Shown: positions 1 through 64,000 of the stretch, one piece after another | Position numbering within the stretch: the stretch's first letter is position 1 | Layout: the number at the start of each line of letters is the position of its first letter | Notes under the pieces: model-generated | Told to the model about the DNA's origin: nothing | Seen by the model: the letters and a program-made list of their open reading frames with translations, nothing else | The model's database searches: none | DNA from: Pseudomonas sp. S31 | GTDB taxonomy: Bacteria; Pseudomonadota; Gammaproteobacteria; Pseudomonadales; Pseudomonadaceae | NCBI RefSeq assembly: GCF_016648105.1 | Contig: NZ_JACVVE010000016.1 | Span: 1 to 64,000, forward strand | Direction: 5' to 3' | DNA length: 64,000 nt | Made by a program: the position numbers and the translations under genes

Positions 1-416
1 GCCCCCAACAGCGCCCGCCCCAGTGGCGACCCCCAGTTGATCATCCCGCGCCCGGCATCCGCCTCATCCTCGCCCACCAACTGCACCTAGTGCTCCTGAT
101 CCTGCTCATCGACGAACCTGACCCGGCTACCGATCTGTACCTTGCTGCGCGACGTTGCGGCGGGCACCACTTGGGCGCTCTGCACCCGGGCGGCGAAGTA
201 GCGGATATCCCGCTCCGTATCGGCCAGGCGCTGTTTGTCGCCCCGTTCGCCCTGGGCCTGAAGCTGGTTGCGCAAGGCGTTGAGCTCGGTTACGCGCTGT
301 TGCAACTGGCGCAGGCCGTTGGCGGTGACATAGTTGGGCTGGTCGCTGACGCGCCGTTCCACTGGCTGGTCGGCCTGGGCGGCGGCGTGGTCTTCGTTGA
401 CGAATGCTCGGCTCAT
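1..416 (-). pseudogene. GreA/GreB-family transcription elongation factor, interrupted by an amber codon
   Basis: The start is the ATG at 414-416, because AAGGAGG lies just upstream on the minus strand. From it 109 codons read MSRAFVNEDHAAAQADQPVE and continue through a coiled-coil-like N-terminal region (about residues 30-75). A TAG then stops translation at 87-89. The same frame stays open beyond the stop to the window edge and reads VQLVGEDEADAG then MINWGSPLGRALLG, which is the typical GreA/GreB C-terminal (FKBP-like) domain. One base change therefore truncates the protein inside its C-terminal domain. Intact family members bind RNA polymerase and assist backtracked complexes. Nonsense mutation is the simplest reading; sequencing error or amber suppression are alternatives. 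The family call is firm, and the inactivation depends on that single base. Confidence 0.8.
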
Positions 417-520
417 TGGGGCCTCCTTTTGCAGAAGACCACTGTGGCAGGTGCCGGGTTTCGGCGGATGTCCGTGCGCGCCCCGGTCCCGACCTGGCCG
501 CGCCGTCAGCTGGGCTTCAC

Positions 521-2374
521 TCAATAGTGATACCACTTCAGCTCGAGCATCACCTCGTTCTGCGCGCTGGCCAGGTGACTGAACTGCCGCGAAGCACTCA
601 ACCGCAACCCCAGGTTCTGGCTGATCTCCCATTGCTGGTTCAAGCTCACGCTGCGCCGCACCTCGCCATTGGTGAAATAGTCGCCCTTGGCCTCCAGGGT
701 CATATTGCCCAGGCCGTTGCGCCACAGCAGCCCGCCATTGAAACCCGTTGCCGGCGCCACGAACTGGGCGAAGTCGTTGTGGTGCTCGACCCGCAATGTG
801 CCCAGGGCAAAGCCCAGCAGGCCGTCCGCCAGTTGCCAGGTGCCACCGGCACCGCCGTTCACATGGCTGACCAGCACTTCGTCGTCATGCTTGCCCGGCA
901 CCCGCTCCAGGCCGCCAGCGACCTGCCAAGACCAGGGCTTGAGCAGCTCGTTGCGCGGTGTCAGCGAGCGAATGGTGGCCAGGTCCAGGCGCTGCACCTG
1001 CCAGTCGTTGCCCTCGTACTGGCGGACCTTGAGCTGGAGGATCTCGATCTGCGCACCCAATGGGAAGCCGTAGGCATTGTCGTTGAGGTCGTGGTAGGCC
1101 ATGCGCAGGCCGTACTCGGCGTAGGCCCGGTCTTCGCGGGTGCCCACGCCCAGCTGCCAGGTGCGCGAGTCATGGCCGTCCTCCGGCAGCCCGGGGCGTT
1201 CGATCTGCAGCGGCGGCGGCGGGTTGCGATTGATCGCCCGCAGCAATTCGAAACTGCGCCGGGCCTGCTCGGGGTCGCGCTCCTGGCCGTTGGCCCGGTA
1301 GCGCTCCAGGCGGTATGCGGCATCCTGCACCAGGGCCTGGCGGTCGCGGGGCAGGGCGGTGAAATCGGTGGCCTGCAATTGCCCGGTATCGGCGCTGAGC
1401 GCCAGTACCTGGCGTTTTTCGGCATGGTCGAGCGGTTCGGCGCGCGCCAGCAATTCACGTTCGCGCGAGGGGCGGTAGTTGATGCTCGACACCAGCCCCG
1501 ACTGTTTCACCGCCTTGACCGTGTCGGTGGGGATGGCGGTCAGCGGGAACTGCGAGGTCAGGTCCAGGCTCGGGCGCGCCACTTGCAGCAGTTCGAGCAG
1601 GCGGTAGGAGCAGTTTTCATCGAAGAAGAAGTAATCGAACTGGATCTGCTTGAGCTCCCACACGTGCTCGACCATGCGCCCGGTTTCTTCTGGTGTCAGG
1701 TCCAGCTGGTACTCCCACAGGTCGCGGTTTTCCAGGCTGCGGTATTCGGAGAGTTTCTCCTGGTAGGGCATCAGCGCGAACAGCCCGGGGTAGCCTCCCA
1801 TCAGGCCCTTCCAGGCGTAGAGGATGCTGTTGTCGCTGCCTTCGATATAAGCGCCGAAGTTGATCGCGTAGCTCAGCAGTGTGGTGTCGTCGTTGCGGGT
1901 ATTGGACTGGTCGATGCGCAGCAGGGTATGGCCGAACATCGATGACGGGCTGTTCAGGTAGGCCGCCGGGAAGATCAGCGCGGCGCTGTGCGGGTCGATC
2001 GATCGGTACCAGGTCTTGAACTCCTGGCAGTCCGGCTGCGGCAGGCCTTGCAGCCCAAGCTGCTCGCGCAACCAGCGGGTGCGTGCCGGGAATACGCACT
2101 GGGCATGCTTGTCGCCGAGACTGGCCGGGGCATACAGCGCCTCGACCGTGGCGCGCAGTTCCTGGTCAGGATGGTGAGCGCCGTCGGCGGCGAGGAAGAA
2201 GGCGTCATCGTCCACGTAGCTGCGCCAGCCGCCGAGCTTGGCGGTTTCATAATGGCCCAGGGCGATCCAGTAGGGGGTGTTGGCCAGTTGCCGAACACGG
2301 GCGTCATCCAGCACCGGCGCAGCATGAAGAGGGGCGCAGAACAACAGCGCCAGGGAAGCGAGGCGTTTGAGCAT
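521..2374 (-). CDS. DUF4105 (Lnb N-terminal-like) periplasmic/outer-surface protein
   Basis: 617 aa with a signal peptide (MLKRLASLALLFCAPLHAAP, cut near residue 19). The middle holds the DUF4105/Lnb_N core: SSMFGHTLLRID with His149 and FFFDENCSYRLLELL with Cys255 are the conserved His and Cys expected for this papain-like-fold family. The C-terminal ~230 residues are rich in alternating hydrophobic/polar segments (KGDYFTNGEVRRSVSLNQQW) and end in an aromatic residue, suggesting a beta-rich domain. The family name comes from Gram-positive lipoprotein N-acyltransferase Lnb; activity in pseudomonads is not established. The gene follows the DUF3015 gene on the same strand, but a terminator lies between them. 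The function call is limited to the family. Confidence 0.85.
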   Translation of the reverse strand: MLKRLASLALLFCAPLHAAPVLDDARVRQLANTPYWIALGHYETAKLGGWRSYVDDDAFFLAADGAHHPDQELRATVEALYAPASLGDKHAQCVFPARTRWLREQLGLQGLPQPDCQEFKTWYRSIDPHSAALIFPAAYLNSPSSMFGHTLLRIDQSNTRNDDTTLLSYAINFGAYIEGSDNSILYAWKGLMGGYPGLFALMPYQEKLSEYRSLENRDLWEYQLDLTPEETGRMVEHVWELKQIQFDYFFFDENCSYRLLELLQVARPSLDLTSQFPLTAIPTDTVKAVKQSGLVSSINYRPSRERELLARAEPLDHAEKRQVLALSADTGQLQATDFTALPRDRQALVQDAAYRLERYRANGQERDPEQARRSFELLRAINRNPPPPLQIERPGLPEDGHDSRTWQLGVGTREDRAYAEYGLRMAYHDLNDNAYGFPLGAQIEILQLKVRQYEGNDWQVQRLDLATIRSLTPRNELLKPWSWQVAGGLERVPGKHDDEVLVSHVNGGAGGTWQLADGLLGFALGTLRVEHHNDFAQFVAPATGFNGGLLWRNGLGNMTLEAKGDYFTNGEVRRSVSLNQQWEISQNLGLRLSASRQFSHLASAQNEVMLELKWYHY

Positions 2375-2415
2375 GAGGGCAACTACTTCTCAACGATGCC
2401 GAAGAAAAAGCGAAA

Positions 2416-2437
2416 CCCGCCCCGATGTCGGGGCGGG
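2416..2437 (-). terminator. Rho-independent terminator after the DUF3015 gene
   Basis: Perfect GC-rich hairpin: CCCGCCCC and GGGGCGGG arms with a 6-nt loop. On the minus strand it is followed by TTTCGCTTTTTC. It lies between the DUF3015 stop and the DUF4105 start, so the two genes are probably largely separate transcripts. Confidence 0.8.
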
Positions 2438-2448
2438 AGATGCCGGAC

Positions 2449-2937
2449 TCAGGCCTCGGTGGCGTACTTGGCCAGGCGTGGGTCGCTCTTCAGGACAGCC
2501 AGGGTGTTGGCGTGGACGGTTTCGGCGTTCACGTCGGCGCTGCTGAAGATCTGGTTGAAGTGCTGGTGGGTGACCGATGCGAAGTAGCCGCGGTCTTCAG
2601 GCGCGACGCCCAGCACCACCGCATAGGTGGTCAACGCTTCGCCTTGGCCCATGGCCATGTCTTCGGAAAGTTCGTTCATCATGCCATTCATGGCGAACCA
2701 GGATTTGCCGCCGTAGGTCAGCGCAGCCTTGGTGGAGCAGCCGTTGGTGCCGGAGGTCATGCCGAAGGTGGCGTTGCCGGAGGTGCCGTTGGTGGTGGAG
2801 GCCAGGAAGTGGGCCGGGGTGCCACGTTGGCCTTCGAACAACAGGTTACCCCAACCGCAGTTCGGGCCACCTGGCGCTTCGGCCATGGCGTTGAGGGAGA
2901 CCACGGTGAACAGAGTACCCAGAAGAATCCGTTTCAT
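2449..2937 (-). CDS. DUF3015 family exported protein
   Basis: 162 aa. Residues 1-19 (MKRILLGTLFTVVSLNAMA) form a clear Sec signal peptide. The mature part shows the DUF3015 pattern: an early GPNCGWGN motif, a glycine/threonine-rich stretch (TTNGTSGNATFGMTSGTNGC) and a second cysteine that could pair with the first. The C-terminal third is helical. The length is normal for the family, whose members are small periplasmic proteins of unknown role in proteobacteria. It has its own downstream terminator. The neighbours give no functional clue. Confidence 0.85.
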   Translation of the reverse strand: MKRILLGTLFTVVSLNAMAEAPGGPNCGWGNLLFEGQRGTPAHFLASTTNGTSGNATFGMTSGTNGCSTKAALTYGGKSWFAMNGMMNELSEDMAMGQGEALTTYAVVLGVAPEDRGYFASVTHQHFNQIFSSADVNAETVHANTLAVLKSDPRLAKYATEA

Positions 2938-3189
2938 AGCATTTGTTCTCTATTTGTCTTAACCAAGGGTCAGGTTTGTCTGGCAACTCGGTTGCCAGGC
3001 GGGAACGCGTTTTACCCACCCGCGCAGCTTGGAGTTTAGGCACGATCTAAAGGTTGCGTCGTTGATTGCGAAAAATTTGCTACATGCCCGGCCGCCACGG
3101 CTGCGACATAAAGTCCCGGGGAGCCTTGCAAGGCGCGCGCGGGCAGCGCCAGAATGCTGCGTATCGCCCCGCCGAAGTAAGGAAACCCA

Positions 3190-5628
3190 ATGCCCGATCC
3201 CGTCGCTGCGCGCCTGCGTCTCGCGCCTGAAGCCCTGACCCGGCGTTTTTCCCCCGAGCAGTTTGCGTTTACCCATACCGACGATCTGGAGCCGTTTCGA
3301 GGTGTCCTGGGCCAGGAACGTGCTGTCGAGGCCCTGCAATTCGGCGTGGCCATGCCGCGCCCCGGTTACAACGTCTACGTGATGGGCGAGCCCGGCACCG
3401 GGCGCTTCTCGTTCGTCAAGCGCTACCTCAAGGCCGAGGGCAAGCGCCAGCAGACCCCGTCCGACTGGGTCTACGTCAACCACTACGACGACACCCGCGA
3501 ACCCCGCGCGCTGGAGCTGCCCTCGGGTACCGCGCACGCCTTCATCGCCGACATGGGCGGGCTGATCGATAACCTGCTGGCCACCTTCCCCGCAGTGTTC
3601 GAACACCCGTCCTACCAGCAGAAGAAGGGCGCCATCGACCGCGCCTTCAACCAGCGCTACGACCGTGCCCTGGATGTGATCGAACGGGCCTCGCTGGAGA
3701 AGGACGTGGCCCTGTACCGCGACGCCAGCAACGTCGCCTTCACCCCCATGGCCGACGGCAAGGCGCTCGACGAGGCCGAGTTCGCCCAGTTGCCCGAGTC
3801 GGTGCGCGAACAGTTCCACGAGGACATCGCCGCCCTCGAGGAACGCCTCAACGAAGAGCTGGCCAGCCTGCCCCAGTGGAAGCGCGAATCGAACAACCAG
3901 CTGCGCCAGTTGAACGAAGAAACCATCACCCTGGCCCTGCAGCCGCTGCTGGCGCCGCTGTCGGAAAAATACGCCGAGAACGCCGCGGTGTGCGCCTACC
4001 TGCAGTCGGTGCAGTTGAACCTGCTGCGTACCGTGGTCGAGCAACTGGTCGATGACAGCAAGACCGACGCCGTGGCGCGCAAGCTGCTCGAGGAGCAGTA
4101 CGCTCCCAGCCTGGTGGTCGGCCATCACGCCGACGGCGGCGCGCCGGTGGTCTTCGAGCCGCACCCGACCTACGACAACCTGTTCGGGCGTATCGAATAC
4201 AGCACCGACCAGGGGGCGCTGTATACCTCGTACCGCCAGCTGCGCCCTGGCGCGCTGCACCGGGCCAATGGCGGTTTCCTGATCCTCGAAGCAGAGAAGA
4301 TGCTCGGCGAGCCGTTCGTCTGGGATGCGCTCAAGCGGGCCCTGCAGTCGCGCAAGCTGAAGATGGAGTCGCCGCTGGGCGAGCTCGGCCGGGTCGCCAC
4401 GGTGAGCCTGACGCCGCAGATGATCCCGCTCAAGGTCAAGCTGGTGATCATCGGCTCGCGCCAGCTGTACTACGCGCTGCAGGACCACGATCCGGACTTC
4501 CAGGAGATGTTCCGCGTGCTGGTCGACTTCGACGAAGACATGCCGATGGTCGACGAGAACCTCGAACAGTTCGCCCAGCTGTTGCGCACCCGCACCAACG
4601 AGGAGGGCATGGCGCCGCTGACCAGCGATGCCGTGGCGCGGCTGGCCACCTACAGCGCCCGCCTGGCGGAAAACCAGTCGCGTCTGTCGGCGCGCATCGG
4701 CGACCTGTTCCAGTTGGTCAGCGAGGCCGATTTCATCCGCCAGCTGGCCAGTGACGAGATGACCGACGCCGGGCACATCGAGCGGGCGCTCAAGGCCAAG
4801 GCCACGCGCACCGGCCGGGTTTCGCAGCGGGTACTCGACGACATGCTGGCCGGCATCATCCTGATCGACACCGAAGGCGCGGCGATCGGCAAGTGCAACG
4901 GCCTTACCGTGCTCGAGGTCGGTGACTCGGCGTTCGGCATGCCGGCGCGCATCTCGGCCACCGTGTACCCTGGCGGCAGCGGCATCGTCGATATCGAGCG
5001 CGAGGTCAACCTGGGCCAGCCGATCCACTCCAAGGGCGTGATGATCCTCACCGGCTACCTTGGCAGCCGCTACGCCCAGGAATTCCCCCTGGCGATCTCG
5101 GCGAGCATCGCCTTGGAGCAGTCCTATGGCTACGTCGATGGCGACAGTGCGTCGCTGGGCGAGGTGTGCACGCTGATCTCGGCCTTGTCGCGCACGCCGC
5201 TCAAGCAGTGCTTCGCCATCACCGGCTCGATCAACCAGTTCGGCGAAGTGCAGGCGGTAGGCGGGGTCAACGAGAAGATCGAAGGCTTCTTCCGCCTCTG
5301 CGAAGCGCGTGGCCTGACCGGTGACCAGGGGGTGATCATTCCGCGGGCCAACGTCGCCACGCTGATGCTCGACGAACGCGTGCTGCAGGCTGTCGAGGCC
5401 GGGCAGTTCCATGTCTATGCGGTGAAACAGGCCGACGAGGCGCTCAGCCTGCTGGTGGGCGAGGAGGCCGGTGTACTGGACGACCAGGGGCAGTTCACCG
5501 AGGGCAGCGTCAACGCCCGGGTGGTCGAGCGCTTGCGCGAAATCGCCGAGATGATCAGCGAGGAAGAAATCAAGGACGCCGAGAAGGAGCGCCTGGAGGA
5601 GATGGTGGCCCAGGCCAAGCCGGCCTGA
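3190..5628 (+). CDS. Lon-related ATP-dependent protease (LonB/LonC-like, S16 family)
   Basis: 812 aa. The N-terminal AAA module carries a P-loop at residues 66-73 (GEPGTGRF), in which the usual GKS/T lysine is arginine. A long helical insertion follows (about 160-300), then the second half of the ATPase (FLILEAEKMLGEPFVWDAL as Walker B region). The C-terminal S16 protease domain (about 575-780) contains the Ser-Lys dyad: Ser653 in DGDSASLGE and Lys696 in GGVNEKIEGFF. The start is supported by AAGGAAA 8 nt upstream. Members of this class degrade proteins in the cytosol; the arginine P-loop appears typical of the subgroup (recalled, not checked) and may mean weak or no ATP hydrolysis. It is a single-gene transcript with its own terminator. 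Confidence 0.9.
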   Translation: MPDPVAARLRLAPEALTRRFSPEQFAFTHTDDLEPFRGVLGQERAVEALQFGVAMPRPGYNVYVMGEPGTGRFSFVKRYLKAEGKRQQTPSDWVYVNHYDDTREPRALELPSGTAHAFIADMGGLIDNLLATFPAVFEHPSYQQKKGAIDRAFNQRYDRALDVIERASLEKDVALYRDASNVAFTPMADGKALDEAEFAQLPESVREQFHEDIAALEERLNEELASLPQWKRESNNQLRQLNEETITLALQPLLAPLSEKYAENAAVCAYLQSVQLNLLRTVVEQLVDDSKTDAVARKLLEEQYAPSLVVGHHADGGAPVVFEPHPTYDNLFGRIEYSTDQGALYTSYRQLRPGALHRANGGFLILEAEKMLGEPFVWDALKRALQSRKLKMESPLGELGRVATVSLTPQMIPLKVKLVIIGSRQLYYALQDHDPDFQEMFRVLVDFDEDMPMVDENLEQFAQLLRTRTNEEGMAPLTSDAVARLATYSARLAENQSRLSARIGDLFQLVSEADFIRQLASDEMTDAGHIERALKAKATRTGRVSQRVLDDMLAGIILIDTEGAAIGKCNGLTVLEVGDSAFGMPARISATVYPGGSGIVDIEREVNLGQPIHSKGVMILTGYLGSRYAQEFPLAISASIALEQSYGYVDGDSASLGEVCTLISALSRTPLKQCFAITGSINQFGEVQAVGGVNEKIEGFFRLCEARGLTGDQGVIIPRANVATLMLDERVLQAVEAGQFHVYAVKQADEALSLLVGEEAGVLDDQGQFTEGSVNARVVERLREIAEMISEEEIKDAEKERLEEMVAQAKPA

Positions 5629-5637
5629 GTCAAGAAC

Positions 5638-5677
5638 CCGGCGCTGGCGGTCATGGCGACCGTTCAGCGCCGGTTTT
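5638..5677 (+). terminator. Terminator of the Lon-related protease gene
   Basis: CCGGCGCTG and CAGCGCCGG arms enclose a partly paired 18-nt loop and are followed by TTTT. It begins 9 nt after the stop codon. Confidence 0.75.
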
Positions 5678-5787
5678 CCAGCTGCGCCGTCGGTCTTCTA
5701 TGCTGGAGCATAGGGACGGCAGTACGGTCAGGATGAAAACAGCCCGCTGGTGCGGGTTGAATTTCGCTTCGTGGAGGGGACGCGGCC

Positions 5788-6126
5788 ATGCGCAACCTCA
5801 GCCTCACCCGCCAGTGCCTGGGCCTGGTGACCCGCATCGAATGCAGCATTCGCCCGCTGGCCGGTGACAACGGCATGTGGACGCTGCTGTTCGCCGCCGG
5901 CATGGCCGGCGAACAACCCTCGGCGATCAAGGCGCAAGGGCCGTTCCATGGGCCGCTGGTGGCCGAGTCGGTGCTCAACGCCATCGTCGACAGCCTGACC
6001 CTGCATGGCTACCAGGTGGCGGAGGACCCGCAGATCTGGTGCCTGCACCTGCAGGCGCAACTGCGGCGAATCAATGGCGAGCGCTGCCGCAATCTGGGGG
6101 ACTACCAGTTCCATCCCGAAGGCTGA
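5788..6126 (+). CDS. Conserved small hypothetical protein (112 aa)
   Basis: 112 aa, starting at the ATG preceded by GGAGGGG with good spacing. It has no signal peptide or membrane segment. The composition is mixed ([21 protein letters not shown], then [11 protein letters not shown]) and it ends QFHPEG. Codon use matches the neighbours, with high G+C in third positions. I do not recognise a domain. It sits between the Lon-like protease and a YqhA-type membrane protein, all rightward, but the preceding terminator suggests independent expression. Confidence 0.7.
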
Positions 6127-6208
6127 GGCACTCCGAGGCTGTTGCTGTCACAGGTGGCTGGCTATACTCGCCGTCGTTTTTTTGCCACCTGACGAGTCCC
6201 AACCCTCC

Positions 6209-6697
6209 ATGGAACGTTTCCTCGAAAATGCGATGTATGCCTCGCGCTGGCTGCTCGCGCCCATCTACTTCGGCCTGTCCCTCGGCCTGCTGGCCCTGGC
6301 GCTGAAATTCTTCCAGGAAGTGGTCCACGTCCTGCCGAACGTCTTCGCCTTGAGCGAGGCGGACCTGATCCTGGTGATCCTCTCGCTGATCGATATGTCG
6401 CTGGTCGGCGGCCTGCTGGTGATGGTGATGATTTCCGGATACGAGAACTTCGTCTCGCAACTGGACATCGACGACAGCAAAGAGAAGCTCAACTGGCTGG
6501 GCAAGATGGACTCATCGTCGCTGAAGATGAAGGTCGCGGCCTCGATCGTGGCGATTTCCTCCATTCACCTGCTACGGGTGTTCATGGATGCCCAGAACAT
6601 CTCCACCGACTACCTGATGTGGTACGTGATCATCCACATGACGTTCGTGGTGTCCGCCTTCTGCATGGGCTACCTGGACAAGCTGACCAAGCACTGA
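6209..6697 (+). CDS. YqhA / TIGR00645 family inner-membrane protein
   Basis: 162 aa, starting at the ATG of [20 protein letters not shown]. The sequence shows four likely membrane helices: about residues 15-35, 50-75, 107-125 and 133-152. The loop [27 protein letters not shown] between helices 2 and 3 is the family hallmark. Members are conserved integral membrane proteins of unknown function in proteobacteria (E. coli YqhA). A longer in-frame extension upstream overlaps the preceding gene and lacks a plausible start. Confidence 0.9.
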
Positions 6698-6812
6698 AGG
6701 TGCGCCTGGGATGGGCCGCATCTGACGAGCGGCGTCGGTAATCCCTTGTGAAATTGCCCGCCCTGTACAAAAAATGAGCACTCATGCGTGATCCCCTGCG
6801 TGAGGTGCTCTC

Positions 6813-7118
6813 ATGAACCTGCATCAACTCAACACCGAGGCCCGGGCGGGCCATGTCGACGAACTCAACCTGATCGCCATCGAAGGGGGGGATTATCTGC
6901 TCGAAGCGCGGGTCAGTGGCCGTGCCCATCCGTTGGCCGACAATCGCGGCAAGCGCCTGCGGGTGCATTCGGTCGAGGACGCACGCCTGCTGCTGCAGGC
7001 GATTCCCCTGATGTCGATGAACCTGGTGCACTGGTCGGTGCAGGACGAGATGTGCGGCATGGGCACACACCCCGAAGAAGACCTCAAGGTGCCGATTTCC
7101 CAGCGTTCGGCCTGGTAG
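6813..7118 (+). CDS. DUF6482-like small cytosolic protein
   Basis: 101 aa starting MNLHQLNTEARAGHVDELNL, preceded by GTGAGGTG as ribosome binding site. It has a compact alpha/beta pattern (EGGDYLLEARVSGRAHPL, then NRGKRLRVHSVEDARLLL) and a C-terminal QDEMCGMG stretch. I recognise it as the pseudomonad protein family labelled DUF6482, sometimes mislabelled as a metal ABC transporter ATPase; no ATPase motif is present. It is followed 86 nt downstream by fklB. Function is unknown. Confidence 0.7.
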   Translation: MNLHQLNTEARAGHVDELNLIAIEGGDYLLEARVSGRAHPLADNRGKRLRVHSVEDARLLLQAIPLMSMNLVHWSVQDEMCGMGTHPEEDLKVPISQRSAW

Positions 7119-7204
7119 CTGCTTGCAGGCACCGCAGTGTGCTAGGCTGCTCGCCCTTTTCATCAAGGGCGCGGCTGCACTGCGCCCTGCAGTGGAGCAC
7201 GACC

Positions 7205-7822
7205 ATGTCCGAACTCAACCTGTCCACCGACGAAACCCGCGTCAGCTACGGCATCGGCCGCCAGCTGGGCGGCCAGCTGCGTGACAACCCGCCACCAGGC
7301 GTCAGCCTGGAAGCCATCCTGGCCGGCCTGACCGACGCCTTCAATGGCGCCGACAGCCGTGTCAGCGAAGCCGACCTGTCGGCCAGCTTCAAGGTCATCC
7401 GCGAAGTGATGCAAGCCGAAGCTGCCGCCAAGGCCGAAGCCGCCGCTGCCGCTGGCAAGGAATTCCTGGTCGAGAACGCCAAGCGTGACGGCATCACCAC
7501 CCTGGCCTCGGGCCTGCAGTACGAAGTGCTGGCCGCCGGTGAAGGCGCCAAGCCGACTCGCGAGAGCAACGTACGTACCCACTACCACGGCACCCTGATC
7601 GACGGCACCGTGTTCGACAGCTCCTACGACCGTGGTCAGCCGGCCGAATTCCCGGTCGGTGGCGTGATCGCTGGTTGGACCGAAGCCCTGCAGCTGATGA
7701 ACGCCGGCAGCAAATGGCGCCTGTACGTGCCGAGCGAGCTGGCCTACGGCGCCCAAGGCGTCGGCAGCATCCCGCCGCACAGCACCCTGGTGTTCGACGT
7801 CGAGCTGCTTGACGTTCTGTAA
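7205..7822 (+). CDS. fklB: FKBP-type peptidyl-prolyl cis-trans isomerase
   Basis: 205 aa. The N-terminal dimerisation region (about 1-90: DETRVSYGIGRQLGGQL) includes an alanine-rich helix (EAAAKAEAAAAAGKEFL). It is followed by an FKBP domain (about 105-205) with the ligand-pocket residues YHGTLIDGTVFDSSYDRG, VIAGWTEALQLM and LAYG. This is the FkpA/FklB/Mip domain order. No signal peptide is present, which favours cytosolic FklB over periplasmic FkpA. The ATG at 7205 was chosen; an upstream in-frame extension is not protein-like. A REP pair follows the stop. Confidence 0.92.
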   Translation: MSELNLSTDETRVSYGIGRQLGGQLRDNPPPGVSLEAILAGLTDAFNGADSRVSEADLSASFKVIREVMQAEAAAKAEAAAAAGKEFLVENAKRDGITTLASGLQYEVLAAGEGAKPTRESNVRTHYHGTLIDGTVFDSSYDRGQPAEFPVGGVIAGWTEALQLMNAGSKWRLYVPSELAYGAQGVGSIPPHSTLVFDVELLDVL

Positions 7823-7871
7823 TGCCACTGGGGCCGCTTTGCGGCCCATTCCGGCCGGTCCGGCGCCCCGG

Positions 7872-7919
7872 CAAGGCCGCTCCTACAGGGACATGCATTC
7901 CCATGTAGGAGCGGCCTTG
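7872..7919. repeat. REP inverted pair downstream of fklB
   Basis: CAAGGCCGCTCCTACA at 7872-7887 and its exact complement at 7904-7919 form a 16-bp-arm palindrome, one of the P. putida REP classes. It lies between convergent fklB and the PA4570-like gene. Confidence 0.85.
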
Positions 7920-7953
7920 TGCCGCGATCGAGGGCGAAGCCCTCGCCAGGTCG

Positions 7954-8199
7954 TCAGTTCCAATCTGTCCCCCCAGGGCGCAACGCCCGCGCATAGCAGA
8001 ACAGAAACAGATTCCGCACCAGCTCCTTGAGCACGATCGGTTCGCTCGAACTCAGCCCGCTGAGGTCCAGGTCTCCCTGGTCGCGCAGTTCGTCCAGTGC
8101 TTCTTCCTCGAGCACCGCGCACACCTCACCGGTTTCCCGGTGCAGGATGCGCAGGTAGGGGTGGGGGCGGTCCAGCCAGGCGTCGATCAGATAAGTCAT
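7954..8199 (-). CDS. PA4570-like conserved small protein, Fur-regulated
   Basis: 81 aa, beginning MTYLIDAWLDRPHPYLRILH, with AAGGAGA as ribosome binding site. It is acidic and has a repeated EALDELRDQGDLDL helix. It resembles P. aeruginosa PA4570, a short gene next to ispB/fklB that is recalled as strongly induced by iron starvation. A near-consensus Fur box sits 30-48 nt upstream of the start, which supports iron-repressed expression here. There is no recognised domain or catalytic motif. A role in iron-limited growth is an inference from the operator only. Confidence 0.8.
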   Translation of the reverse strand: MTYLIDAWLDRPHPYLRILHRETGEVCAVLEEEALDELRDQGDLDLSGLSSSEPIVLKELVRNLFLFCYARALRPGGTDWN

Positions 8200-8228
8200 G
8201 GCTATTCTCCTTGGAAAGCTGTCCCAAT

Positions 8229-8247
8229 GAGAATAATTCTTATTATC
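8229..8247 (-). promoter_or_regulatory. Fur box upstream of the PA4570-like gene
   Basis: The 19-mer GAGAATAATTCTTATTATC matches 14 of 19 positions of the Fur consensus GATAATGATAATCATTATC. It is placed where it would block the promoter of the leftward small gene. Confidence 0.75.
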
Positions 8248-8280
8248 AAAATAGCAAGCGCCAATTGGCGGATTTTGTAA

Positions 8281-8622
8281 TCAGACCTTACGCACGAACT
8301 CGGACTTCAGCTTCATGGCGCCGATGCCGTCGATCTTGCAGTCGATGTCGTGGTCGCCGTCGCACAGGCGGATGTTCTTGACCTTGGTGCCGACCTTGAC
8401 CACCAGGGACGAGCCCTTGACCTTGAGGTCCTTGATCACGGTGACGGTGTCGCCGTCCTGCAGGACGTTGCCGACCGAGTCCTTCTTCACCACGTCGTCG
8501 CTGGCCGCCTCGGGTTCGCCGCTGGCCGACCACTCGTGGGCACACTCGGGGCAGATCAGCTGGGTGCCGTCCTCGTAGGTGTATTCGGAGTTGCATTTGG
8601 GGCAGGGGGGCAGCGTGCTCAC
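8281..8622 (-). CDS. PhnA/YjdM family zinc-ribbon protein
   Basis: 113 aa. The N-terminal zinc ribbon has cysteine pairs [10 protein letters not shown] (residues 7, 10) and [10 protein letters not shown] (about 24, 27). The C-terminal PhnA domain contains [20 protein letters not shown] and [16 protein letters not shown]. Length and layout match E. coli YjdM (formerly PhnA). Despite the old name, a role in alkylphosphonate use is not supported for this family. It is leftward and monocistronic, with a 45-nt gap to the REP region behind it. Confidence 0.9.
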
Positions 8623-8704
8623 TTCGGTTCCTTAAACAGACGGGGGGGTTAAAGCCCACATTGTATAAGGTTTTGCTGGCGAAGTGTTTTTGTCCGTACA
8701 AAAG

Positions 8705-8768
8705 CTTCGCGGGTAAACCCGCTCCTACAGGCTGCGCGATCCCTGTAGGAGCGGGTTTACCCGCGAAG
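8705..8768. repeat. REP inverted pair between phnA-like gene and ispB
   Basis: Two 27-nt copies in opposite orientation (CTTCGCGGGTAAACCCGCTC, then CTACAGG) at 8705-8731 and 8742-8768 form a perfect palindrome with a 10-nt loop. Confidence 0.9.
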
Positions 8769-8784
8769 AATCCAGCTCGGTCTG

Positions 8785-9753
8785 TCAGTGCGTACGCGCT
8801 ACCGCAAACTCGCTCAGCTCGACCAAGGCATCCCGGTATTCGCTGGCCGGCAGCACTTCCAGGCACTCGATCGCCCGCTTGACGTACTCCCGCGCAAGCT
8901 CCGCGGTGTACTTCAGCGCACCGGATGCCTTCACCGCCTCGCGAATCTGCTCCAGGTCTTCCAGGCCACCCTTCTGGATCGCCTTGCGCACCAGCGCCGC
9001 CTGCTCCGGCGTGCCTTCGCGCATGGTGTAGATCAGCGGCAGGGTCGGCTTGCCCTCGGCCAGGTCGTCGCCGACGTTCTTGCCCAGGGCCTCGGCATCA
9101 CCTTCGTAGTCGAGCAGGTCGTCGACCAGCTGGAAGGCGACCCCCAGGTGGTCGCCGAAGGTGCGCAGGGCTTCGCGCTGCGCATCGGTACCGCCGGCCA
9201 GGGCTGCGGCGCTGTGGGTCGAGGCTTCGAACAGCATCGCGGTCTTGCCGCGGATGACGTCCATGTAGACCTCCTCGGTGGTGCTGGCATCGCGCACGCG
9301 CGACAACTGCAGTACCTCGCCCTCGGCGATCACCCGGGTGGCCTTGGAGAGGATCTGCATGACCGGCATCGAACCCAGTTCGACCATCATCTCGAACGAG
9401 CGCGAATACAGGAAGTCGCCCACCAGCACGCTTGGCGCGTTGCCCCACAGGGCATTGGCGGTGGAGCGGCCACGGCGCATGCCCGACATGTCGACCACGT
9501 CGTCGTGCAGCAGGGTGGCGGTGTGCAGGAATTCGATGGTCGCGGCCAGCAGGCGCAGGTCGTCGCCCTCGCGGCCCAGGGCCTTGCCGCACAGCAGCAC
9601 CAGCAGTGGGCGCAGGCGCTTGCCGCCAGCGGACGTGATATAGTCGCCGATCTTCGATACCAGCGGCACGCGCGAGGTCAGCTGCTTCTTGATGATCTCG
9701 TCGACGGCGCTGAAGTCGTCAGCTACCGCGCGGTAGAAGGTTTGGGGTTGCAT
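8785..9753 (-). CDS. ispB: Octaprenyl (polyprenyl) diphosphate synthase
   Basis: 322 aa trans-prenyltransferase that makes the ubiquinone side chain by adding isopentenyl diphosphate to farnesyl diphosphate. First aspartate-rich motif DDVVD at residues 84-88, second DDLLD at 211-215; KRLRPLLV and the GKT before MLF are also typical. The start chosen is MQPQTFYRA at 9753, because GGAG lies just upstream; an ATG 12 nt earlier (9765) would overlap that ribosome binding site. It is divergent from rplU-rpmA, the conserved pseudomonad arrangement. Confidence 0.95.
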
Positions 9754-9838
9754 CGGCTGCTCCATTGAGGTTGCGCGGCATGCTAGGTCGCGGGTACCGG
9801 TGTGTCAAGGCACGCTGCCCGTGGCCCGGGGCCGCCAC

Positions 9839-9867
9839 TTGCAAGCAAAACCCGGGTTGCGTACAAT
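9839..9867 (+). promoter_or_regulatory. Sigma70 promoter of rplU-rpmA
   Basis: TTGCAA (9839-9844) and TACAAT (9862-9867) are separated by exactly 17 nt, close to the -35/-10 consensus. Transcription would start near 9874 and give a leader of about 125 nt before rplU. Confidence 0.75.
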
Positions 9868-9997
9868 CGCGCACCCTAACTTCCTGGGCAGCACCTGCCT
9901 TACGCAATTGCACCGGGCCGTTCCAGCCCAGTGCAGCCATGCCAGCCAATACTCATCATATAAAGCGCTGGGTGAGCAGGATTATCGGAGAAATACC

Positions 9998-10312
9998 ATG
10001 TCTTACGCAGTAATCGTTACCGGCGGCAAGCAGTACAAAGTCGCTGAAGGTGAATTCCTCAAGGTCGAGAAGCTGGAAGTCGCCACCGGCGAATCCGTGA
10101 CTTTCGACCGCGTTCTGCTGGTTGCCAACGGTGAAGAAGTCACCATCGGCGCACCAGTCGTCGCCGGCGCTAAAGTGGTTGCCGAAGTCGTTTCGCAAGG
10201 TCGTCACGATAAAGTACGCATCATCAAGTTCCGTCGCCGTAAGCACCACATGAAGCGTATGGGCCACCGCCAGTGGTTCACCGAGATCAAAATCACCGGT
10301 ATCCAGGCTTAA
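9998..10312 (+). CDS. rplU: 50S ribosomal protein L21
   Basis: 104 aa starting [20 protein letters not shown], the canonical L21 start. The conserved C-terminal RNA-binding segment [20 protein letters not shown] is present. It is a component of the large subunit that binds 23S rRNA. CGGAGAAA is 6 nt upstream of the ATG; longer upstream frames are not L21-like. It is co-transcribed with rpmA, 38 nt downstream. Confidence 0.98.
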
Positions 10313-10350
10313 TCCCCTAGGTCCCCTGAATTTATTTGGAGAATTGAACC

Positions 10351-10608
10351 ATGGCTCACAAGAAGGCTGGTGGTAGTACTCGTAACGGTCGCGACTCAGA
10401 ATCGAAACGCCTTGGCGTGAAGATGTATGGCGGCCAGGTCATCAAGCCAGGCAACATCATCGTCCGTCAGCGCGGCACCGAATTCCACGCTGGCTACGGC
10501 GTTGGCATGGGCAAGGACCACACCTTGTTCGCCAAGATCGAAGGCGTGATCAAGTTCGAGAAGAAAGGCGAGTTCATGCGCCGTTACGTGAGCATCGTCG
10601 CCGCTTAA
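10351..10608 (+). CDS. rpmA: 50S ribosomal protein L27
   Basis: 85 aa. It starts [20 protein letters not shown], the conserved L27 N-terminus that reaches toward the peptidyl-transferase centre, and contains [20 protein letters not shown]. Ribosome binding site GGAGAATTG. Second gene of the rplU-rpmA operon, followed by a strong terminator. Confidence 0.98.
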
Positions 10609-10625
10609 TCGCGACGTCGCTCCAG

Positions 10626-10652
10626 AAGCCCCGTCATGCGACGGGGCTTTTT
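10626..10652 (+). terminator. Terminator of rplU-rpmA
   Basis: AAGCCCCGT and ACGGGGCTT arms with a short CATGCG loop, then TTTTT. It begins 18 nt after the rpmA stop. Confidence 0.9.
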
Positions 10653-10796
10653 CGTTTGTGGTGAGCCTCTTGCAAAGCTGTTCGTATGGGCTGCCGGCGT
10701 TGGTTTCTACGGTCGTACGGGGCCGCCGCGCTCATTTTTGCAAGAGCCTCAGGGTTTGTGTCATTCAGCTCGTCGGTCGACGAGAGGCGGTTTTAG

Positions 10797-12023
<1,227 letters not shown>

Positions 12024-12039
12024 TCGGTTGCAGTACACT

Positions 12040-12067
12040 AAACGCCGCTCACTGGAGCGGCGTTTTT
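12040..12067 (+). terminator. Terminator between obgE and proB
   Basis: AAACGCCGCTC and GAGCGGCGTTTTT form an 8-bp GC stem with an ACTG loop and a T run. Confidence 0.9.
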
Positions 12068-12108
12068 GTATCTACGGTATCTACAGATTCGACATAGGTT
12101 GGAAGAAG

Positions 12109-13227
12109 ATGCGAAGCAAGGTGACAGGCGCCAAGCGCTGGGTCGTGAAGATCGGCAGCGCCCTGCTGACGGCCGATGGCAAGGGCCTCGACCGCGGCGC
12201 CATGGCCGTTTGGGTCGAGCAGATGGTGGCATTGCGGGAAGCGGGCGTTGAACTGGTACTGGTTTCCTCCGGGGCCGTGGCCGCTGGCATGAGCCAGTTG
12301 GGCTGGACCTCGCGACCGAGCGCGATGAACGAGCTGCAGGCTGCCGCCTCGATCGGCCAGATGCGCCTGGTGCAGGCCTGGGAGTCGAGCTTCGGCGAGC
12401 ACGGCAAGCACACCGCGCAAATCCTCCTGACCCATGACGACCTGTCCGACCGCAAGCGTTACCTCAACGCCCGCAGCACCCTGCGTACCTTGGTCGACCT
12501 GGGCGTGGTGCCGGTGATCAACGAGAACGACACGGTGGTCACCGACGAGATCCGCTTCGGTGACAACGACACCCTCGCGGCGCTGGTGGCCAACCTGGTC
12601 GAGGCCGACCTGCTGGTGATTCTCACCGACCGCGACGGCATGTTCGATGCCGACCCGCGCAACAACCCCGAGGCCCAGCTGATCTACGAGGCCCGTGCCG
12701 ACGATCCGGCGCTGGACGCCGTGGCCGGCGGTACCGGTGGTGCCCTGGGCCGTGGCGGCATGCAGACCAAGCTGCGCGCCGCGCGCCTGGCCGCCCGTTC
12801 CGGTGCCCATACCATCATCATCGGTGGGCGCATCGAGCGCGTGCTCGACCGCCTCAAGGCTGGCGAGCGCCTGGGCACGTTGCTGTCGCCCGAGCGCGGC
12901 ATGCTCGCGGCGCGCAAGCAATGGCTGGCCGGCCACCTGCAGACCCGTGGCACCCTGGTGCTCGACGCCGGTGCCGTGCAGGCCCTGCGCCAGGCCAACA
13001 AGAGTCTGCTGCCGGTCGGCGTGAAGACCGTGCAGGGCAGCTTCCGCCGTGGCGAGATGGTGGTCTGCGTGGGCCCGGACGGGCTCGAAGTCGCCCGTGG
13101 CCTGGCCAACTACAGCGCCCTGGAAGCGCAGAAGATCATTGGCCAACCGTCCGATGCGATCGAGTCGGCACTGGGCTACATCGCCGAGCCGGAGCTGGTG
13201 CACCGCGACAACCTGGTGCTGGTATGA
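12109..13227 (+). CDS. proB: Glutamate 5-kinase
   Basis: 372 aa. It catalyses ATP-dependent phosphorylation of glutamate, the first step of proline synthesis. The amino-acid kinase domain (1-255) contains [26 protein letters not shown] and [14 protein letters not shown]. The C-terminal PUA domain (about 280-365) reads [20 protein letters not shown]. The ATG at 12109 follows GGAAGAAG; an upstream in-frame extension runs through the obgE terminator and is rejected. The stop overlaps the creA start (ATGA), so the two are translationally coupled. Confidence 0.97.
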
Positions 13228-13685
13228 AGTCGCTCAAGCGTGTGATCGCCCTGGCAGCTTTGGCGCTGCCCATGCTGGCTGGCGCCGAGGAAATCGGCCA
13301 GGTTTCCACCGTGTTCAAGTTCCTCGGGCCGAACGACCGCATCGTGGTCGAGGCGTTCGACGATCCCAAGGTCGAGGGTGTGACTTGCTACCTGTCGCGG
13401 GCCAAGACTGGCGGGGTCAAGGGTGGCTTGGGGTTGGCCGAGGACCGTGCCGAGGCCTCGATTGCCTGCCGTCAGGTCGGGCCGATCAACTTCAAGGGTG
13501 AGCTGAAGGATGGCGAGGAGGTGTTCAAGGAGCGCACCTCGCTGGTGTTCAAGACCATGCAGGTGGTGCGTTTTCTCGACAAGAAGCGCAACACGTTGGT
13601 GTACCTGGTGTACAGCGACCGCATGATCGAGGGCAGCCCGCAGAATGCGGTGACGGCGATTCCGATCCTGCCTTGGGCGCAGTGA
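13224..13685 (+). CDS. creA: CreA family exported protein
   Basis: 153 aa. Signal peptide [21 protein letters not shown]; the mature CreA domain contains [40 protein letters not shown] and [20 protein letters not shown], near-identical in pattern to E. coli CreA. The biochemical role is unknown. Despite its name it is not part of a CreBC two-component system at this locus. The start overlaps the proB stop. A REP pair follows. Confidence 0.92.
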
Positions 13686-13718
13686 TAGGTTTTCAGATGC
13701 TGGGAGGCCTTTGGCCTC

Positions 13719-13786
13719 CATCGCGGCGCAAGGCCGCTCCTACAGGGGAATGCATATCCCTGTAGGAGCGGCCTTGTGCCGCGATG
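13719..13786. repeat. REP inverted pair between creA and the mks operon
   Basis: About 29-nt arms (CATCGCGGCGCAAGGCCGCT then CCTACAGGG) in inverted orientation with a 10-nt centre and one or two mismatches. It lies between convergent creA and mksB. Confidence 0.88.
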
Positions 13787-13810
13787 GGCCGCAAAGCGGC
13801 CCCGGCTATC

Positions 13811-16642
13811 TCAAGCCAACTCTTCAGCCTCATCCTCACGCACGATCGCCTTCACCTCATCCAGACGGCTGATGAACTTCCAGTCCGCTTCGTCGATGTA
13901 GATGCCATTCGGCCCGCTGCCACCTTCCAGGTCGATCGCCACCCGCGCCGACACCTGCGGCTTGACGCTCGCCAGGATCGGCACGAAGCCCAGCTGCAGG
14001 CTGGTTTCCAGCAGTGCCGCCTGGTTGCGTTCGTCGATGTCCGCGGCCTCGTCGAGGTAGTAGGGCAGGCGAATACGCCCGGCCAGGTCGCGGTCCATCA
14101 GGTGCAGCAACAGGTACATGTTGGTCAGCGCCTTGATGGTCATGGTGGTGCCGTTGGACGCGGCGCCGTCGATGTCGGCGTGGATCACCGGCTGGCTATT
14201 GATCTTGGTGATCTCGAAGGCCAGCTCGAACAGGTCCTTGAGGCCCAGCTGGTTGTGGTTGGCCGCCACCAGCCGTGCCAGGTATTCCTTGGCCTCTTCG
14301 TTCTTGTGATCCTGCTCGGCACTCTGGGTCAGGTCGAACACCGACAGGGTCTCGCCTTCCTCGTACTGGCCAGCGCTGTGGATGATCTGGTCGATGTGCT
14401 TGAGCGCTTCCTTGTTCGGCGCCAGGACCACGCGGAAGCTTTCCAGGTTGGACACCTGGCGCTTGTTGATCTCGCGGTTGAACAGCGCCAGCTGGTGCTC
14501 GAGGCTGTCGTAGTCGCTGCGGATGTTGCGCAGGGTCCGGGCGATGTCGGTCACTGCGGCGCGGCGCGCCTTGGCCAGGGTCAGGGCCTCGTCGGTGCGG
14601 TGGGCATAGGCGTTCACCAGCAGCTGCAGGCGGCGCTCCATGTCGTCTTCGCTGTCGAACTTGGCCACGCCCTTTAGGCGCACCTGGGCGTACAGCGCCT
14701 CGATCTGGTTGTCGACCCGCTGCAGGCTCTGCCAGGCGTCCTGGTAGTCGTTGAGCAGCGGCAGCAGGTTGTCCATCGAGTCGTCGATGGCTTCCATGAA
14801 CGGCGTGCCGAACGGCAGGTCGGCCGGCAGCAGCTGGCGGCGGCGCAGGGCGTCTTCGAGGGTGCGTTGCTTGGCTTCGAGGTCGGCGATCTGGCGGCCC
14901 ACCAGCTGCAGCTTGGCCGACAGCTGCTGGACGCGCTCGGTGAAGGCGTCGCTGGAGCGCTTGAGTTCGTCCTGGGCGGCTTCCAGTTGCGCCAGTTGCT
15001 CGAGCTTCTCCGGCTCTTCGGCCGACAAAGTCTCGCTGCGGCGGTAGTCTTCCAGGGCTTTCTGCGCGTCCAGCACCTGCTGGTACAGCGCTTCGGTCTG
15101 GGCCTTGGAGGCGGTGCGGTCCGCGGCGACCGACTGCTGGGTCTTGAGCTGCTTGAGCTCTTTCTCCAGGCGCTCCTTCTGGTCGCGCAGGGCGGCGCGG
15201 TCGGCCAGGGCCTGCAGCGCCGGCGGGTCGATGTGCGACAGGTCGATGGAGATGCCTGGCGCCTCGAAGCGTTCGCCCTTGAAGCTGTCGAGCACCGCCT
15301 CGAGGGATTTCACCCACAGGTCGCTGTCGTCCAGTTCGATGCCGCGATCACCCAGCGGCAGGCTGAACAGCGCGCCGTTGAACAGGCGCATCAGGCGGTC
15401 GACGTCTTGTTGCGAGAACTCTTCGCGCAGGCGGGCGTAGCTGTTGTTGTCGGCGTGGTCGAGCTGCTGCTTGACCTGCTTGACGCGTTTTTCCAGGTCG
15501 CGCACACGCTCGTCGAGGTCTTCGGCAGAGAACTGCCGTGACTGGGCGAGGGCACCGGCCAGCTCGTCGTGGGCGTCCTTGGCCGCCAGCAGTGCCTGTT
15601 CCAGCACCTTGGCGTCCTCGACCAGGGCGAAGCGGTGCTTGAGCACCGACAGCTCGCCAAGCCAGCGCTGGATGCCGGTGATCTCACGCTCCAGGCGCAT
15701 CAGCTCCTGGGTGCCGCCGCGTTGGTCGTTCTGCAGGCGGTCCTGCTCGCCGCGGAAGTGCTCGGCCTGGATGACCAGCTCTTCCTTGCGCGCCATGGCG
15801 TATTCCTGCCAGGTACCCAACAGGTTGTCGAGCACGGGCGAGAGACGGTGCAGCTTGCCGCGCAGAATGTCGCGCTGGGCCACGCCGCCGGCCAGGGCCT
15901 CGACCAATGGGCCTGCGGCGACCAGGGCGTTGTAGTCCTGCTCCATGCGGCGCACGTCGCGGAAGGCCTCCTCGCAGGCGGCGATGTAGTCGACGCTGCC
16001 CGAGCGCAGGCTGTGCTCGAAGGCGTCGAGGAACAGCTGCTTGAGCTTGGCGGCGGTGATCTCACGCATGTGCAGCAGGTTGATGAACAGCGCGCGGAAG
16101 GTCTTCAAGCTCTGCTCGCTGGTCGAGCGCAGCGGAATCAGGGTCAGGTCCAGCGGCACCGAGGTGTGGCCGCCGACCAGCAGCCGGCGCAGTTCGTCCG
16201 GCTTGAGCTCGTAGGCCTTCAGGCCCAGGCGCTCGAGGTTGGTGAACAACTCCTTCTGGCGCAGGCAGGTGTCGTTCTTCTGGTAGTGGGCCAGGTCCAG
16301 TTCGCCCTTGTAGGCGAAGAACTGGTGGCCGAAGCCGCCACCGGGGCCGCGACCGACCACGCCGATCACGTGCGGGCCGTGGGGCAGGTTCAGCTCGCAG
16401 AGAATGTACGAAGTGTCGCTGGCGAAATAGAACCGGCGCGATTGCTCCAGGCTGTACTTGCCGAAGCTCATGTCGGACATGCGCGCCAGGATCGGGAACT
16501 GCAAGGCGTTGATCGATGCCGATTTACCCAGGTTGTTGGCGCCGTAGACCGACAGCGGGTGCTCCAGGGGGAACAGGCCGAGGCTGTAGCCGGCGGTGTT
16601 GAGCAGTGCGAAGCGGCGGATGCCGTAGCGTTCCTGGCTCAT
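13811..16642 (-). CDS. mksB: SMC-like ATPase of the Mks condensin (MksB)
   Basis: 943 aa. Walker A GANNLGKS at residues 34-41; long coiled coils (about 250-420 and 480-780, heptad-rich with ERLEKELKQLKTQ and LEKRVKQVKQQLDHADN) around a hinge; C-terminal Walker B YYLDEAADID near residue 861. This is an SMC architecture shorter than MukB, as expected for MksB. The complex organises chromosomal DNA. It is third in the mksF-mksE-mksB operon and its ATG overlaps the mksE stop. No JetD/MksG nuclease follows, so the set looks like a chromosome condensin rather than a Wadjet plasmid-defence system. Some databases swap the subunit letters. Confidence 0.9.
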   Translation of the reverse strand: MSQERYGIRRFALLNTAGYSLGLFPLEHPLSVYGANNLGKSASINALQFPILARMSDMSFGKYSLEQSRRFYFASDTSYILCELNLPHGPHVIGVVGRGPGGGFGHQFFAYKGELDLAHYQKNDTCLRQKELFTNLERLGLKAYELKPDELRRLLVGGHTSVPLDLTLIPLRSTSEQSLKTFRALFINLLHMREITAAKLKQLFLDAFEHSLRSGSVDYIAACEEAFRDVRRMEQDYNALVAAGPLVEALAGGVAQRDILRGKLHRLSPVLDNLLGTWQEYAMARKEELVIQAEHFRGEQDRLQNDQRGGTQELMRLEREITGIQRWLGELSVLKHRFALVEDAKVLEQALLAAKDAHDELAGALAQSRQFSAEDLDERVRDLEKRVKQVKQQLDHADNNSYARLREEFSQQDVDRLMRLFNGALFSLPLGDRGIELDDSDLWVKSLEAVLDSFKGERFEAPGISIDLSHIDPPALQALADRAALRDQKERLEKELKQLKTQQSVAADRTASKAQTEALYQQVLDAQKALEDYRRSETLSAEEPEKLEQLAQLEAAQDELKRSSDAFTERVQQLSAKLQLVGRQIADLEAKQRTLEDALRRRQLLPADLPFGTPFMEAIDDSMDNLLPLLNDYQDAWQSLQRVDNQIEALYAQVRLKGVAKFDSEDDMERRLQLLVNAYAHRTDEALTLAKARRAAVTDIARTLRNIRSDYDSLEHQLALFNREINKRQVSNLESFRVVLAPNKEALKHIDQIIHSAGQYEEGETLSVFDLTQSAEQDHKNEEAKEYLARLVAANHNQLGLKDLFELAFEITKINSQPVIHADIDGAASNGTTMTIKALTNMYLLLHLMDRDLAGRIRLPYYLDEAADIDERNQAALLETSLQLGFVPILASVKPQVSARVAIDLEGGSGPNGIYIDEADWKFISRLDEVKAIVREDEAEELA

Positions 16643-17346
16643 GCGTCAATCTCCTGTTGCTCTTCGCGAATCGCCCGGGCCAGGGCGTCCTCTTCGCTTT
16701 CTTCGCCCTCGAACGGGCTGAGGTCGAGCGGGTCGTCGGTACGGTTGAGTTGTTCGGGGCTTTCTTCCTCCACCAGCACCGGGGTTGGCAGTGGCAGGTC
16801 GCTGTGCAGGCTGGCAGCCAGGTCGCGGTCCTGCTGCACCGACAGGCACACATCGAGGAACCGGTGCATCGGCGGCAGGAAGCGGTAGATGCCGCCTTCT
16901 TCGTGGGCGAAGCCGAGCTGGGTCATGCGGCGCATGATCTTTTCTTCCAGCTCGTCGACGGTCTGCACTTCGGCCTGCAGGAACAGGTCGCGGTACTTGT
17001 CCAGTAGCGAAGGCAGCTCGTCGCGGCCGATGCTGCCGCCGTCGAGCACGGCCATCGGGTCGCGGCCCTGGTCGGCCAGGTGCTCGACCAGGATGAAGGT
17101 GAACAGCGACAGGCGCTGTGCGGTCTTGTTGACCTGCGCGGCGGCCTGCTCGGGGACGAAGTAGTAGAAGCCGCGGGTGTCGCACACCAGCTCGAAGCCC
17201 AGGGCCTTGAACAGGGTGCGGTACTGGTCCTGGAAGTTCGACAGCTGGGCGTACATTTCAGGGTCGCGGCGGCTGACGTGGAAGCCCTTGAACAGCTCGC
17301 GGAAGATCGGCGCGAGCTGGGGCAGTTCGGAGAGATCAAGATGCAT
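16639..17346 (-). CDS. mksE: Kite-type condensin subunit MksE
   Basis: 235 aa starting MHLDLSELPQLAPIFRELFK. Winged-helix-like segments follow: LFTFILVEHLADQGRDP and LDELEEKIMRRMTQLGFAHEEGGIYRFLPP. The tail is acidic (EGEESEEDALARAIREEQQE). MksE is the dimeric kite protein that binds the kleisin MksF. The start overlaps the mksF end by 11 nt, and the TGA overlaps the mksB ATG. Size and position between kleisin and SMC genes fix the identity. Confidence 0.88.
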   Translation of the reverse strand: MHLDLSELPQLAPIFRELFKGFHVSRRDPEMYAQLSNFQDQYRTLFKALGFELVCDTRGFYYFVPEQAAAQVNKTAQRLSLFTFILVEHLADQGRDPMAVLDGGSIGRDELPSLLDKYRDLFLQAEVQTVDELEEKIMRRMTQLGFAHEEGGIYRFLPPMHRFLDVCLSVQQDRDLAASLHSDLPLPTPVLVEEESPEQLNRTDDPLDLSPFEGEESEEDALARAIREEQQEIDA

Positions 17347-18613
17347 TGGCTGGGCTCGCGTTGGTTTCAGGTTGCGCTTCGCGGCTGGACGTCAGGGCGA
17401 AGGAGCGCAGGCTGACCAGGTGTTCCTGGGTGCTGTACTCGCGGCGCTCGAGGCGCTCGCGCTTGAAGCGTTTCTCACGCGACAGGCGCGAGAACCAGTA
17501 CAGCAATTCGTCGGTGGCGCCCTCGGGCTCCTGGTCCAGCAGCCAGACCATCAGGTCGGGCAGCGGCAGGGCGTCCTCGCAGCGCTCGAGCATTTCCTTG
17601 ACCGTGCGCGGCGCGCGCGGCAGGGGGCCTTTCTGGGCCTTGTGCGCCTTGGGGAAGCGCGCCGGCTTGGGCTCGAAGCGGGCCAGGGCGTAGACGTACG
17701 CCTCGACCTGGCTGGCGCTGCCGAGGAAGGTGCTCTGCGGGCGGGTGAACAGCGGCATGGCGGCCTGTGGCACGGCGTCGATGCCCTTGCGCCGGATCAC
17801 CGACAGGGCCAGCGCGGCGCCACGGGTCACGGCGTTGTGCCGGCGCGCTTCCTCGCGCAACGGCAGCAGCAGTTCGCGGGCATGGCGCAGGGTCAGCTGG
17901 GCGCTGGTCTGCATTTCGAGGATGCGCGCATGGGTGCGCAGCAGCATGTCGTCGTCGACCAGGTGGCCCAGGCGGGCCTGCTCGCCGAGCAGTTTCAGCA
18001 GCACGGTCTCGACCTTGCGCACGCCCTGCTCGAAGGCGCCGTCGGCGTTGACCAGCTGGATCATCGGCTCGACGTACTCATCCCAGGTGGCCAGGACTTC
18101 TGCATAGCGCTGGCGCAGCGGGATCTGCCGGTTGCTGGTCTTGGCCCGCTCGGCCACGGCGACCAGGGCCTGTTCGTCGTTGTCGAGCTTCTTGAGCACG
18201 TCGCGCACGCGCATGTCGAGCAGGCGCAGCTGGCGCGCCAGGTCGTCGCTGTCGCGGTTGTCGAAGGCGTCCTGGATATGCCCGGCCAGGCGCTCGAGGT
18301 GGCGCAGGTAGGCTTCGATCTCCAGGCACAGGCCCAGGCGGTGTTCGCGGCGCAGGTAGGCGAGGAAGTCGTGGATCTGGGCATTGAGCTCGAAGCGGTT
18401 CGGGCTCTTGGCCACCGGCACGAGGATGTCCAGGCGGATCCACACATCGAGCAGCTGGGTGATGTCCTGCGGGGTGCTTTCCACCTGCTGGCGGCCCAGT
18501 TGCTGGCGCAGCTCGACCAGGCTCAGGGTGCCCTGGTCGAAACGCTCGCACAGCGGCTCGATGAGGGCCCAGTGTTCGGCTAGGGCGCGCAGGACGCGCT
18601 TGGGTTCGATCAT
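17336..18613 (-). CDS. mksF: Kleisin-like condensin subunit MksF
   Basis: 425 aa, first gene of the operon. Chosen start MIEPKRVLRALAEHWALIEP at 18613; an in-frame ATG 45 nt upstream would add a non-conserved stretch. N-terminal winged helix (GTLSLVELRQQLGRQQVEST, DVWIRLDILVP), then helical bundles (LDMRVRDVLKKLDNDEQAL) and a C-terminal winged helix near MVWLLDQEPEGATDELLYWF. This matches the MukF/MksF layout, bridging the two heads of the SMC dimer. Confidence 0.88.
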   Translation of the reverse strand: MIEPKRVLRALAEHWALIEPLCERFDQGTLSLVELRQQLGRQQVESTPQDITQLLDVWIRLDILVPVAKSPNRFELNAQIHDFLAYLRREHRLGLCLEIEAYLRHLERLAGHIQDAFDNRDSDDLARQLRLLDMRVRDVLKKLDNDEQALVAVAERAKTSNRQIPLRQRYAEVLATWDEYVEPMIQLVNADGAFEQGVRKVETVLLKLLGEQARLGHLVDDDMLLRTHARILEMQTSAQLTLRHARELLLPLREEARRHNAVTRGAALALSVIRRKGIDAVPQAAMPLFTRPQSTFLGSASQVEAYVYALARFEPKPARFPKAHKAQKGPLPRAPRTVKEMLERCEDALPLPDLMVWLLDQEPEGATDELLYWFSRLSREKRFKRERLERREYSTQEHLVSLRSFALTSSREAQPETNASPANAS

Positions 18614-18732
18614 TGGCGTCGACTCGTTGCCAAGTAAAAGGGGGCGATTGTACTGCATCCTAGGGGGAGGATTTCACCCCTTGGTCTGTAATGAGGCATA
18701 ACCCTCGCTGCGGTGGGGGATTTGCTGGCCTT

Positions 18733-18797
18733 TTCGCGGGTAAACCCGCTCCTACAGGCTGTGCGCAGATCCCTGTAGGAGCGGGTTTACCCGCGAA
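18733..18797. repeat. REP inverted pair upstream of mksF
   Basis: TTCGCGGGTAAACCCGCTCC-type arms at 18733-18758 and 18772-18797 in inverted orientation, in the gap between divergent mksF and holD. Confidence 0.9.
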
Positions 18798-18898
18798 TAG
18801 GCCGGTCCAGGCAGCAATTTTCTGCCGACCTGTTGCGGCGCTGGCCCTCCAACGGCGTTAGAATGCCCGACTGACTTCACCCCCCGGATACCCGTGCC

Positions 18899-19687
18899 TT
18901 GCTAACCGAGCCCCGCCGCCGCGCCTACCTTTCCGCCATGCAAGTGGTGCATTGGCTGCCGCGTGCCGAACTGCCGTTCGCTGCGCCCTCGCGCCCCGAG
19001 CTGCTGCTGCCTCAGGCACCGGTCGAGGAGATCGATTTCGAGCCTCGGCCAGCGGCGCCCGTCGCCAGCGAGGCAGCGGTCGCGCCGCAGGCGCGTTCCG
19101 TGGAGCGTCCGAAGATCGAGGTCCCGCGCCCTGCCAGCCTGGCCAAGCCCGCTGCCAAGGTGGCCGAGGCCGAGCAGGAGGCCCCCGCCCCACGCCCAGC
19201 CCCGGTGCCGCCACCGCGCTTCGCCTTGCAGCTTTTGCGTGCCGGGCGTTGCCTGCTGCTGGTGGAGCTCGCCACCGGCCAGCCGTTCCAGAGCCGCGAC
19301 CCGTCCTACCTGCTGCTCAAGGACATGCTGCGCGCCGCCGGCCTGCCCGATGCCCCGCAGATCATCGGCGAGCCGGTGCGTTGGCCGTTGCTGGTGCGTG
19401 GCAACATGGACCAGGGCCCGGATGCGGCCCGTGATTTTGTCCAGGGCTTCATCCAGGCGCGCCTGGAAGAGTCGCCCAGTGCCTGCCTGTGGCTGATCGG
19501 TCTGCCGGCCCTGCGCTTTGCCGGCAATGTCGAGGCCGAGGCCTACTACCAAGAACTCAAGGTCGACGGCCTCGGCGATGCCTGGGCCGTGCCAGGCCTT
19601 GAACTGTTGATGGACGAGCCGCAGCGCAAGGCGGACGTCTGGAAAGCCATGCGCCAGCTGATGGCGCGCTGGAAGAGCGTTGAATGA
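18899..19687 (+). CDS. holD: Cryptic psi subunit of DNA polymerase III (HolD-type)
   Basis: 262 aa. The N-terminus LTEPRRRAYLSAMQVVHWLP follows the pattern of the E. coli psi clamp-loader peptide (RRDWQLQQLGITQW), then comes a proline/alanine-rich linker (about 25-105) and a globular C-terminal domain (FALQLLRAGRCLLLVELATG to the end). It lies directly upstream of rimI with an ATGA overlap, as holD does in E. coli. P. aeruginosa PA4679 in the same place was shown to be psi (established knowledge). The start is TTG at 18899; the first ATG (18938) would remove the DnaX-binding peptide. The proline-rich linker often causes misannotation as TonB; there is no membrane segment. Confidence 0.75.
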   Translation: MLTEPRRRAYLSAMQVVHWLPRAELPFAAPSRPELLLPQAPVEEIDFEPRPAAPVASEAAVAPQARSVERPKIEVPRPASLAKPAAKVAEAEQEAPAPRPAPVPPPRFALQLLRAGRCLLLVELATGQPFQSRDPSYLLLKDMLRAAGLPDAPQIIGEPVRWPLLVRGNMDQGPDAARDFVQGFIQARLEESPSACLWLIGLPALRFAGNVEAEAYYQELKVDGLGDAWAVPGLELLMDEPQRKADVWKAMRQLMARWKSVE

Positions 19688-20139
19688 GTGACTCGATCAG
19701 TTTCCGCCCGATGACCGAGGCGGATCTGGATGCCGTGCTTAAAATCGAATATGCCGCGTTCAGTCATCCCTGGACCCGGGGGATTTTCCAGGACGCGCTC
19801 AAGTCCTACGAAGTCTGGTTGATGTTCGACGGCCAGCAACAGGTGGGCCACGGGGTGATCAACGTGATCATCGACGAGGCGCACCTGCTCAACATCACCG
19901 TCAAGCCCGAGAACCAGGGCTGCGGCCTGGGCCTGCGCCTGCTTGAGCACCTGATGGCCCGAGCCTTCCAGCTCAATGGACGCGAATGCTTCCTCGAAGT
20001 GCGCGCCAGCAACCAATCGGCCTATCGCCTGTACGAGCGCTACGGATTCAACGAGATAGGCCGCCGCCGCGATTACTACCCGATCGCCGGTGGCCGCGAA
20101 GATGCCCTGGTCATGGCTTGCACCCTGCTCGAAGAGTGA
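19684..20139 (+). CDS. rimI: Ribosomal-protein-alanine N-acetyltransferase RimI
   Basis: 151 aa GNAT enzyme: SFRPMTEADLDAVLKIEYAA at the start, LLNITVKPENQGCGLGLRLL with the acetyl-CoA pyrophosphate loop (QGCGLG), and FLEVRASNQSAYRLYERYGF with NEIGRRRDYYP at the end. It acetylates the N-terminus of ribosomal protein S18. The ATG overlaps the holD stop, so expression is coupled. Confidence 0.95.
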   Translation: MSDSISFRPMTEADLDAVLKIEYAAFSHPWTRGIFQDALKSYEVWLMFDGQQQVGHGVINVIIDEAHLLNITVKPENQGCGLGLRLLEHLMARAFQLNGRECFLEVRASNQSAYRLYERYGFNEIGRRRDYYPIAGGREDALVMACTLLEE

Positions 20140-20189
20140 CTTGACTGCTTCTCAGTGCTCGCGCGCCTGGCGCGGGCGGGGGAGGGGCG

Positions 20190-20771
20190 ATGCGCAGGAT
20201 GGTGCTGGCGGCAATGATCGTGGCGGGCGCGGCTCAGGCTGACGAGCGCGACCTGTGGATGTTCGCCCAGTGGGCGGGGGATCACCAGACTCGGCCGTTT
20301 CGCGAAATGCTGGTGGATGCCCGGCTCTACGGCGTGGTGCCGATTCACCAACTGCTGCGCTCGGCCTCGGACTGGAAGCAATGCCACGCTTCGCCGTTCG
20401 CGGTGCCGCCGGTCGGCAACTGGCCCGCAGTGCGCTCGACCCTGTCGCTGGTGCAGACCCTGGGTCGAGAGGGCATCCTGGGTGAATTCGAAGTGGTATC
20501 GGCTTACCGCGACCCGCCACTGAATCGCTGCGCCGGTGGCGCGGTGGCCAGCGCCCATACCCGCGCCTTCGCTGTCGATATCCTGTTGCCCGCCTGGGCC
20601 GATCCCAATCCATTGTGCCGGTTCTGGCAGCAGTATGGGCAGACCTGGAACATGGGCTTGGGCCGCTATCCGAGTGGGCGCATCCATCTCGATACTGCGG
20701 GTTACCGGACCTGGGGTGGCGATGGCGGTGCCGAGTCGTCGTTCTGCGTGAAGCGCAAACCGGCCGGTTAG
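20190..20771 (+). CDS. Peptidase M15-type (D-Ala-D-Ala carboxypeptidase-like) exported protein
   Basis: 193 aa. Short signal peptide MRRMVLAAMIVAGAAQA. The zinc-site pattern of peptidase M15 appears as SAHTRAFAVDIL (His and Asp) and YPSGRIHLDTAG (His), with the preceding VVSAYRDPPLNRCAGG loop typical of the M15A subgroup. Two cysteine pairs may form disulfides. A likely role is cleavage of peptidoglycan stem peptides in the periplasm; substrate is not known. It follows rimI by 50 nt. Confidence 0.8.
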   Translation: MRRMVLAAMIVAGAAQADERDLWMFAQWAGDHQTRPFREMLVDARLYGVVPIHQLLRSASDWKQCHASPFAVPPVGNWPAVRSTLSLVQTLGREGILGEFEVVSAYRDPPLNRCAGGAVASAHTRAFAVDILLPAWADPNPLCRFWQQYGQTWNMGLGRYPSGRIHLDTAGYRTWGGDGGAESSFCVKRKPAG

Positions 20772-20785
20772 TGTTTTCTGCAGGC

Positions 20786-20819
20786 AAAGAAAAAGGGCTT
20801 ACCTTGCGGTAAGCCCTTT
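20786..20819 (-). terminator. Terminator of tRNA-Met (possibly bidirectional)
   Basis: AAAGGGCTTACC and GGTAAGCCCTTT arms with a TTGC loop. On the minus strand the stem is followed by TTCTTTG after a T run, fitting termination of the leftward tRNA transcript. Confidence 0.8.
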
Positions 20820-20827
20820 GACTTGTT

Positions 20828-20904
20828 TGGTGGCTACACAGGGACTTGAACCCCGGACCCCAGCATTATGAATGCTATGCTCTAACCAACTGAGCTATGT
20901 AGCC
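20828..20904 (-). tRNA. tRNA-Met (anticodon CAT)
   Basis: The minus strand reads GGCTACATAGCTCAGTTGGT and onward as a full cloverleaf: acceptor GGCTACA/TGTAGCC, D-loop AGCTCAGTTGGTTAGAGC, anticodon loop TTCATAA between TAGCA and TGCTG, T-arm GGGGTTCAAGTCCC, and encoded CCA. The sequence type is elongator Met (no C1:A72 initiator mismatch). Confidence 0.95.
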
Positions 20905-20999
20905 GATGGCGCGCATTATTCTCTTGCGGCGCCTTGCTGTCAACACTCATTCGAAAAAAAATTTGCACGCTTTCAAAAACTTAGCCGCCGGGCACTGCT

Positions 21000-21941
21000 T
21001 CAGCGGGCGATCAGCCATTGGCCGAGCAGGCTGTGCAGTTGCAAGTGCTGCTCCGCAGCCAGCTTGGCCAGGGTTTCTTCGCTGCGGTCGAGGTTGAAGG
21101 TTCCCGATACCCGCCGATAGACGGCCTGTTCGTTCCACAGTGCCAGGCGCTGGCCCTGGTGGCCGGCAAGGCGTTCCAGCACATCGCCCAGAGGCATGTC
21201 GTGGGCTTGCAGATAACCCTTGCGCCAGGCGATTGCGGCCGCGGCGTCGGTTTTTTTCACCGCGTCGATATGGGCGTCGTTGAAGGTGACCCGTTCGCCA
21301 CTGGAAACCATGCGCTGGTCGCCGCCCTGGATGACCATGGCCTTGCCGCTCAGGACCGTCAGTTCGTTATAGCCAGCGTGCCGGGCGACCGTCAGCCGGG
21401 TGCCGTACACCTGGATGCGCGCATCGGCGACTTCGATCTCCATCGCACGGCCATCGAGCATCACTTCCACGTCGACCTGGCCCTGCACCAGGTGCAGCAG
21501 CCGGGTGCGCCCGCGCAGGTCGACGTTCATGGCGCTGGCGCTGTCCAGGTGCAGGGTCGAGCCATCGGTCAGGCGCACACTGCGCCGCTCGCCGACGTCG
21601 GTGTGCAGTTCGCTGCCCAGGCGCTGCATCAGCGGCCAGTACAGGTAGGCCAACGCGCCGAGTACCAGCAGGAACAACAGTGCCAGGCATTTGCCCAGCC
21701 GGCTGCGACGCGCCTTGATCAGCCGCGGTCGAGGGCGGGCAGGCGGTGCGGGCTGCAATTGCTGCCAGCAGGCCTCGAGCTCGGCATAGGCATGGGCATT
21801 GAGCGGGTCCTGGCACCAGGCACCGAAGGCCTGGCGCGTCTGCGCGTCGCAACCCGGCTGGCGCAGCACTGAAAACCAGCGCAGTGCCTCTTGTTGAGGA
21901 TCGGGTTGGGGCTGGGGCTGCACGGCGGACATAGGGCTCAT
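21000..21941 (-). CDS. FecR-type anti-sigma / transmembrane sensor, orphan
   Basis: 313 aa. The N-terminal FecR_N/DUF4880 region has EALRWFSVLRQPGCDAQTRQ and AYAELEACWQQL. One membrane helix (about 83-103, LALLFLLVLGALAYLYWP) precedes the periplasmic FecR domain (DVGERRSVRLTDGSTLHLDS, TVLSGKAMVIQ), then a C-terminal secretin/TonB-like domain (AIAWRKGYLQAHDMPLGDVL). Such proteins transmit a receptor signal to a cognate ECF sigma. Here no sigma gene lies upstream and no receptor downstream (tRNA-Met follows). A box resembling the one before the sigma gene at 28893 remains at 22012-22030. Start could be 21941 or 21932. Confidence 0.88.
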   Translation of the reverse strand: MSPMSAVQPQPQPDPQQEALRWFSVLRQPGCDAQTRQAFGAWCQDPLNAHAYAELEACWQQLQPAPPARPRPRLIKARRSRLGKCLALLFLLVLGALAYLYWPLMQRLGSELHTDVGERRSVRLTDGSTLHLDSASAMNVDLRGRTRLLHLVQGQVDVEVMLDGRAMEIEVADARIQVYGTRLTVARHAGYNELTVLSGKAMVIQGGDQRMVSSGERVTFNDAHIDAVKKTDAAAAIAWRKGYLQAHDMPLGDVLERLAGHQGQRLALWNEQAVYRRVSGTFNLDRSEETLAKLAAEQHLQLHSLLGQWLIAR

Positions 21942-22011
21942 GGCGACGGCTCGCTGAAGGTGGGCGTTTCGCCCAGCGATAACGGAGTGACAGGCTGAGG
22001 ATGCTAAATAT

Positions 22012-22030
22012 ATTGAGAACCATTTACAAG
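22012..22030 (-). promoter_or_regulatory. Candidate Fur box upstream of the orphan FecR gene
   Basis: ATTGAGAACCATTTACAAG on the plus strand. It agrees at 16 of 19 positions with ATTGAGAACTATTCACAAT, found on the minus strand ahead of the sigma gene at 28893. Fur-like inverted-repeat character; binding not tested. Confidence 0.5.
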
Positions 22031-22121
22031 TATGTAGGGCGTGAGCGGCAAATAAAGGTAGCTATGTATCTATTTGTTTCCCGATAATCGGATCCCAACC
22101 CGCGGACGGAGAACAAAGCCA

Positions 22122-23336
22122 ATGGCGATCAGCAGCGCCTCCTCGGCTTCAACCAACGGCACGGCCAGCCAGGCCAGCCCGTTGGTGATGCGCATCATCA
22201 CCTTCTGTGCCCTGGCGCACCTGACCAACGACTTGATCCAGTCGGTGCTGCCAGCGATCTACCCGATGCTCAAGGCCAGCTACAACCTGAGCTTCGCGCA
22301 GATTGGCATGATCACCCTGACATTCCAGATCACCGCTTCGCTGCTGCAGCCGTGGGTCGGTTTCTTCACCGATCGTCGGCCCACGCCAAACCTGCTGCCG
22401 GTCGGCACGTTGTGCACCTTGGTCGGCATCGTGATGCTGGCGTTCGTCGGCAGTTTCCCGATGATCCTGCTGGCCTCGGCACTGGTGGGCATCGGCTCGT
22501 CCACCTTCCACCCGGAAACCTCGCGGATTGCCCGGCTGGCGTCCGGTGGGCGTTTCGGCCTGGCCCAGTCGACCTTCCAGGTGGGCGGCAACACCGGTTC
22601 CGCGCTGGGCCCGCTGCTGGCGGCGGCCATCGTCATTCCTTTCGGCCAGACCCATGTGGCCTGGTTCGGCGTGGTCGGCCTGGCGTTCTTCGGGGTGACC
22701 TTGATGCTGCGCCGCTGGTACAAGGAACACCTCAACCAGGCCAAGGCGCGCAAGGTGGTGCAGGCGACCCATGGCATCTCCCGTCAACGGGTGATCGCGG
22801 CATTGATCGTGCTGGGGCTGCTGGTGTTCTCCAAGTACTTCTACATGGCCAGCTTCACCAGTTACTTCACCTTCTACCTGATCGAGAAGTTCCAGCTCTC
22901 GGTGGCCAGCTCCCAGCTGCACCTGTTCCTGTTCCTTGGCGCGGTGGCGGCCGGGACCTTCTTTGGCGGGCCGATCGGTGACCGTATCGGGCGCAAGGCG
23001 GTGATCTGGTTCTCGATCCTGGGCGTGGCCCCGTTCACCCTGGCATTGCCCTACGCCGACCTGTTCTGGACCACCGTGCTCAGCGTGGTGATCGGCTTCG
23101 TTCTGGCCTCGGCGTTTTCCGCCATCGTGGTCTATGCCCAGGAGCTGGTGCCTGGCAGCGTGGGCATGATCGCCGGGATCTTCTTCGGCCTGATGTTCGG
23201 CTTCGGCGGCATCGGTGCGGCGCTGCTGGGCTACCTGGCGGACCTGCGCGGGATCGAGTATGTGTATGGGCTGTGCTCGTTCCTGCCATTGTTCGGCTTG
23301 CTGGCGGTGTTCCTGCCCAATACCAGCAAGCGCTGA
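22122..23336 (+). CDS. MFS transporter, fosmidomycin-resistance (Fsr) type
   Basis: 404 aa with about 12 membrane helices. The first loops contain ITFCALAHLTNDLIQSVLPA and GFFTDRRPTPNLLPVG, the Fsr-like MFS signature; HPETSRIARLASGGRFGLAQ between helices 4 and 5 is also typical. Start at 22122 with ACGGAGAA upstream; an earlier in-frame GTG/ATG lacks a ribosome binding site. Substrate unknown; in E. coli Fsr exports fosmidomycin. Divergent from the orphan FecR gene. Confidence 0.9.
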   Translation: MAISSASSASTNGTASQASPLVMRIITFCALAHLTNDLIQSVLPAIYPMLKASYNLSFAQIGMITLTFQITASLLQPWVGFFTDRRPTPNLLPVGTLCTLVGIVMLAFVGSFPMILLASALVGIGSSTFHPETSRIARLASGGRFGLAQSTFQVGGNTGSALGPLLAAAIVIPFGQTHVAWFGVVGLAFFGVTLMLRRWYKEHLNQAKARKVVQATHGISRQRVIAALIVLGLLVFSKYFYMASFTSYFTFYLIEKFQLSVASSQLHLFLFLGAVAAGTFFGGPIGDRIGRKAVIWFSILGVAPFTLALPYADLFWTTVLSVVIGFVLASAFSAIVVYAQELVPGSVGMIAGIFFGLMFGFGGIGAALLGYLADLRGIEYVYGLCSFLPLFGLLAVFLPNTSKR

Positions 23337-23435
23337 GATCGCTGGGGCTGCTTTGCAGCCCATGGCATTTGACGATAGTGGCACCCTTCGCCTAGAGTGC
23401 CGCCTCTTCCAAACCCTTCCATAGCAGCCACCGCA

Positions 23436-23579
23436 ATGCGCCGTATCCAGTCCCTACCTCGCACCCGCCAGCCTGCCCTGCAGGCCCTGCGTCGTGCCTG
23501 GCCGAGCGACACGGTACTGAAGCGGCGGCGCAGCGTGCTGTTCGCCTTCACCTTCTCGCCACACTTCGGCCTGATCTGA
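23436..23579 (+). CDS. Possible 47-aa leader peptide upstream of the second MFS gene
   Basis: Starts ATGCGCCGTATCCAG and encodes a very basic peptide (11 Arg, 1 Lys) that ends LFAFTFSPHFGLI with four TTC phenylalanine codons in its last 12. It stops 69 nt before the next MFS start. No strong ribosome binding site is seen and I recognise no family. It could be a regulatory leader peptide, a small protein or chance. Listed because the 300-nt gap otherwise holds nothing. Confidence 0.3.
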   Translation: MRRIQSLPRTRQPALQALRRAWPSDTVLKRRRSVLFAFTFSPHFGLI

Positions 23580-23648
23580 CCCCGCCCGCGCGTCGTCCGC
23601 CTGGGCGTCTGCATTTGCGCGTCTTTTCAGTTGTCGAGGAAGTGGTAC

Positions 23649-24809
23649 ATGAACATGCGTTTGCTGGCGGGCTTGTTGTTCGCCGTGTCGGTGGTGGGCT
23701 TCAGCCTGGGGGCCAGCCTGCCGCTGGTATCGTTGCGCCTGCACGAGGCCGGGGCCGGAACCCTGGAGATCGGCGTCATCTCGGCGATTCCCGCCGCAGG
23801 CATGATGCTGTCGGCGTTCCTGGTCGACGCCTGTTGCCGCTACCTGACCCGGCGCACCATCTACCTGCTGTGCTTCAGCCTGTGCACCGTCAGCATCGCC
23901 TTGCTCGAGTCGGCGTTCGATTCGCTGTGGCTGTTGGCGGTGTTGCGCCTTGGGCTGGGTCTTGGTATGGGCATCGCGATCATCCTTGGCGAGTCCTGGG
24001 TCAACGAGCTGTGCCCGGACCACAACCGCGGCAAGATCATGGCCTTGTACGCCACCAGCTTCACTGGCTTCCAGGTGCTTGGCCCGGCGTTGTTGGCGCT
24101 GCTCGGTGCCGACAGCCCATGGATCATCGGCGTGGTCACCGCCTGCTATGGCCTGGCCCTGCTGTGCATCCTGCTGACGGTGCCCAACGATCATGTGGAG
24201 CATGGCGAGGAGGGTGACAAGAGCTTCGGCCTGGCCGGCTTCTTCCGCGTGGCCCCGGCGCTATGCGTGGCGGTGCTGTTCTTTTCCTTCTTCGATGCCG
24301 TGGTGCTGTCGCTGCTGCCGGTGTACGCCAGCAGCCATGGTTTCGCCGTGGGCGTCGCGGCGTTGATGGTGACGGTAGTGTTCGCCGGTGACATGGTGTT
24401 CCAGTTGCCGCTCGGCTGGCTGGCCGACCGCGTCGAACGCACCGGGTTGCACCTGGTGTGCGGGTTGGTGGCGATGGCCATTGGCATCGCCTTGCCCTGG
24501 CTGCTGGACGTGGCCTGGCTGCTGTGGCCGATGCTGGTGCTGCTGGGAGCTGTGGCAGGGGCCATCTATACCTTGGCGCTGGTGTTGATTGGCCAGCGTT
24601 TCAAAGGCCAGGACCTGGTCACGGCGAATGCCAGCGTGGGTTTGCTGTGGGGTGTGGGCAGCCTGGTCGGGCCACTGGTCAGTGGTGCGGCGATGGACGT
24701 GGCGCCCCATGGCCTGCCGATGGCGCTGGCGTTGATGGCGGGATTGTTCGTGTGTTTCGCCCGGCAGTCGTATCGGCGGGCGGGGCGGTTGCCGGCGGTG
24801 GTGGATTGA
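23649..24809 (+). CDS. MFS transporter (YcaD-like)
   Basis: 386 aa with about 12 hydrophobic helices. The first reads LLAGLLFAVSVVGFSLGASL; the mid-loop LGESWVNELCPDHNRGKIMA is characteristic of the YcaD/MFS-1 family. Start at 23649 is supported by GAGGAAG 7 nt upstream; a TTG further up lacks this. Substrate unknown. It lies downstream of the Fsr-like gene on the same strand, and a palindrome follows. Confidence 0.88.
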   Translation: MNMRLLAGLLFAVSVVGFSLGASLPLVSLRLHEAGAGTLEIGVISAIPAAGMMLSAFLVDACCRYLTRRTIYLLCFSLCTVSIALLESAFDSLWLLAVLRLGLGLGMGIAIILGESWVNELCPDHNRGKIMALYATSFTGFQVLGPALLALLGADSPWIIGVVTACYGLALLCILLTVPNDHVEHGEEGDKSFGLAGFFRVAPALCVAVLFFSFFDAVVLSLLPVYASSHGFAVGVAALMVTVVFAGDMVFQLPLGWLADRVERTGLHLVCGLVAMAIGIALPWLLDVAWLLWPMLVLLGAVAGAIYTLALVLIGQRFKGQDLVTANASVGLLWGVGSLVGPLVSGAAMDVAPHGLPMALALMAGLFVCFARQSYRRAGRLPAVVD

Positions 24810-24828
24810 GGCATTTGGGCTGTCTGCA

Positions 24829-24865
24829 CCGGCCTCTTCGCGCCGAACCGCCGCGAAGAGGCCGG
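24829..24865. repeat. REP-like palindrome between convergent genes
   Basis: CCGGCCTCTTCGCG and CGCGAAGAGGCCGG arms (14 bp, perfect) with a 9-nt loop, placed between the convergent MFS and TonB-receptor genes. It could serve as a bidirectional terminator. Confidence 0.75.
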
Positions 24866-24880
24866 GACAGGCAACCGCGA

Positions 24881-27337
24881 TCAGAAGCTCGCGCGCAAGG
24901 TCACCGACATGTTGCGCGGGTCCCCCCAGTAATACCCGGTCGCCGTGGTGCCGATCTGCCGGTAGTACTTGCGATCGAAAATATTGTTGGCGTTCAACTG
25001 CACCGAATAGTTGTCGTTGAACCGGTAGCTGGCCATGGCGTTGTACACCGCGTAGCCCGACTGGGTGGCCTTGGCCGTGCCGCTCTTGCTGTAGATGTCG
25101 CTCTGCGCCTGCACGCCGCCGCCAATGGTCCAGGCATCCAGCGCACCGGGCAGGCGGTAGCTGGTGAACAGGCGCAGCATGTGCTCGGGGTCGGTGGTAC
25201 GGAGGGCATTGCCGTTGGTTTCGGCGGTGTTCTTCACGTACTCGGTGGTGTTGTAGGTGTAGCCACCGGTGAGCTGCCAGCCCGGCAGCACCTCGCCGGA
25301 GATCTCCAGGTCGACGCCTTCGCTGCGGCTTTTGCCCGAAGCGATCTTGCAATAGCCGGTGCCGCCGTTGCAGCCGATCGGCACCGACAGGTCATCGATC
25401 GGCGTGCCTACCTGGTTGATGCGGAAGTACGCCAGCGACGCATTCAGCCGACCCTCGTAGAACTCGCCCTTGATCCCGGTCTCGTAAGCCTCGCCGACGA
25501 TCGGGTCGAGCACCTTGTTGTTCTTGTCGACCACCGTCTGTGGGTTGAATATCTCGGTGTAGCTGGCATACACGCTGAAATTGTCATCGAGGTCGTAGAT
25601 CAGTGCGGCGTACGGCACGATCTTCTCGTCGACGCTGAATTTGCCATTGGCGCCGGTGTTGTTTTCCTGCTCGTAGTCGTACCAGTTGGCGCGCGCGCCG
25701 ATGATCGCGGTGAGCGGGTCGGCCAGCGAGATACGCCAGGTCGCATGCACCGCTTCCTGGGTGGTGCGGGTGCGCACCGGGTGCGGGATATCGGTGATGG
25801 TCGGCTCGGCCAGGCTGGTCTTCGGGTCCCATTCGCGGATATCGAAGACGTCCGAGAACACCACGCGGTTGGTGCCGGAGGCGTACGAATCGTTGCGGAT
25901 CCGCTCCACACCGACCATCAGCTCATGGGTGCGGCCGAACAGTGCGAAGGGGCCGTTGAGCGTGGCACTGAGGTTGTTCTGCAGGCTCTCGCCGCCATCG
26001 CCCTCGGTCACCTGGTAGTTCATCAGGTAGGGGTTGGTGGTGCTGGCGCGGGTCATGTAGGTCTGCTTGAAACCGTTGTTGTCCAGCTCGAAGTGGCTAC
26101 GCAGGGCCATCAGCTTGAGCGTCCAATCGTTGTCGAAACGGTGCTCGAGCTCGGCGTAGGTGTTCAGGTTGCTGCGGTCCCAGCGGTTCCATTCGGCGCC
26201 CAGGTAGGTGCTGCGCCCCAGATCCAGCGGCGAGCCGTCGAAATCGGCGGGCAGGTTGCCCCAGGCGCCGGTGGCGTCGAGCTTGGTCCACTCCAGGCCG
26301 GTGGTCAGGGTGGTGCGTTCGTCCAGGTCGAAGGCCAGGGAGCCGGCGAAGGCTTCCTTGCGCTCCATGCGCGAATCCTGGAACAGGTCGCGGTCGTCGT
26401 GTACGGCGATCACCCGGCCGCGCACGTTGCCGGTTTCGGTCAGCGGCCCGGAAATGTCGGCCACATAGCGCTGCGCGTTCCACGAGCCCAGGGTCACCGT
26501 GCCGGAAGCCTGGAAGTCATAGGTCGGGCGCTTGCGCACCAGGTTGACCGTGCCCGACGGGTTGCCGGCGCCGCGCAGCATGCCTGTGGCGCCGCGCAGC
26601 ACTTCGGCGCGGTCGATGAAGGCAGAGTCGCTCTGGATGAACGAGCCGCCGCCACTGCTCTGCACCACGGTGGCGCCGTCGTACTGGATGGCGTCGATCT
26701 GGAAGCCGCGTGAGTAGTACTGCACGCGCTCGCTGTCGGTGTAGTTCACCACCACCCCAGGGGTCTGCTCCAGCAGGTTGGTGAGGTTGGTGATGTTCTG
26801 GTCTTCGATGCGCTGGCGGGTGATCACGCTCACCGACTGCGGGGTGTGGCGCAGGGTTTGCGGCATCTTGCCGATGGTCACCGCGCCGGTGGTGTAGGAA
26901 CCGCTGTGCTCGGTGGTTTCGCCCAGACGGTTGCTGGAGATGCTGGTGGCGCCCAGCTCGAGGGCGCTGCCGGCGTCCATGGCGGGAATCAGCAAGAAGC
27001 TGTTGTCGCCTTCCTGCTGCACCTGCACGTCGCTGCCCTGGAGCAGGATCGACAGCGCTTCGGCACCTTCATGGCGGCCCTGCACCCCTCGGGTGGTCTT
27101 GCCTTGCAGGCCGCTGGCGTCGAATGACAGGCTGAGCCCGCCTTGGCGCGCCAGTTGATCCAGGGCCGGGGCCAAGGGACCGGCCGGGATGTTCCAGTCG
27201 ATCTGTTGATGCTGGCCAGCGGGCGCTGCCAGGGTCATGGCCGGCAATGCCAGGCCGCTGCCAAGGCCGAGGCCGAACACGGCGGCGCGCACGGCATGGC
27301 GCAGCGTGGCGTTGCAAGGGGAAAACGGGTGAATCAT
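24881..27337 (-). CDS. TonB-dependent siderophore receptor/transducer
   Basis: 818 aa. Signal peptide to about residue 38 (LALPAMTLAAPA). An STN signalling domain (about 45-118: IDWNIPAGPLAPALDQLARQ, LLQGSDVQVQQEG) marks it as a transducer that talks to FecR. The plug follows (TPQSVSVITRQRIEDQNITN, VVVNYTDSERVQYYSRGFQI), then a 22-strand barrel ending MSVTLRASF with terminal Phe. FpvA/FoxA-like; the ligand siderophore cannot be told. Third gene of a sigma-FecR-receptor module, 97 nt after fecR. Confidence 0.92.
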   Translation of the reverse strand: MIHPFSPCNATLRHAVRAAVFGLGLGSGLALPAMTLAAPAGQHQQIDWNIPAGPLAPALDQLARQGGLSLSFDASGLQGKTTRGVQGRHEGAEALSILLQGSDVQVQQEGDNSFLLIPAMDAGSALELGATSISSNRLGETTEHSGSYTTGAVTIGKMPQTLRHTPQSVSVITRQRIEDQNITNLTNLLEQTPGVVVNYTDSERVQYYSRGFQIDAIQYDGATVVQSSGGGSFIQSDSAFIDRAEVLRGATGMLRGAGNPSGTVNLVRKRPTYDFQASGTVTLGSWNAQRYVADISGPLTETGNVRGRVIAVHDDRDLFQDSRMERKEAFAGSLAFDLDERTTLTTGLEWTKLDATGAWGNLPADFDGSPLDLGRSTYLGAEWNRWDRSNLNTYAELEHRFDNDWTLKLMALRSHFELDNNGFKQTYMTRASTTNPYLMNYQVTEGDGGESLQNNLSATLNGPFALFGRTHELMVGVERIRNDSYASGTNRVVFSDVFDIREWDPKTSLAEPTITDIPHPVRTRTTQEAVHATWRISLADPLTAIIGARANWYDYEQENNTGANGKFSVDEKIVPYAALIYDLDDNFSVYASYTEIFNPQTVVDKNNKVLDPIVGEAYETGIKGEFYEGRLNASLAYFRINQVGTPIDDLSVPIGCNGGTGYCKIASGKSRSEGVDLEISGEVLPGWQLTGGYTYNTTEYVKNTAETNGNALRTTDPEHMLRLFTSYRLPGALDAWTIGGGVQAQSDIYSKSGTAKATQSGYAVYNAMASYRFNDNYSVQLNANNIFDRKYYRQIGTTATGYYWGDPRNMSVTLRASF

Positions 27338-27399
27338 GGACCGCTCCTGAAGGTTTCGTAGACCACTTTTCGGGCTTTGTTCCCTTCAGGCCGCACGAG

Positions 27400-27436
27400 A
27401 ATGAGATTCCACCTCATTCTTTTTCAGATTTTTTTC
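27400..27436 (-). promoter_or_regulatory. Candidate ECF-sigma promoter of the receptor gene
   Basis: The minus strand carries GAAAAAAATCT (27436-27426) and, 17 nt on, AATCTCATT (27408-27400). A7-8 TCT and AATCTCATT also occur at 38965-38980, at similar distance (63-69 nt) before the second receptor gene. A perfect 8-bp palindrome AGAATGAG/CTCATTCT overlaps. Interpretation as a FecI-type promoter is inference. Confidence 0.35.
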
Positions 27437-28391
27437 ACGCGGCACCGATGCTGACCCAGTAGCGGGTGCGGTAGTCGATACGTACCGGCAGGCTGCGCGC
27501 CAGTAATTGCAGGATCTGTTCGGTATCACCTAGCTGGTAGGTGCCGGACACTTTCAGCTCGGCTACTTCCGGGGCGCAGCGCAGCAGGCCGGGGCGATAG
27601 CGCGACAGTTCGCTGACGAACTCGGCCAGTGGCATCTGTTGCACGCTGAGCACGCCGTCGGTCCAGCCCCAGGGGTCTGCGTGCAGGTCGGTCAGCGGGT
27701 GGGCCTCGCCCGCCGCGACCTGCAGGACTTCGCCGGCACCCACCCGACGCGCGGCGGGAGAGTGGGGAAACAACGTGACCTCGCCCCGGCGAACCGCCAG
27801 CAGCAGGCCCCGGTCGTTTTCACGCAGCAGCAATTGGCCGTTGCGGGTGCCCAGCGCGCCGAAACGGGTGTTGACCTGGAACGGGCGATTGTCTGCGGCA
27901 TTGCTGTCCAGGCTCACCTCGCCACGTACCAGGGTCAGTTCGCGCTGCTCGGCGCTGTAGCGCAGGTCGATGGCGCTGGCCGTGTTGAGCTGGATGCGGC
28001 TGCCATCGCTGCCCTGTACCTGCCGGCGCTCGCCGGTGGCGGTGCTGCTGTCGGCCAGCAGCGCTGGCAGGCCCAGCGGTTCGCGGGCAGCCCAGCCGAG
28101 GCTGCCGCCCACTGCCAGCACGGCCAGCAGCTTGAGGTGGTCGCGCCGGCTGATGCGCTGGCGCTGGCTGCCGTCGAGGGTGTGCCGGGCCAATTCGCTG
28201 GGCAACCCAGCCAGTTCGTCGCTGAGGCTGCTGACCCGTTGCCAGGCATGGGCGTGCTGCGGATGGCTGGCCAGCCAGTGCTGGAACTGCTGCAGAGTAC
28301 CCGGGCTGGGGCTGTCGAAGCGCAACTTGACCAGCCATTCGATGGCCTGGTCGACCTGGGCCTGGGCCGGATTGTGGTCAGTGTTCGGCAT
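27435..28391 (-). CDS. FecR-type anti-sigma factor / transmembrane regulator
   Basis: 318 aa. N-terminal FecR_N (AIEWLVKLRFDSPSPGTLQQ, HAHAWQRVSSLSDEL), a weak membrane helix (LKLLAVLAVGGSLGWAA, about 87-103), the FecR domain (TGERRQVQGSDGSRIQLNTA, LVRGEVSL) and a C-terminal domain (LLRCAPEVAELKVSGTYQLG). The start overlaps the sigma gene end by 14 nt. It should sequester or activate its sigma partner according to receptor occupancy. Its sequence is paralogous to the FecR at 37929. Confidence 0.92.
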   Translation of the reverse strand: MPNTDHNPAQAQVDQAIEWLVKLRFDSPSPGTLQQFQHWLASHPQHAHAWQRVSSLSDELAGLPSELARHTLDGSQRQRISRRDHLKLLAVLAVGGSLGWAAREPLGLPALLADSSTATGERRQVQGSDGSRIQLNTASAIDLRYSAEQRELTLVRGEVSLDSNAADNRPFQVNTRFGALGTRNGQLLLRENDRGLLLAVRRGEVTLFPHSPAARRVGAGEVLQVAAGEAHPLTDLHADPWGWTDGVLSVQQMPLAEFVSELSRYRPGLLRCAPEVAELKVSGTYQLGDTEQILQLLARSLPVRIDYRTRYWVSIGAA

Positions 28392-28893
28392 AGCGCAGCC
28401 GGTAGCAGACGCCCAGAGCCTTGGCCAGGTCGCGTTCGATGGTGGCCCGCGAGACGTCCAGGCGCAGGGCGATCTGCGGGATGCTCAGGCCATCGAGCTG
28501 CGCCAGCAGGAACGCCTGGCGTGCCCGTGGCTTGAGCTGGTGCAGGGCACGGTCGAGGCGTTCGAGGGTATCGAGAATGACCAGCCGGTGTTCCTCGCTG
28601 GGCACTTCGCCCTCGGGTAGCATGGCCAGGCTGTCCTGGTAGGCGCGCTCCAGGGCGCGACGGCGGAACTGGTCGATCATCAGGCCGCGGGCAATGCTGC
28701 TGAGGTAGGCCCGTGGCTCTTTCAGCGGCGATAGCTGGCGTGCCCGCAGCAGGCGCACGAAGGTGTCCTGAGCCAGGTCGGCGGCATGTTCGTGGCAGCC
28801 GACCCGGCTGCGCAGCCAGCCCCGCAGCCAGGCATGGTGGGACTGATAGAGCAGGGCGACCTCGGTCGGTTTGAGCGTGTCGTTGATCTGCAT
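28378..28893 (-). CDS. FecI-type ECF sigma factor
   Basis: 171 aa from MQINDTLKPTEVALLYQSHH. Region 2 (AADLAQDTFVRLLRARQ, PRAYLSSIARGLMIDQFRRR) and region 4 (LKPRARQAFLLAQLDGLSIP, QIALRLDVSRATIERDLAKA) are complete. It directs transcription of its receptor gene on siderophore signal. The start chosen lies after the Fur box; longer frames run through the operator. Confidence 0.93.
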   Translation of the reverse strand: MQINDTLKPTEVALLYQSHHAWLRGWLRSRVGCHEHAADLAQDTFVRLLRARQLSPLKEPRAYLSSIARGLMIDQFRRRALERAYQDSLAMLPEGEVPSEEHRLVILDTLERLDRALHQLKPRARQAFLLAQLDGLSIPQIALRLDVSRATIERDLAKALGVCYRLRYAEH

Positions 28894-28926
28894 CGTATCG
28901 ATAGCCGGGTTCCGAGAATGCATGCG

Positions 28927-28945
28927 ATTGTGAATAGTTCTCAAT
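28927..28945 (-). promoter_or_regulatory. Fur-box-like palindrome upstream of the ECF sigma gene
   Basis: ATTGTGAATAGTTCTCAAT is a near-perfect palindrome (8-bp arms, 7 of 8 pairs, TAG centre), 34 nt before the sigma start. Expected for iron-repressed sigma/FecR operons. Confidence 0.6.
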
Positions 28946-29066
28946 TCTATGCGGGGAGTGCGGCCTGAGGCAATGGTATGCCAGGAATTAGTCGCGCAAG
29001 ATCCGGCGTTTCCCTGGCGCGCATGCGGGGCTAAGCTGGAGCCTTTCCGAACCCATGGAGCCCTGC

Positions 29067-29693
29067 ATGAGCGTTGCCGAACCGCCAGCGGATGCCTATC
29101 GCGAGGCCATCGACCACCTGGCTACGCTGGACCCGGACTGGGCGCGACACATCGCTGCGGTGGGCCCTTGCCTGCATCGGGCGACACCCGGGCGAGAGCC
29201 ATACGAGGCCTTGGTGCGCGCCATCGCCCACCAGCAACTGCATGGGCGCGCCGCCGAGGCGATTCTCGGGCGTCTGCTGGCGCTGTTTCCCGGCGTGGCG
29301 TTTCCGCAGCCGGAGCAGATGCTGGCGTTGAGCCCGGAGACCTTGCGCGCATGCGGTTTCTCGGCGAGCAAGCTGGCGACCCTCCAGGGCATCGCCCGGG
29401 CACGCCTGGAAGGGCTGATTCCCAGCCGGCACGAGGCGCTGGAGATGGACGACGAAGGCCTGATCGAGCGCCTGGTGGCCTTGCACGGGGTGGGGCGGTG
29501 GACGGTGGAGATGCTGCTGATCTACTGCCTGGAGCGCCCGGACATCCTGCCGGTCGACGATTTTGGCGTGCGCGCTGGGTATCGCCGCCTCAAGGGCCTG
29601 GACAAGCCGCCGACGCCGGCGCAGTTGAGGGCCCTGGGGGCGGCGTGGAGCCCGTTTCGGACGGTGGCGGCCTGGTACCTGTGGCGGGCTTGA
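29067..29693 (+). CDS. alkA: DNA-3-methyladenine glycosylase II (AlkA-type)
   Basis: 208 aa, HhH-GPD superfamily without the extra N-terminal domain of E. coli AlkA. Helix-hairpin-helix LVALHGVGRWTVEMLLIYCL and the catalytic aspartate in ILPVDDFGVRAGYRRLKG are present; LVRAIAHQQLHGRAAEAILG is the usual first helix. It excises alkylated bases. Start at MSVAEPP (29067) follows GGAG. The ada gene follows after a REP pair, so alkylation repair genes are grouped. Confidence 0.93.
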   Translation: MSVAEPPADAYREAIDHLATLDPDWARHIAAVGPCLHRATPGREPYEALVRAIAHQQLHGRAAEAILGRLLALFPGVAFPQPEQMLALSPETLRACGFSASKLATLQGIARARLEGLIPSRHEALEMDDEGLIERLVALHGVGRWTVEMLLIYCLERPDILPVDDFGVRAGYRRLKGLDKPPTPAQLRALGAAWSPFRTVAAWYLWRA

Positions 29694-29719
29694 GGGTGTG
29701 TAGTGGCAGGGCCGGCCCT

Positions 29720-29800
29720 TTCGCGGGTAAACCCGCTCCTACAGGGGAAACGTGATCCTGCACAATCTGCTGTGCCTGTAGGAGCGGGTTTACCCGCGAA
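29720..29800. repeat. REP inverted pair between alkA and ada
   Basis: TTCGCGGGTAAACCCGCTCC-type copies at 29720-29745 and 29775-29800 in opposite orientation with a 29-nt spacer. Confidence 0.9.
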
Positions 29801-29839
29801 GAGGCCGGCGCAGACGACATACCAGATGAGGCCCCACCA

Positions 29840-30889
29840 ATGCCCCTCTACACCACCCCCGAGCAACGCTGGCACGCCGTACAAACCCGCGACAGCGCCG
29901 CCGCCGGTCATTTCGTCTACGCCGTGCGCACCACTGGCGTGTACTGCCAGCCCGGCTGCAAATCGCGCATGGCCAAGCGCGAAAATGTCGAGTTCTTCGA
30001 CACCCCCTCCAGCGCCGAAGCTGCCGGCTACCGCCCCTGCCGTCGCTGCCAGGCCAAGCCTGCCGACAGCCGCCGCAGCGATCTGGTCGCGCGCGCCTGT
30101 CGCCTGCTCGAAACCCCCGACACGCCGCCCAGCCTCGACCAGCTCGGTGCGCAATTGGCTATCAGCCCCTTCCACCTGCACCGCCTGTTCAAGGCCGAGA
30201 CCGGCCTCACCCCCAAGGCCTATGCCAGTGCCTTCCGCGCCAGGCGCCTGCGCGAGCGCCTCGGTGAAGGTGGCTCGGTGACCGAGGCCATCTACGACGC
30301 CGGCTACAACTCCAACAGCCGGTTCTATGCCAGCGCCGAACAGCGCCTGGGCATGCATCCCCGGGACTACAAAGCGGGCGGCGCCGGCGCGACTCTACAC
30401 TTCGCCCTCGGCCAGTGCTCGCTGGGGGCGATCCTGGTGGCCCAGAGCGCGAAGGGCATCTGCGCGATCCTGCTGGGCGACGACCCCCAAGCCTTGCTCG
30501 AACAACTGCAGGACCAGTTTCCCAAGGCCAGGCTGATCGGTGGCGATGCTGACTACGAGCGCCTGGTCGCCGAGGTGGTGGGCTTCGTCGAGGCCCCGGC
30601 CTTGGGCCTGGAACTGCCCCTGGACGTGCAGGGCACGGCGTTTCAGGAACGGGTCTGGCAGGCTCTGCGCGACATACCGGTGGGCAGCCGGGTCAGCTAC
30701 ACCGACATCGCCGAGCGCATCGGTGCGCCCAAGGCAGTGCGGGCAGTGGCCATGGCCTGCGCGGCCAACCGTATCGCCGTGGCCATCCCCTGCCATCGCG
30801 TGGTGCGTCGTGACGGAGACCTCAGTGGCTATCGCTGGGGCGTGGAGCGCAAGCGGCTACTGCTGGAAAGAGAAACGGCATTCTCCTGA
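29840..30889 (+). CDS. ada: Bifunctional Ada: alkylation-response activator and O6-methylguanine-DNA methyltransferase
   Basis: 349 aa. N-terminal Ada zinc domain with Cys36, Cys40, Cys67 and Cys70 (VYCQPGCKSR, CRRC), of which the first is the phosphotriester methyl acceptor. AraC-type HTH (about 100-175: AISPFHLHRLFKAETGLTPK). Methyltransferase domain with active-site Cys318 in AVAIPCHRVVRRDG. Full length compared with E. coli Ada. Methylation of the N-domain turns it into an activator of ada/alkA. It sits just downstream of alkA. Confidence 0.96.
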   Translation: MPLYTTPEQRWHAVQTRDSAAAGHFVYAVRTTGVYCQPGCKSRMAKRENVEFFDTPSSAEAAGYRPCRRCQAKPADSRRSDLVARACRLLETPDTPPSLDQLGAQLAISPFHLHRLFKAETGLTPKAYASAFRARRLRERLGEGGSVTEAIYDAGYNSNSRFYASAEQRLGMHPRDYKAGGAGATLHFALGQCSLGAILVAQSAKGICAILLGDDPQALLEQLQDQFPKARLIGGDADYERLVAEVVGFVEAPALGLELPLDVQGTAFQERVWQALRDIPVGSRVSYTDIAERIGAPKAVRAVAMACAANRIAVAIPCHRVVRRDGDLSGYRWGVERKRLLLERETAFS

Positions 30890-30945
30890 TGACCTGAAGC
30901 CGCGTAGAATCTCCCGCCAAATCGAGATGTAAAGAGGAACATTCG

Positions 30946-33345
30946 ATGAGGCGTGTCAGCCTTGCCCGTTTTTACCTAGCAGTGATGGCCATGATGCTGG
31001 CGCTGGTCGGCCCGGCCTGGTCGGCCCCGGCGACGCCGTTGGCCGACCTGTCCGTGGCCGAGCAGGCACTGGAGGAAAACGCCAGCTACGAACAGCTCAG
31101 TGACCGCCTGGACCAGATCCGCCAAGGCGTCACCAGCGATGCCAACGACGATCTGCTCGCCCAGTTGCGCCTGGTCGCCATCCAGGTCCAGCGCCAGGCC
31201 GATGCCCTGGCGGCACAGCGCGCCGCCGATGTGGAGAAGCTCGACGACAAGCTCAAGGTGCTCGGCCCGGTGCAGCCGGACGAGGCCGAGGCGCTGACCC
31301 AGCAGCGCAAGCAACTCGACGCCGAGAAAAAAACACTGGTAGCCCAACAGGATCAGGCCGCCAAGCTGACGCTGTCGGCGCGCGACCTGTCCACCCAGAT
31401 CGTCAACCTGCGGCGCAGCCAGTTCAACTCGCAAGTCACCAGCCGCGCCGCCTCGCCATTGAGCCCGGCTTTCTGGCAGAGCATCGTGCGTCCGACCCAG
31501 GATGACGAAGCGCGCCTGCGCGACCTGCGCGGCGAGGCCGCCGACGCCATCGCCAGTGCCTTCTCCGCCGAGCATCGCTGGTTGTTCATCGGCAGCCTGG
31601 TGGCGGCCATCCTGGTCTGGACGGTGGTCCGCGGCCTTGTCGAGCGCTTTTTGGCCCATGCCATGGTGCGCTGGCTGCCGGAAGGGCGCCTGCGCCGCAG
31701 CGCCCTGGCCCTGGGCGTGAGCCTGGCCACCCTGGGCACCATTTCGAGTGCCGTGTCATTGCTGCGCTGGGGTCTGGAGAGCAGCGCCGAGCTGGGCTCG
31801 GACATGGCGAGCCTGACCAACCATGTGCTGACCCTGGTGGTGTTCAGCGCCTTCATCACGGGCCTGGGCCGGGCCATGCTGATGCTGCAGCGCCCATCCT
31901 GGCGCTTGCCGCCGATCCACGACGAGGTGGCCAGTGCCTTGGGCTGGTTCCCCAAACTGCTGGCTCTGGCGCTGATGGTCATGGTCACGCTGGAGCGCAT
32001 CAACAGCGTGATCGGTGCCAGCCTGGCGCTGACCTTGGCGGTCAACGGCGTCACTGCGCTGGTGGTGGCGGTGATCTTCTACATGGCACTGGTGCGCTAT
32101 CGCCGTACCCTGCGCAAGCACGAACTGGAAAGCCCGACCGGGGTCGCCGGCCTGATTCCGACGGTGATGGTGGTCTGGCTGGCTGCCATCCTGGTTTCGC
32201 TGGTCGCCGGCTATCTGACCCTGGCCTATTTCCTTACCGCCAAGCTGCTGTGGGTGAGCCTGGTGGCTACCTGCGCCTATCTGCTGACCACCTTCGTCGG
32301 TGATTTGTGCGAGACCTTGCTGTCGCCCCGCCAGCCCGGCGGGCTGGCGCTGGCTGCCTCGCTCGGCCTGGCTCCGCGTCACCAGGCCCAGTTCAGCACC
32401 GTGCTGGCCGGTATCGGCCGCACCACCTTGCTATTCCTGGCCTTGCTCCTGGCGCTGATGCCATCGGGCACCAGCCCCGCCGAGCTGCTGGCCAGCCTGG
32501 GCGATTGGGACGGCACCGGTGGCAAGGTGCTGGGCAACCTGAACATCGTGCCGCAGGACATCCTGGTGGCGCTGGTGCTGTTCTTCGGCGGCCTGTTCGG
32601 CATCCGTGTGGTCAAGCGTTGGCTGAGCGAGCGCCTGCTGCCGGAAACCGACATGGACGCCGGCATGCGTGCTTCGCTGGTGACCCTGGTCGGCTACCTG
32701 GGCTTCATCTTCCTGGCCATGCTGGTGATGTCGACCCTGCGCATCAACCTGACCAGCCTGACCTGGGTGGTCAGTGCGCTCTCGGTGGGTATCGGTTTCG
32801 GCTTGCAGCAGATCGTGCAGAACTTCATTTCCGGCCTGATCCTGCTGACCGAGCGTCCGGTCAAGGTGGGGGACTGGGTGAGCTTGGCGGGCGTGGAGGG
32901 CGACATTCGCCGCATCAACGTGCGCGCCACCGAGATCCAGATGTCCGACCGCTCGACGGTGATCGTGCCCAACTCGCAATTCATCTCGCAGAACGTACGC
33001 AACGTCACCATGGGCAATGCCTTGGGTGTGGTCGGAATCACCCTGACCTTGCCACTGGATACCGATGCCAACCGCGTGCGTGAACTGTTGCTGGCGGCTT
33101 ACCACGAGCATGAGGCAATCCTCGATGCGCCGGCGTGTTCGGTGTCATTCAAGGACCTGACGGCCAGCGGCATGGTGATCAGCGTCAGTGGTTACGTGGC
33201 GGGGCCGCGACAGGTGTCAGGGACGCGCAGCGATCTGCTGTTCACCATCCTGGGGCGCTTGCGTGATGAGGGTATTGCGCTGTCTTCGCCGCAGAGCATG
33301 GTGCTGGTGCAGGAAGGTGGGCGTTCGCCTGAAGAGCCAGTCTGA
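30946..33345 (+). CDS. DUF3772 + MscS-type mechanosensitive channel
   Basis: 799 aa. Signal peptide (MRRVSLARF to PAWSA), a periplasmic coiled-coil/DUF3772 region (about 35-190: LSDRLDQIRQGVTSDANDDL, QQRKQLDAEKKTLVAQQDQA), about 10 membrane helices, then an MscS domain: pore helix SVGIGFGLQQIVQNFISGLI and beta domain RPVKVGDWVSLAGVEGDIRR, IVPNSQFISQNVRN. Larger than MscS, in the MscK/YbiO size class. It would release solutes on hypo-osmotic shock at the inner membrane. Monocistronic, followed by a REP pair. Confidence 0.92.
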   Translation: MRRVSLARFYLAVMAMMLALVGPAWSAPATPLADLSVAEQALEENASYEQLSDRLDQIRQGVTSDANDDLLAQLRLVAIQVQRQADALAAQRAADVEKLDDKLKVLGPVQPDEAEALTQQRKQLDAEKKTLVAQQDQAAKLTLSARDLSTQIVNLRRSQFNSQVTSRAASPLSPAFWQSIVRPTQDDEARLRDLRGEAADAIASAFSAEHRWLFIGSLVAAILVWTVVRGLVERFLAHAMVRWLPEGRLRRSALALGVSLATLGTISSAVSLLRWGLESSAELGSDMASLTNHVLTLVVFSAFITGLGRAMLMLQRPSWRLPPIHDEVASALGWFPKLLALALMVMVTLERINSVIGASLALTLAVNGVTALVVAVIFYMALVRYRRTLRKHELESPTGVAGLIPTVMVVWLAAILVSLVAGYLTLAYFLTAKLLWVSLVATCAYLLTTFVGDLCETLLSPRQPGGLALAASLGLAPRHQAQFSTVLAGIGRTTLLFLALLLALMPSGTSPAELLASLGDWDGTGGKVLGNLNIVPQDILVALVLFFGGLFGIRVVKRWLSERLLPETDMDAGMRASLVTLVGYLGFIFLAMLVMSTLRINLTSLTWVVSALSVGIGFGLQQIVQNFISGLILLTERPVKVGDWVSLAGVEGDIRRINVRATEIQMSDRSTVIVPNSQFISQNVRNVTMGNALGVVGITLTLPLDTDANRVRELLLAAYHEHEAILDAPACSVSFKDLTASGMVISVSGYVAGPRQVSGTRSDLLFTILGRLRDEGIALSSPQSMVLVQEGGRSPEEPV

Positions 33346-33396
33346 GGCTTGGCAACGCCAGGTGAGGCGCCGTTCGAGGTCGGCCTTGCTGACCTC

Positions 33397-33478
33397 TTCG
33401 CGGGTGAACCCGCTCCTACAGGATCACCGCCGATTGTGAACCCGGCGCAGAACCTGTAGGCGCGGGTTCACCCGCGAA
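33397..33478. repeat. REP inverted pair after the MscS-type gene
   Basis: TTCGCGGGTGAACCCGCTCC-type copies at 33397-33422 and 33453-33478, inverted, one mismatch. Confidence 0.88.
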
Positions 33479-33512
33479 CACCGGCGCAGCCGGTGCCATG
33501 TCATTGCGCTCG

Positions 33513-34943
33513 TCACCCCAGGCAACGCGTCACATGCTTGACCGACTGATACGCCGCCAACCCCCAGGCCCCTAGCTCACGGCCAATTCCGCTGCCCTTG
33601 GTGCCACCCCACGAAGTCTCGACGAATACCGCCTGGACCGAGTTGATCCACACATGCCCAACCTCCAACGCGTCGGCCACGCGTTCGGCCCGCGCCAGGT
33701 CGGCCGAGCAGACCGTGGCGACCAGCCCGAAGCGGCTGTCGTTGGCCTCGGCAATGGCCTGTCGCTCGGTTGAAAAGCGCCGCGCGCACAGTACCGGACC
33801 GAAGATCTCCTCGGTCCACAAACGGCTATCGGTCGGCACGTCGGCATACAGCGTCGGGCTGACGAACCAGCCGTCGCGCTCCAGCGTCTTGCCGCCGGCC
33901 AGGCACTGCAATCCTTCCTCGCGGGCAGTCGCGAAGTAGCCGGCGACCTTGAGCCATTGCGCCTGGCTGGTCAGCGGCCCCATCTGCACGTCTTCGTGCA
34001 GCGGGTTACCCACCTGCAACGCTTCCAGTGCCTGGCGCAGGCGCGCCAACAGGGCATCGGCGATGCCGTCCTGCACCAGCAGCCGCGAGGTCGCCGAACA
34101 CATCTGCCCGGCATTCCAGGTGATCCCGGCGACGATCCATTCCACTGCCTGGTCCACCTCGCAGTCGTCGAACACCACGATCGCCGACTTGCCACCCAAC
34201 TCCAGGGTCAGCGGCCGACAGTAGGCTGCGGCGCTGCGCATCACCTGGCTGCCGACGCTGTTGCTGCCGGTGAACGACAATTTGTCCAGGCCGGCGTGGT
34301 TGCCCAGTGCAGCGCCGACCTCGGCCTTGCCGTTGACGATGTTCAGCACGCCGGCCGGCAGCCCCAGGGTGTCGGCGATCTGACCGTAGGCCAGTTCGAC
34401 CAGTGGGGTCACCTCGGAGGGCTTGAGCACCACGGTGCAACCGGCGGCCAGGGCCGGGGCGATCTTCCAGGCACTGGTCACCAGGGGGAAATTCCACGGC
34501 ACGATCAGGCCCACCACGCCGATCGGCTCCAGGCGCGTGCGGGCAGTGAAGCCAGCGGCGGCCAGTGGCACATCACGGTTTTGCCGTGGCAACTGTTCGG
34601 CCAGGTCGGCGTAGTAGGCGAAGGTCGCCACTGCGTCATCCAGGTCGATTTCCGCTTCGTGGCGGGGTTTGCCGTTGTTGCGCATCTGCAGCTCGATCAG
34701 CGCTTCCCGGCGCTGCCCGAGCTGCTCGGCGAACCCGCGCAGGTAGGCGGCGCGGGCCGTGGCGTCGACGTGTTTCCAGGTCGACAGGGCCTGGCGCGCG
34801 GCGGTCACGGCCTGGTCGACCTGGGCCACGCTGGCGGCCCGCAGTTCGTCGAATGGCAGCCCCAGCGAGGGGTCGTTGACGCTGATGCAGTCGCTGCCCT
34901 GGCCTTCGACCCAGTGGCCGGCGATGTAGTGGGAGGTGGTCAT
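33513..34943 (-). CDS. NAD(P)-dependent aldehyde dehydrogenase (betaine-aldehyde-dehydrogenase-like)
   Basis: 476 aa. Rossmann segment PIGVVGLIVPWNFPLVTSAW, KPSEVTPLVEL, cofactor loop SFTGSNSVGSQVM, general-base Glu in LTLELGGKSA, nucleophile Cys in NAGQMCSATSR, and the terminal WGGTKGSGIGRELGAWGLAA. Start at MTTSHYIAGHWVEGQ (34943), 14 nt after the permease stop on the same strand, so they form an operon. The substrate aldehyde is unknown; resemblance to betaine and aminobutyraldehyde dehydrogenases is general. It probably oxidises an aldehyde derived from the permease substrate. Confidence 0.88.
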   Translation of the reverse strand: MTTSHYIAGHWVEGQGSDCISVNDPSLGLPFDELRAASVAQVDQAVTAARQALSTWKHVDATARAAYLRGFAEQLGQRREALIELQMRNNGKPRHEAEIDLDDAVATFAYYADLAEQLPRQNRDVPLAAAGFTARTRLEPIGVVGLIVPWNFPLVTSAWKIAPALAAGCTVVLKPSEVTPLVELAYGQIADTLGLPAGVLNIVNGKAEVGAALGNHAGLDKLSFTGSNSVGSQVMRSAAAYCRPLTLELGGKSAIVVFDDCEVDQAVEWIVAGITWNAGQMCSATSRLLVQDGIADALLARLRQALEALQVGNPLHEDVQMGPLTSQAQWLKVAGYFATAREEGLQCLAGGKTLERDGWFVSPTLYADVPTDSRLWTEEIFGPVLCARRFSTERQAIAEANDSRFGLVATVCSADLARAERVADALEVGHVWINSVQAVFVETSWGGTKGSGIGRELGAWGLAAYQSVKHVTRCLG

Positions 34944-34956
34944 GGTGGGTTTCCAG

Positions 34957-36456
34957 TCAGGCCGGGTCGGCAAGGGTCACGGGCGTGTGCGCGGTGCTTT
35001 TGCAACGCACCCAGCGCGGGCCGTTGGGGCCGTACACGCCAGCAGGTTCGGGGAACAGAGTGAGCAGCAGCAGGTACAGCACGCCGGCAAGGCCCAGGGT
35101 CACCGGCAAGCTCAGGTCGATGCCTGCGGCCAGGTCGCCCAGCGGGCCGACGAACTGGCCCGGCAGGTTGACGAAGCACAGGCCGACCAGCGCGCTGGGG
35201 ACCCACGCGCCCATGCCGCGCCAGTTCCAGCCATGCAGGAACCAGTAATGGCCGCCGCGCTGGCCACGGGTGAACACTTGCAGGTCATCGGCGTGGTAGA
35301 AGCCGCGACGGGTGATCAGGCCGAGGATCATGATCACCATCCAGGGGCTGGTGCAGGTGATGATCAGCACAGCGAAGGTCGACACGCTCTGTACCAGGTT
35401 GAAGGTGAAGCGGCCGATGAAGATGAAAGCGATGGCCAGCACGCCGATCAGCAGGGTGGCGCCGGCGCGGCTGAGCAGGCGCGGGAACACGCTGGACATG
35501 TCCAGGCCGGTGCCATACAGGGCGGTGGTGCCGGTAGACATGCCGCCGATCACCGCGATCAGGCACACCGGCAGGAAGAACCAGCTCGGCGACACTGCCA
35601 GCAAACCACCGACGTAATTGTTGGCGGCGATGTAGTCCGGCGCCTGGCTGGCCACCAGGGTGGCGGTGCACAGGCCGAACAGGAACGGGATCAGGGTTGC
35701 TGCCTGGGCGGCGATCACCGCCAGCATGATGCGCGCCTTGGGTGTCTGCCGTGGGATGTAGCGCGACCAGTCGCCGAGGAAGGCACCGAACGACACCGGG
35801 TTGCTCATGGCCAGGATCGCCGCGCCGACGAACGCTGCCCAGAAACCGGCCTGGCCGAGGTTCACGCTGCCGGCATAGCCCGCGTCGAACGGCCCGGCGA
35901 AGGCGACGATCCCCAGCAGGAACAGCAGACTCGAGGCCCATACCGCGATCTTGTTGACCCACAGCATGAAGCGGAAGCCGAAGATGCACACCACCAGCAC
36001 CAGCACCGCGAACAGCCCATAGGCCAGGCCCAGGGTCAGGTCGGTTTCCGGCAGCCCGGCCAGGCGCTTGGCGCCGCCGATCAAGGCGTCACCCGAACTC
36101 CACACCGACAGCGAGAAGAATGCCACCGCCGTCAGCAACGACAGGAACGAGCCGACGATGCGCCCGTGTACGCCGAAGTGCGCGCCCGACGACACCGCGT
36201 TGTTGGTGCCGTTGAGGGCGCCGAACAGGCCCATGGGCGCGAGGATCAGCGCGCCGACGCCGACGCCGAGCAGGATGGCCCAGACGCCGGCCTGGAACGA
36301 CAGGCCGAACAGAACCGGGAAGCTGCCCAGCACCGCAGTGGCGAAGGTGTTGGCGCCGCCGAAGATCAGGCGGAACAGGTCCAGCGGGGAGGCGTCGCGT
36401 TGATCGTCGGGGATCTGTTCGACGCCATTGGTCTCGATACCGGTCGAGTGGCTCAT
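34957..36456 (-). CDS. NCS1-family purine-cytosine permease-like transporter
   Basis: 499 aa with about 12 membrane helices. NCS1 signatures appear as RLIFGGANTFATAVLGSFPV, ALNGTNNAVSSGAHFGVHGR and MSNPVSFGAFLGDWSRYIP. It is an inner-membrane symporter for nucleobase-type or related compounds; the true substrate is unclear. Start at MSHSTGIETNGV (36456) with GGAGC upstream. It lies between a small NTF2-like gene and an aldehyde dehydrogenase, all leftward, which suggests a small uptake-and-oxidation pathway. Confidence 0.88.
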   Translation of the reverse strand: MSHSTGIETNGVEQIPDDQRDASPLDLFRLIFGGANTFATAVLGSFPVLFGLSFQAGVWAILLGVGVGALILAPMGLFGALNGTNNAVSSGAHFGVHGRIVGSFLSLLTAVAFFSLSVWSSGDALIGGAKRLAGLPETDLTLGLAYGLFAVLVLVVCIFGFRFMLWVNKIAVWASSLLFLLGIVAFAGPFDAGYAGSVNLGQAGFWAAFVGAAILAMSNPVSFGAFLGDWSRYIPRQTPKARIMLAVIAAQAATLIPFLFGLCTATLVASQAPDYIAANNYVGGLLAVSPSWFFLPVCLIAVIGGMSTGTTALYGTGLDMSSVFPRLLSRAGATLLIGVLAIAFIFIGRFTFNLVQSVSTFAVLIITCTSPWMVIMILGLITRRGFYHADDLQVFTRGQRGGHYWFLHGWNWRGMGAWVPSALVGLCFVNLPGQFVGPLGDLAAGIDLSLPVTLGLAGVLYLLLLTLFPEPAGVYGPNGPRWVRCKSTAHTPVTLADPA

Positions 36457-36549
36457 GGTGATGCTCCAGCGCGGTTGTTGTAGGCCGGTGCGGTGCACGG
36501 GCACTTTTGTGGGTGCGATGGCAGTGCGGCAGGGCCGCGTAACGGTGGA

Positions 36550-36939
36550 TCAGGCGTGCGAAACCACCGACAGGTGCTCATGGCAGGCCAGCCATTGCTC
36601 ACCGTGACGGCGGAAGACGATGGTCTCGCGCTCGGCCAACTGGTGTTCCTCCCCGGCGATGCGGATGTGCGTGGCCACGTCGTGCATGAAGATCGCCACG
36701 TCGCCTTGCAGGCTGACCTGGGCATTGCTCGACTGGCAACCGAGCACGACGAAACCCTCGGCCTGCCACTGGGCCCAGGTTTGCTCATAGGCGCGGCGCG
36801 ACAGCAGCGGTTGCGGCAAGGTATGGAAGAGGAAGGTGGCGTCTTCGCTGAAACAGGCGAAGTAGCGGGCGGTGTCGTTGCTGGCGAATGCATTGACGAG
36901 GTCGGCGGCGGCCTGGCGTACCTGGAGGGTCTGGTCCAC
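36550..36939 (-). CDS. NTF2/SnoaL-like small protein
   Basis: 129 aa. Cone-shaped alpha+beta NTF2-like pattern: VRQAAADLVNAFASNDTARY, FACFSEDATFLFHTLPQPLL, and strands QVSLQGDVAIFMHDVATHIR, ETIVFRRHGEQWLACHEHLS. Such folds act as small-molecule enzymes or binding subunits. It precedes the permease and aldehyde dehydrogenase genes by 93 nt on the same strand and may belong to their operon. No catalytic residue can be assigned. Confidence 0.8.
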   Translation of the reverse strand: MDQTLQVRQAAADLVNAFASNDTARYFACFSEDATFLFHTLPQPLLSRRAYEQTWAQWQAEGFVVLGCQSSNAQVSLQGDVAIFMHDVATHIRIAGEEHQLAERETIVFRRHGEQWLACHEHLSVVSHA

Positions 36940-37046
36940 GGGAGTGGCCTCACGGTTATTGTGATTGTGGTGCTGCGATTCTGGTGGGGGCGGGCGAGGG
37001 GAAAAATCGCTGGGAGGAAATAATTAGTTCAGGAATTTGTGAAGTG

Positions 37047-37335
37047 ATGCCGTTTGTAAAACTCATGCTGCAAGCCTTTCCAGGCGCTGATTGAAGCAAC
37101 CTCGACCGATCAAGTAACCGATCAAGTAACCGATCAAGTAACCAGCCTGTTGAGCGTCCTGCCGCCAGGGAAGGCGTTGAAAGCCAGCGAGTTGATGCAG
37201 CGATTGGGGCTTTCACACCGGCCTACTTTCAGCAAGTCCTATCTCAAGCCCGCTCTGGCTTCTGGACTCATCGAAATGACAGACCCCGACTCTCCCCGTA
37301 GCCCGACGCAACAGTATCGACGCGTACAGAACTGA
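37047..37335 (+). pseudogene. C-terminal relic of a Fic-family / AlbA_2-type protein
   Basis: Two overlapping frames join to one recognisable C-terminus. MPFVKLMLQAF (37047-37079) continues, after a one-base slip near 37080, as QALIEATSTDQVTDQVTDQV, then LLSVLPPGKALKASELMQRL and KSYLKPALASGLIEMTDPDS to the stop at 37335. This TDQV-repeat plus winged-helix tail is typical of Fic and RecG-like/AlbA_2 proteins. The catalytic N-terminal part is missing. The 12-bp tandem repeat at 37105-37142 encodes the TDQV units. Confidence 0.6.
37105..37142 (+). repeat. 12-bp tandem repeat, three copies
   Basis: ACCGATCAAGTA is repeated three times without interruption, plus a final AC. In the relic frame it reads Thr-Asp-Gln-Val x3. 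Confidence 0.95.
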
Positions 37336-37428
37336 ACTCATAAGATCGTCGGCTATTGTAATGATCGGTAACGTAAATAATACTGCTTCCCATTAACGCC
37401 CTCGCGTAACCCGCCCCGAGGTAATCCC

Positions 37429-37932
37429 GTGCCGTCGTCCCCCCATAACGCCCAGGTCGGCGAGCTTTACCGTGGCCACCATTCCTGGTTGCGCGGCTGG
37501 TTGTTCAAGCGCCTGGAGTGTCATCACCAGGCGGCTGACCTGGCCCAAGACACGTTCGTGCGCCTGCTCGGGCGCGACACGCTACAAGGTTTGCGCGAGC
37601 CACGGGCCTTCCTGGCAACGGTGGCCAAAGGCTTGGTGATCGACCACTTCCGGCGCCAGAGCCTGGAGCGTGCCTGGCTCGACAGCCTGGCGGCGCTGCC
37701 TGAAGCCGAGGCGCCCTCGGCCGAATCGCGCGCGCTGGTATTGGAAACCTTGATGGAAATCGACCGCATGCTGGACGGCCTGCGGCCGAAAGTACGCTCG
37801 GCGTTCCTGTTGTCGCAGCTCGATGGCCTGACTTATCCACAGATCGCCGAACAGCTCGATGTATCGCTCAGTTCGGTTCAGCAGTACATGACCCAGGCCT
37901 TTGGCCATTGCTATCGGGTGCTCTACGCATGA
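37429..37932 (+). CDS. FecI-type ECF sigma factor (second module)
   Basis: 167 aa, GTG start with CGAGGTAA upstream. Region 2: HHQAADLAQDTFVRLLGRD and EPRAFLATVAKGLVIDHFRR; region 4: LRPKVRSAFLLSQLDGLTYP, QIAEQLDVSLSSVQQYMTQA. Its TGA overlaps the ATG of the following fecR gene. It is paralogous to the sigma at 28378-28893. No clear Fur box was found, only an A+T-rich stretch upstream. Confidence 0.92.
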   Translation: MPSSPHNAQVGELYRGHHSWLRGWLFKRLECHHQAADLAQDTFVRLLGRDTLQGLREPRAFLATVAKGLVIDHFRRQSLERAWLDSLAALPEAEAPSAESRALVLETLMEIDRMLDGLRPKVRSAFLLSQLDGLTYPQIAEQLDVSLSSVQQYMTQAFGHCYRVLYA

Positions 37933-38885
37933 GGCATGGCGACCCGGCACCGGACGTGGTGGCGCAGGCGATCGATTGGCGGGTGCGATTGGCCTCTGGC
38001 GTGGCGCCCGTCGACGAACACGATGCCTGTATTCGTTGGCGCGAACAGCACCCCAGCCATGAGCAGGCCTGGCAGCGCCTGGCGGTGTTCGACGGGCGCC
38101 TTGCCGGCATGCCGTTGCCGCAGGTCAGCCACGCCCTGCGCCAGGCGCCGGGCCAGCGTGATCGGCGCACCCTACTCAAAGGCCTGGCGTTGCTGTTGGG
38201 TGGTTCGGCGCTACTGGGCGGCGGCAGCGTGGGGTTGCGTGGCTCACCTTGGTTGGCCGAGCAGCGTACCGCCACCGGTGAACGGCGTCGGCTGCAATTG
38301 CCGGATGGTGGCTGGCTGCAGATGAACAGCGGCACTGCACTGGACCTGACCTTCGACCACCAGCAGCGGCGCATCCGCCTGCTGGCCGGGGAGATCATGG
38401 TGCAGACCGGCAAAGACGGCGCCGAGCGACCGTTCTGGGTCGACACGCCGATGGGCAGCCTGCAGGCGCTTGGCACCGGCTTTTCAGTGCGCCTGGCAGA
38501 AGACAGTGCATTGCTGGCGGTAGAACAGGGCGCCGTGGCGGTACGCCCGGGTGCTTTGTCGCAAGCGGCAGCTGTGATCCCGGCAGGCGAGCAGGTGCGT
38601 TTCGATCGTCAGCGGTTGTTCGCCCCTCAGGCATTGGACCGCGATGCCCTGGCTTGGCGCGAAGGGTGGCTGGTGGTGCGCCAGTGGCGCCTGGCGCAGC
38701 TGTGTGCAGAACTGGCGCGCTACCGCAATGGCGTGCTGCGGTGTGATCCGAAGGTCGCCGACCTGATGATTTCCGGCGTATTCCCGTTGGATGAGCCGGA
38801 CCGTGCACTGGCAGCACTGGGGCGCAGCCTGCCGGTTCGGGCACGCTACCTGACGCGCTGGTGGGTGAGCCTTGAGCCGGTTTGA
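37929..38885 (+). CDS. FecR-type anti-sigma factor (second module)
   Basis: 318 aa from MRHGDPAPDVVAQAIDWRVR. FecR_N (HPSHEQAWQRLAVFDGRLAG), a hydrophobic stretch (GLALLLGGSALLGGG, about 85-100), FecR domain (TGERRRLQLPDGGWLQMNSG, LLAGEIMVQTG) and C-terminal domain (VLRCDPKVADLMISGVFPLD). Its ATG overlaps the sigma stop, so the two are coupled. The receptor gene follows 163 nt later. Confidence 0.92.
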   Translation: MRHGDPAPDVVAQAIDWRVRLASGVAPVDEHDACIRWREQHPSHEQAWQRLAVFDGRLAGMPLPQVSHALRQAPGQRDRRTLLKGLALLLGGSALLGGGSVGLRGSPWLAEQRTATGERRRLQLPDGGWLQMNSGTALDLTFDHQQRRIRLLAGEIMVQTGKDGAERPFWVDTPMGSLQALGTGFSVRLAEDSALLAVEQGAVAVRPGALSQAAAVIPAGEQVRFDRQRLFAPQALDRDALAWREGWLVVRQWRLAQLCAELARYRNGVLRCDPKVADLMISGVFPLDEPDRALAALGRSLPVRARYLTRWWVSLEPV

Positions 38886-38933
38886 GACCCAGGCGGCAAT
38901 GCACAGGCCATGAGCACAACGCCGTCCCTGTGG

Positions 38934-38961
38934 AAGCGGCTTTAGCCGCGAAGAGGCCGGC
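38934..38961. repeat. Single REP-like element before the second receptor gene
   Basis: GCGGCTTTAGCCGCGAAGAG with flanking CCTGTGGAA and GCCGGCAC; one copy only, no partner. Confidence 0.65.
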
Positions 38962-38964
38962 ACA

Positions 38965-38980
38965 GAAAAAAAATCTCATT
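38965..38980 (+). promoter_or_regulatory. Candidate ECF-sigma promoter of the second receptor gene
   Basis: GAAAAAAAATCTCATT combines the A-run/TCT and AATCTCATT elements also found before the first receptor gene, 68 nt before the ATG. Confidence 0.35.
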
Positions 38981-39048
38981 TCCTTTGCAGTTTTTTCGCG
39001 GTGGTTCGGCCTCCTTGAAATCCCAGCTCATGACAACAAGGAATTCCC

Positions 39049-41475
39049 ATGGCGCCGCCCTTTCGCCCCCGCCGCACCGTGCTTGCCCATGCCCTGCGTA
39101 TCGCTTTGCTCGGCATCAACCTGCCGTTTGCAGGCCTCGCCCTGGCGGCACCCAGCCAGCACTTCGAAGTCCCGGCCGGTAGCCTGGAGGGTGCGCTCAA
39201 CGCCTATGCCCGTCAGGCCGGTGTATTGCTGAGCTTCGACCCTGCGCTCACCCGTGGCCTGAGCAGTCGCGGCCTGTCTGGCGACTACCCGCTGGATGTC
39301 GGCTTCGCCACCTTGCTTGGCAGTACCGGCCTGGCCGCCGAGGCCAGCAGCGATGGCAGCTGGCGCCTGGTGCGCAGCGCTACCGACGGTGCCGTCACTT
39401 TGCAGGCGCAAACCATTTCCGCCATGGGGGAGGAAAACCCGCTGGGCCCGGTTGGCAGCTATGTGGCCAAGCGTAGCGTCACTGCCACCAAGACCGACAC
39501 GCCCATCCACGAGACCCCGCAGTCGATCTCGGTGGTCACCCGCGAGCGCATGGAGGCCCAGGGCGCGCAGTCGGTCAATGAAGCCCTGCGCTATACCCCT
39601 GGCGTGTCATCCTATGGCGCCAACAACCGCTCCGACTGGTACACGGTGATCCGCGGCTTTTCGCCGACCACCTACCTCGATGGCCTGCAACTGCCGAACA
39701 CGATCAACCTCGCCAGCTGGATGGTCGACCCGTACATGCTGGAGCGCGTCGAAGTGCTGCGTGGGCCGGCGGGCGTGCTGTATGGGCAAGGCGACCCCGG
39801 TGGTGTGATCAACCAGGTGTCCAAACGCCCGAGCACCGTCAGCAGCCATGAGATCCAGGTACAGTACGGCACCGATGCCCGCCGCCAGATCGGCTTCGAC
39901 AGCACCGGTGCGCTGGACGAGGAAGGTGTGTGGAGCTATCGGGTCACGGCCATCGGCCATGAAGCCAACATTCGCGACACGCCATGGGAAGACAAACGCA
40001 AGGCGCTTTCGGCAGCGCTCACCTGGCAGCCGTCCGACGATACCCGGCTGACCGTGCTGGGCAGTTACCTGGCTGACGACTCCAACGCCCAGGACAATTT
40101 CTTGCCCGCTGTCGGCACCCTGTCGCACTCGGCCTACGGTAAGATCGGCCGTGACACCTTCACCGGCGACAAGCACTTCTCCAAATACGAGAAAACTCAG
40201 TACAGCCTTGGCTACGAGTTCGAGACACGCCTCAATGACATCTGGCAGCTGCGTCAGAACCTGCGCTACGCCCACCTGGACCTGAACGACAACATGGTGT
40301 TCGGTGTGGGCACCACCGCCTACTATCAGATGCCCGGTGGCGATGACCGCACGTTGTTGCGCTACGCCGGTATCGAGAACCCCAAGTACAGCCGCTGGAC
40401 GGTGGATAACCAGGCCCAGGCCGACTTCAGCACCGGCGACATCCGCCACACTTTGCTGATCGGTGTGGACTGGCAGCGCCAGCGAACTTCCGACCCGCAG
40501 GCCTACATCCTGACCACGCCGTTCGACCTGTATGGTGGCACCGACTATGGCCCGGTCGACCCCAGCCAGTTCACCTCGGATACCTGGAGTTACAGCCACC
40601 AGAGCAGCCGCCAGACCGGCCTGTACCTCCAGGATCAGTTGCACTTCGACGACCACTGGGTGCTGACGCTGGGCGGCCGCTATGACTGGGCCCGCTCCGA
40701 GACCCATGATTGGACTGTCACGTCCGAAAGCCGTGCGCGCACCCGCGACGAAGCCTTCAGTGGCCGGGTTGGCCTGGTGTACCTGGCCGACAACGGCCTG
40801 GCGCCGTACCTGAGCTACAGCGAAGGCTTCACCCCGAATGCGGGTACCGACTTCGACGGCAAGCCATTCGAGCCGACCGAGGCCAAGCAATACGAAGCAG
40901 GCATCAAGTACCAGCCGCCGGGTTCGAACAGTTCGGTGACCGCCGCTGTGTTCGAAATCACCCAGGACAACGTGCTGACCGCCGATCCGGACCCGACCCA
41001 CCCCAACAGCGACGTGCAGACCGGCCAGGTCCTCTCGCGTGGCATCGAATTGGAAGGCGTGGCCAGCCTGTCCAACGAGCTGAACCTGATTGCCACATAC
41101 ACCTACCAGGACGTCAAGGTCACCAAGGCCAACGACGAGAGCGATGGCAAGACGCCAATCAGCATTCCGACGCCGCGCAACCTGGCATCACTCTGGGCGG
41201 ATTACACACTGCATGATGGTGCGCTCAAAGGCCTTGGGTTTGGCGCCGGGGTGCGGTACACCGGGCGCAACCCAGGGGCACCGGACAACTCGCTGAACGT
41301 CCCGTCCTACACGCTGCTGGATGCCACGGTGCATTACGAGACCGGGCCGTGGCGGTTCGCGGTGAATGCCAGCAACCTGACCGACAAGGAGTATGTGGCG
41401 GGTTGCTACGACGCTACCCGGTGCATCTATGGCAATGGGCGGACGGTGCTGGGGACTGCCACTTACCGCTGGTGA
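39049..41475 (+). CDS. TonB-dependent siderophore receptor/transducer (second module)
   Basis: 808 aa. Signal peptide ending LPFAGLALAA. STN domain (about 38-115: FEVPAGSLEGALNAYARQAG, LLGSTGLAAEASSDG). Plug with TPQSISVVTRERMEAQGAQS, VLRGPAGVLYGQGDPGGVIN. Barrel ending RTVLGTATYRW with a terminal aromatic residue, and a late disulfide candidate in VAGCYDATRCIYGNG. Ferrichrome/FhuA-FoxA-like overall; ligand unknown. Its STN domain fits the sigma-FecR pair just upstream. Confidence 0.92.
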   Translation: MAPPFRPRRTVLAHALRIALLGINLPFAGLALAAPSQHFEVPAGSLEGALNAYARQAGVLLSFDPALTRGLSSRGLSGDYPLDVGFATLLGSTGLAAEASSDGSWRLVRSATDGAVTLQAQTISAMGEENPLGPVGSYVAKRSVTATKTDTPIHETPQSISVVTRERMEAQGAQSVNEALRYTPGVSSYGANNRSDWYTVIRGFSPTTYLDGLQLPNTINLASWMVDPYMLERVEVLRGPAGVLYGQGDPGGVINQVSKRPSTVSSHEIQVQYGTDARRQIGFDSTGALDEEGVWSYRVTAIGHEANIRDTPWEDKRKALSAALTWQPSDDTRLTVLGSYLADDSNAQDNFLPAVGTLSHSAYGKIGRDTFTGDKHFSKYEKTQYSLGYEFETRLNDIWQLRQNLRYAHLDLNDNMVFGVGTTAYYQMPGGDDRTLLRYAGIENPKYSRWTVDNQAQADFSTGDIRHTLLIGVDWQRQRTSDPQAYILTTPFDLYGGTDYGPVDPSQFTSDTWSYSHQSSRQTGLYLQDQLHFDDHWVLTLGGRYDWARSETHDWTVTSESRARTRDEAFSGRVGLVYLADNGLAPYLSYSEGFTPNAGTDFDGKPFEPTEAKQYEAGIKYQPPGSNSSVTAAVFEITQDNVLTADPDPTHPNSDVQTGQVLSRGIELEGVASLSNELNLIATYTYQDVKVTKANDESDGKTPISIPTPRNLASLWADYTLHDGALKGLGFGAGVRYTGRNPGAPDNSLNVPSYTLLDATVHYETGPWRFAVNASNLTDKEYVAGCYDATRCIYGNGRTVLGTATYRW

Positions 41476-41562
41476 GTGCGTGGGCCTGTGCGATGGTGGC
41501 GCCCCTCACTTTCCTGGCCGGGCGCTGGGCGTTCAGCAAGCGGCGCGAATACTGAGGCCCGA

Positions 41563-42417
41563 TCAGTTCGCCTCGCGTACTGCGCTCAGGAACGCCCGCG
41601 TCCGTTCCTGCTGCGGGTTTTCGTAGATCTGTGCCGGCGTTCCCTGTTCATGGATCTGCCCCTTGTAGAAGAAGCACACCCGATCGGCGAACTCGCGGGC
41701 GAAGCCCATCTGGTGCGTCACCATCAGCATGGTCAGGTTGTGCTCGCTGCCCAGCCGGCGAATCACGTTCAGCACCTCGCCACACAGCTCCGGGTCCAGC
41801 GCCGAGGTGACTTCGTCGAACAGCATCACCTTGGGCCGCATGGCCAGCGCGCGGGCAATCGCCACGCGCTGTTGCTGGCCGCCGGAGAGCTGCGACGGGT
41901 AGTGCTCGAACTTGTTGCCCAGGCCCACCATTTCAAGCAGCTCGGCAGCGCGTTCGCGGGCTTCGGCCGGTTTCACGCCCAACACCTGAACCGGGGCCTC
42001 GATCACGTTCTGCAAGGCGCTCATGTGCGGGAACAGGTTGAAACTCTGGAACACCATGCCGATCTTGGCCCGCACTTTACGCACATGGCGTTCACTGGCG
42101 GCGACCAGTGCACCGTTGCGCCCAGGCATGTGAGTGAGCGCCTCACCATCGACCGAAATCATGCCCTGGTCGATGCCTTCTAGCGTCATCAGCACCCGCA
42201 GCAAGGTGGATTTGCCCGATCCGCTGGGGCCGATGATCGCCACCTTTTCGCCTGGGGCGACATCGAGGTTGAGGCCATCGAGCACCGTGAAGCTGCCGTA
42301 GCGTTTGGTCACGTCCTTGAAACTGACGATCGGTTGGGCGATGGCGGGTGTCGGCATGCTGGCGTCCAACGGCAGGGGGGTGGTGGCAGGGACGAGTTGG
42401 GTCACAGGCGCGATCAT
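41563..42417 (-). CDS. ehuA: Ectoine/hydroxyectoine ABC transporter, ATP-binding subunit
   Basis: 284 aa. Polar amino-acid-type ABC ATPase: Walker A IIGPSGSGKSTLLR, Q-loop GMVFQSFNLFPHMS, signature LSGGQQQR, Walker B VMLFDEVTSALDPE, H-loop MLMVTHQMGFA. About 28 extra residues precede the usual start; the ATG overlaps the ehuD stop (ATGA). The gene order ehuB-ehuC-ehuD-ehuA and the adjacent eut/doe genes give the substrate assignment; sequence alone would only say amino-acid type. Confidence 0.88.
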   Translation of the reverse strand: MIAPVTQLVPATTPLPLDASMPTPAIAQPIVSFKDVTKRYGSFTVLDGLNLDVAPGEKVAIIGPSGSGKSTLLRVLMTLEGIDQGMISVDGEALTHMPGRNGALVAASERHVRKVRAKIGMVFQSFNLFPHMSALQNVIEAPVQVLGVKPAEARERAAELLEMVGLGNKFEHYPSQLSGGQQQRVAIARALAMRPKVMLFDEVTSALDPELCGEVLNVIRRLGSEHNLTMLMVTHQMGFAREFADRVCFFYKGQIHEQGTPAQIYENPQQERTRAFLSAVREAN

Positions 42418-43073
42418 CAGCGGAGCTCCAGGCGCAATTCGAGGCGCCGAACGAGATAGGCCAGAGCGACGCTCAGGGCCAGGAAGAACAGACCGACCAG
42501 GGTGATCGGCTCCAGGTAGCGGAAGCTCTCGGAGCCGATGTTCTTGGCCTGCTGCATGATTTCCACCACGGTGATGGCCGACAGCACCGGGGTGTCCTTG
42601 AGCATGGCGATCAGGTAGTTGCCCAGCGGCGGCAGGATCGGCCGGATCGCCTGGGGCAGGATGACCGCCCGGTAGGCGGTCCACGGCGCGAAGTTCAGGG
42701 CGACCACCGCTTCCCACTGGCTGCGCGCTACCGAATCGAGGCCGCCGCGGTACACCTCGGCCAGGTAGCAGGCGTAGTGCAGGCCGATGCCGATGATGCC
42801 GGCTTGCATGGCGGTCATGTTGACCCCGTAGTTCGGTAGCACGTAGTAGAGGAAATACACCTGGATCAGCAATGGCGTGCTGCGGATGAACTCGATCAGC
42901 AGCGCCACCGGCCATGACAGCCAGGCCTGGCGGCTGCGCCGGGCGATGGCCAGGAACAGGCCGAGCACCACGGCGATCAGGAAGCCCACCAGGGTGATGC
43001 CGAGGGTTTTCAGTGACGCCTGCAGCAGGTCGGGCAGGATCTGCGCGACGTAGTTCCAGTCCCAGAAGTTCAT
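42417..43073 (-). CDS. ehuD: Ectoine/hydroxyectoine ABC transporter, permease subunit
   Basis: 218 aa HisMQ-type permease, five membrane helices; the transporter loop EVYRGGLDSVARSQWEAVVA and FAPWTAYRAVILPQAIRPIL (the EAA motif that docks the ATPase) are clear. It overlaps ehuC by 4 nt at its start and ehuA at its stop. It pairs with EhuC in the membrane. Confidence 0.88.
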   Translation of the reverse strand: MNFWDWNYVAQILPDLLQASLKTLGITLVGFLIAVVLGLFLAIARRSRQAWLSWPVALLIEFIRSTPLLIQVYFLYYVLPNYGVNMTAMQAGIIGIGLHYACYLAEVYRGGLDSVARSQWEAVVALNFAPWTAYRAVILPQAIRPILPPLGNYLIAMLKDTPVLSAITVVEIMQQAKNIGSESFRYLEPITLVGLFFLALSVALAYLVRRLELRLELR

Positions 43074-43729
43074 GACAGGCTCCCCCGCAGGCGGCCACGG
43101 CTCAGGCGCCGCTCGACGCGGCGCATGAGGAAGTTGATGACCTGCGCCAGAACGAAGTACAGCAGCAGGGTGAGGCTGAATATTTCCAGGGTCTGGAAGG
43201 TCGCCTGGTCCAGCTGACGGGCGCGGAAGCTCAGGTCCGACAGGGTGATCAGTGACACCAGCGAGGTGTTTTTAAGCAGCTCGATCAGCAGGTTGGTGCC
43301 GGGGGCGATGGCGGCCAGCAACGCCTGGGGCAGGATGATGCGCCGGAATCGGGTGGCGGCGGGCATGTTCAATGCGGTGCAGGCCTCGTACTGGCCCTTG
43401 GCTACCGAGCTGATCGCTCCGCGCATCACTTCGGCGCCATAGGCACCGATATGCAGCCCGAGGCCGACGATGGCCACGGTGTAGGCACTGAGCTCGAGGT
43501 TGAACGGCGGCAATGGCAACACGAAGAACAGCCAGAACAACTGCACCAGTAACGAGGTGCCGCGGAACACTTCGATGTAGGCCAAGCACAGCCAACTCAA
43601 GGGGCGCCATGCCGAGCGCCGGCCGAGTGCGGCGAGAATCGCGGCGGCGATGGCCAGCAGCGAGCCGAAGAAGGTGATCTGGATGGTGATCCAGACGCCT
43701 TGCAGTAACAACGGTATCAATTCACCCAT
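43070..43729 (-). CDS. ehuC: Ectoine/hydroxyectoine ABC transporter, permease subunit
   Basis: 219 aa HisMQ-type permease. EAA loop GAEVMRGAISSVAKGQYEAC and MPAATRFRRIILPQALLAAI. Five helices, beginning LLLQGVWITIQITFFGSLLA. It lies 62 nt after ehuB and overlaps ehuD. Confidence 0.88.
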   Translation of the reverse strand: MGELIPLLLQGVWITIQITFFGSLLAIAAAILAALGRRSAWRPLSWLCLAYIEVFRGTSLLVQLFWLFFVLPLPPFNLELSAYTVAIVGLGLHIGAYGAEVMRGAISSVAKGQYEACTALNMPAATRFRRIILPQALLAAIAPGTNLLIELLKNTSLVSLITLSDLSFRARQLDQATFQTLEIFSLTLLLYFVLAQVINFLMRRVERRLSRGRLRGSLS

Positions 43730-43791
43730 GGTTCGACCTGAATAATCGGATTACGCAGGGAATGGCACGGCAAGCGCCATGCCACCTCGAT

Positions 43792-44649
43792 TCACTGCTG
43801 GGCACAGAGCTCGGCGGCGGTCTTGTCGGTCACGTTGGAGCGGTCGAAACCGAACGGCGCGACAGTCTTCAAGTGCTCCTCGCTGCCCAGCCACTTCTTC
43901 ATCTCGGCGTTGACCGCATCGCGCAGGGCCTTGTCTTCGGGACGGAAGGCCAGGGCACCGTAGCCGGTGTGGGCTGGGTCATCGGTGAAGTCGGCGATCG
44001 CTTCGACCTTGTCACCGCCTTTTTTCGCCAGGCCCTTCATGGTCAGCTGGGTGCCCACGGCGGCATCGGCGCGGCCGGCGCGCACGGCCTGCAACTGGGC
44101 GGTGGTGTCCGGTACCTGGAGGATCTGCGCGTCCTTGATGCCCGAATCGCGTGCATAGGCGAGGTTGACCGTGCCAGCCATGATCGCCAGCTTCACGTCT
44201 GGGTTCTTGGCGATGTCGGCATAGCTGTGCAGGTTCTTGGGGTTGCCCTGGGCTACCAGCAGGGTGTCGGGCAGTGCGTACTGCGGGTCGGTGAAGATCA
44301 CCTGCTTGCAGCGCGCTGGGGTGATGTACATGCCGGCGGCGATCACATCGAAGCGCCCGGCACGCAGGCCAGGGATCAGCGAGCCCCACTCGGTGAGCAC
44401 GCCATCGACCTGCTCGATGCCCATCTTTTCGAAGATGACCTTGGCGATCTCCGGCGACTCCCCCGTGACCCGGCCATCGGTCTCGGTGTAGGCGAACGGG
44501 GTTTCATTGGCATAGCCGATACGGATGCGGCTGCTTTCCTTGATCTCGTCCAGGCTGGCGGCCTGGGCGCTGGCCAGCACGGCGAAGGTGGCGCAGGCCA
44601 CCAGCAGGCGCTGGAAAGGGCGTGAAACGTTGAAAGGCTGGCTCATCAA
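43792..44649 (-). CDS. ehuB: Ectoine/hydroxyectoine substrate-binding protein
   Basis: 285 aa periplasmic binding protein, family 3. Signal peptide MMSQPFNVSRPFQRLLVACA to ASAQA. SSRIRIGYANETPFAYTETD at the start and GESPEIAKVIFEKMGIEQVD are the ligand-lobe motifs of EhuB. First gene of the leftward ehu operon, divergent from enuR. Start M1 or M2 are both possible. Confidence 0.88.
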   Translation of the reverse strand: MMSQPFNVSRPFQRLLVACATFAVLASAQAASLDEIKESSRIRIGYANETPFAYTETDGRVTGESPEIAKVIFEKMGIEQVDGVLTEWGSLIPGLRAGRFDVIAAGMYITPARCKQVIFTDPQYALPDTLLVAQGNPKNLHSYADIAKNPDVKLAIMAGTVNLAYARDSGIKDAQILQVPDTTAQLQAVRAGRADAAVGTQLTMKGLAKKGGDKVEAIADFTDDPAHTGYGALAFRPEDKALRDAVNAEMKKWLGSEEHLKTVAPFGFDRSNVTDKTAAELCAQQ

Positions 44650-44812
44650 TGAATCTCCTGTTTGTTATAAAAACCGTCGCGGACGGCTCTGTGTTAGGAG
44701 GCAGTGGAGCAAAACAGCGAACGCAGGGTCTGGTCGTTTGTTCGGGGCTGCCAGGCAGTGGAGTGTCGACCTTGGGCGGAGCATACAAAAGCTGAATCGG
44801 CGATGGCATTGC

Positions 44813-44828
44813 ACTAGGACAATTGCCC
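44813..44828. promoter_or_regulatory. Candidate EnuR-binding site in the ehuB-enuR gap
   Basis: ACTAGGACAATTGCCC. It shares AATTGCCC with 46411-46418 and a CTAG-xACA-TT core with the eutB upstream region. The 200-nt divergent gap holds no gene; MocR-type regulators bind short repeats in such gaps. Confidence 0.4.
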
Positions 44829-44851
44829 GAGGCGCTCGCAGAGGTGATGCT

Positions 44852-46282
44852 GTGAGCCTGGCCCCGGCAAGCGAAGCGAACATGATGATGCACAGTTGGA
44901 AGGCAGCCCTCGACGCCGCTCGCATCGGCGAGTCCAAATACAAGATCCTGGTGCAAGCCGTTACCGCCGAGATCGAGCGCGGCGTACTGGTACACGACCA
45001 GCGCCTGCCGCCGCAGCGCCAGGTGGCCGATGCCCTGGGCATCAGTGTGCAGACCGTGACCAATGCCTACAAGGAGCTGGAGCGCCAGGGCCTGGTGCGT
45101 TGCGAGATTGGCCGTGGCAGTTTCGTCAGCCGGCGCATGAGCGACCGGGTGTCGGATGACATCATCGACCTCCCCGAGCGCACCTTGGTCGACTTTTCCA
45201 TCACCCGCATCCTCCACACCCAGGTGCACGAACGCATCTGGCGCGAGACCTGTGCCGAGCTTGCGCAGGAGGAGGAGCAGCCGTGGATCCATGCCTACCG
45301 GCCGATCGCCGGTTTCGAGAGCCATCGCGAAGCGGCGGTGCGCTGGCTCGATGGCTTGGGCATGCAGGTCGAGCGCGACGATGTGCTGGTCACCAATGGC
45401 GCTGCCCATGCCATCTTCCTGGCCTTGGCCTCGTTGGCCGGGCCCGACGACGTGGTGCTGTGCGAGGGCCTGACCGACCATGGCGTGATTGGCAATTCAC
45501 AGGTGCTCGGCTTTACCCTCAAGGGCCTGGAAATGGACCGCGAGGGCATCGACCCGGAGCATTTCGAGGATATCTGCAGCAACGAGCGGGTGACCGCGCT
45601 GGTGTGCACGCCCAACCTCAACAACCCGACCGTCAGCCTGATGCCCGACAGCCGCCGCCAGGAGATCGCCGACATCGCCCGGCGCTTTGGCGTGCACATC
45701 ATCGAGGATGACGTATACGGGCCGCTGCTGGGCGGGCGCCATGCGCGGCCGCTCAGTTGGTATGCCCCGGAGCTGTCGTTCTATTGCACCAGCATGACCA
45801 AGTCGGTGCTGACTGGCCTGCGTGTGGGCTACCTGGCGATGCCGAAGCGCCTGGCATTGCGCACCGAAAGCATTCTGCGGGTGAACAGCTGGATGGCTAC
45901 GCCGTTGGTGGCGGAGATCGCCGCGCGCTGGATCAATGATGGGCGTGCCATGCAGTTGGTGGAATTGCAGCGCAGATTGCTGGGTGAGCGCCAGGCATTG
46001 CTGCGCGAGTACCTCGGGGAATACGTGCGGGGTCAGCATGCCCATGCATTGGGCGCGTGGCTGAACATTCCCGAGCGCTGGGAAGTGGACAGCCTGGTGC
46101 GGGCCTTGCGACGCAGGCAGATCGCGGTGACGCCACCCGAGCCATTCCTCGTGCGCGGCACACCGCGACCGCGGGCGGTGCGCTTGTGCGTGGGAGCCGA
46201 GTGTTCCGAAGCCAAGCTGCGCCAGGCGCTGGGCGATATGCGCGAGTTGTTCGGGCAGTATCCGCAGATCCATGAGCTTTGA
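44852..46282 (+). CDS. enuR: EnuR: MocR/GntR-type regulator of ectoine catabolism
   Basis: 476 aa from GTG at 44852 (GAGGTG 5 nt upstream); ATGs at 44882-44888 are alternatives. Winged helix HTH (about 20-85: QAVTAEIERGVLVHDQRLPP, VADALGISVQTVTNAYKELE) joined to an aminotransferase-like domain with the PLP lysine Lys317 in CTSMTKSVLTGLRVG. EnuR responds to ectoine breakdown products linked to PLP (established for Ruegeria). It sits between the importer and catabolic operons. A REP element separates it from eutB. Confidence 0.88.
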   Translation: MSLAPASEANMMMHSWKAALDAARIGESKYKILVQAVTAEIERGVLVHDQRLPPQRQVADALGISVQTVTNAYKELERQGLVRCEIGRGSFVSRRMSDRVSDDIIDLPERTLVDFSITRILHTQVHERIWRETCAELAQEEEQPWIHAYRPIAGFESHREAAVRWLDGLGMQVERDDVLVTNGAAHAIFLALASLAGPDDVVLCEGLTDHGVIGNSQVLGFTLKGLEMDREGIDPEHFEDICSNERVTALVCTPNLNNPTVSLMPDSRRQEIADIARRFGVHIIEDDVYGPLLGGRHARPLSWYAPELSFYCTSMTKSVLTGLRVGYLAMPKRLALRTESILRVNSWMATPLVAEIAARWINDGRAMQLVELQRRLLGERQALLREYLGEYVRGQHAHALGAWLNIPERWEVDSLVRALRRRQIAVTPPEPFLVRGTPRPRAVRLCVGAECSEAKLRQALGDMRELFGQYPQIHEL

Positions 46283-46299
46283 TCGCCTGTGCCGGCCCT

Positions 46300-46376
46300 T
46301 TCGCGGGTAAACCCGCTCCTACAGATACAACTCGGTCTGTAGGAGCGGCGGTTCGCCGCTGCGATTTACCCGCGAA
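46300..46376. repeat. REP pair, degenerate right copy, after enuR
   Basis: TTCGCGGGTAAACCCGCTCC-type left copy, and a right copy split by an extra GCGGTTCGCCGCT palindrome before TTTACCCGCGAA. Confidence 0.8.
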
Positions 46377-46410
46377 AGGGCCGGCACAGGCCAAAACAAA
46401 TTTCCCGGCA

Positions 46411-46440
46411 AATTGCCCTAGTACATTCATCACGACAATT
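46411..46440. promoter_or_regulatory. Candidate EnuR operator upstream of eutB
   Basis: AATTGCCCTAGTACATT (46411-46427) then CACGACAATT (46431-46440): two TAxxACA-like half-sites in the same direction, 50-80 nt before the eutB start. Confidence 0.4.
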
Positions 46441-46490
46441 TTCGCCTCATACACTCGGCCCAACTTCAGCTCACTCGTTGGGTCCCGGTC

Positions 46491-47462
46491 ATGTCAGCGC
46501 TCTCGCTTCACGATCTCTACCTTGCCCGCCAGCGTATCCACGGCCTGGTGCGTAGCACGCCGCTGGAGCTGTCAGCCAGCCTGTCGCGTCATCTGGGCGT
46601 TGCGGTCTACCTGAAGCTCGAAGCCCTGCAGACCACCGGCAGCTTCAAGCTGCGCGGTGCCAGCAATGCCATCGCGGCGCTCAGCGCCGAGCAACGCTCG
46701 GGTGGCGTGGTCACTGCGTCCACCGGCAATCACGGCCGGGCAATGGCCCACGCGGCAGCGCAACTGGGCGTGAAGGCGACGGTGTTCCTTTCGCAGCTGG
46801 TGCCGGCCAACAAGGTCCGAGCCATCCGCGACCTGGGTGCCGAAGTGTGCATCGTCGGCCACTCCCAGGACGATGCCCAGCACGCCGCGCAGCAGCATGC
46901 CGAGCAACACGGCGCCGCCCTGATCCCGCCTTTCGACCATCCTCAGGTCATCGCCGGCCAAGGGACCTTGGGCCTGGAAATCATCGAGCAGTTGCCCGAG
47001 GTGCAGCAGGTGCTGATCCCGCTCTCCGGCGGTGGCCTGTTCGCAGGCGTGGCGCTGGCACTGAAAAGCATCAATCCGGCGATCACCACCCACGGCATCA
47101 GCATGCAGCGCGGTGCGGCGATGCACGCCAGCCTGCAGGCCGGCCGCCCGGTCGAAGTCGAGGAGCTGGCGACCCTGGCCGACTCGCTCGGCGGCGGCAT
47201 CGGCCTGGGCAACCAGTACACCCTGGGCATGACCGGACGCTTGCTCGACCAGCTCCACCTGCTGCCGGAAGCCTCCATCGCCAACGGCATGCGCCATGCC
47301 TACCAGCAGGAGCGACTGGTGCTCGAAGGTGCCGGCGCGGTTGGCATCGCCGCGCTGCTCGACGGCCTGGTGCCGGCCCGCGGCCCGGTCGTGGTGGTGC
47401 TCAGCGGGCGCAACGTCGACAGCGCACAACACCTGCGCGTCATCAACGGCGGCGACGCCTGA
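46491..47462 (+). CDS. eutB: Hydroxyectoine-utilisation dehydratase EutB
   Basis: 323 aa, fold-type II PLP enzyme of the serine/threonine dehydratase family. PLP Lys53 in LQTTGSFKLRGASNA, phosphate loop PLSGGGLFAGVAL, and STGNHGRAMAHAA. It probably acts on a hydroxyectoine-derived hydroxy-amino acid (threo-3-hydroxyaspartate-type ammonia lyase). First gene of the rightward eutBC-doeABCD run. The ATG has only a weak ribosome binding site. Confidence 0.88.
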   Translation: MSALSLHDLYLARQRIHGLVRSTPLELSASLSRHLGVAVYLKLEALQTTGSFKLRGASNAIAALSAEQRSGGVVTASTGNHGRAMAHAAAQLGVKATVFLSQLVPANKVRAIRDLGAEVCIVGHSQDDAQHAAQQHAEQHGAALIPPFDHPQVIAGQGTLGLEIIEQLPEVQQVLIPLSGGGLFAGVALALKSINPAITTHGISMQRGAAMHASLQAGRPVEVEELATLADSLGGGIGLGNQYTLGMTGRLLDQLHLLPEASIANGMRHAYQQERLVLEGAGAVGIAALLDGLVPARGPVVVVLSGRNVDSAQHLRVINGGDA

Positions 47463-47493
47463 GAACTCACGTTTGTTCACTGGAGGTATTGCA

Positions 47494-48486
47494 ATGCCGG
47501 CCATCACCTTGCTCAGCGAAGCCGACCTGCGTAGCTGCATCACCCTCGATCATGATGCGCTCGATGCCATCGAGCGGGCCTTCGCCTTGCTCGCCACGGC
47601 CAAGGTGGCGATGCCGCCGATCCTGCGCCTGGATGTGCCCGAGCACAATGGCGAAGTGGATGTGAAAACCGCCTACCTGCCCGGCCTCGAACGGTTCGCG
47701 ATCAAGGTCAGCCCGGGCTTTTTCGACAATCCCAAGCTCGGCCTGCCCAGCCTCAACGGCATGATGATGCTGCTTTCGGCACGCACTGGCCTGCTCGATG
47801 CCTTGCTCCTCGACAACGGCTACCTCACCGCCGTGCGTACCGCTGCCGCGGGGGCGGTGGCTGCCCGCTGGCTGTCGCGGCAGAACAGCCGCAGCGTCGC
47901 CCTGATCGGCAGTGGCGAACAGGCCCGCTTGCAATTGCAGGCCCTGCGCCTGGTGCGGCCGATCGAACGGGTCATGGTCTGGGGCCGCGATGGGCAAAAG
48001 ACCGCCGCCTTGTGTGACGACCTGGGCCGTGATGGGCAACTGCAGGTGCAGGCCTGCGACAGTGTCGACCAGGCCATGCAGGCGGTGGACATCGCCATCA
48101 CTTGCACGCCCAGTTGCGAGCCGCTGATCCAGCCACATCACCTGCAACCGGGGTTGCACATCACCGCCATGGGCTCGGACGCCGAGCACAAGAACGAGAT
48201 CGCCCCCCAGGCCCTGGCCCGGCTCGACCGCTATGTCGCCGATCGCCTGAGCCAGACCCGCGTGCTCGGCGAACTGCACCATGCCTTGCTTGCCGGCACG
48301 ATCAGCGACAAGGCCAGTCATTCCGAACTGGGCCAGATCATCGCCGGCCTGCACCCGGGCCGCGCCAACGCCGAGGAGGTCACCCTGTGCGACCTGACCG
48401 GCACCGGCGCCCAGGACACCGCCATCGCCAACCTGGCCTTCGAACGCGCAGTCGCCGCGAACAAAGGCCTGGCGTTTCTCAGCTGA
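47494..48486 (+). CDS. eutC: EutC: ornithine-cyclodeaminase-like ectoine-utilisation enzyme
   Basis: 330 aa, ornithine cyclodeaminase/mu-crystallin family with an NAD-binding segment SVALIGSGEQARLQLQALRL and substrate region YLTAVRTAAAGAVAARWLS. The start at 47494 follows TGGAGG; longer upstream frames overlap eutB. It is taken, with EutB, to funnel the hydroxyectoine branch into the main path; the exact reaction is less settled than that of DoeA/DoeB. Confidence 0.87.
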   Translation: MPAITLLSEADLRSCITLDHDALDAIERAFALLATAKVAMPPILRLDVPEHNGEVDVKTAYLPGLERFAIKVSPGFFDNPKLGLPSLNGMMMLLSARTGLLDALLLDNGYLTAVRTAAAGAVAARWLSRQNSRSVALIGSGEQARLQLQALRLVRPIERVMVWGRDGQKTAALCDDLGRDGQLQVQACDSVDQAMQAVDIAITCTPSCEPLIQPHHLQPGLHITAMGSDAEHKNEIAPQALARLDRYVADRLSQTRVLGELHHALLAGTISDKASHSELGQIIAGLHPGRANAEEVTLCDLTGTGAQDTAIANLAFERAVAANKGLAFLS

Positions 48487-48522
48487 CACCTTTCGCAACC
48501 CACTCACAAGAAGGGCATCCGT

Positions 48523-49713
48523 ATGTCACAGACAGTGGTCAACTTGCCGTTCAGCCGGCAGGAATACGCCCAGCGCCTGGCCAAGACCCGCGCCGCCATG
48601 CAGGCGCAGGGCCTGGAGCTGTTGCTGGTCACCGACCCATCGAACATGGCCTGGCTTACCGGTTATGACGGCTGGTCGTTCTACGTGCACCAATGCGTGC
48701 TGCTGGCGCTCGATGGCGAGCCGATCTGGTTCGGTCGCGGGCAAGACGCCAACGGCGCCAAGCGCACGGTGTTCATGCAACACGACAACATCGTCGGCTA
48801 CCCGGACATCTACGTGCAATCGCGTGAGCGCCACCCAATGGACTACCTGTGCCAGGAAGTGATCCTGGCCAAGGGCTGGGGCGGCCTGAGCATCGGCGTG
48901 GAGATGGACAACTACTACTTCAGCGCAGCGGCCTATCAATCCCTGTGCACGCATTTGCCCCAGGCGCGCTTCAGTGATGCGGCGGGCCTGGTCAACTGGC
49001 AGCGGGCGGTCAAGTCGCCGCAGGAAATCGAGTACATGCGCATCGCCGCGCGCATCGTCGAGCAGATGCACGCAGGCATTCTCGAACGCATCGAACCGGG
49101 CATGCGCAAGAATGAACTGGTGGCCGAGATCTACCGCAGCGGCATCCTCGGCGTCGATGGCCATGGCGGCGATTACCCGGCCATCGTGCCCTTGCTACCG
49201 ACCGGCGCCGATGCCAGCGCGCCGCACCTGACCTGGGACGATTCACCGTTCACTCGCGGTGCCGGCACCTTCTTCGAGATCGCCGGCTGCTACAAGCGCT
49301 ACCACTGCCCGCTGTCGCGCACGGTGTACCTGGGCAAGCCGCCGCAGCACTTCCTCGAAGGGGAAAAGGCGGTGGTCGAAGGCATTGCGGCAGGCCTGGA
49401 TGCGGCCCGGCCAGGCAACACCACCGGCGACATCGCCCGTGCATTTTTCGCGGTGCTGGAGAAGTTCGGTATCCACAAGGACAGCCGCTGTGGCTACCCG
49501 ATCGGCATCAGCTACCCGCCAGACTGGGGCGAGCGCACCATGAGCCTGCGCCCGAGCGACACCAGCGTGTTGCAACCGGGCATGACCTTCCACTTCATGC
49601 CGGGGCTGTGGATGGACGACTGGGGCCTGGAAATCACCGAAAGCATCCTCATCACCGAGACCGGGGTCGAGACCCTGTGCAACGTGCCGCGCCAGCTGTT
49701 CGTGAAGGACTGA
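48523..49713 (+). CDS. doeA: Ectoine hydrolase DoeA (EutD)
   Basis: 396 aa, M24 (pita-bread) fold related to prolidase/creatinase. N-terminal domain (1-165, RQEYAQRLAKTRAAMQAQGL, VTDPSNMAWLTGYDGWSFYV) and catalytic domain (AVKSPQEIEYMRIAARIVEQ, GAGTFFEIAGCYKRYHCPLS). DoeA opens the ectoine ring to N-acetyl-diaminobutyrates. doeB starts 3 nt after the stop, matching the known hydrolase-deacetylase pairing. Confidence 0.92.
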   Translation: MSQTVVNLPFSRQEYAQRLAKTRAAMQAQGLELLLVTDPSNMAWLTGYDGWSFYVHQCVLLALDGEPIWFGRGQDANGAKRTVFMQHDNIVGYPDIYVQSRERHPMDYLCQEVILAKGWGGLSIGVEMDNYYFSAAAYQSLCTHLPQARFSDAAGLVNWQRAVKSPQEIEYMRIAARIVEQMHAGILERIEPGMRKNELVAEIYRSGILGVDGHGGDYPAIVPLLPTGADASAPHLTWDDSPFTRGAGTFFEIAGCYKRYHCPLSRTVYLGKPPQHFLEGEKAVVEGIAAGLDAARPGNTTGDIARAFFAVLEKFGIHKDSRCGYPIGISYPPDWGERTMSLRPSDTSVLQPGMTFHFMPGLWMDDWGLEITESILITETGVETLCNVPRQLFVKD

Positions 49714-49716
49714 AGC

Positions 49717-50736
49717 ATGAATGCAATCGCACAGGCCACCAGCGTGATGGCCAACCCGATCAGTTGCACCCTGGATTTCGACCAGGACGGTGTACAGCAT
49801 GGTTTTCTCAAGCTGCCGTACTCGCGCGACGATTCGGCCTGGGGTGCAGTGATGATCCCGCTGACCGTGGTCAGGAACGGTAGCGGCCCGACCGCCTTGC
49901 TCACCGGCGGCAACCACGGCGACGAATACGAAGGCCCGGTGGCGCTGAGCAAGCTGGCCCAACAGCTGCAAGCCGATGAGGTGACGGGGCGGGTGATCAT
50001 CATCCCGTTCATGAACACCCCGGCGTTTCATGCCGGCACCCGTACTTCGCCGATCGACAAAGGCAATCTCAACCGCAGTTTCCCTGGGCGACCCGATGGC
50101 AGCGTGACGGAAAAGATCGCCGATTACTTCCGGCGCACCTTGCTGCCGCTGGCCGATATCGTCCTGGATATCCATTCCGGTGGCCGTACCCTCGACTTCC
50201 TGCCCTTCGCCGCCTGCCATGTGCTGCCCGACAAGGCCCAGCAGGCGCGCTGTGAGGCCGGCATGCAGGCCTTCGCCGCGCCCTACGGCATGCGCATGCT
50301 GGAGCTGGATGCGCAGGCGATGTACGACACCGCCGCCGAGGAGCAGGGCAAGGTGTTCGTCACCACCGAGCTGGGTGGCGGCGGCACCTCCACGGCGAAG
50401 AGCGTGGCCCTGGCCGAGCGCGGCGTGCGCAACCTGCTGATCCACGCCGGCATCCTCGCCGGCCAGATGGAGCAGGGCGAGACCATCCTGCTCGACATGC
50501 CCGATGGCGACTGCTTCATCGCCAGCGAGCACGACGGCTTGCTGGAGATGTGCCGCGACCTGGGCGACACGGTCGGCCAGGGCGAAGTGATCGCCCGCAT
50601 CCACGACATCCGCCGCACCGGCAGCGCCGCGGTGGAATACCGCGCCCGCCGCAGTGGCCTGCTCGCCGCCCGGCATTTCCCCGGGCTGGTCAAGTGCGGC
50701 GACACCCTGGCGGTGATCGCCGACGTATTGCCCTAG
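49717..50736 (+). CDS. doeB: N-acetyl-diaminobutyrate deacetylase DoeB (EutE)
   Basis: 339 aa, M14/AstE-AspA-type zinc deacylase. Zinc ligands in LTGGNHGDEYEGPVA (His, Glu) and DIVLDIHSGGRTLDFLPFAA (His). It removes the acetyl group from N-alpha-acetyl-diaminobutyrate to give 2,4-diaminobutyrate and acetate. Tightly linked to doeA. Confidence 0.92.
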   Translation: MNAIAQATSVMANPISCTLDFDQDGVQHGFLKLPYSRDDSAWGAVMIPLTVVRNGSGPTALLTGGNHGDEYEGPVALSKLAQQLQADEVTGRVIIIPFMNTPAFHAGTRTSPIDKGNLNRSFPGRPDGSVTEKIADYFRRTLLPLADIVLDIHSGGRTLDFLPFAACHVLPDKAQQARCEAGMQAFAAPYGMRMLELDAQAMYDTAAEEQGKVFVTTELGGGGTSTAKSVALAERGVRNLLIHAGILAGQMEQGETILLDMPDGDCFIASEHDGLLEMCRDLGDTVGQGEVIARIHDIRRTGSAAVEYRARRSGLLAARHFPGLVKCGDTLAVIADVLP

Positions 50737-50772
50737 CCCCGGCGCCACGACAACGAGGTATGGAGAACAGTC

Positions 50773-52239
50773 ATGTCACACCACTACCCATTCAATAGCC
50801 TGTGCCACGTCGACGGCCAGTGGCTGCACAGCCACAGTGGCAACCGCATCGCCGTGCACGATCCAGCCAGCGGTCGGCTCATCGGCGAGGTGCCCTCGCT
50901 CGATCAGGAACAGATCGTGGTCGCCGTGGATGCCGCCGAGCGGGCCTTCCCGGCCTGGCGCCAGCAGAGCCTGGACAGCCGTGCTGCACGGTTGCGACGC
51001 TGGGCCGAGCTGATCCTCGAACATCAGGAAGCACTGGCGCGTATCCTCAGCGAGGAGCAGGGCAAACCGCTGGCTGAAGCGCGGGGTGAAATCGCCTATG
51101 CGGCGAGCTTCATCCCCTGGTTCGCCGAGGAGGCCCGGCGCCTGAATGGCCAGACCATTGCCAGCCATATCGCGGGGGCCCAGTTGAGCACGCTGAAGGA
51201 ACCCGTCGGGGTTTGCGCCTTGCTCACGCCGTGGAACTTCCCCAGCGCCATGATTACCCGAAAGGCGGCTGCGGCACTCGCCGCCGGTTGTACGGTGGTG
51301 GTCAAGCCGGCCCATGAAACGCCCTTTTCGGCGTTGGCCCTGGCGCAACTGGCAGAGGACGCCGGCTTCCCACCGGGGGTATTCAACGTGGTCATCGGCG
51401 AACCGCAGATGGTCATGCAAACCCTGGTCCGCGACAGCCGTGTGCGTGCAGTCAGCTTCACGGGCTCGACCCGCGTCGGCAAGCTGGTACTCCAGGCTGC
51501 GGCCCAGGATGTGAAAAAGGTGGCGCTGGAACTGGGCGGCAACGCGCCGTTCATCGTCTGCGCCGATGCCGATCTCGAACTGGCGGTACGGGTGGCCGTG
51601 GCGGCCAAGTTCCAGACCTCCGGCCAGGATTGCTGCGCGGCCAATCGGATCATGGTGCAGCGGCCATTGTACGAAGCCTTCCTGGCGCGCTTCGCCGAGG
51701 CGGTGCGGGCACTGAAGGTGGGGCCGGCCATGGCCGAGGGTGAAGAGACGACAGCAGAAGTCGGCCCGCTGATGCACCAGGCTGCCTTCGATGCGACCCA
51801 GGCGCGGGTCGAAGACGCCTTGCAGCGCGGTGCCCGGCGCCTGGTCGGCGGCGAGGGCCACGCCCTGGGTGGCTGGTTCTTCCAGCCGACGGTGCTGGCC
51901 GATGTCACCCCGGCGATGCGTATCTACCAGGAAGAAAACTTCGCGCCGATCGCCGGGGTCATGCCGTTCGATACGCTGGACCAGGCCATCGCCATGGCCA
52001 ACGACACCGAGTATGGCCTGGCGGCGTACATCGTCGGCAACCGCCTCGATGTCGTCCATCCGCTGGTACGCCGGCTCGATCACGCGATGGTGGCGATCAA
52101 CGGCGTCAAGTTCACCGGCCACCCCATTCCATTCGGCGGCATGAAGGCCTCGGGCCTGGGCCGCGAAGGCGGCAGCGAGGGCTTCGAGCCCTTCGTCGAA
52201 ACCAAATACGTTTGCCTGCACCACCACGGTCAGTTCTAA
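50773..52239 (+). CDS. doeC: Aspartate-semialdehyde dehydrogenase-type ALDH, DoeC
   Basis: 488 aa aldehyde dehydrogenase of the succinate-semialdehyde class: PVGVCALLTPWNFPSAMITR, SFTGSTRVGKLVLQ, general base VALELGGNAPFIV, catalytic Cys in TSGQDCCAANRIM, terminus PFGGMKASGLGREGGSEGFE. In ectoine catabolism DoeC oxidises aspartate semialdehyde to aspartate. The assignment rests on its place between doeB and doeD; the sequence alone says semialdehyde dehydrogenase. Confidence 0.88.
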   Translation: MSHHYPFNSLCHVDGQWLHSHSGNRIAVHDPASGRLIGEVPSLDQEQIVVAVDAAERAFPAWRQQSLDSRAARLRRWAELILEHQEALARILSEEQGKPLAEARGEIAYAASFIPWFAEEARRLNGQTIASHIAGAQLSTLKEPVGVCALLTPWNFPSAMITRKAAAALAAGCTVVVKPAHETPFSALALAQLAEDAGFPPGVFNVVIGEPQMVMQTLVRDSRVRAVSFTGSTRVGKLVLQAAAQDVKKVALELGGNAPFIVCADADLELAVRVAVAAKFQTSGQDCCAANRIMVQRPLYEAFLARFAEAVRALKVGPAMAEGEETTAEVGPLMHQAAFDATQARVEDALQRGARRLVGGEGHALGGWFFQPTVLADVTPAMRIYQEENFAPIAGVMPFDTLDQAIAMANDTEYGLAAYIVGNRLDVVHPLVRRLDHAMVAINGVKFTGHPIPFGGMKASGLGREGGSEGFEPFVETKYVCLHHHGQF

Positions 52240-52251
52240 GGAGCGATTGCC

Positions 52252-53634
52252 ATGAGCCAAGATTTCAGCCAGCTGTTCGAACAGGACCGCGCCCACTTCA
52301 TGCACCCCTCGACCCATGCCCACGACCACGCCAGCGGTGCGCTCAAGGGCCGGATCATCACCGGCGCCGAGGGCATCCGCCTGCGTGACCACGAAGGCCG
52401 GGAACTGATCGATGCCTTCGCCGGCCTGTACTGCGTGAACATCGGCTACGGCCGTACCGAGGTGGCCGACGCGATCCACCGCCAGGCCAAGGAACTGGCC
52501 TACTACCACACCTACGTCGGCCACTCGACCGAAGCGATCATCGAGTTGTCCAGGCGCATCATCGACTGGGCCCCGGCGGGCATGAAGAAGGTCTATTACG
52601 GCCTGTCGGGCTCCGACGCCAACGAGACCCAGGTCAAGCTGGTGCGTTACTACAACAATATCCTCGGGCGGCCACGCAAGAAGAAGATCATCTCTCGCGA
52701 GCGTGGCTATCACGGCTCGGGCATCATGACCGGCAGCCTGACCGGGCTGCCCAGCTTCCACCAGCATTTCGACCTGCCGGTGGAAGGTGTCAAGCATACG
52801 GTCTGCCCGCACTGGTACCGGCAGGCCCCGGCCGGCATGGACGAACAGGCCTTCGTGCAGCACTGCGCCGACGCGCTGGAGCAGATGATCCTCGCCGAAG
52901 GCCCGGACACGGTCGCCGCCTTCATCGGCGAGCCGCTGATGGGCACCGGCGGCATCATCGTCCCGCCCAAGGGCTACTGGAAAGCGATCCAGGCCGTGCT
53001 GCAGCGCTACGACGTGTTGCTGATCGCCGACGAAGTGGTCTGCGCTTTCGGCCGGCTGGGCTCGAAGATGGGCAGCCAGCGCTATGATATCCGCCCGGAC
53101 CTGATCACCACAGCCAAGGGGCTGACCAGCGCCTATGCGCCGCTTTCGGCGGTGATCGTCGGTGAAAAAGTCTGGAATGTGATCGACGAAGGCTCGCAGA
53201 AGGCCGGGCCGATGGGCCACGGCTGGACCTATTCCGGTCACCCGATCTGCGCGGCGGCGGCCTTGGCCAACCTCGATATTCTCGAGCGCGAGCACCTGAC
53301 CGAGAACGCCGAACAGGTGGGCGGGTACCTCAACCGGCGTATGCGCGAGACGCTCGAAGGCCATCCGCTGGTGGGTGAAGTGCGGGGTGACGGCATGCTC
53401 TGCGCGGTCGAGTTCATGGCCGATCGGGAGGCGCGCACCGCGTTCGACCCGGCGCTCAAGATCGGCCCGCAGGTGTCGGCGGCCTGCCTGGAGCGCGGCA
53501 TGATCGCCCGCGCCATGCCGCATGGCGACATCCTCGGTTTTGCCCCGCCGTTGGTGCTGACCCAGGACGACGCCGAGACGATCGTCGCCATCACCAAGGC
53601 GGCCGTCGATGAGGTGGCCGACAAGCTGGGTTGA
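52252..53634 (+). CDS. doeD: Diaminobutyrate aminotransferase DoeD
   Basis: 460 aa class III PLP aminotransferase. YCVNIGYGRTEVADAIHRQA, KVYYGLSGSDANETQVKLVR, DEVVCAFGRLGSKMG, and PLP Lys289 in LITTAKGLTSAYAPLSAV. In the pathway it converts diaminobutyrate to aspartate semialdehyde. Last gene of the run; 12 nt after doeC. Confidence 0.9.
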   Translation: MSQDFSQLFEQDRAHFMHPSTHAHDHASGALKGRIITGAEGIRLRDHEGRELIDAFAGLYCVNIGYGRTEVADAIHRQAKELAYYHTYVGHSTEAIIELSRRIIDWAPAGMKKVYYGLSGSDANETQVKLVRYYNNILGRPRKKKIISRERGYHGSGIMTGSLTGLPSFHQHFDLPVEGVKHTVCPHWYRQAPAGMDEQAFVQHCADALEQMILAEGPDTVAAFIGEPLMGTGGIIVPPKGYWKAIQAVLQRYDVLLIADEVVCAFGRLGSKMGSQRYDIRPDLITTAKGLTSAYAPLSAVIVGEKVWNVIDEGSQKAGPMGHGWTYSGHPICAAAALANLDILEREHLTENAEQVGGYLNRRMRETLEGHPLVGEVRGDGMLCAVEFMADREARTAFDPALKIGPQVSAACLERGMIARAMPHGDILGFAPPLVLTQDDAETIVAITKAAVDEVADKLG

Positions 53635-53782
53635 CCTCGACGCCTCGCTCGTCGGTAAGCGGGCTCCTGCGGCAGTCCGCTTGCCGGCACCGGCAGCCCT
53701 TCAGCCAACCGACTGACAAGCGAAACGGCAAGTCGCCATGGATCGACCATACTGACTCTTCATTGCCCTTCGGGAGAGTGCC

Positions 53783-54601
53783 ATGGCCAAGCCGTCCAGG
53801 AACAAAGCGCCGAAAGAGCGGTTGGAAAAGCTGGGCGGTAAAGCCTACGAGAAGGAACTCAAGCGCCTGCACGTAGAACTGGTCAAGTTGCAGGAGTGGG
53901 TGGTCGCCAAGGGGCTGAAGGTGTGCATCGTCTTCGAGGGGCGCGATGGCGCCGGCAAGGGCGGCACCATCAAGGCCATCACCGAGCGCGTCAGCCCGCG
54001 GGTGTTCCGCGTCGTGGCGCTGCCGGCCCCGACCGAGCGGGAAAAGACCCAGATGTACGTGCAACGTTACTTGCACCATCTGCCGGCCGCCGGTGAAGTG
54101 GTGATCTTCGATCGCAGCTGGTACAACCGCGCTGGCGTCGAGCGGGTGATGGGCTTTTGTACCGAAGAGCAGAGCGCCAAGTTCCTCACCGTGGTGCCGC
54201 TGTTCGAGAAGATGATGGTCGAGTCGGGGATCATCCTCATCAAGTACTGGCTCGAAGTCAGCGCCGATGAGCAGACCCGCCGCCTGCAGGACCGCATCAA
54301 CGACGGGCGCAAACTGTGGAAGCTGTCGCCCATGGACCTCAAGTCGTACACCCGCTGGGACGACTATACCCGCGCCCGCGACGATATGTTCGCCGCCTCC
54401 GATTCGTCCTGGGCGCCTTGGTTCATGGCGCACTCCAACGATAAACGGCGTGCCCGGCTGAATATCGTCAGCCACATGCTGACGCGCATCCCCTACAAGG
54501 ACATCACCCGCGACCAGGTGGTGAAGTTGCCCAAGCGCGGCAAGATCGGCAAGTACAAGGCCGTGGCCTACCCCTTCAAAGTGGTCGAAGAACGATTCTG
54601 A
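53783..54601 (+). CDS. ppk2: Polyphosphate kinase 2
   Basis: 272 aa, one-domain PPK2. P-loop GRDGAGKGGT at residues 53-62, Walker B/active motif EVVIFDRSWYNRAGVERVMG, lid-region DRINDGRKLWKLSPMD. It transfers phosphate between polyphosphate and nucleotides. Ribosome binding site GGGAGAG. Start MAKPSRNKAPKERL. It is followed 36 nt later by a small membrane protein gene. Confidence 0.95.
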   Translation: MAKPSRNKAPKERLEKLGGKAYEKELKRLHVELVKLQEWVVAKGLKVCIVFEGRDGAGKGGTIKAITERVSPRVFRVVALPAPTEREKTQMYVQRYLHHLPAAGEVVIFDRSWYNRAGVERVMGFCTEEQSAKFLTVVPLFEKMMVESGIILIKYWLEVSADEQTRRLQDRINDGRKLWKLSPMDLKSYTRWDDYTRARDDMFAASDSSWAPWFMAHSNDKRRARLNIVSHMLTRIPYKDITRDQVVKLPKRGKIGKYKAVAYPFKVVEERF

Positions 54602-54637
54602 TCCCCTCCCTGCGGGGAGTCGCAAGGGGGCGAACCT

Positions 54638-55006
54638 ATGCCACATGACGGCAGCCTGCAGCAGGCGACGGTGGTGTTCCTGCTGGCCGGGGTGCTGGCG
54701 GTGTTGATGTGGGGCGCGCTGAGCCTGTTCGTGCACCTGTGGATGTTCTTCCTCTGGGTGCTGTTGTTCGTCCTCTGGCAGGCGCGCAGGCTCTACCGTG
54801 CGGTGGATACCAGGCAAAGCCCGGCGTACTGGGTGAGTTGCCTGACGACCCTGCTGATCCTGCTTGGGCAATCGGTGCAGGACAGCGCCGGCGGGCAGGA
54901 TGTGTACAAGGCCTTTGCGGTGCGCATGGCACTGTTCCTGGTCGTGTCTTTGTATGCCAGCGCCATGTTGGTCTGGATCGACCGGCGCCGGGTGCGGGCT
55001 GCCTAA
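54638..55006 (+). CDS. Small four-helix membrane protein downstream of ppk2
   Basis: 122 aa. Four hydrophobic segments: about residues 10-28, 30-48, 65-82, 95-113. WGALSLFVHLWMFFLWVLLF is dense in aromatics. It starts 36 nt after ppk2 with GGGG(CG)A upstream and ends in RRRVRAA. No family is recognised. Co-transcription with ppk2 is likely and may link it to polyphosphate, but that is inference. Confidence 0.65.
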   Translation: MPHDGSLQQATVVFLLAGVLAVLMWGALSLFVHLWMFFLWVLLFVLWQARRLYRAVDTRQSPAYWVSCLTTLLILLGQSVQDSAGGQDVYKAFAVRMALFLVVSLYASAMLVWIDRRRVRAA

Positions 55007-55015
55007 CACTCCTGT

Positions 55016-55116
55016 ACTGGCCTCTTCGCGGGGCAAGCCCGCTCCTACAGGGATCGTGTGACCTCATGGGCAACGCTGTAGCTGTAGGAGCGGGCTTGCC
55101 CCGCGAAGAGGCCAGT
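55016..55116. repeat. REP inverted pair between the small membrane gene and sulP
   Basis: CTGGCCTCTTCGCGGGGCAA-type copies at about 55018-55050 and 55084-55115 in inverted orientation, between convergent genes. Confidence 0.9.
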
Positions 55117-55125
55117 TCAGGCGAT

Positions 55126-56847
55126 CTAAGGCTTCCAATCAATCCCGGTATCCGCCAGATAGGCATCCACCGCCGCGCCCACCGTGGGGTGAAACGCCCG
55201 TTCGCCCATAGGCTCGAACAACTCGAAGCGCTTCATCTTGTCCTTCACCGGGTCTTTCATCTCGGCGAACTGCAATTCGACCCCGCGAGCCTCCAGCGCC
55301 CGGTCGAGCTCGGCGAGCATGTCCGCCGAGGTGATGTCGATGCTGGTCACCGGCTCCGCAGCGATCACCAGCCGTTGCACCGGCGTCGGTGATTCGTCCA
55401 GCGCCGTCAGTACCGTGCCCTGGAACTGCTCGGCGTTGGCGAAGAACAGCGGCGCATCCCAGCGCAGCAGCACCAGCCCCGGAATCCGTCGGGCCTGTGG
55501 ATAACGTTTGACGTCGTGGTAGCCACGGGTGCCATCGACCCGCCCGAGCACCGCGTGGTGCGGCCGCCAGCCATCCCACAGGAACTCGATCACCGAGATC
55601 GCCACGGCAATGCAGATGCCCGGGATCGCGCCGAATACCGCCACGCCGACGAAGCAGGTGAACGACAACCAGAACTCCCATTGCTGCATGCGGAAGATAC
55701 GCTTGAGGTCGGCGAACTCGAACAGCCCCAACGCCGCAGCGATCACCACGGCGGCCAAGGCGCTGTTGGGCAGGTGCTGCATCAGGTTGGGGGCGACCAG
55801 CAGCAGCAGGGTCACCGCCAGCGCGCCGATGATGCCGGTCAATTGGGTTTTCGAGCCGGCTGCCTCGGCCACCGGTGTACGCGACGAGCTGCTGCTGATC
55901 GGGATGCCCTGGAACAACCCCGAGGCCAGGTTGGCCACACCCAGGCCGAACATTTCCTGGTTCGGATTGACGGGCGTTTTCAGCCGCGCGGCATACGAGC
56001 GTGACAGCACGCTCGTATCGGCGAATGACACCAGGGCCACGGCAATCCCGCCCAGCAGCACTTCGACCAGATCGATGTCGCTGACCCACGGGAACACCAG
56101 GCTGGGCAGGCCCTGGGGCAATTGCCCGAGTACCTTGACGCCCATCTGGTCGAGGTTGAACAGGCTCACGGCGAGCGTTGCCAGCACCACGGCGATCAAG
56201 ATGCCCGGTATCCGCTTGAAGGGCTTGAGCAGCAGGATCAGCACCAGGCTACCGGCACCGACGATGAAGCTTGGCCAATGCCCCTGGCCGGCCAAGAGCG
56301 CCTGGCCAAGGTGCCAGAGGTCGCGCAGGGGCCCCTCGCTGTCGACTTTCAGGCCGAAGAACTTGGGCAGTTGGCTGATCAATACCGTGAGCGCGATACC
56401 GTTCATGTAGCCATAGCGGATCGGCTTGGACAGCAGCTCGGTGATGAAGCCCAGGCGCAGCAGCCCGGCGATCACGCAGAAGGCGCCAGCCACCAGGGCC
56501 ATCAGGCTGGCGATGGCAATGGCGCGTTGCGGGTCGCTGGCGGCGTACTGCACCACTACCGCCAGGATCGGCGCGGCCAGGGCCGAGTCGGGGCCGAGCA
56601 CGAGGATACGGCTGGGGCCGAACAGGGCGTAGGCCAGCAGGGGGATGATGGTCGCGTACAGGCCATAGATGCCCGGCACCCCGGAGGCTTCGGCGTAGGC
56701 GATGCCGACCGGCACCAGCATGGTGGTGAGCACCAGACCGGCAGCGATGTCCTTGGGTAGCCAGGCGGGTTGGTAGTGCAGCAGGGTGGCGAGGCCCGGG
56801 AGCCAGCGTTGCCAGTCGACGCGGGAGTGGGGAGGCGTTTCATGCAT
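55126..56847 (-). CDS. SulP-family inorganic anion transporter with STAS domain
   Basis: 573 aa. About 12-14 membrane segments (LPKDIAAGLVLTTMLVPVGI, GVPGIYGLYATIIPLLAYAL), SulP signature NIASGLFQG-like ANLASGLFQGIPISSSSSRT, and a C-terminal STAS domain (about 460-560: RLVIAAEPVTSIDITSADML). It moves sulfate, bicarbonate or similar anions; the ion is unknown. Start MHETPPHSRVDWQ (56847) with GAGG upstream. In P. putida relatives the next gene is ychF; here an island intervenes. Confidence 0.92.
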   Translation of the reverse strand: MHETPPHSRVDWQRWLPGLATLLHYQPAWLPKDIAAGLVLTTMLVPVGIAYAEASGVPGIYGLYATIIPLLAYALFGPSRILVLGPDSALAAPILAVVVQYAASDPQRAIAIASLMALVAGAFCVIAGLLRLGFITELLSKPIRYGYMNGIALTVLISQLPKFFGLKVDSEGPLRDLWHLGQALLAGQGHWPSFIVGAGSLVLILLLKPFKRIPGILIAVVLATLAVSLFNLDQMGVKVLGQLPQGLPSLVFPWVSDIDLVEVLLGGIAVALVSFADTSVLSRSYAARLKTPVNPNQEMFGLGVANLASGLFQGIPISSSSSRTPVAEAAGSKTQLTGIIGALAVTLLLLVAPNLMQHLPNSALAAVVIAAALGLFEFADLKRIFRMQQWEFWLSFTCFVGVAVFGAIPGICIAVAISVIEFLWDGWRPHHAVLGRVDGTRGYHDVKRYPQARRIPGLVLLRWDAPLFFANAEQFQGTVLTALDESPTPVQRLVIAAEPVTSIDITSADMLAELDRALEARGVELQFAEMKDPVKDKMKRFELFEPMGERAFHPTVGAAVDAYLADTGIDWKP

Positions 56848-56901
56848 GTATGAAGCCTCAGTTTTCTCACTGTTGGAGGAGAGTTCTGAACTTGAAACCA
56901 A

Positions 56902-57308
56902 TTGCTTCAGATCAAGATAGCTTGGGAATTATCCTATGCACGGCGCTGCGGTTTCTCTGCTGAGACATTGCTCTATGTCATTCAGTTACTACGCGGAGTT
57001 GAAGACACCCGTGACGAATACATCTGCGGCAATCCCGGCGAATCGGGCATCGGCAAGCGGTGCGCACAATTTGCAGATGGGGAGGGTGTTGACGGAGCGG
57101 CTGCTGAGTCCAGCGGAATTTGAGCCGGAGGGCATCCAGAAAACGATAGCCTGCGAGATGTGAGCGCTCGCTAAATTTCGAGCTGAATGCCCCAGTTGAG
57201 TGGTCGATAAACGACAGGCATGATCAAATTGGACTAAACGGCTGCTCCCTAGGTCTTAAAGAAGCTGACAGGGACATGCCATGATTTTTTGCTGCAGGAG
57301 ATTGATGC
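56902..57308. other. Gene-poor stretch at the left end of the island
   Basis: About 400 nt between sulP and the ATPase gene. Short open frames exist (for example 56936-57163) but none has a ribosome binding site or recognisable product. The composition shifts to more A+T from here. Nothing further could be identified. Confidence 0.5.
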
Positions 57309-58592
57309 ATGCTTAAGAGCCTTACGCTCAGCGGAGTAGGGCCCGCAGCGACATTTGGGCCGATAGAGTTCGACGCTCGCCTTAATTTCATCACGGGCGA
57401 CAACGGCCTAGGCAAGAGCTTCCTGCTCGACATCGCTTGGTGGGCATTGACACGTACCTGGGCTCGAGGCGTTCCAGCTGTGCCTCCTCTCGGCAGCAAG
57501 CGGAGCAGCATTGCTTATGCCTATAGTAAGTCCACTCCTGGCGATTTCGACGAGACCAGTGTTTTCAAGCGCGTGGAGCAACAGTGGCCGACCAAAAAGG
57601 GCAGACCGCCCATTCCCGGCGTCGTAATTTATGCCGGGGTCGATGGTAGTTTTTCTGCATGGGACCCTGTTCGCAACTATTGGCAGGATGAAGAAGCAGG
57701 CGAACGCCCTCGGGCATTTAACTTTTCACCTGATCAAGTTTGGAATGGCCTTGAGGGGCCTGGAGGGATCCGCTATTGCAATGGCTTAATTCAGGATTGG
57801 GTGTTGTGGCAAAAAGGGCAAGACCCGGCTTTTGACGATCTGATCAAGGTACTGGATACCTTATCTCCTTCTGGAGCTGAGAGGCTTGAACCGGGCAAAC
57901 CGGTGCGATTGGGGTTGGACGTAAAAGATTACCCATCGCTACGAATGCCTTATGGGCAAGATGTGGCGTTGATTCATGCTTCTGCGGGCATGCGACGTGT
58001 TGCGGCACTGGCTTATTTACTGGTCTGGACTTGGCGTGAGCACATTTTCGCATGCGAGCAAACCGGGCGTAAGCAAGCAAAGGAAATCATCTTTCTCATT
58101 GACGAGATAGAATGCCATCTACACCCACAATGGCAGCGTCGTGTGGTCCCGGCTTTGTTGAAAGTCATGCAGGCTTTGACCGGTAAGAAGGTCCCGGTTC
58201 AGCTTATCGTTGCAACTCACTCGCCATTAGTGCTGGCCTCTGTCGAGCCGGAGTTCGACGAGTCCAAAGATGCAATTTTCAACATCCAACTGTGTGACGG
58301 TCAAGCCAGTGTGATCAAGGAGCAATGGGCAAAGCAGGGGGATGTCGTGAACTGGTTGGTCTCTGACTCCTTTGGGTTACGTCAGGCGCGATCCATCGAA
58401 GCTGAATCTGCAATTGAAGCTGCTGAGGCTTGGATGCGCGGAGAAAAAGCTGTTTTGCCTCCAACGCTCAAGTCGCAGGCAGCCATTCATAGAGAATTAG
58501 AGCGTGTTTTAGCCGGGCACGATGATTTTTGGCCTCGCTGGTTGGTGGAAACGAAGCAAGTACCTCGGCAGCATCCTTCGGAGCAAGCATGA
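57309..58592 (+). CDS. AAA/ABC-type ATPase, Septu PtuA-like
   Basis: 427 aa, soluble. Walker A GDNGLGKS at residues 30-37, ABC-signature-like HASAGMRR at 223-230, Walker B IIFLIDEIECHLHPQ around 260-273, switch His in VATHSPLVLAS near 304. This is the OLD/PtuA class of defence-type ATPases (SMC-like heads without long coils). The stop overlaps the start of an HNH nuclease gene (ATGA), giving the ATPase + HNH arrangement of Septu. Base composition is more A+T-rich than the core genome, suggesting acquisition. Phage-defence role is inferred from family and context. Confidence 0.75.
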   Translation: MLKSLTLSGVGPAATFGPIEFDARLNFITGDNGLGKSFLLDIAWWALTRTWARGVPAVPPLGSKRSSIAYAYSKSTPGDFDETSVFKRVEQQWPTKKGRPPIPGVVIYAGVDGSFSAWDPVRNYWQDEEAGERPRAFNFSPDQVWNGLEGPGGIRYCNGLIQDWVLWQKGQDPAFDDLIKVLDTLSPSGAERLEPGKPVRLGLDVKDYPSLRMPYGQDVALIHASAGMRRVAALAYLLVWTWREHIFACEQTGRKQAKEIIFLIDEIECHLHPQWQRRVVPALLKVMQALTGKKVPVQLIVATHSPLVLASVEPEFDESKDAIFNIQLCDGQASVIKEQWAKQGDVVNWLVSDSFGLRQARSIEAESAIEAAEAWMRGEKAVLPPTLKSQAAIHRELERVLAGHDDFWPRWLVETKQVPRQHPSEQA

Positions 58593-59179
58593 TCGAAATC
58601 GATCTAGAACGTTTAGCTGAACCAGCTGAGTTCGATACGAAGTGTCGAAAGAAGGGAGAGCAATGGCTGAGAGATAATCCAAAAGTCAGTCGAACGCCTA
58701 AAACGAGGCCAAGAGATTTTTGGAGTCCTTTCAGATCTGCTCTCGCAGACGGATACCAGGATCGATGCGGCTATAGCGCAATGTATGAGCCAGTTGGGAC
58801 CGTAGATCACTTTTTACCGGTCGATGCTGATGAGTCGCTTTCCTACGAATGGACCAATTACCGTTTTTGCTCTGGCTGGATCAATAGTAGTAAGAGGAAG
58901 TCGGTCGAAATTTTAGATCCTCATTTGGTTCGTGAAGGATGGTTTGAGGTTCTGTTACCTTCTTTGCAACTTGTCGTCGTGCTTGAGAAGGTACCTGAGG
59001 AGTTGCGGGTTGCAGCGACAGAAACGTTGACGCGCCTTCATCTGCGTGATGATGAGAGGGTGCTAAGGCAGCGTCGTGCTTGGTACTCAAAGTACCAGGA
59101 GGGTAAAATCAATTTGGATGGCCTTCGAGAGGTAGCGCCCCTGATTGCCGCAGCGGTGGAAAGGCTGGATGCTCAATAG
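58589..59179 (+). CDS. HNH nuclease, Septu PtuB-like
   Basis: 196 aa. HNH core at about residues 57-101: DRCGYSAMYEP, then VDHFLP (Asp73-His74), YEWTNYRF (Asn90) and INSSK (Asn99). The usual CxxC zinc pairs are reduced to single cysteines (Cys60, Cys94), so metal structure support may differ. The C-terminal half is helical. Coupled to the ATPase by ATGA overlap. It is expected to cut DNA or RNA when released by its ATPase partner. Confidence 0.7.
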   Translation: MIEIDLERLAEPAEFDTKCRKKGEQWLRDNPKVSRTPKTRPRDFWSPFRSALADGYQDRCGYSAMYEPVGTVDHFLPVDADESLSYEWTNYRFCSGWINSSKRKSVEILDPHLVREGWFEVLLPSLQLVVVLEKVPEELRVAATETLTRLHLRDDERVLRQRRAWYSKYQEGKINLDGLREVAPLIAAAVERLDAQ

Positions 59180-59196
59180 GTCCTCTGAGAAAAACA

Positions 59197-59230
59197 AAGC
59201 CCCTTGGAAAGTGCTTCCAACGGGCTTTTT
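59197..59230 (+). terminator. Terminator of the ATPase-HNH operon
   Basis: AAGCCCCTTGGAA and TTCCAACGGGCTT arms with a short loop, then TTTTT, 18 nt after the HNH stop. Confidence 0.85.
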
Positions 59231-59409
59231 CATTGGGGCGTAGAAACAGAACCAGACGTTAAACCAGAAGTCATTGGGTGCAGGCCCTATGAAATCCGGA
59301 TTTGGGTGCTATCAAGCTGGATGTGTGCCCGTTTTGAAACCCGCTTTTGAAGATGTTTATGGTTTCGCGATTACAAAGGGGTGGTGCCCTATGAGCCGTC
59401 GAATCACGT

Positions 59410-61456
59410 TTAAAGTAGATCCATGGTAACCAGGGCGTCGGCCATACGGTAGCCCATCGCTTTGTAACCTGCTTGGCGCTTATCCCACATTCTCATTAGC
59501 GCAGCACTGCCTTCGTCAACGAAGTCAATCACTCCCACGCCGGCTTTGTCGGCATGTGACCGATGCAACCGTCCTGCATATTGCTGGAGGATTCCCTTCC
59601 ATGAGATGGGCATTGCCAGCACCAACGTGTCCAATGGCGGATGATCGAAGCCTTCACCGACTAGTTTTCCCGTCGCCAACAGTACTCGTGGTGCATCCGG
59701 GGCAAGGCGCTCAAGCTCTTGCATACGAGCAATTCGTTGTTTTTTAGGCATTCGCCCATGAAGTGTGAAAAGGTTATTCACGCGCTGTTTCAACTCAAGC
59801 TCCATGGTATCCACATGCTCCGTCCGTTCTAGGTGATGACACTCATCGACGATAATTTGCCCGTAGTTTTTTACGTGATCGCTGATCTCACCTTTTCGCG
59901 ATAACGATTGCATTACGGCAATATCGATGATGCCTGTAGGTTTTGCTTTTCCGCCCCCAAATCGTTCCAACCATACCCTTGCCAACACCCAAGAACGCTT
60001 GCACGTGTTCTTGCCACTGTCTTAATAATTCGGTCCGATGCACAAGTATTAATGTGTTAACGCCACGTCTAGCAATCAATGCAGCTGCGCTGACCGTTTT
60101 ACCGAACGCCGTAGGTGCGCAAAGAATTCCGGTATCGTGATTCAGCATTTTGCCGATGGCATCTTCCTGGTCTGGACGCAAGGTCCCGAGGAAACTCACG
60201 TCAATCGGGTCACCGGCGAAGCGTTCATCTTGAAACTCAGGGGTGATGCCATTTACCCCTAGCAGCTCCAGCGCAGCATCCAAGCAGCCACGTGGCAGCG
60301 CAATATGTTTGGGGAAGTTCTGGGCGCAACCGATGATTCTCGGCTTGTTCCACACCGACATGCGCATGGCTTGAGTTTTGTAGAATTCAGGATTTTGAAA
60401 CGCGGCTAGCCGGACAAGCTGGTTTGCTAATGGTTGCGGCAACGCCGACTTTTCAAAGTAAATCATGTTAGCCAGCGTGACGTTGATAGAGGCTGGCAAT
60501 GGGCACGTCAATTTTGGTGACTTCGACTCACGAGCCTTCCAAGGTTCTGCATCTCCGTCGTCGTCAACATACATGACTCCTGTAGGGTCCTGCTTCCCCA
60601 TCGCTTGGGTGACAACGAACGGAATATCCTCCGGAGGCATTTTCTGAACCGATGCTAAGAAAGCCCACTGATCGAGATAAGGTTCAAGTTCGCTGTCGAC
60701 AAAAACGCTGTTGTTGTGAGCTCTGGCTCGCTTTTGCAATGGAAGCGCGATGAGATTTCCGAAGCCGCCTTTAGGCATGTAGTCCTGATTTGGGAACAAC
60801 CGATCATAAGAAGTGAGTGCCAATTGGCGTGTACGTTCACATGCATGGCTGATGATTGCCGCACCAAGACGTCGGGCATCATGAGCGGGAACACTTTGCT
60901 TGAAGAAAATCCAGCAATGAGCGCCTTTACCTGAACGGGATATTTCCAGTGCCATTGGTACGTTCAGTTCATGACACGACTGAGCGAAGGCTCGTGCATC
61001 ATCACGCCATTCGGCTTCATCAAAGTCGACCGCCATAAGATAGCAGGTGTCATCCGGGAGCAGAGGGTAGATGCCAATAACCACTTCACCAGCCAGATGG
61101 CGATAAACGATCTCATCAGTGAGAGGAAGTAGCTGACGGTTACCGCAGTCGCCGCATTTAATTCGGGGCTTTTCACAAACGCCAGGTTTCCATTCATTTG
61201 CGCAGGCGGGTGTGTATCCTGATTTTCCTGCCTTGCTTTCCCAGCGAATTGGATAAACATCTGTCCTACCACGAAACAAGCTCCGGAATAGGGCAAGCTT
61301 TGCTTCTGTGCCGAATTGTTGTGTGTGTTCTGTTTGAACAACCTCGATCTTGACTGGCTCGGCCGGCAGACGCCAATCGATGCCATGAGCATCCAGCAAG
61401 GCGACCAATCTTGCATTCTCAGCCTTTAGCTTCGCCACCAGGCTAGTATCTATCAC
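59410..61456 (-). pseudogene. TOTE-type primase-helicase, inactivated
   Basis: Two overlapping frames. The 5' part (GTG 61456 to 59888, 522 aa) has a zinc knuckle (Cys85, 94, 101, 104), an archaeo-eukaryotic primase core (AVDFDE 142-147, SRSGKGAH 173-180) and a helicase P-loop CAPTAFGKT near 445. Near 59957-59961 (ATTTGGGGGC) a one-base insertion breaks the frame; in the next frame GGGKAKPTGIIDIAVMQSLS continues. After VDECHHL the protein jumps straight to ERTEHVDTME, lacking roughly 100 residues that include the SAT/TAT motif. The end (GEGFDHPPLDTLVLAMP, QYAGRLHR) is typical. It is almost surely non-functional as a helicase. Confidence 0.8.
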
Positions 61457-61468
61457 CGTCTTCAGCCT

Positions 61469-61657
61469 CTACGTCCCAGGTGAAGCTTGTAGCCCCTCGC
61501 TACAATCCTCAGTGAACCAGTAAGCGTAGAGGTTACCAAACAATAGCCCTTGCGATGACGAGGTGTCCAACGTCAGGCTTTCGTGAAGCTTGAATGGGGC
61601 CGGCTTCGCTAGTCTTGGGACTGACCTTCCACCCACCCGCGTTTCAACTACAGCCAT
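61469..61657 (-). CDS. Small hypothetical protein upstream of the TOTE gene
   Basis: 62 aa. AGAGAGGA precedes the ATG, a good ribosome binding site; the stop is 12 nt before the GTG of the primase-helicase. Sequence MAVVETRVGGRSVPRLAKPA, then LFGNLYAYWFTEDC; no family recognised. It could be a small partner of the TOTE gene or the remains of a longer one. Confidence 0.4.
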   Translation of the reverse strand: MAVVETRVGGRSVPRLAKPAPFKLHESLTLDTSSSQGLLFGNLYAYWFTEDCSEGLQASPGT

Positions 61658-62340
61658 GATCTGTGTCCTCTCTTAGCTAGCCTGAAGTCCATCCTCACGT
61701 CATCCCGCCAAGAAATGTTGAGTGTTATCAGGGATCAAGGCCCCTGCGACCTGTGAGGATGTCCACTGACGCGGGAATGGCGGCTCCGTACGACCGGAGC
61801 GAGGGCATCTCATGATCAGGCCTCCTGAGCACCGTTACCGGTGGGTGGGTGGAGGCTACGCTGGCTGACGAGACCAGCGCCGCGAGATCCTGAGCAAGGT
61901 GAAAGCAGCGATGCGATGACCGGGGCATACGTGACTGTCAGTCAGGTGCAGTCCATTCCTTGGTCTGCGGCACCATCATCTGCATCGTTGCGGCTGATGA
62001 CATCGGCGTTTGTCACGCCCATTGTCACAAGGGGAATTGCCGCAAAGCCTTGTGCGATCAGGGCTGCAGCAGTGTCAGAAGCGCCCGTCTCTTCAGAAAG
62101 TGACGGGCGCAGGTTGGCGCAAGATTCGGCCAAGCGGATAGGTTGCTGCAGGACAGCGGAGTACGGAGTTGCTGGCGCACGAGGGCCATAAGTATAGAGA
62201 GCATCCATCACTGCCAGTGATCGGGCGAGCTGCCGGATGCGAATAGTCCTCGCGGAGAACCACCGCGAGAGCGGCGTGACCTTGAAGGTTCGGGTCACCT
62301 GGGATGCTGTTGTGGACAGCGATCTTAAGGATCTGAGGTA
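61658..62340. other. Gene-poor island stretch
   Basis: Open frames on both strands (for example 61942-62445 minus, 61841-62191 plus) lack ribosome binding sites and recognisable products, apart from the integrase relic that enters from the right. No repeat or RNA gene seen. Confidence 0.5.
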
Positions 62341-62595
62341 ACGTTTGTGCTGGGTTTTGTTAGCGGGCAGGGCGCGCCGGACTGGATAGACCGGGTCTGT
62401 ATCTGCTCTCAGCGTCGAGACGGCGAGTTCAAAAATACCGGCCACGCTTCGTTTGGCCGCCGCAGCGATCGTCAGGCCGTTTTTTTTCTTGGCGGAAGCC
62501 TGCGCGACCGCCTCGAATGTAGTGGCGTTGTCTTGCTGCTGCTTGATGCGTAGCAGTTGTCGATGTCTGGCGGGATTGATGCCTTCGCTCGGATC
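62341..62595 (-). pseudogene. Fragment of a P4-type (DUF4102) tyrosine integrase
   Basis: Read on the minus strand from 62595, just after an in-frame TGA: DPSEGINPARHRQLLRIKQQ, NATTFEAVAQASAKKK, then RSVAGIFELAVSTLRADTDP and RRALPANKTQHKR. This matches the arm-binding/core-binding boundary (GInPa..R, TFE.VA) and the IF.yAv...DP...aL segment of P4-like integrases, with about 60 residues deleted between and no catalytic domain. It marks the right end of the island next to ychF. Confidence 0.65.
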
Positions 62596-62615
62596 TCAAT
62601 GGATGAAAATGGTGG

Positions 62616-62660
62616 TCCAAAAACACAAACCCCCCGTATCGCCTGGCGATCACGGGGGTT
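62616..62660 (-). terminator. Terminator of ychF
   Basis: AACCCCCGT and ACGGGGGGTT arms around a GATCGCCAGGCGAT inner palindrome, followed on the minus strand by TTTGTGTTTTT. Confidence 0.85.
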
Positions 62661-62699
62661 CTGGAGTCTTTCATGTACCGTGGAATCCCACGGAGCCCA

Positions 62700-63800
62700 T
62701 CAGACGTTGAAGCGGAAGTGCATCACGTCGCCGTCCTTGACGATGTAGTCCTTGCCTTCCAGGCGCCACTTGCCGGCTTCCTTGGCACCGCTTTCACCCT
62801 TGAACTGGATGAAGTCGTCATAGGCCACCACTTCGGCGCGGATGAAGCCTTTTTCGAAGTCGGTGTGGATCACCCCGGCCGCCTGTGGGGCGGTGGCGCC
62901 GACGCGCACGGTCCAGGCGCGGACTTCCTGCACGCCGGCAGTGAAGTAGGTCTGCAGGTTGAGCAGCTCGTAACCGGCGCGGATCACGCGGTTCAGGCCA
63001 GGCTCTTCCAGGCCCAGGGCCTCGAGGAACATGTCCTTCTCCTCGCCATCGTCCAGCTCGGCGATTTCGGCTTCGATCTTGTTGCACACCGGCACTACCA
63101 CAGCGCCTTCTTCCTCGGCGATGGCCTTGACCACGTCCAGGTGCGGGTTGTTGTCGAAGCCGTCTTCGGCGACGTTGGCGATGTACATCACCGGCTTGCT
63201 GGTCAGCAGGTGGAAGCCACGGATCAGCGCTTTCTCATCGTCTGCCATGTTCTTCATCAGGCTGCGCGCAGGCTTGCCTTCGGTGAAGTGCGGGATCAGC
63301 TTTTCCAGAATGGCCTTCTGCGCCAGGGCTTCCTTGTCACCGCCCTTGGCGTTGCGGGCAACCTTCTGCAGTTGCTTCTCGCAGCTGTCGAGGTCGGCGA
63401 AGATCAGTTCGAGGTCGATGATCTCGATGTCGCGCTTGGGGTCGACGCTGTTGGAAACGTGGATCACGTTCTCGTCTTCGAAGCAGCGCACCACGTGGGC
63501 GATGGCGTCGGTCTCGCGGATGTTGGCGAGGAACTTGTTGCCCAGGCCTTCACCTTTCGAGGCGCCGGCTACCAGGCCGGCGATGTCGACGAACTCCATG
63601 GTGGTCGGCAGGATGCGGTTGGGCTTGACGATTTCCGCCAGCGCCGCCAGGCGCGCATCGGGCATCGGCACGATGCCGCTGTTCGGCTCGATGGTGCAGA
63701 AGGGGAAGTTCTCCGCCGCGATGCCAGACTTGGTCAGGGCGTTGAACAGGGTGGACTTGCCGACGTTGGGCAGGCCGACGATGCCGCAATTGAAACCCAT
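62700..63800 (-). CDS. ychF: Ribosome-binding ATPase YchF
   Basis: 366 aa, the standard YchF length. G1 [18 protein letters not shown]3 [18 protein letters not shown], a non-canonical G4 ([13 protein letters not shown], NxxE type) that gives ATP preference, a coiled coil and a C-terminal TGS domain ([20 protein letters not shown]). Start at MGFNCGIVG; it follows pth on the same strand by 22 nt, the conserved pth-ychF operon. Confidence 0.96.
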
Positions 63801-63822
63801 GGGTATTCCCCTCTCTAGGAAA

Positions 63823-64000
63823 TCAGGCCTTCTGGCCGTGCAGCTCGCGCATGGCCTTGGCGAAGTCGCCGGCCAGTACGTCGGGCAGCACGCCGAGGGC
63901 AAAATCGATGCTGGCGTCGAGCTTCTCCTGCTCGGCGCGCGGCGCGCGGCCCAGGACGAAGTTGGAGACCAGTTTGGCGTCGCCTGGGTGGCCGATGCCG
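63823..64000 (-). CDS. pth: Peptidyl-tRNA hydrolase, C-terminal part (gene continues beyond window)
   Basis: The last 58 codons are present: [20 protein letters not shown], then [20 protein letters not shown] and [10 protein letters not shown] before TGA. GIGHPG and VSNFVLGR are Pth hallmarks. It releases tRNA from peptidyl-tRNA. The 5' part lies past the right edge. Confidence 0.93.

Follow-up and report, generated by a model that had tools for sequence, protein, structure and literature searches.

Two adjoining genes in a 64,000-nucleotide stretch of the genome of Pseudomonas sp. S31 (contig NZ_JACVVE010000016.1; hereafter the window) very probably constitute an intact Septu type I module, a PtuA ATPase with a PtuB HNH nuclease, belonging to a deep, horizontally moving PtuAB lineage. 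Septu type I has long been known (PMC8565338), and the pair is a divergent but recognisable form of it; the part for which we found no description is the missing zinc knuckle, a trait of the clade. A preliminary description, made from the sequence, had proposed either a diverged Septu subtype or an undescribed ATPase–nuclease defence system. The first of these proposals is supported by the PADLOC PtuA1 and PtuB1 models, by the folds of PtuA and PtuB, and by a separate, deep PtuA clade.

The genes stand directly in the order ptuA, ptuB (Table 1), and ptuA adjoins ptuB in 83 of the 84 sequences examined. They are coupled, as had been proposed, by a 4-nt ATGA overlap that contains the ptuB start codon (58589). 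A longer ptuB ORF can be read from a TTG at 58529. The exact 4-nt overlap recurs in 75 of 83 pairs (the window included), a count in which each relative's ptuB start was picked by the analyst as the start codon closest to the aligned start, and the longer reading is therefore unneeded. The claim that the pair has its own terminator also holds: the segment 59180–59240 has a folding energy of −24.6 kcal/mol (z −2.99 relative to 200 shuffled versions) and a T run 3′ of the stem. The hairpin was absent from the output of a simple terminator scan.

Table 1. Coordinates of the ptuAB pair and its features in the window.
Feature	Position	Strand	Basis
ptuA-like gene, 427 aa ABC/AAA_21 ATPase (Septu type I PtuA)	57309..58592	+	PADLOC, Pfam, predicted fold
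Walker A of PtuA, GDNGLGKS, residues 30–37	57396..57419	+	sequence; conservation
ptuB-like gene, 196 aa HNH protein without zinc knuckle	58589..59179	+	PADLOC, AF2 model, fold
HNH (beta-beta-alpha metal) core of PtuB, residues 70–102: H74, N90, N99, K102	58796..58894	+	model; conservation
Intrinsic-terminator-like hairpin and T run, 3′ of ptuB	59197..59230	+	fold of 59180–59240

That the first gene encodes a PtuA-like ATPase with all ATP motifs is borne out both by its sequence and by an alignment of 54 PtuAs. Beyond Walker A, the motifs are the signature ASAGMRR (224–230), Walker B FLIDE (262–266), and H304; residues G30, N32, G35, K36, R230, D265, E266, and H304 are invariant across the alignment. 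The PADLOC PtuA1 model PDLC00307 matches PtuA at E 9.9e-186 over residues 1–418 of 427, and Pfam recognises AAA_21 (E 1.6e-17). The predicted model (50 rows in the alignment, pLDDT 88.8) has as its best structural match the PtuA chain 8ee4_E (Z 24.0, rmsd 3.1, 307 aligned), and the match to 8eea_D (Z 23.9) spans model residues 1–421. The top 20 structural matches are all PtuA entries, the first non-PtuA entry standing at Z 19.0. PtuA also matches the PADLOC AriA model; AriA is not among the best 50 structural matches listed for PtuA, an absence that excludes nothing. PtuA is present in a single copy in the genome.

The partner protein is matched by the PADLOC PtuB1 model PDLC00348 (E 5.8e-66, residues 4–194 of 196). 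The E-values of the PtuA1 and PtuB1 matches, which supply the HMM comparison that the preliminary description had proposed as a check, exclude chance by a wide margin. Pfam and NCBIfam gave no match to PtuB at E 1 or better, and a phmmer search of the PDB with the single PtuB found nothing, the solved PtuBs included. An AlphaFold2 model built from 68 rows (mean pLDDT 97.5) contains strands at 70–74 and 91–95 and a helix at 96–102, forming a beta-beta-alpha-metal unit. Within it, H74 (correctly numbered from the outset), N90, and N99 occupy the usual positions of such a unit. The best ten PDB chains recovered by Foldseek all come from retron I-A complexes or E. coli Septu and are in each case the HNH/PtuB chain, the first alone falling below E 0.001. 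With VIA-align, the best match is 9u9y_H, the PtuB of retron Ec78 (Z 15.2, rmsd 3.4, 174 aligned), and 8eea_G gives Z 14.2 (rmsd 3.8, 183 aligned); the eleven best matches range from Z 11.9 to 15.2, a twelfth PtuB reaches 7.1, and the best non-PtuB 6.1. Identity to the solved PtuBs is 14–17%.

That the two genes form a new ATPase–nuclease system rather than a Septu seems very improbable on this evidence. The silence of Pfam and NCBIfam on PtuB, the missing zinc ligands, and the depth and separateness of the PtuA clade (the latter two discussed below) would fit such a system, but the PADLOC PtuA1 and PtuB1 matches speak against it, the best PDB folds are those of PtuA and PtuB, and the knuckle cannot define Septu, since three of its four cysteines are also missing from the solved PtuB of E. 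coli Septu. A wholly new system was rejected on the profiles and folds of PtuA and PtuB. The earlier suggestion that the pair might be undescribed is likewise unsupported: the PADLOC models already cover nearly the full length, and dyads of an HNH protein with an OLD-ABC ATPase have been reported in BREX loci (PMC12839542).

At the zinc-ligand positions 60/63/95/98, the window PtuB reads C/S/S/I, and the four-cysteine CxxC...CxxC knuckle of zinc-finger HNH proteins, present in most PtuBs, is absent from it. The preliminary description had the zinc cysteine pairs reduced to single residues, which is accurate for the first pair (C60/S63) and applies only loosely to the second (S95, I98), where the lone C94 sits one residue outside the ligand register. 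Across 84 distinct PtuBs, the window included, cysteine occurs at positions 60, 63, 95, and 98 in 84, 1, 31, and 0 sequences, respectively; 52 have one zinc-ligand cysteine, 32 have two, and none has more. These rows come from 113 hits, with the window represented by two copies (L001, L085); 24 rows at 115 bits or less were dropped (17 from L098–L114, and seven weak or fragmentary hits from L032, L047, L071, L082, and L097), and 87 were kept, 84 of them distinct. The dropped L071 entry is a split PtuB copy with CxxC in its first piece. Ten columns are invariant in all 84 sequences (W45, C60, H74, W88, N90, R92, N99, K102, D110, and P111). Besides H74, the alignment contains no further conserved Cys or His, the next columns reaching 21 of 84, position 95 aside. 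Fourteen further PtuBs, among them the broken copy L178, all keep C60, H74, N90, and R92, with N99 in 13; cysteine stands at position 95 in nine of them and at 63 and 98 in none.

Among 18 other (non-lineage) PtuBs, cysteine is found at the four positions in 18, 18, 18, and 13, a sample that excludes four of 22 other Septu loci without a family-profile PtuB match. Among those four is L161; its PtuB, as read in L120, is closely related to the E. coli PtuB and has no knuckle. The E. coli Septu PtuB itself (8ee7) reads CCYS and has no cysteine at the second pair, so that three of its four ligands are gone, which rules out that zinc loss is unique to the window's lineage. Judged from these alignments, knuckle loss is a stable trait of the window's PtuAB lineage, and something similar arose elsewhere in Septu. 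Two later cysteines are common to the E. coli PtuB (8ee7/8eea) and to L120 (1186–1791, − strand), and these might form another metal site.

It is extremely improbable that the window PtuB is a decaying or inactive nuclease, one in which loss of zinc means loss of cutting and the HNH protein persists in a structural or regulatory role alone. The replacement of three of the four knuckle cysteines could be read in this way, as could the frameshift in the adjoining TOTE gene; opposed to them are the invariance of C60, H74, N90, N99, and K102 in 84 of 84 sequences, the confident predicted fold of PtuB, and low dN/dS between relatives. The last was estimated among four relatives as 0.03–0.12 for ptuA (six pairs) and 0.09–0.26 for ptuB (five of six pairs, one being saturated), with several dS values above 1.5; dS is saturated for every pairing of a relative with the window, so these figures concern the relatives alone. 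Zinc loss as a sign of decay was rejected on the 84-row conservation. The evidence suggests that a PtuB-type HNH nuclease is able to dispense with the zinc knuckle yet stay under selection. In the literature passages covered, a zinc-less PtuB is not described, nor is PtuAB placed by name within BREX; this is weak evidence of absence.

A scan of genome contigs with four PtuAs found at least 525 stretches encoding a relative, from which the best 79 loci were taken. By record titles, the bearers of the lineage span about a dozen bacterial phyla, many of them represented by metagenome bins. A strong PtuB match (E 1.5e-47 or better) is present in 12 of 298 genomes of the window's genus, and 16 of 398 genomes match phylum-wide, the window's own genome being included in both counts. 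Identity of PtuAs with ones from named Pseudomonas species indicates that this genus is Pseudomonas. Five plasmid records carry a relative; viral contigs scanned with PtuB, and phage records, gave none. The E. coli PtuB peptide found nothing when used as a query against plasmids, and the queries L113 and L099 did not retrieve the E. coli PtuB.

Phyla are intermingled in a tree of 94 PtuAs, a sign of transfer, and the window groups with Aeromonas and Comamonadaceae. In a further tree, a branch of 3.8 changes per site with support of 100/100 sets 25 lineage PtuAs apart from 17 others; the other rows of this tree include several flagged long branches, and 8ee4 is represented by its near relative L120 rather than included itself. 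The PADLOC models that fit all 22 other PtuAs at E 1e-30 or better match the window PtuA at about 1e-21 or worse (PDLC00271, 3.4e-21; PDLC00278, 6e-21; also PDLC00299 and ATPase_I-A). Low identity, the long PtuA branch, and the poor fit to other PtuA models together suggest that trigger and substrate may differ from those of other Septu.

Individual relatives vary in architecture. The PtuA of L190 (9098–11008, −) has a TIR domain (PF13676, E 5.7e-31) that separates the ATPase core from the C-terminal part, and ptuB is retained downstream (8469–9107, −), placing two effector types on one sensor. PtuAs of L192 (8385–10346) and L038 (2259–4187) have N-terminal extensions of about 200–240 aa with no Pfam match, which may represent an upstream start only; the PADLOC model PDLC00270 (627 positions, matched by the window PtuA from 215 on) contains a comparable extension.

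In the window, the pair resides on a low-GC island, with GC of 0.50–0.55 over the pair and the adjoining TOTE gene, as against 0.63–0.68 to the left and 0.60–0.63 to the right. The island is flanked by a sulfate permease gene on the left and by ychF on the right. The adjoining gene (59410–61456, −) encodes a TOTE-type archaeo-eukaryotic primase plus helicase (PF22548, E 8.5e-103) and is frameshifted into two overlapping frames, from which it follows that the island is partly decaying. TOTE was considered as a conserved partner and rejected, tblastn of its pieces against L001–L114 having recovered nothing beyond the window copies except a 35-aa piece in L073. Among the five neighbouring ORFs, that at 61945–62445 has no Pfam match. 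A variable site lies near 62700, on the 3′ side of ychF; in five relatives, contiguous homology from ychF ends at 62689–62702. L116 has an extra 116-nt match (73%) at window positions 62342–62457, and in L117 the ychF-adjacent DNA matches other parts of the window. Relatives of the sulfate permease (69–73%) occur in five genomes (G002, G005, G009, G012, and G015), where they are distant from ychF.

We infer that the pair is an ATPase-gated HNH nuclease. By analogy with solved PtuAB complexes, PtuA most likely assembles into an ATP-dependent oligomer in which PtuB is carried in an inactive state, and infection would release or activate PtuB. The beta-beta-alpha-metal site would then cut nucleic acid, either tRNA or DNA, with H74 as general base and with N90 and N99, by their positions, in metal-site or structural roles; cleavage would stop phage growth, probably along with the cell, and in this manner confer protection. 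The PtuB fold would be maintained without zinc, with no other conserved Cys or His as a substitute. The Walker A/B residues (K36, D265, and E266) and HNH residues H74, N90, and N99 are all intact. In the Septu of EcB88, defence requires PtuA K43 or D316 and PtuB H75 or N91, and tRNA-Tyr is cleaved (PMC13096335). Compared by position rather than by alignment, K36, D265, H74, and N90 are the likely equivalents of these residues. Retron-Eco7 PtuAB depletes tRNA-Tyr, and nicked DNA is the reported target of the Septu of E. coli ATCC25922 (PMC11555353).

Some relatives of the pair lie among restriction genes. Among 83 loci (L002–L084), mostly picked as most similar and many on contigs so short that the absence of BREX or RM is not established, 12 have BREX-like genes (nine with PglX and PglZ, three with weaker PglX- and BrxL-like matches only), and type I RM genes flank the pair in nine, two of these as short pieces only; the marker sequences were drawn from the same loci (six of the nine RM loci and two of the 12 BREX loci). 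The pair lies between pglX and pglZ in all nine loci that have both, and likewise in two loci of a second sample. Pfam identifies HsdR in L006, L009, and L058, with hsdR 3′ of the pair; in L022 the pair is flanked by an HsdM-like gene and hsdS, and L072 has an N6 methylase with HsdM_N (Pfam). At a PADLOC threshold of E 1e-20, the 86 nearest same-strand neighbours include PglZ in seven cases and any one PglX model in six at most; for 115 genes more than 6 kb away, the 25 of 64 families listed contain no PglX or PglZ, and BrxA and BrxB twice each. These neighbour lists are without L012 (whose proteins equal those of L011) and L032, and a 1765-aa neighbour of L039 was excluded for its size.

Other neighbours were also observed. 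In L060, ptuA is directly preceded by a TIR-domain gene (9003–9956, +) within a BREX operon, in the interval from pglX to pglZ. In L035, a planctomycete bin, a caspase-like and protein-kinase protein (100–3402, +) is encoded just upstream of ptuA; similar proteins occur in nine loci by single-linkage clustering, which may reflect chaining via common domains.

The second sample comprised 26 lineage loci, 10 from the window's genus and 16 phylum-wide (L173, with no intact ptuA, was excluded), and it partly overlaps the first, 13 of its 27 PtuBs having already been seen. BREX was found in two of the 26 loci (three counting a pglZ fragment) and RM in none, versus 0 of 22 other Septu loci (Fisher P 0.49, or 0.24 with the fragment). 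In this control, 16 of the 22 loci are from Pseudomonas, all 22 PtuAs match PADLOC PtuA1 at E 1e-30 or better, and retron effectors were not separated out, ATPase_I-A also matching all 22. A preference of the lineage for BREX or RM is thus weakened, the second sample having failed to separate it from other Septu. The preliminary description had taken a lack of clustering with defence genes to count against a defence role; a minority of relatives do sit within BREX or type I RM operons, yet with no significant excess over other Septu loci.

This setting raises the possibility of a guard module, in which PtuA senses an anti-restriction protein (e.g., a DNA mimic inhibiting PglX or a type I enzyme) and releases PtuB in response; the reading is tentative, and on balance we doubt it. 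PARIS acts in this way with Ocr, and PrrC, beside type I RM, is held to act as such a guard. The numbers of relatives with BREX-like genes (12 of 83) and type I RM genes (nine of 83) are consistent with guarding, as are the position of the pair between pglX and pglZ and the match of PtuA to the AriA model. PrrC is reported as partnered by type I RM (PMC11555353), the BREX island of Salmonella D23580 contains the PARIS genes ariAB (PMC11341690), and PARIS within BREX has been interpreted as a counter to Ocr (PMC12839542); however, the Salmonella PARIS was unresponsive to Ocr (PMC11341690). Also weighing against guarding, neither BREX nor RM genes adjoin the window copy, and the window's genome has no PglZ or PF11867 hit and a single HSDR_N hit, on another contig. 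With two of 26 against 0 of 22 in the second sample, guarding is a lead and not a result. Distinctly unlikely, in our view, is the broader proposal of a functionally distinct Septu subtype, in which a zinc-free HNH nuclease, with the invariant C60 and R92 in new roles, would serve as a portable guard nested in BREX and type I restriction operons and bring about self-destruction once those operons are disabled by phage anti-restriction proteins. With some relatives nested in these operons, it becomes testable whether Septu can guard restriction systems as PARIS does.

Several known systems invite comparison with the Septu module described here. A 2026 survey reports dyads of an HNH protein and an OLD-type ABC ATPase in BREX loci (PMC12839542), which, by their description, equal the BREX-embedded relatives in gene pair and setting; that paper never mentions the name Ptu (0 occurrences). 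PARIS (AriA–AriB) similarly couples an OLD/ABC-type ATPase to a nuclease and occurs within a BREX island, and the window PtuA matches the AriA model at E 6.9e-25. The PtuA1 match is much stronger (9.9e-186), however, and the ATPase in the window stands beside an HNH protein of PtuB fold, whereas AriB is a TOPRIM nuclease. The PtuAB effectors of retron I-A (Ec78/Eco7), equivalent to PADLOC Septu type II, are close in fold for both PtuB (9u9y_H, Z 15.2) and PtuA (9nnb_C, Z 23.9), but their PtuBs retain CAYC plus a later cysteine pair; a reverse transcriptase partner, the mark of type II, is absent from the window's neighbouring ORFs, as judged from the ORF list and Pfam searches of five ORFs. 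From E. coli Septu type I (8ee4/8ee7/8eea), the window pair differs in its low identity (14–16%), in its shorter PtuB (196 aa versus 243), and in its distinct PtuA clade (100/100, branch 3.8, with L120 standing in for 8ee4), and the two later cysteines of E. coli Septu and L120 have no conserved counterpart in the window's lineage. The two nevertheless share an ATPase and HNH pair of the same folds (8eea_D, Z 23.9; 8eea_G, Z 14.2), the active-site H and N, and the loss of three knuckle cysteines.
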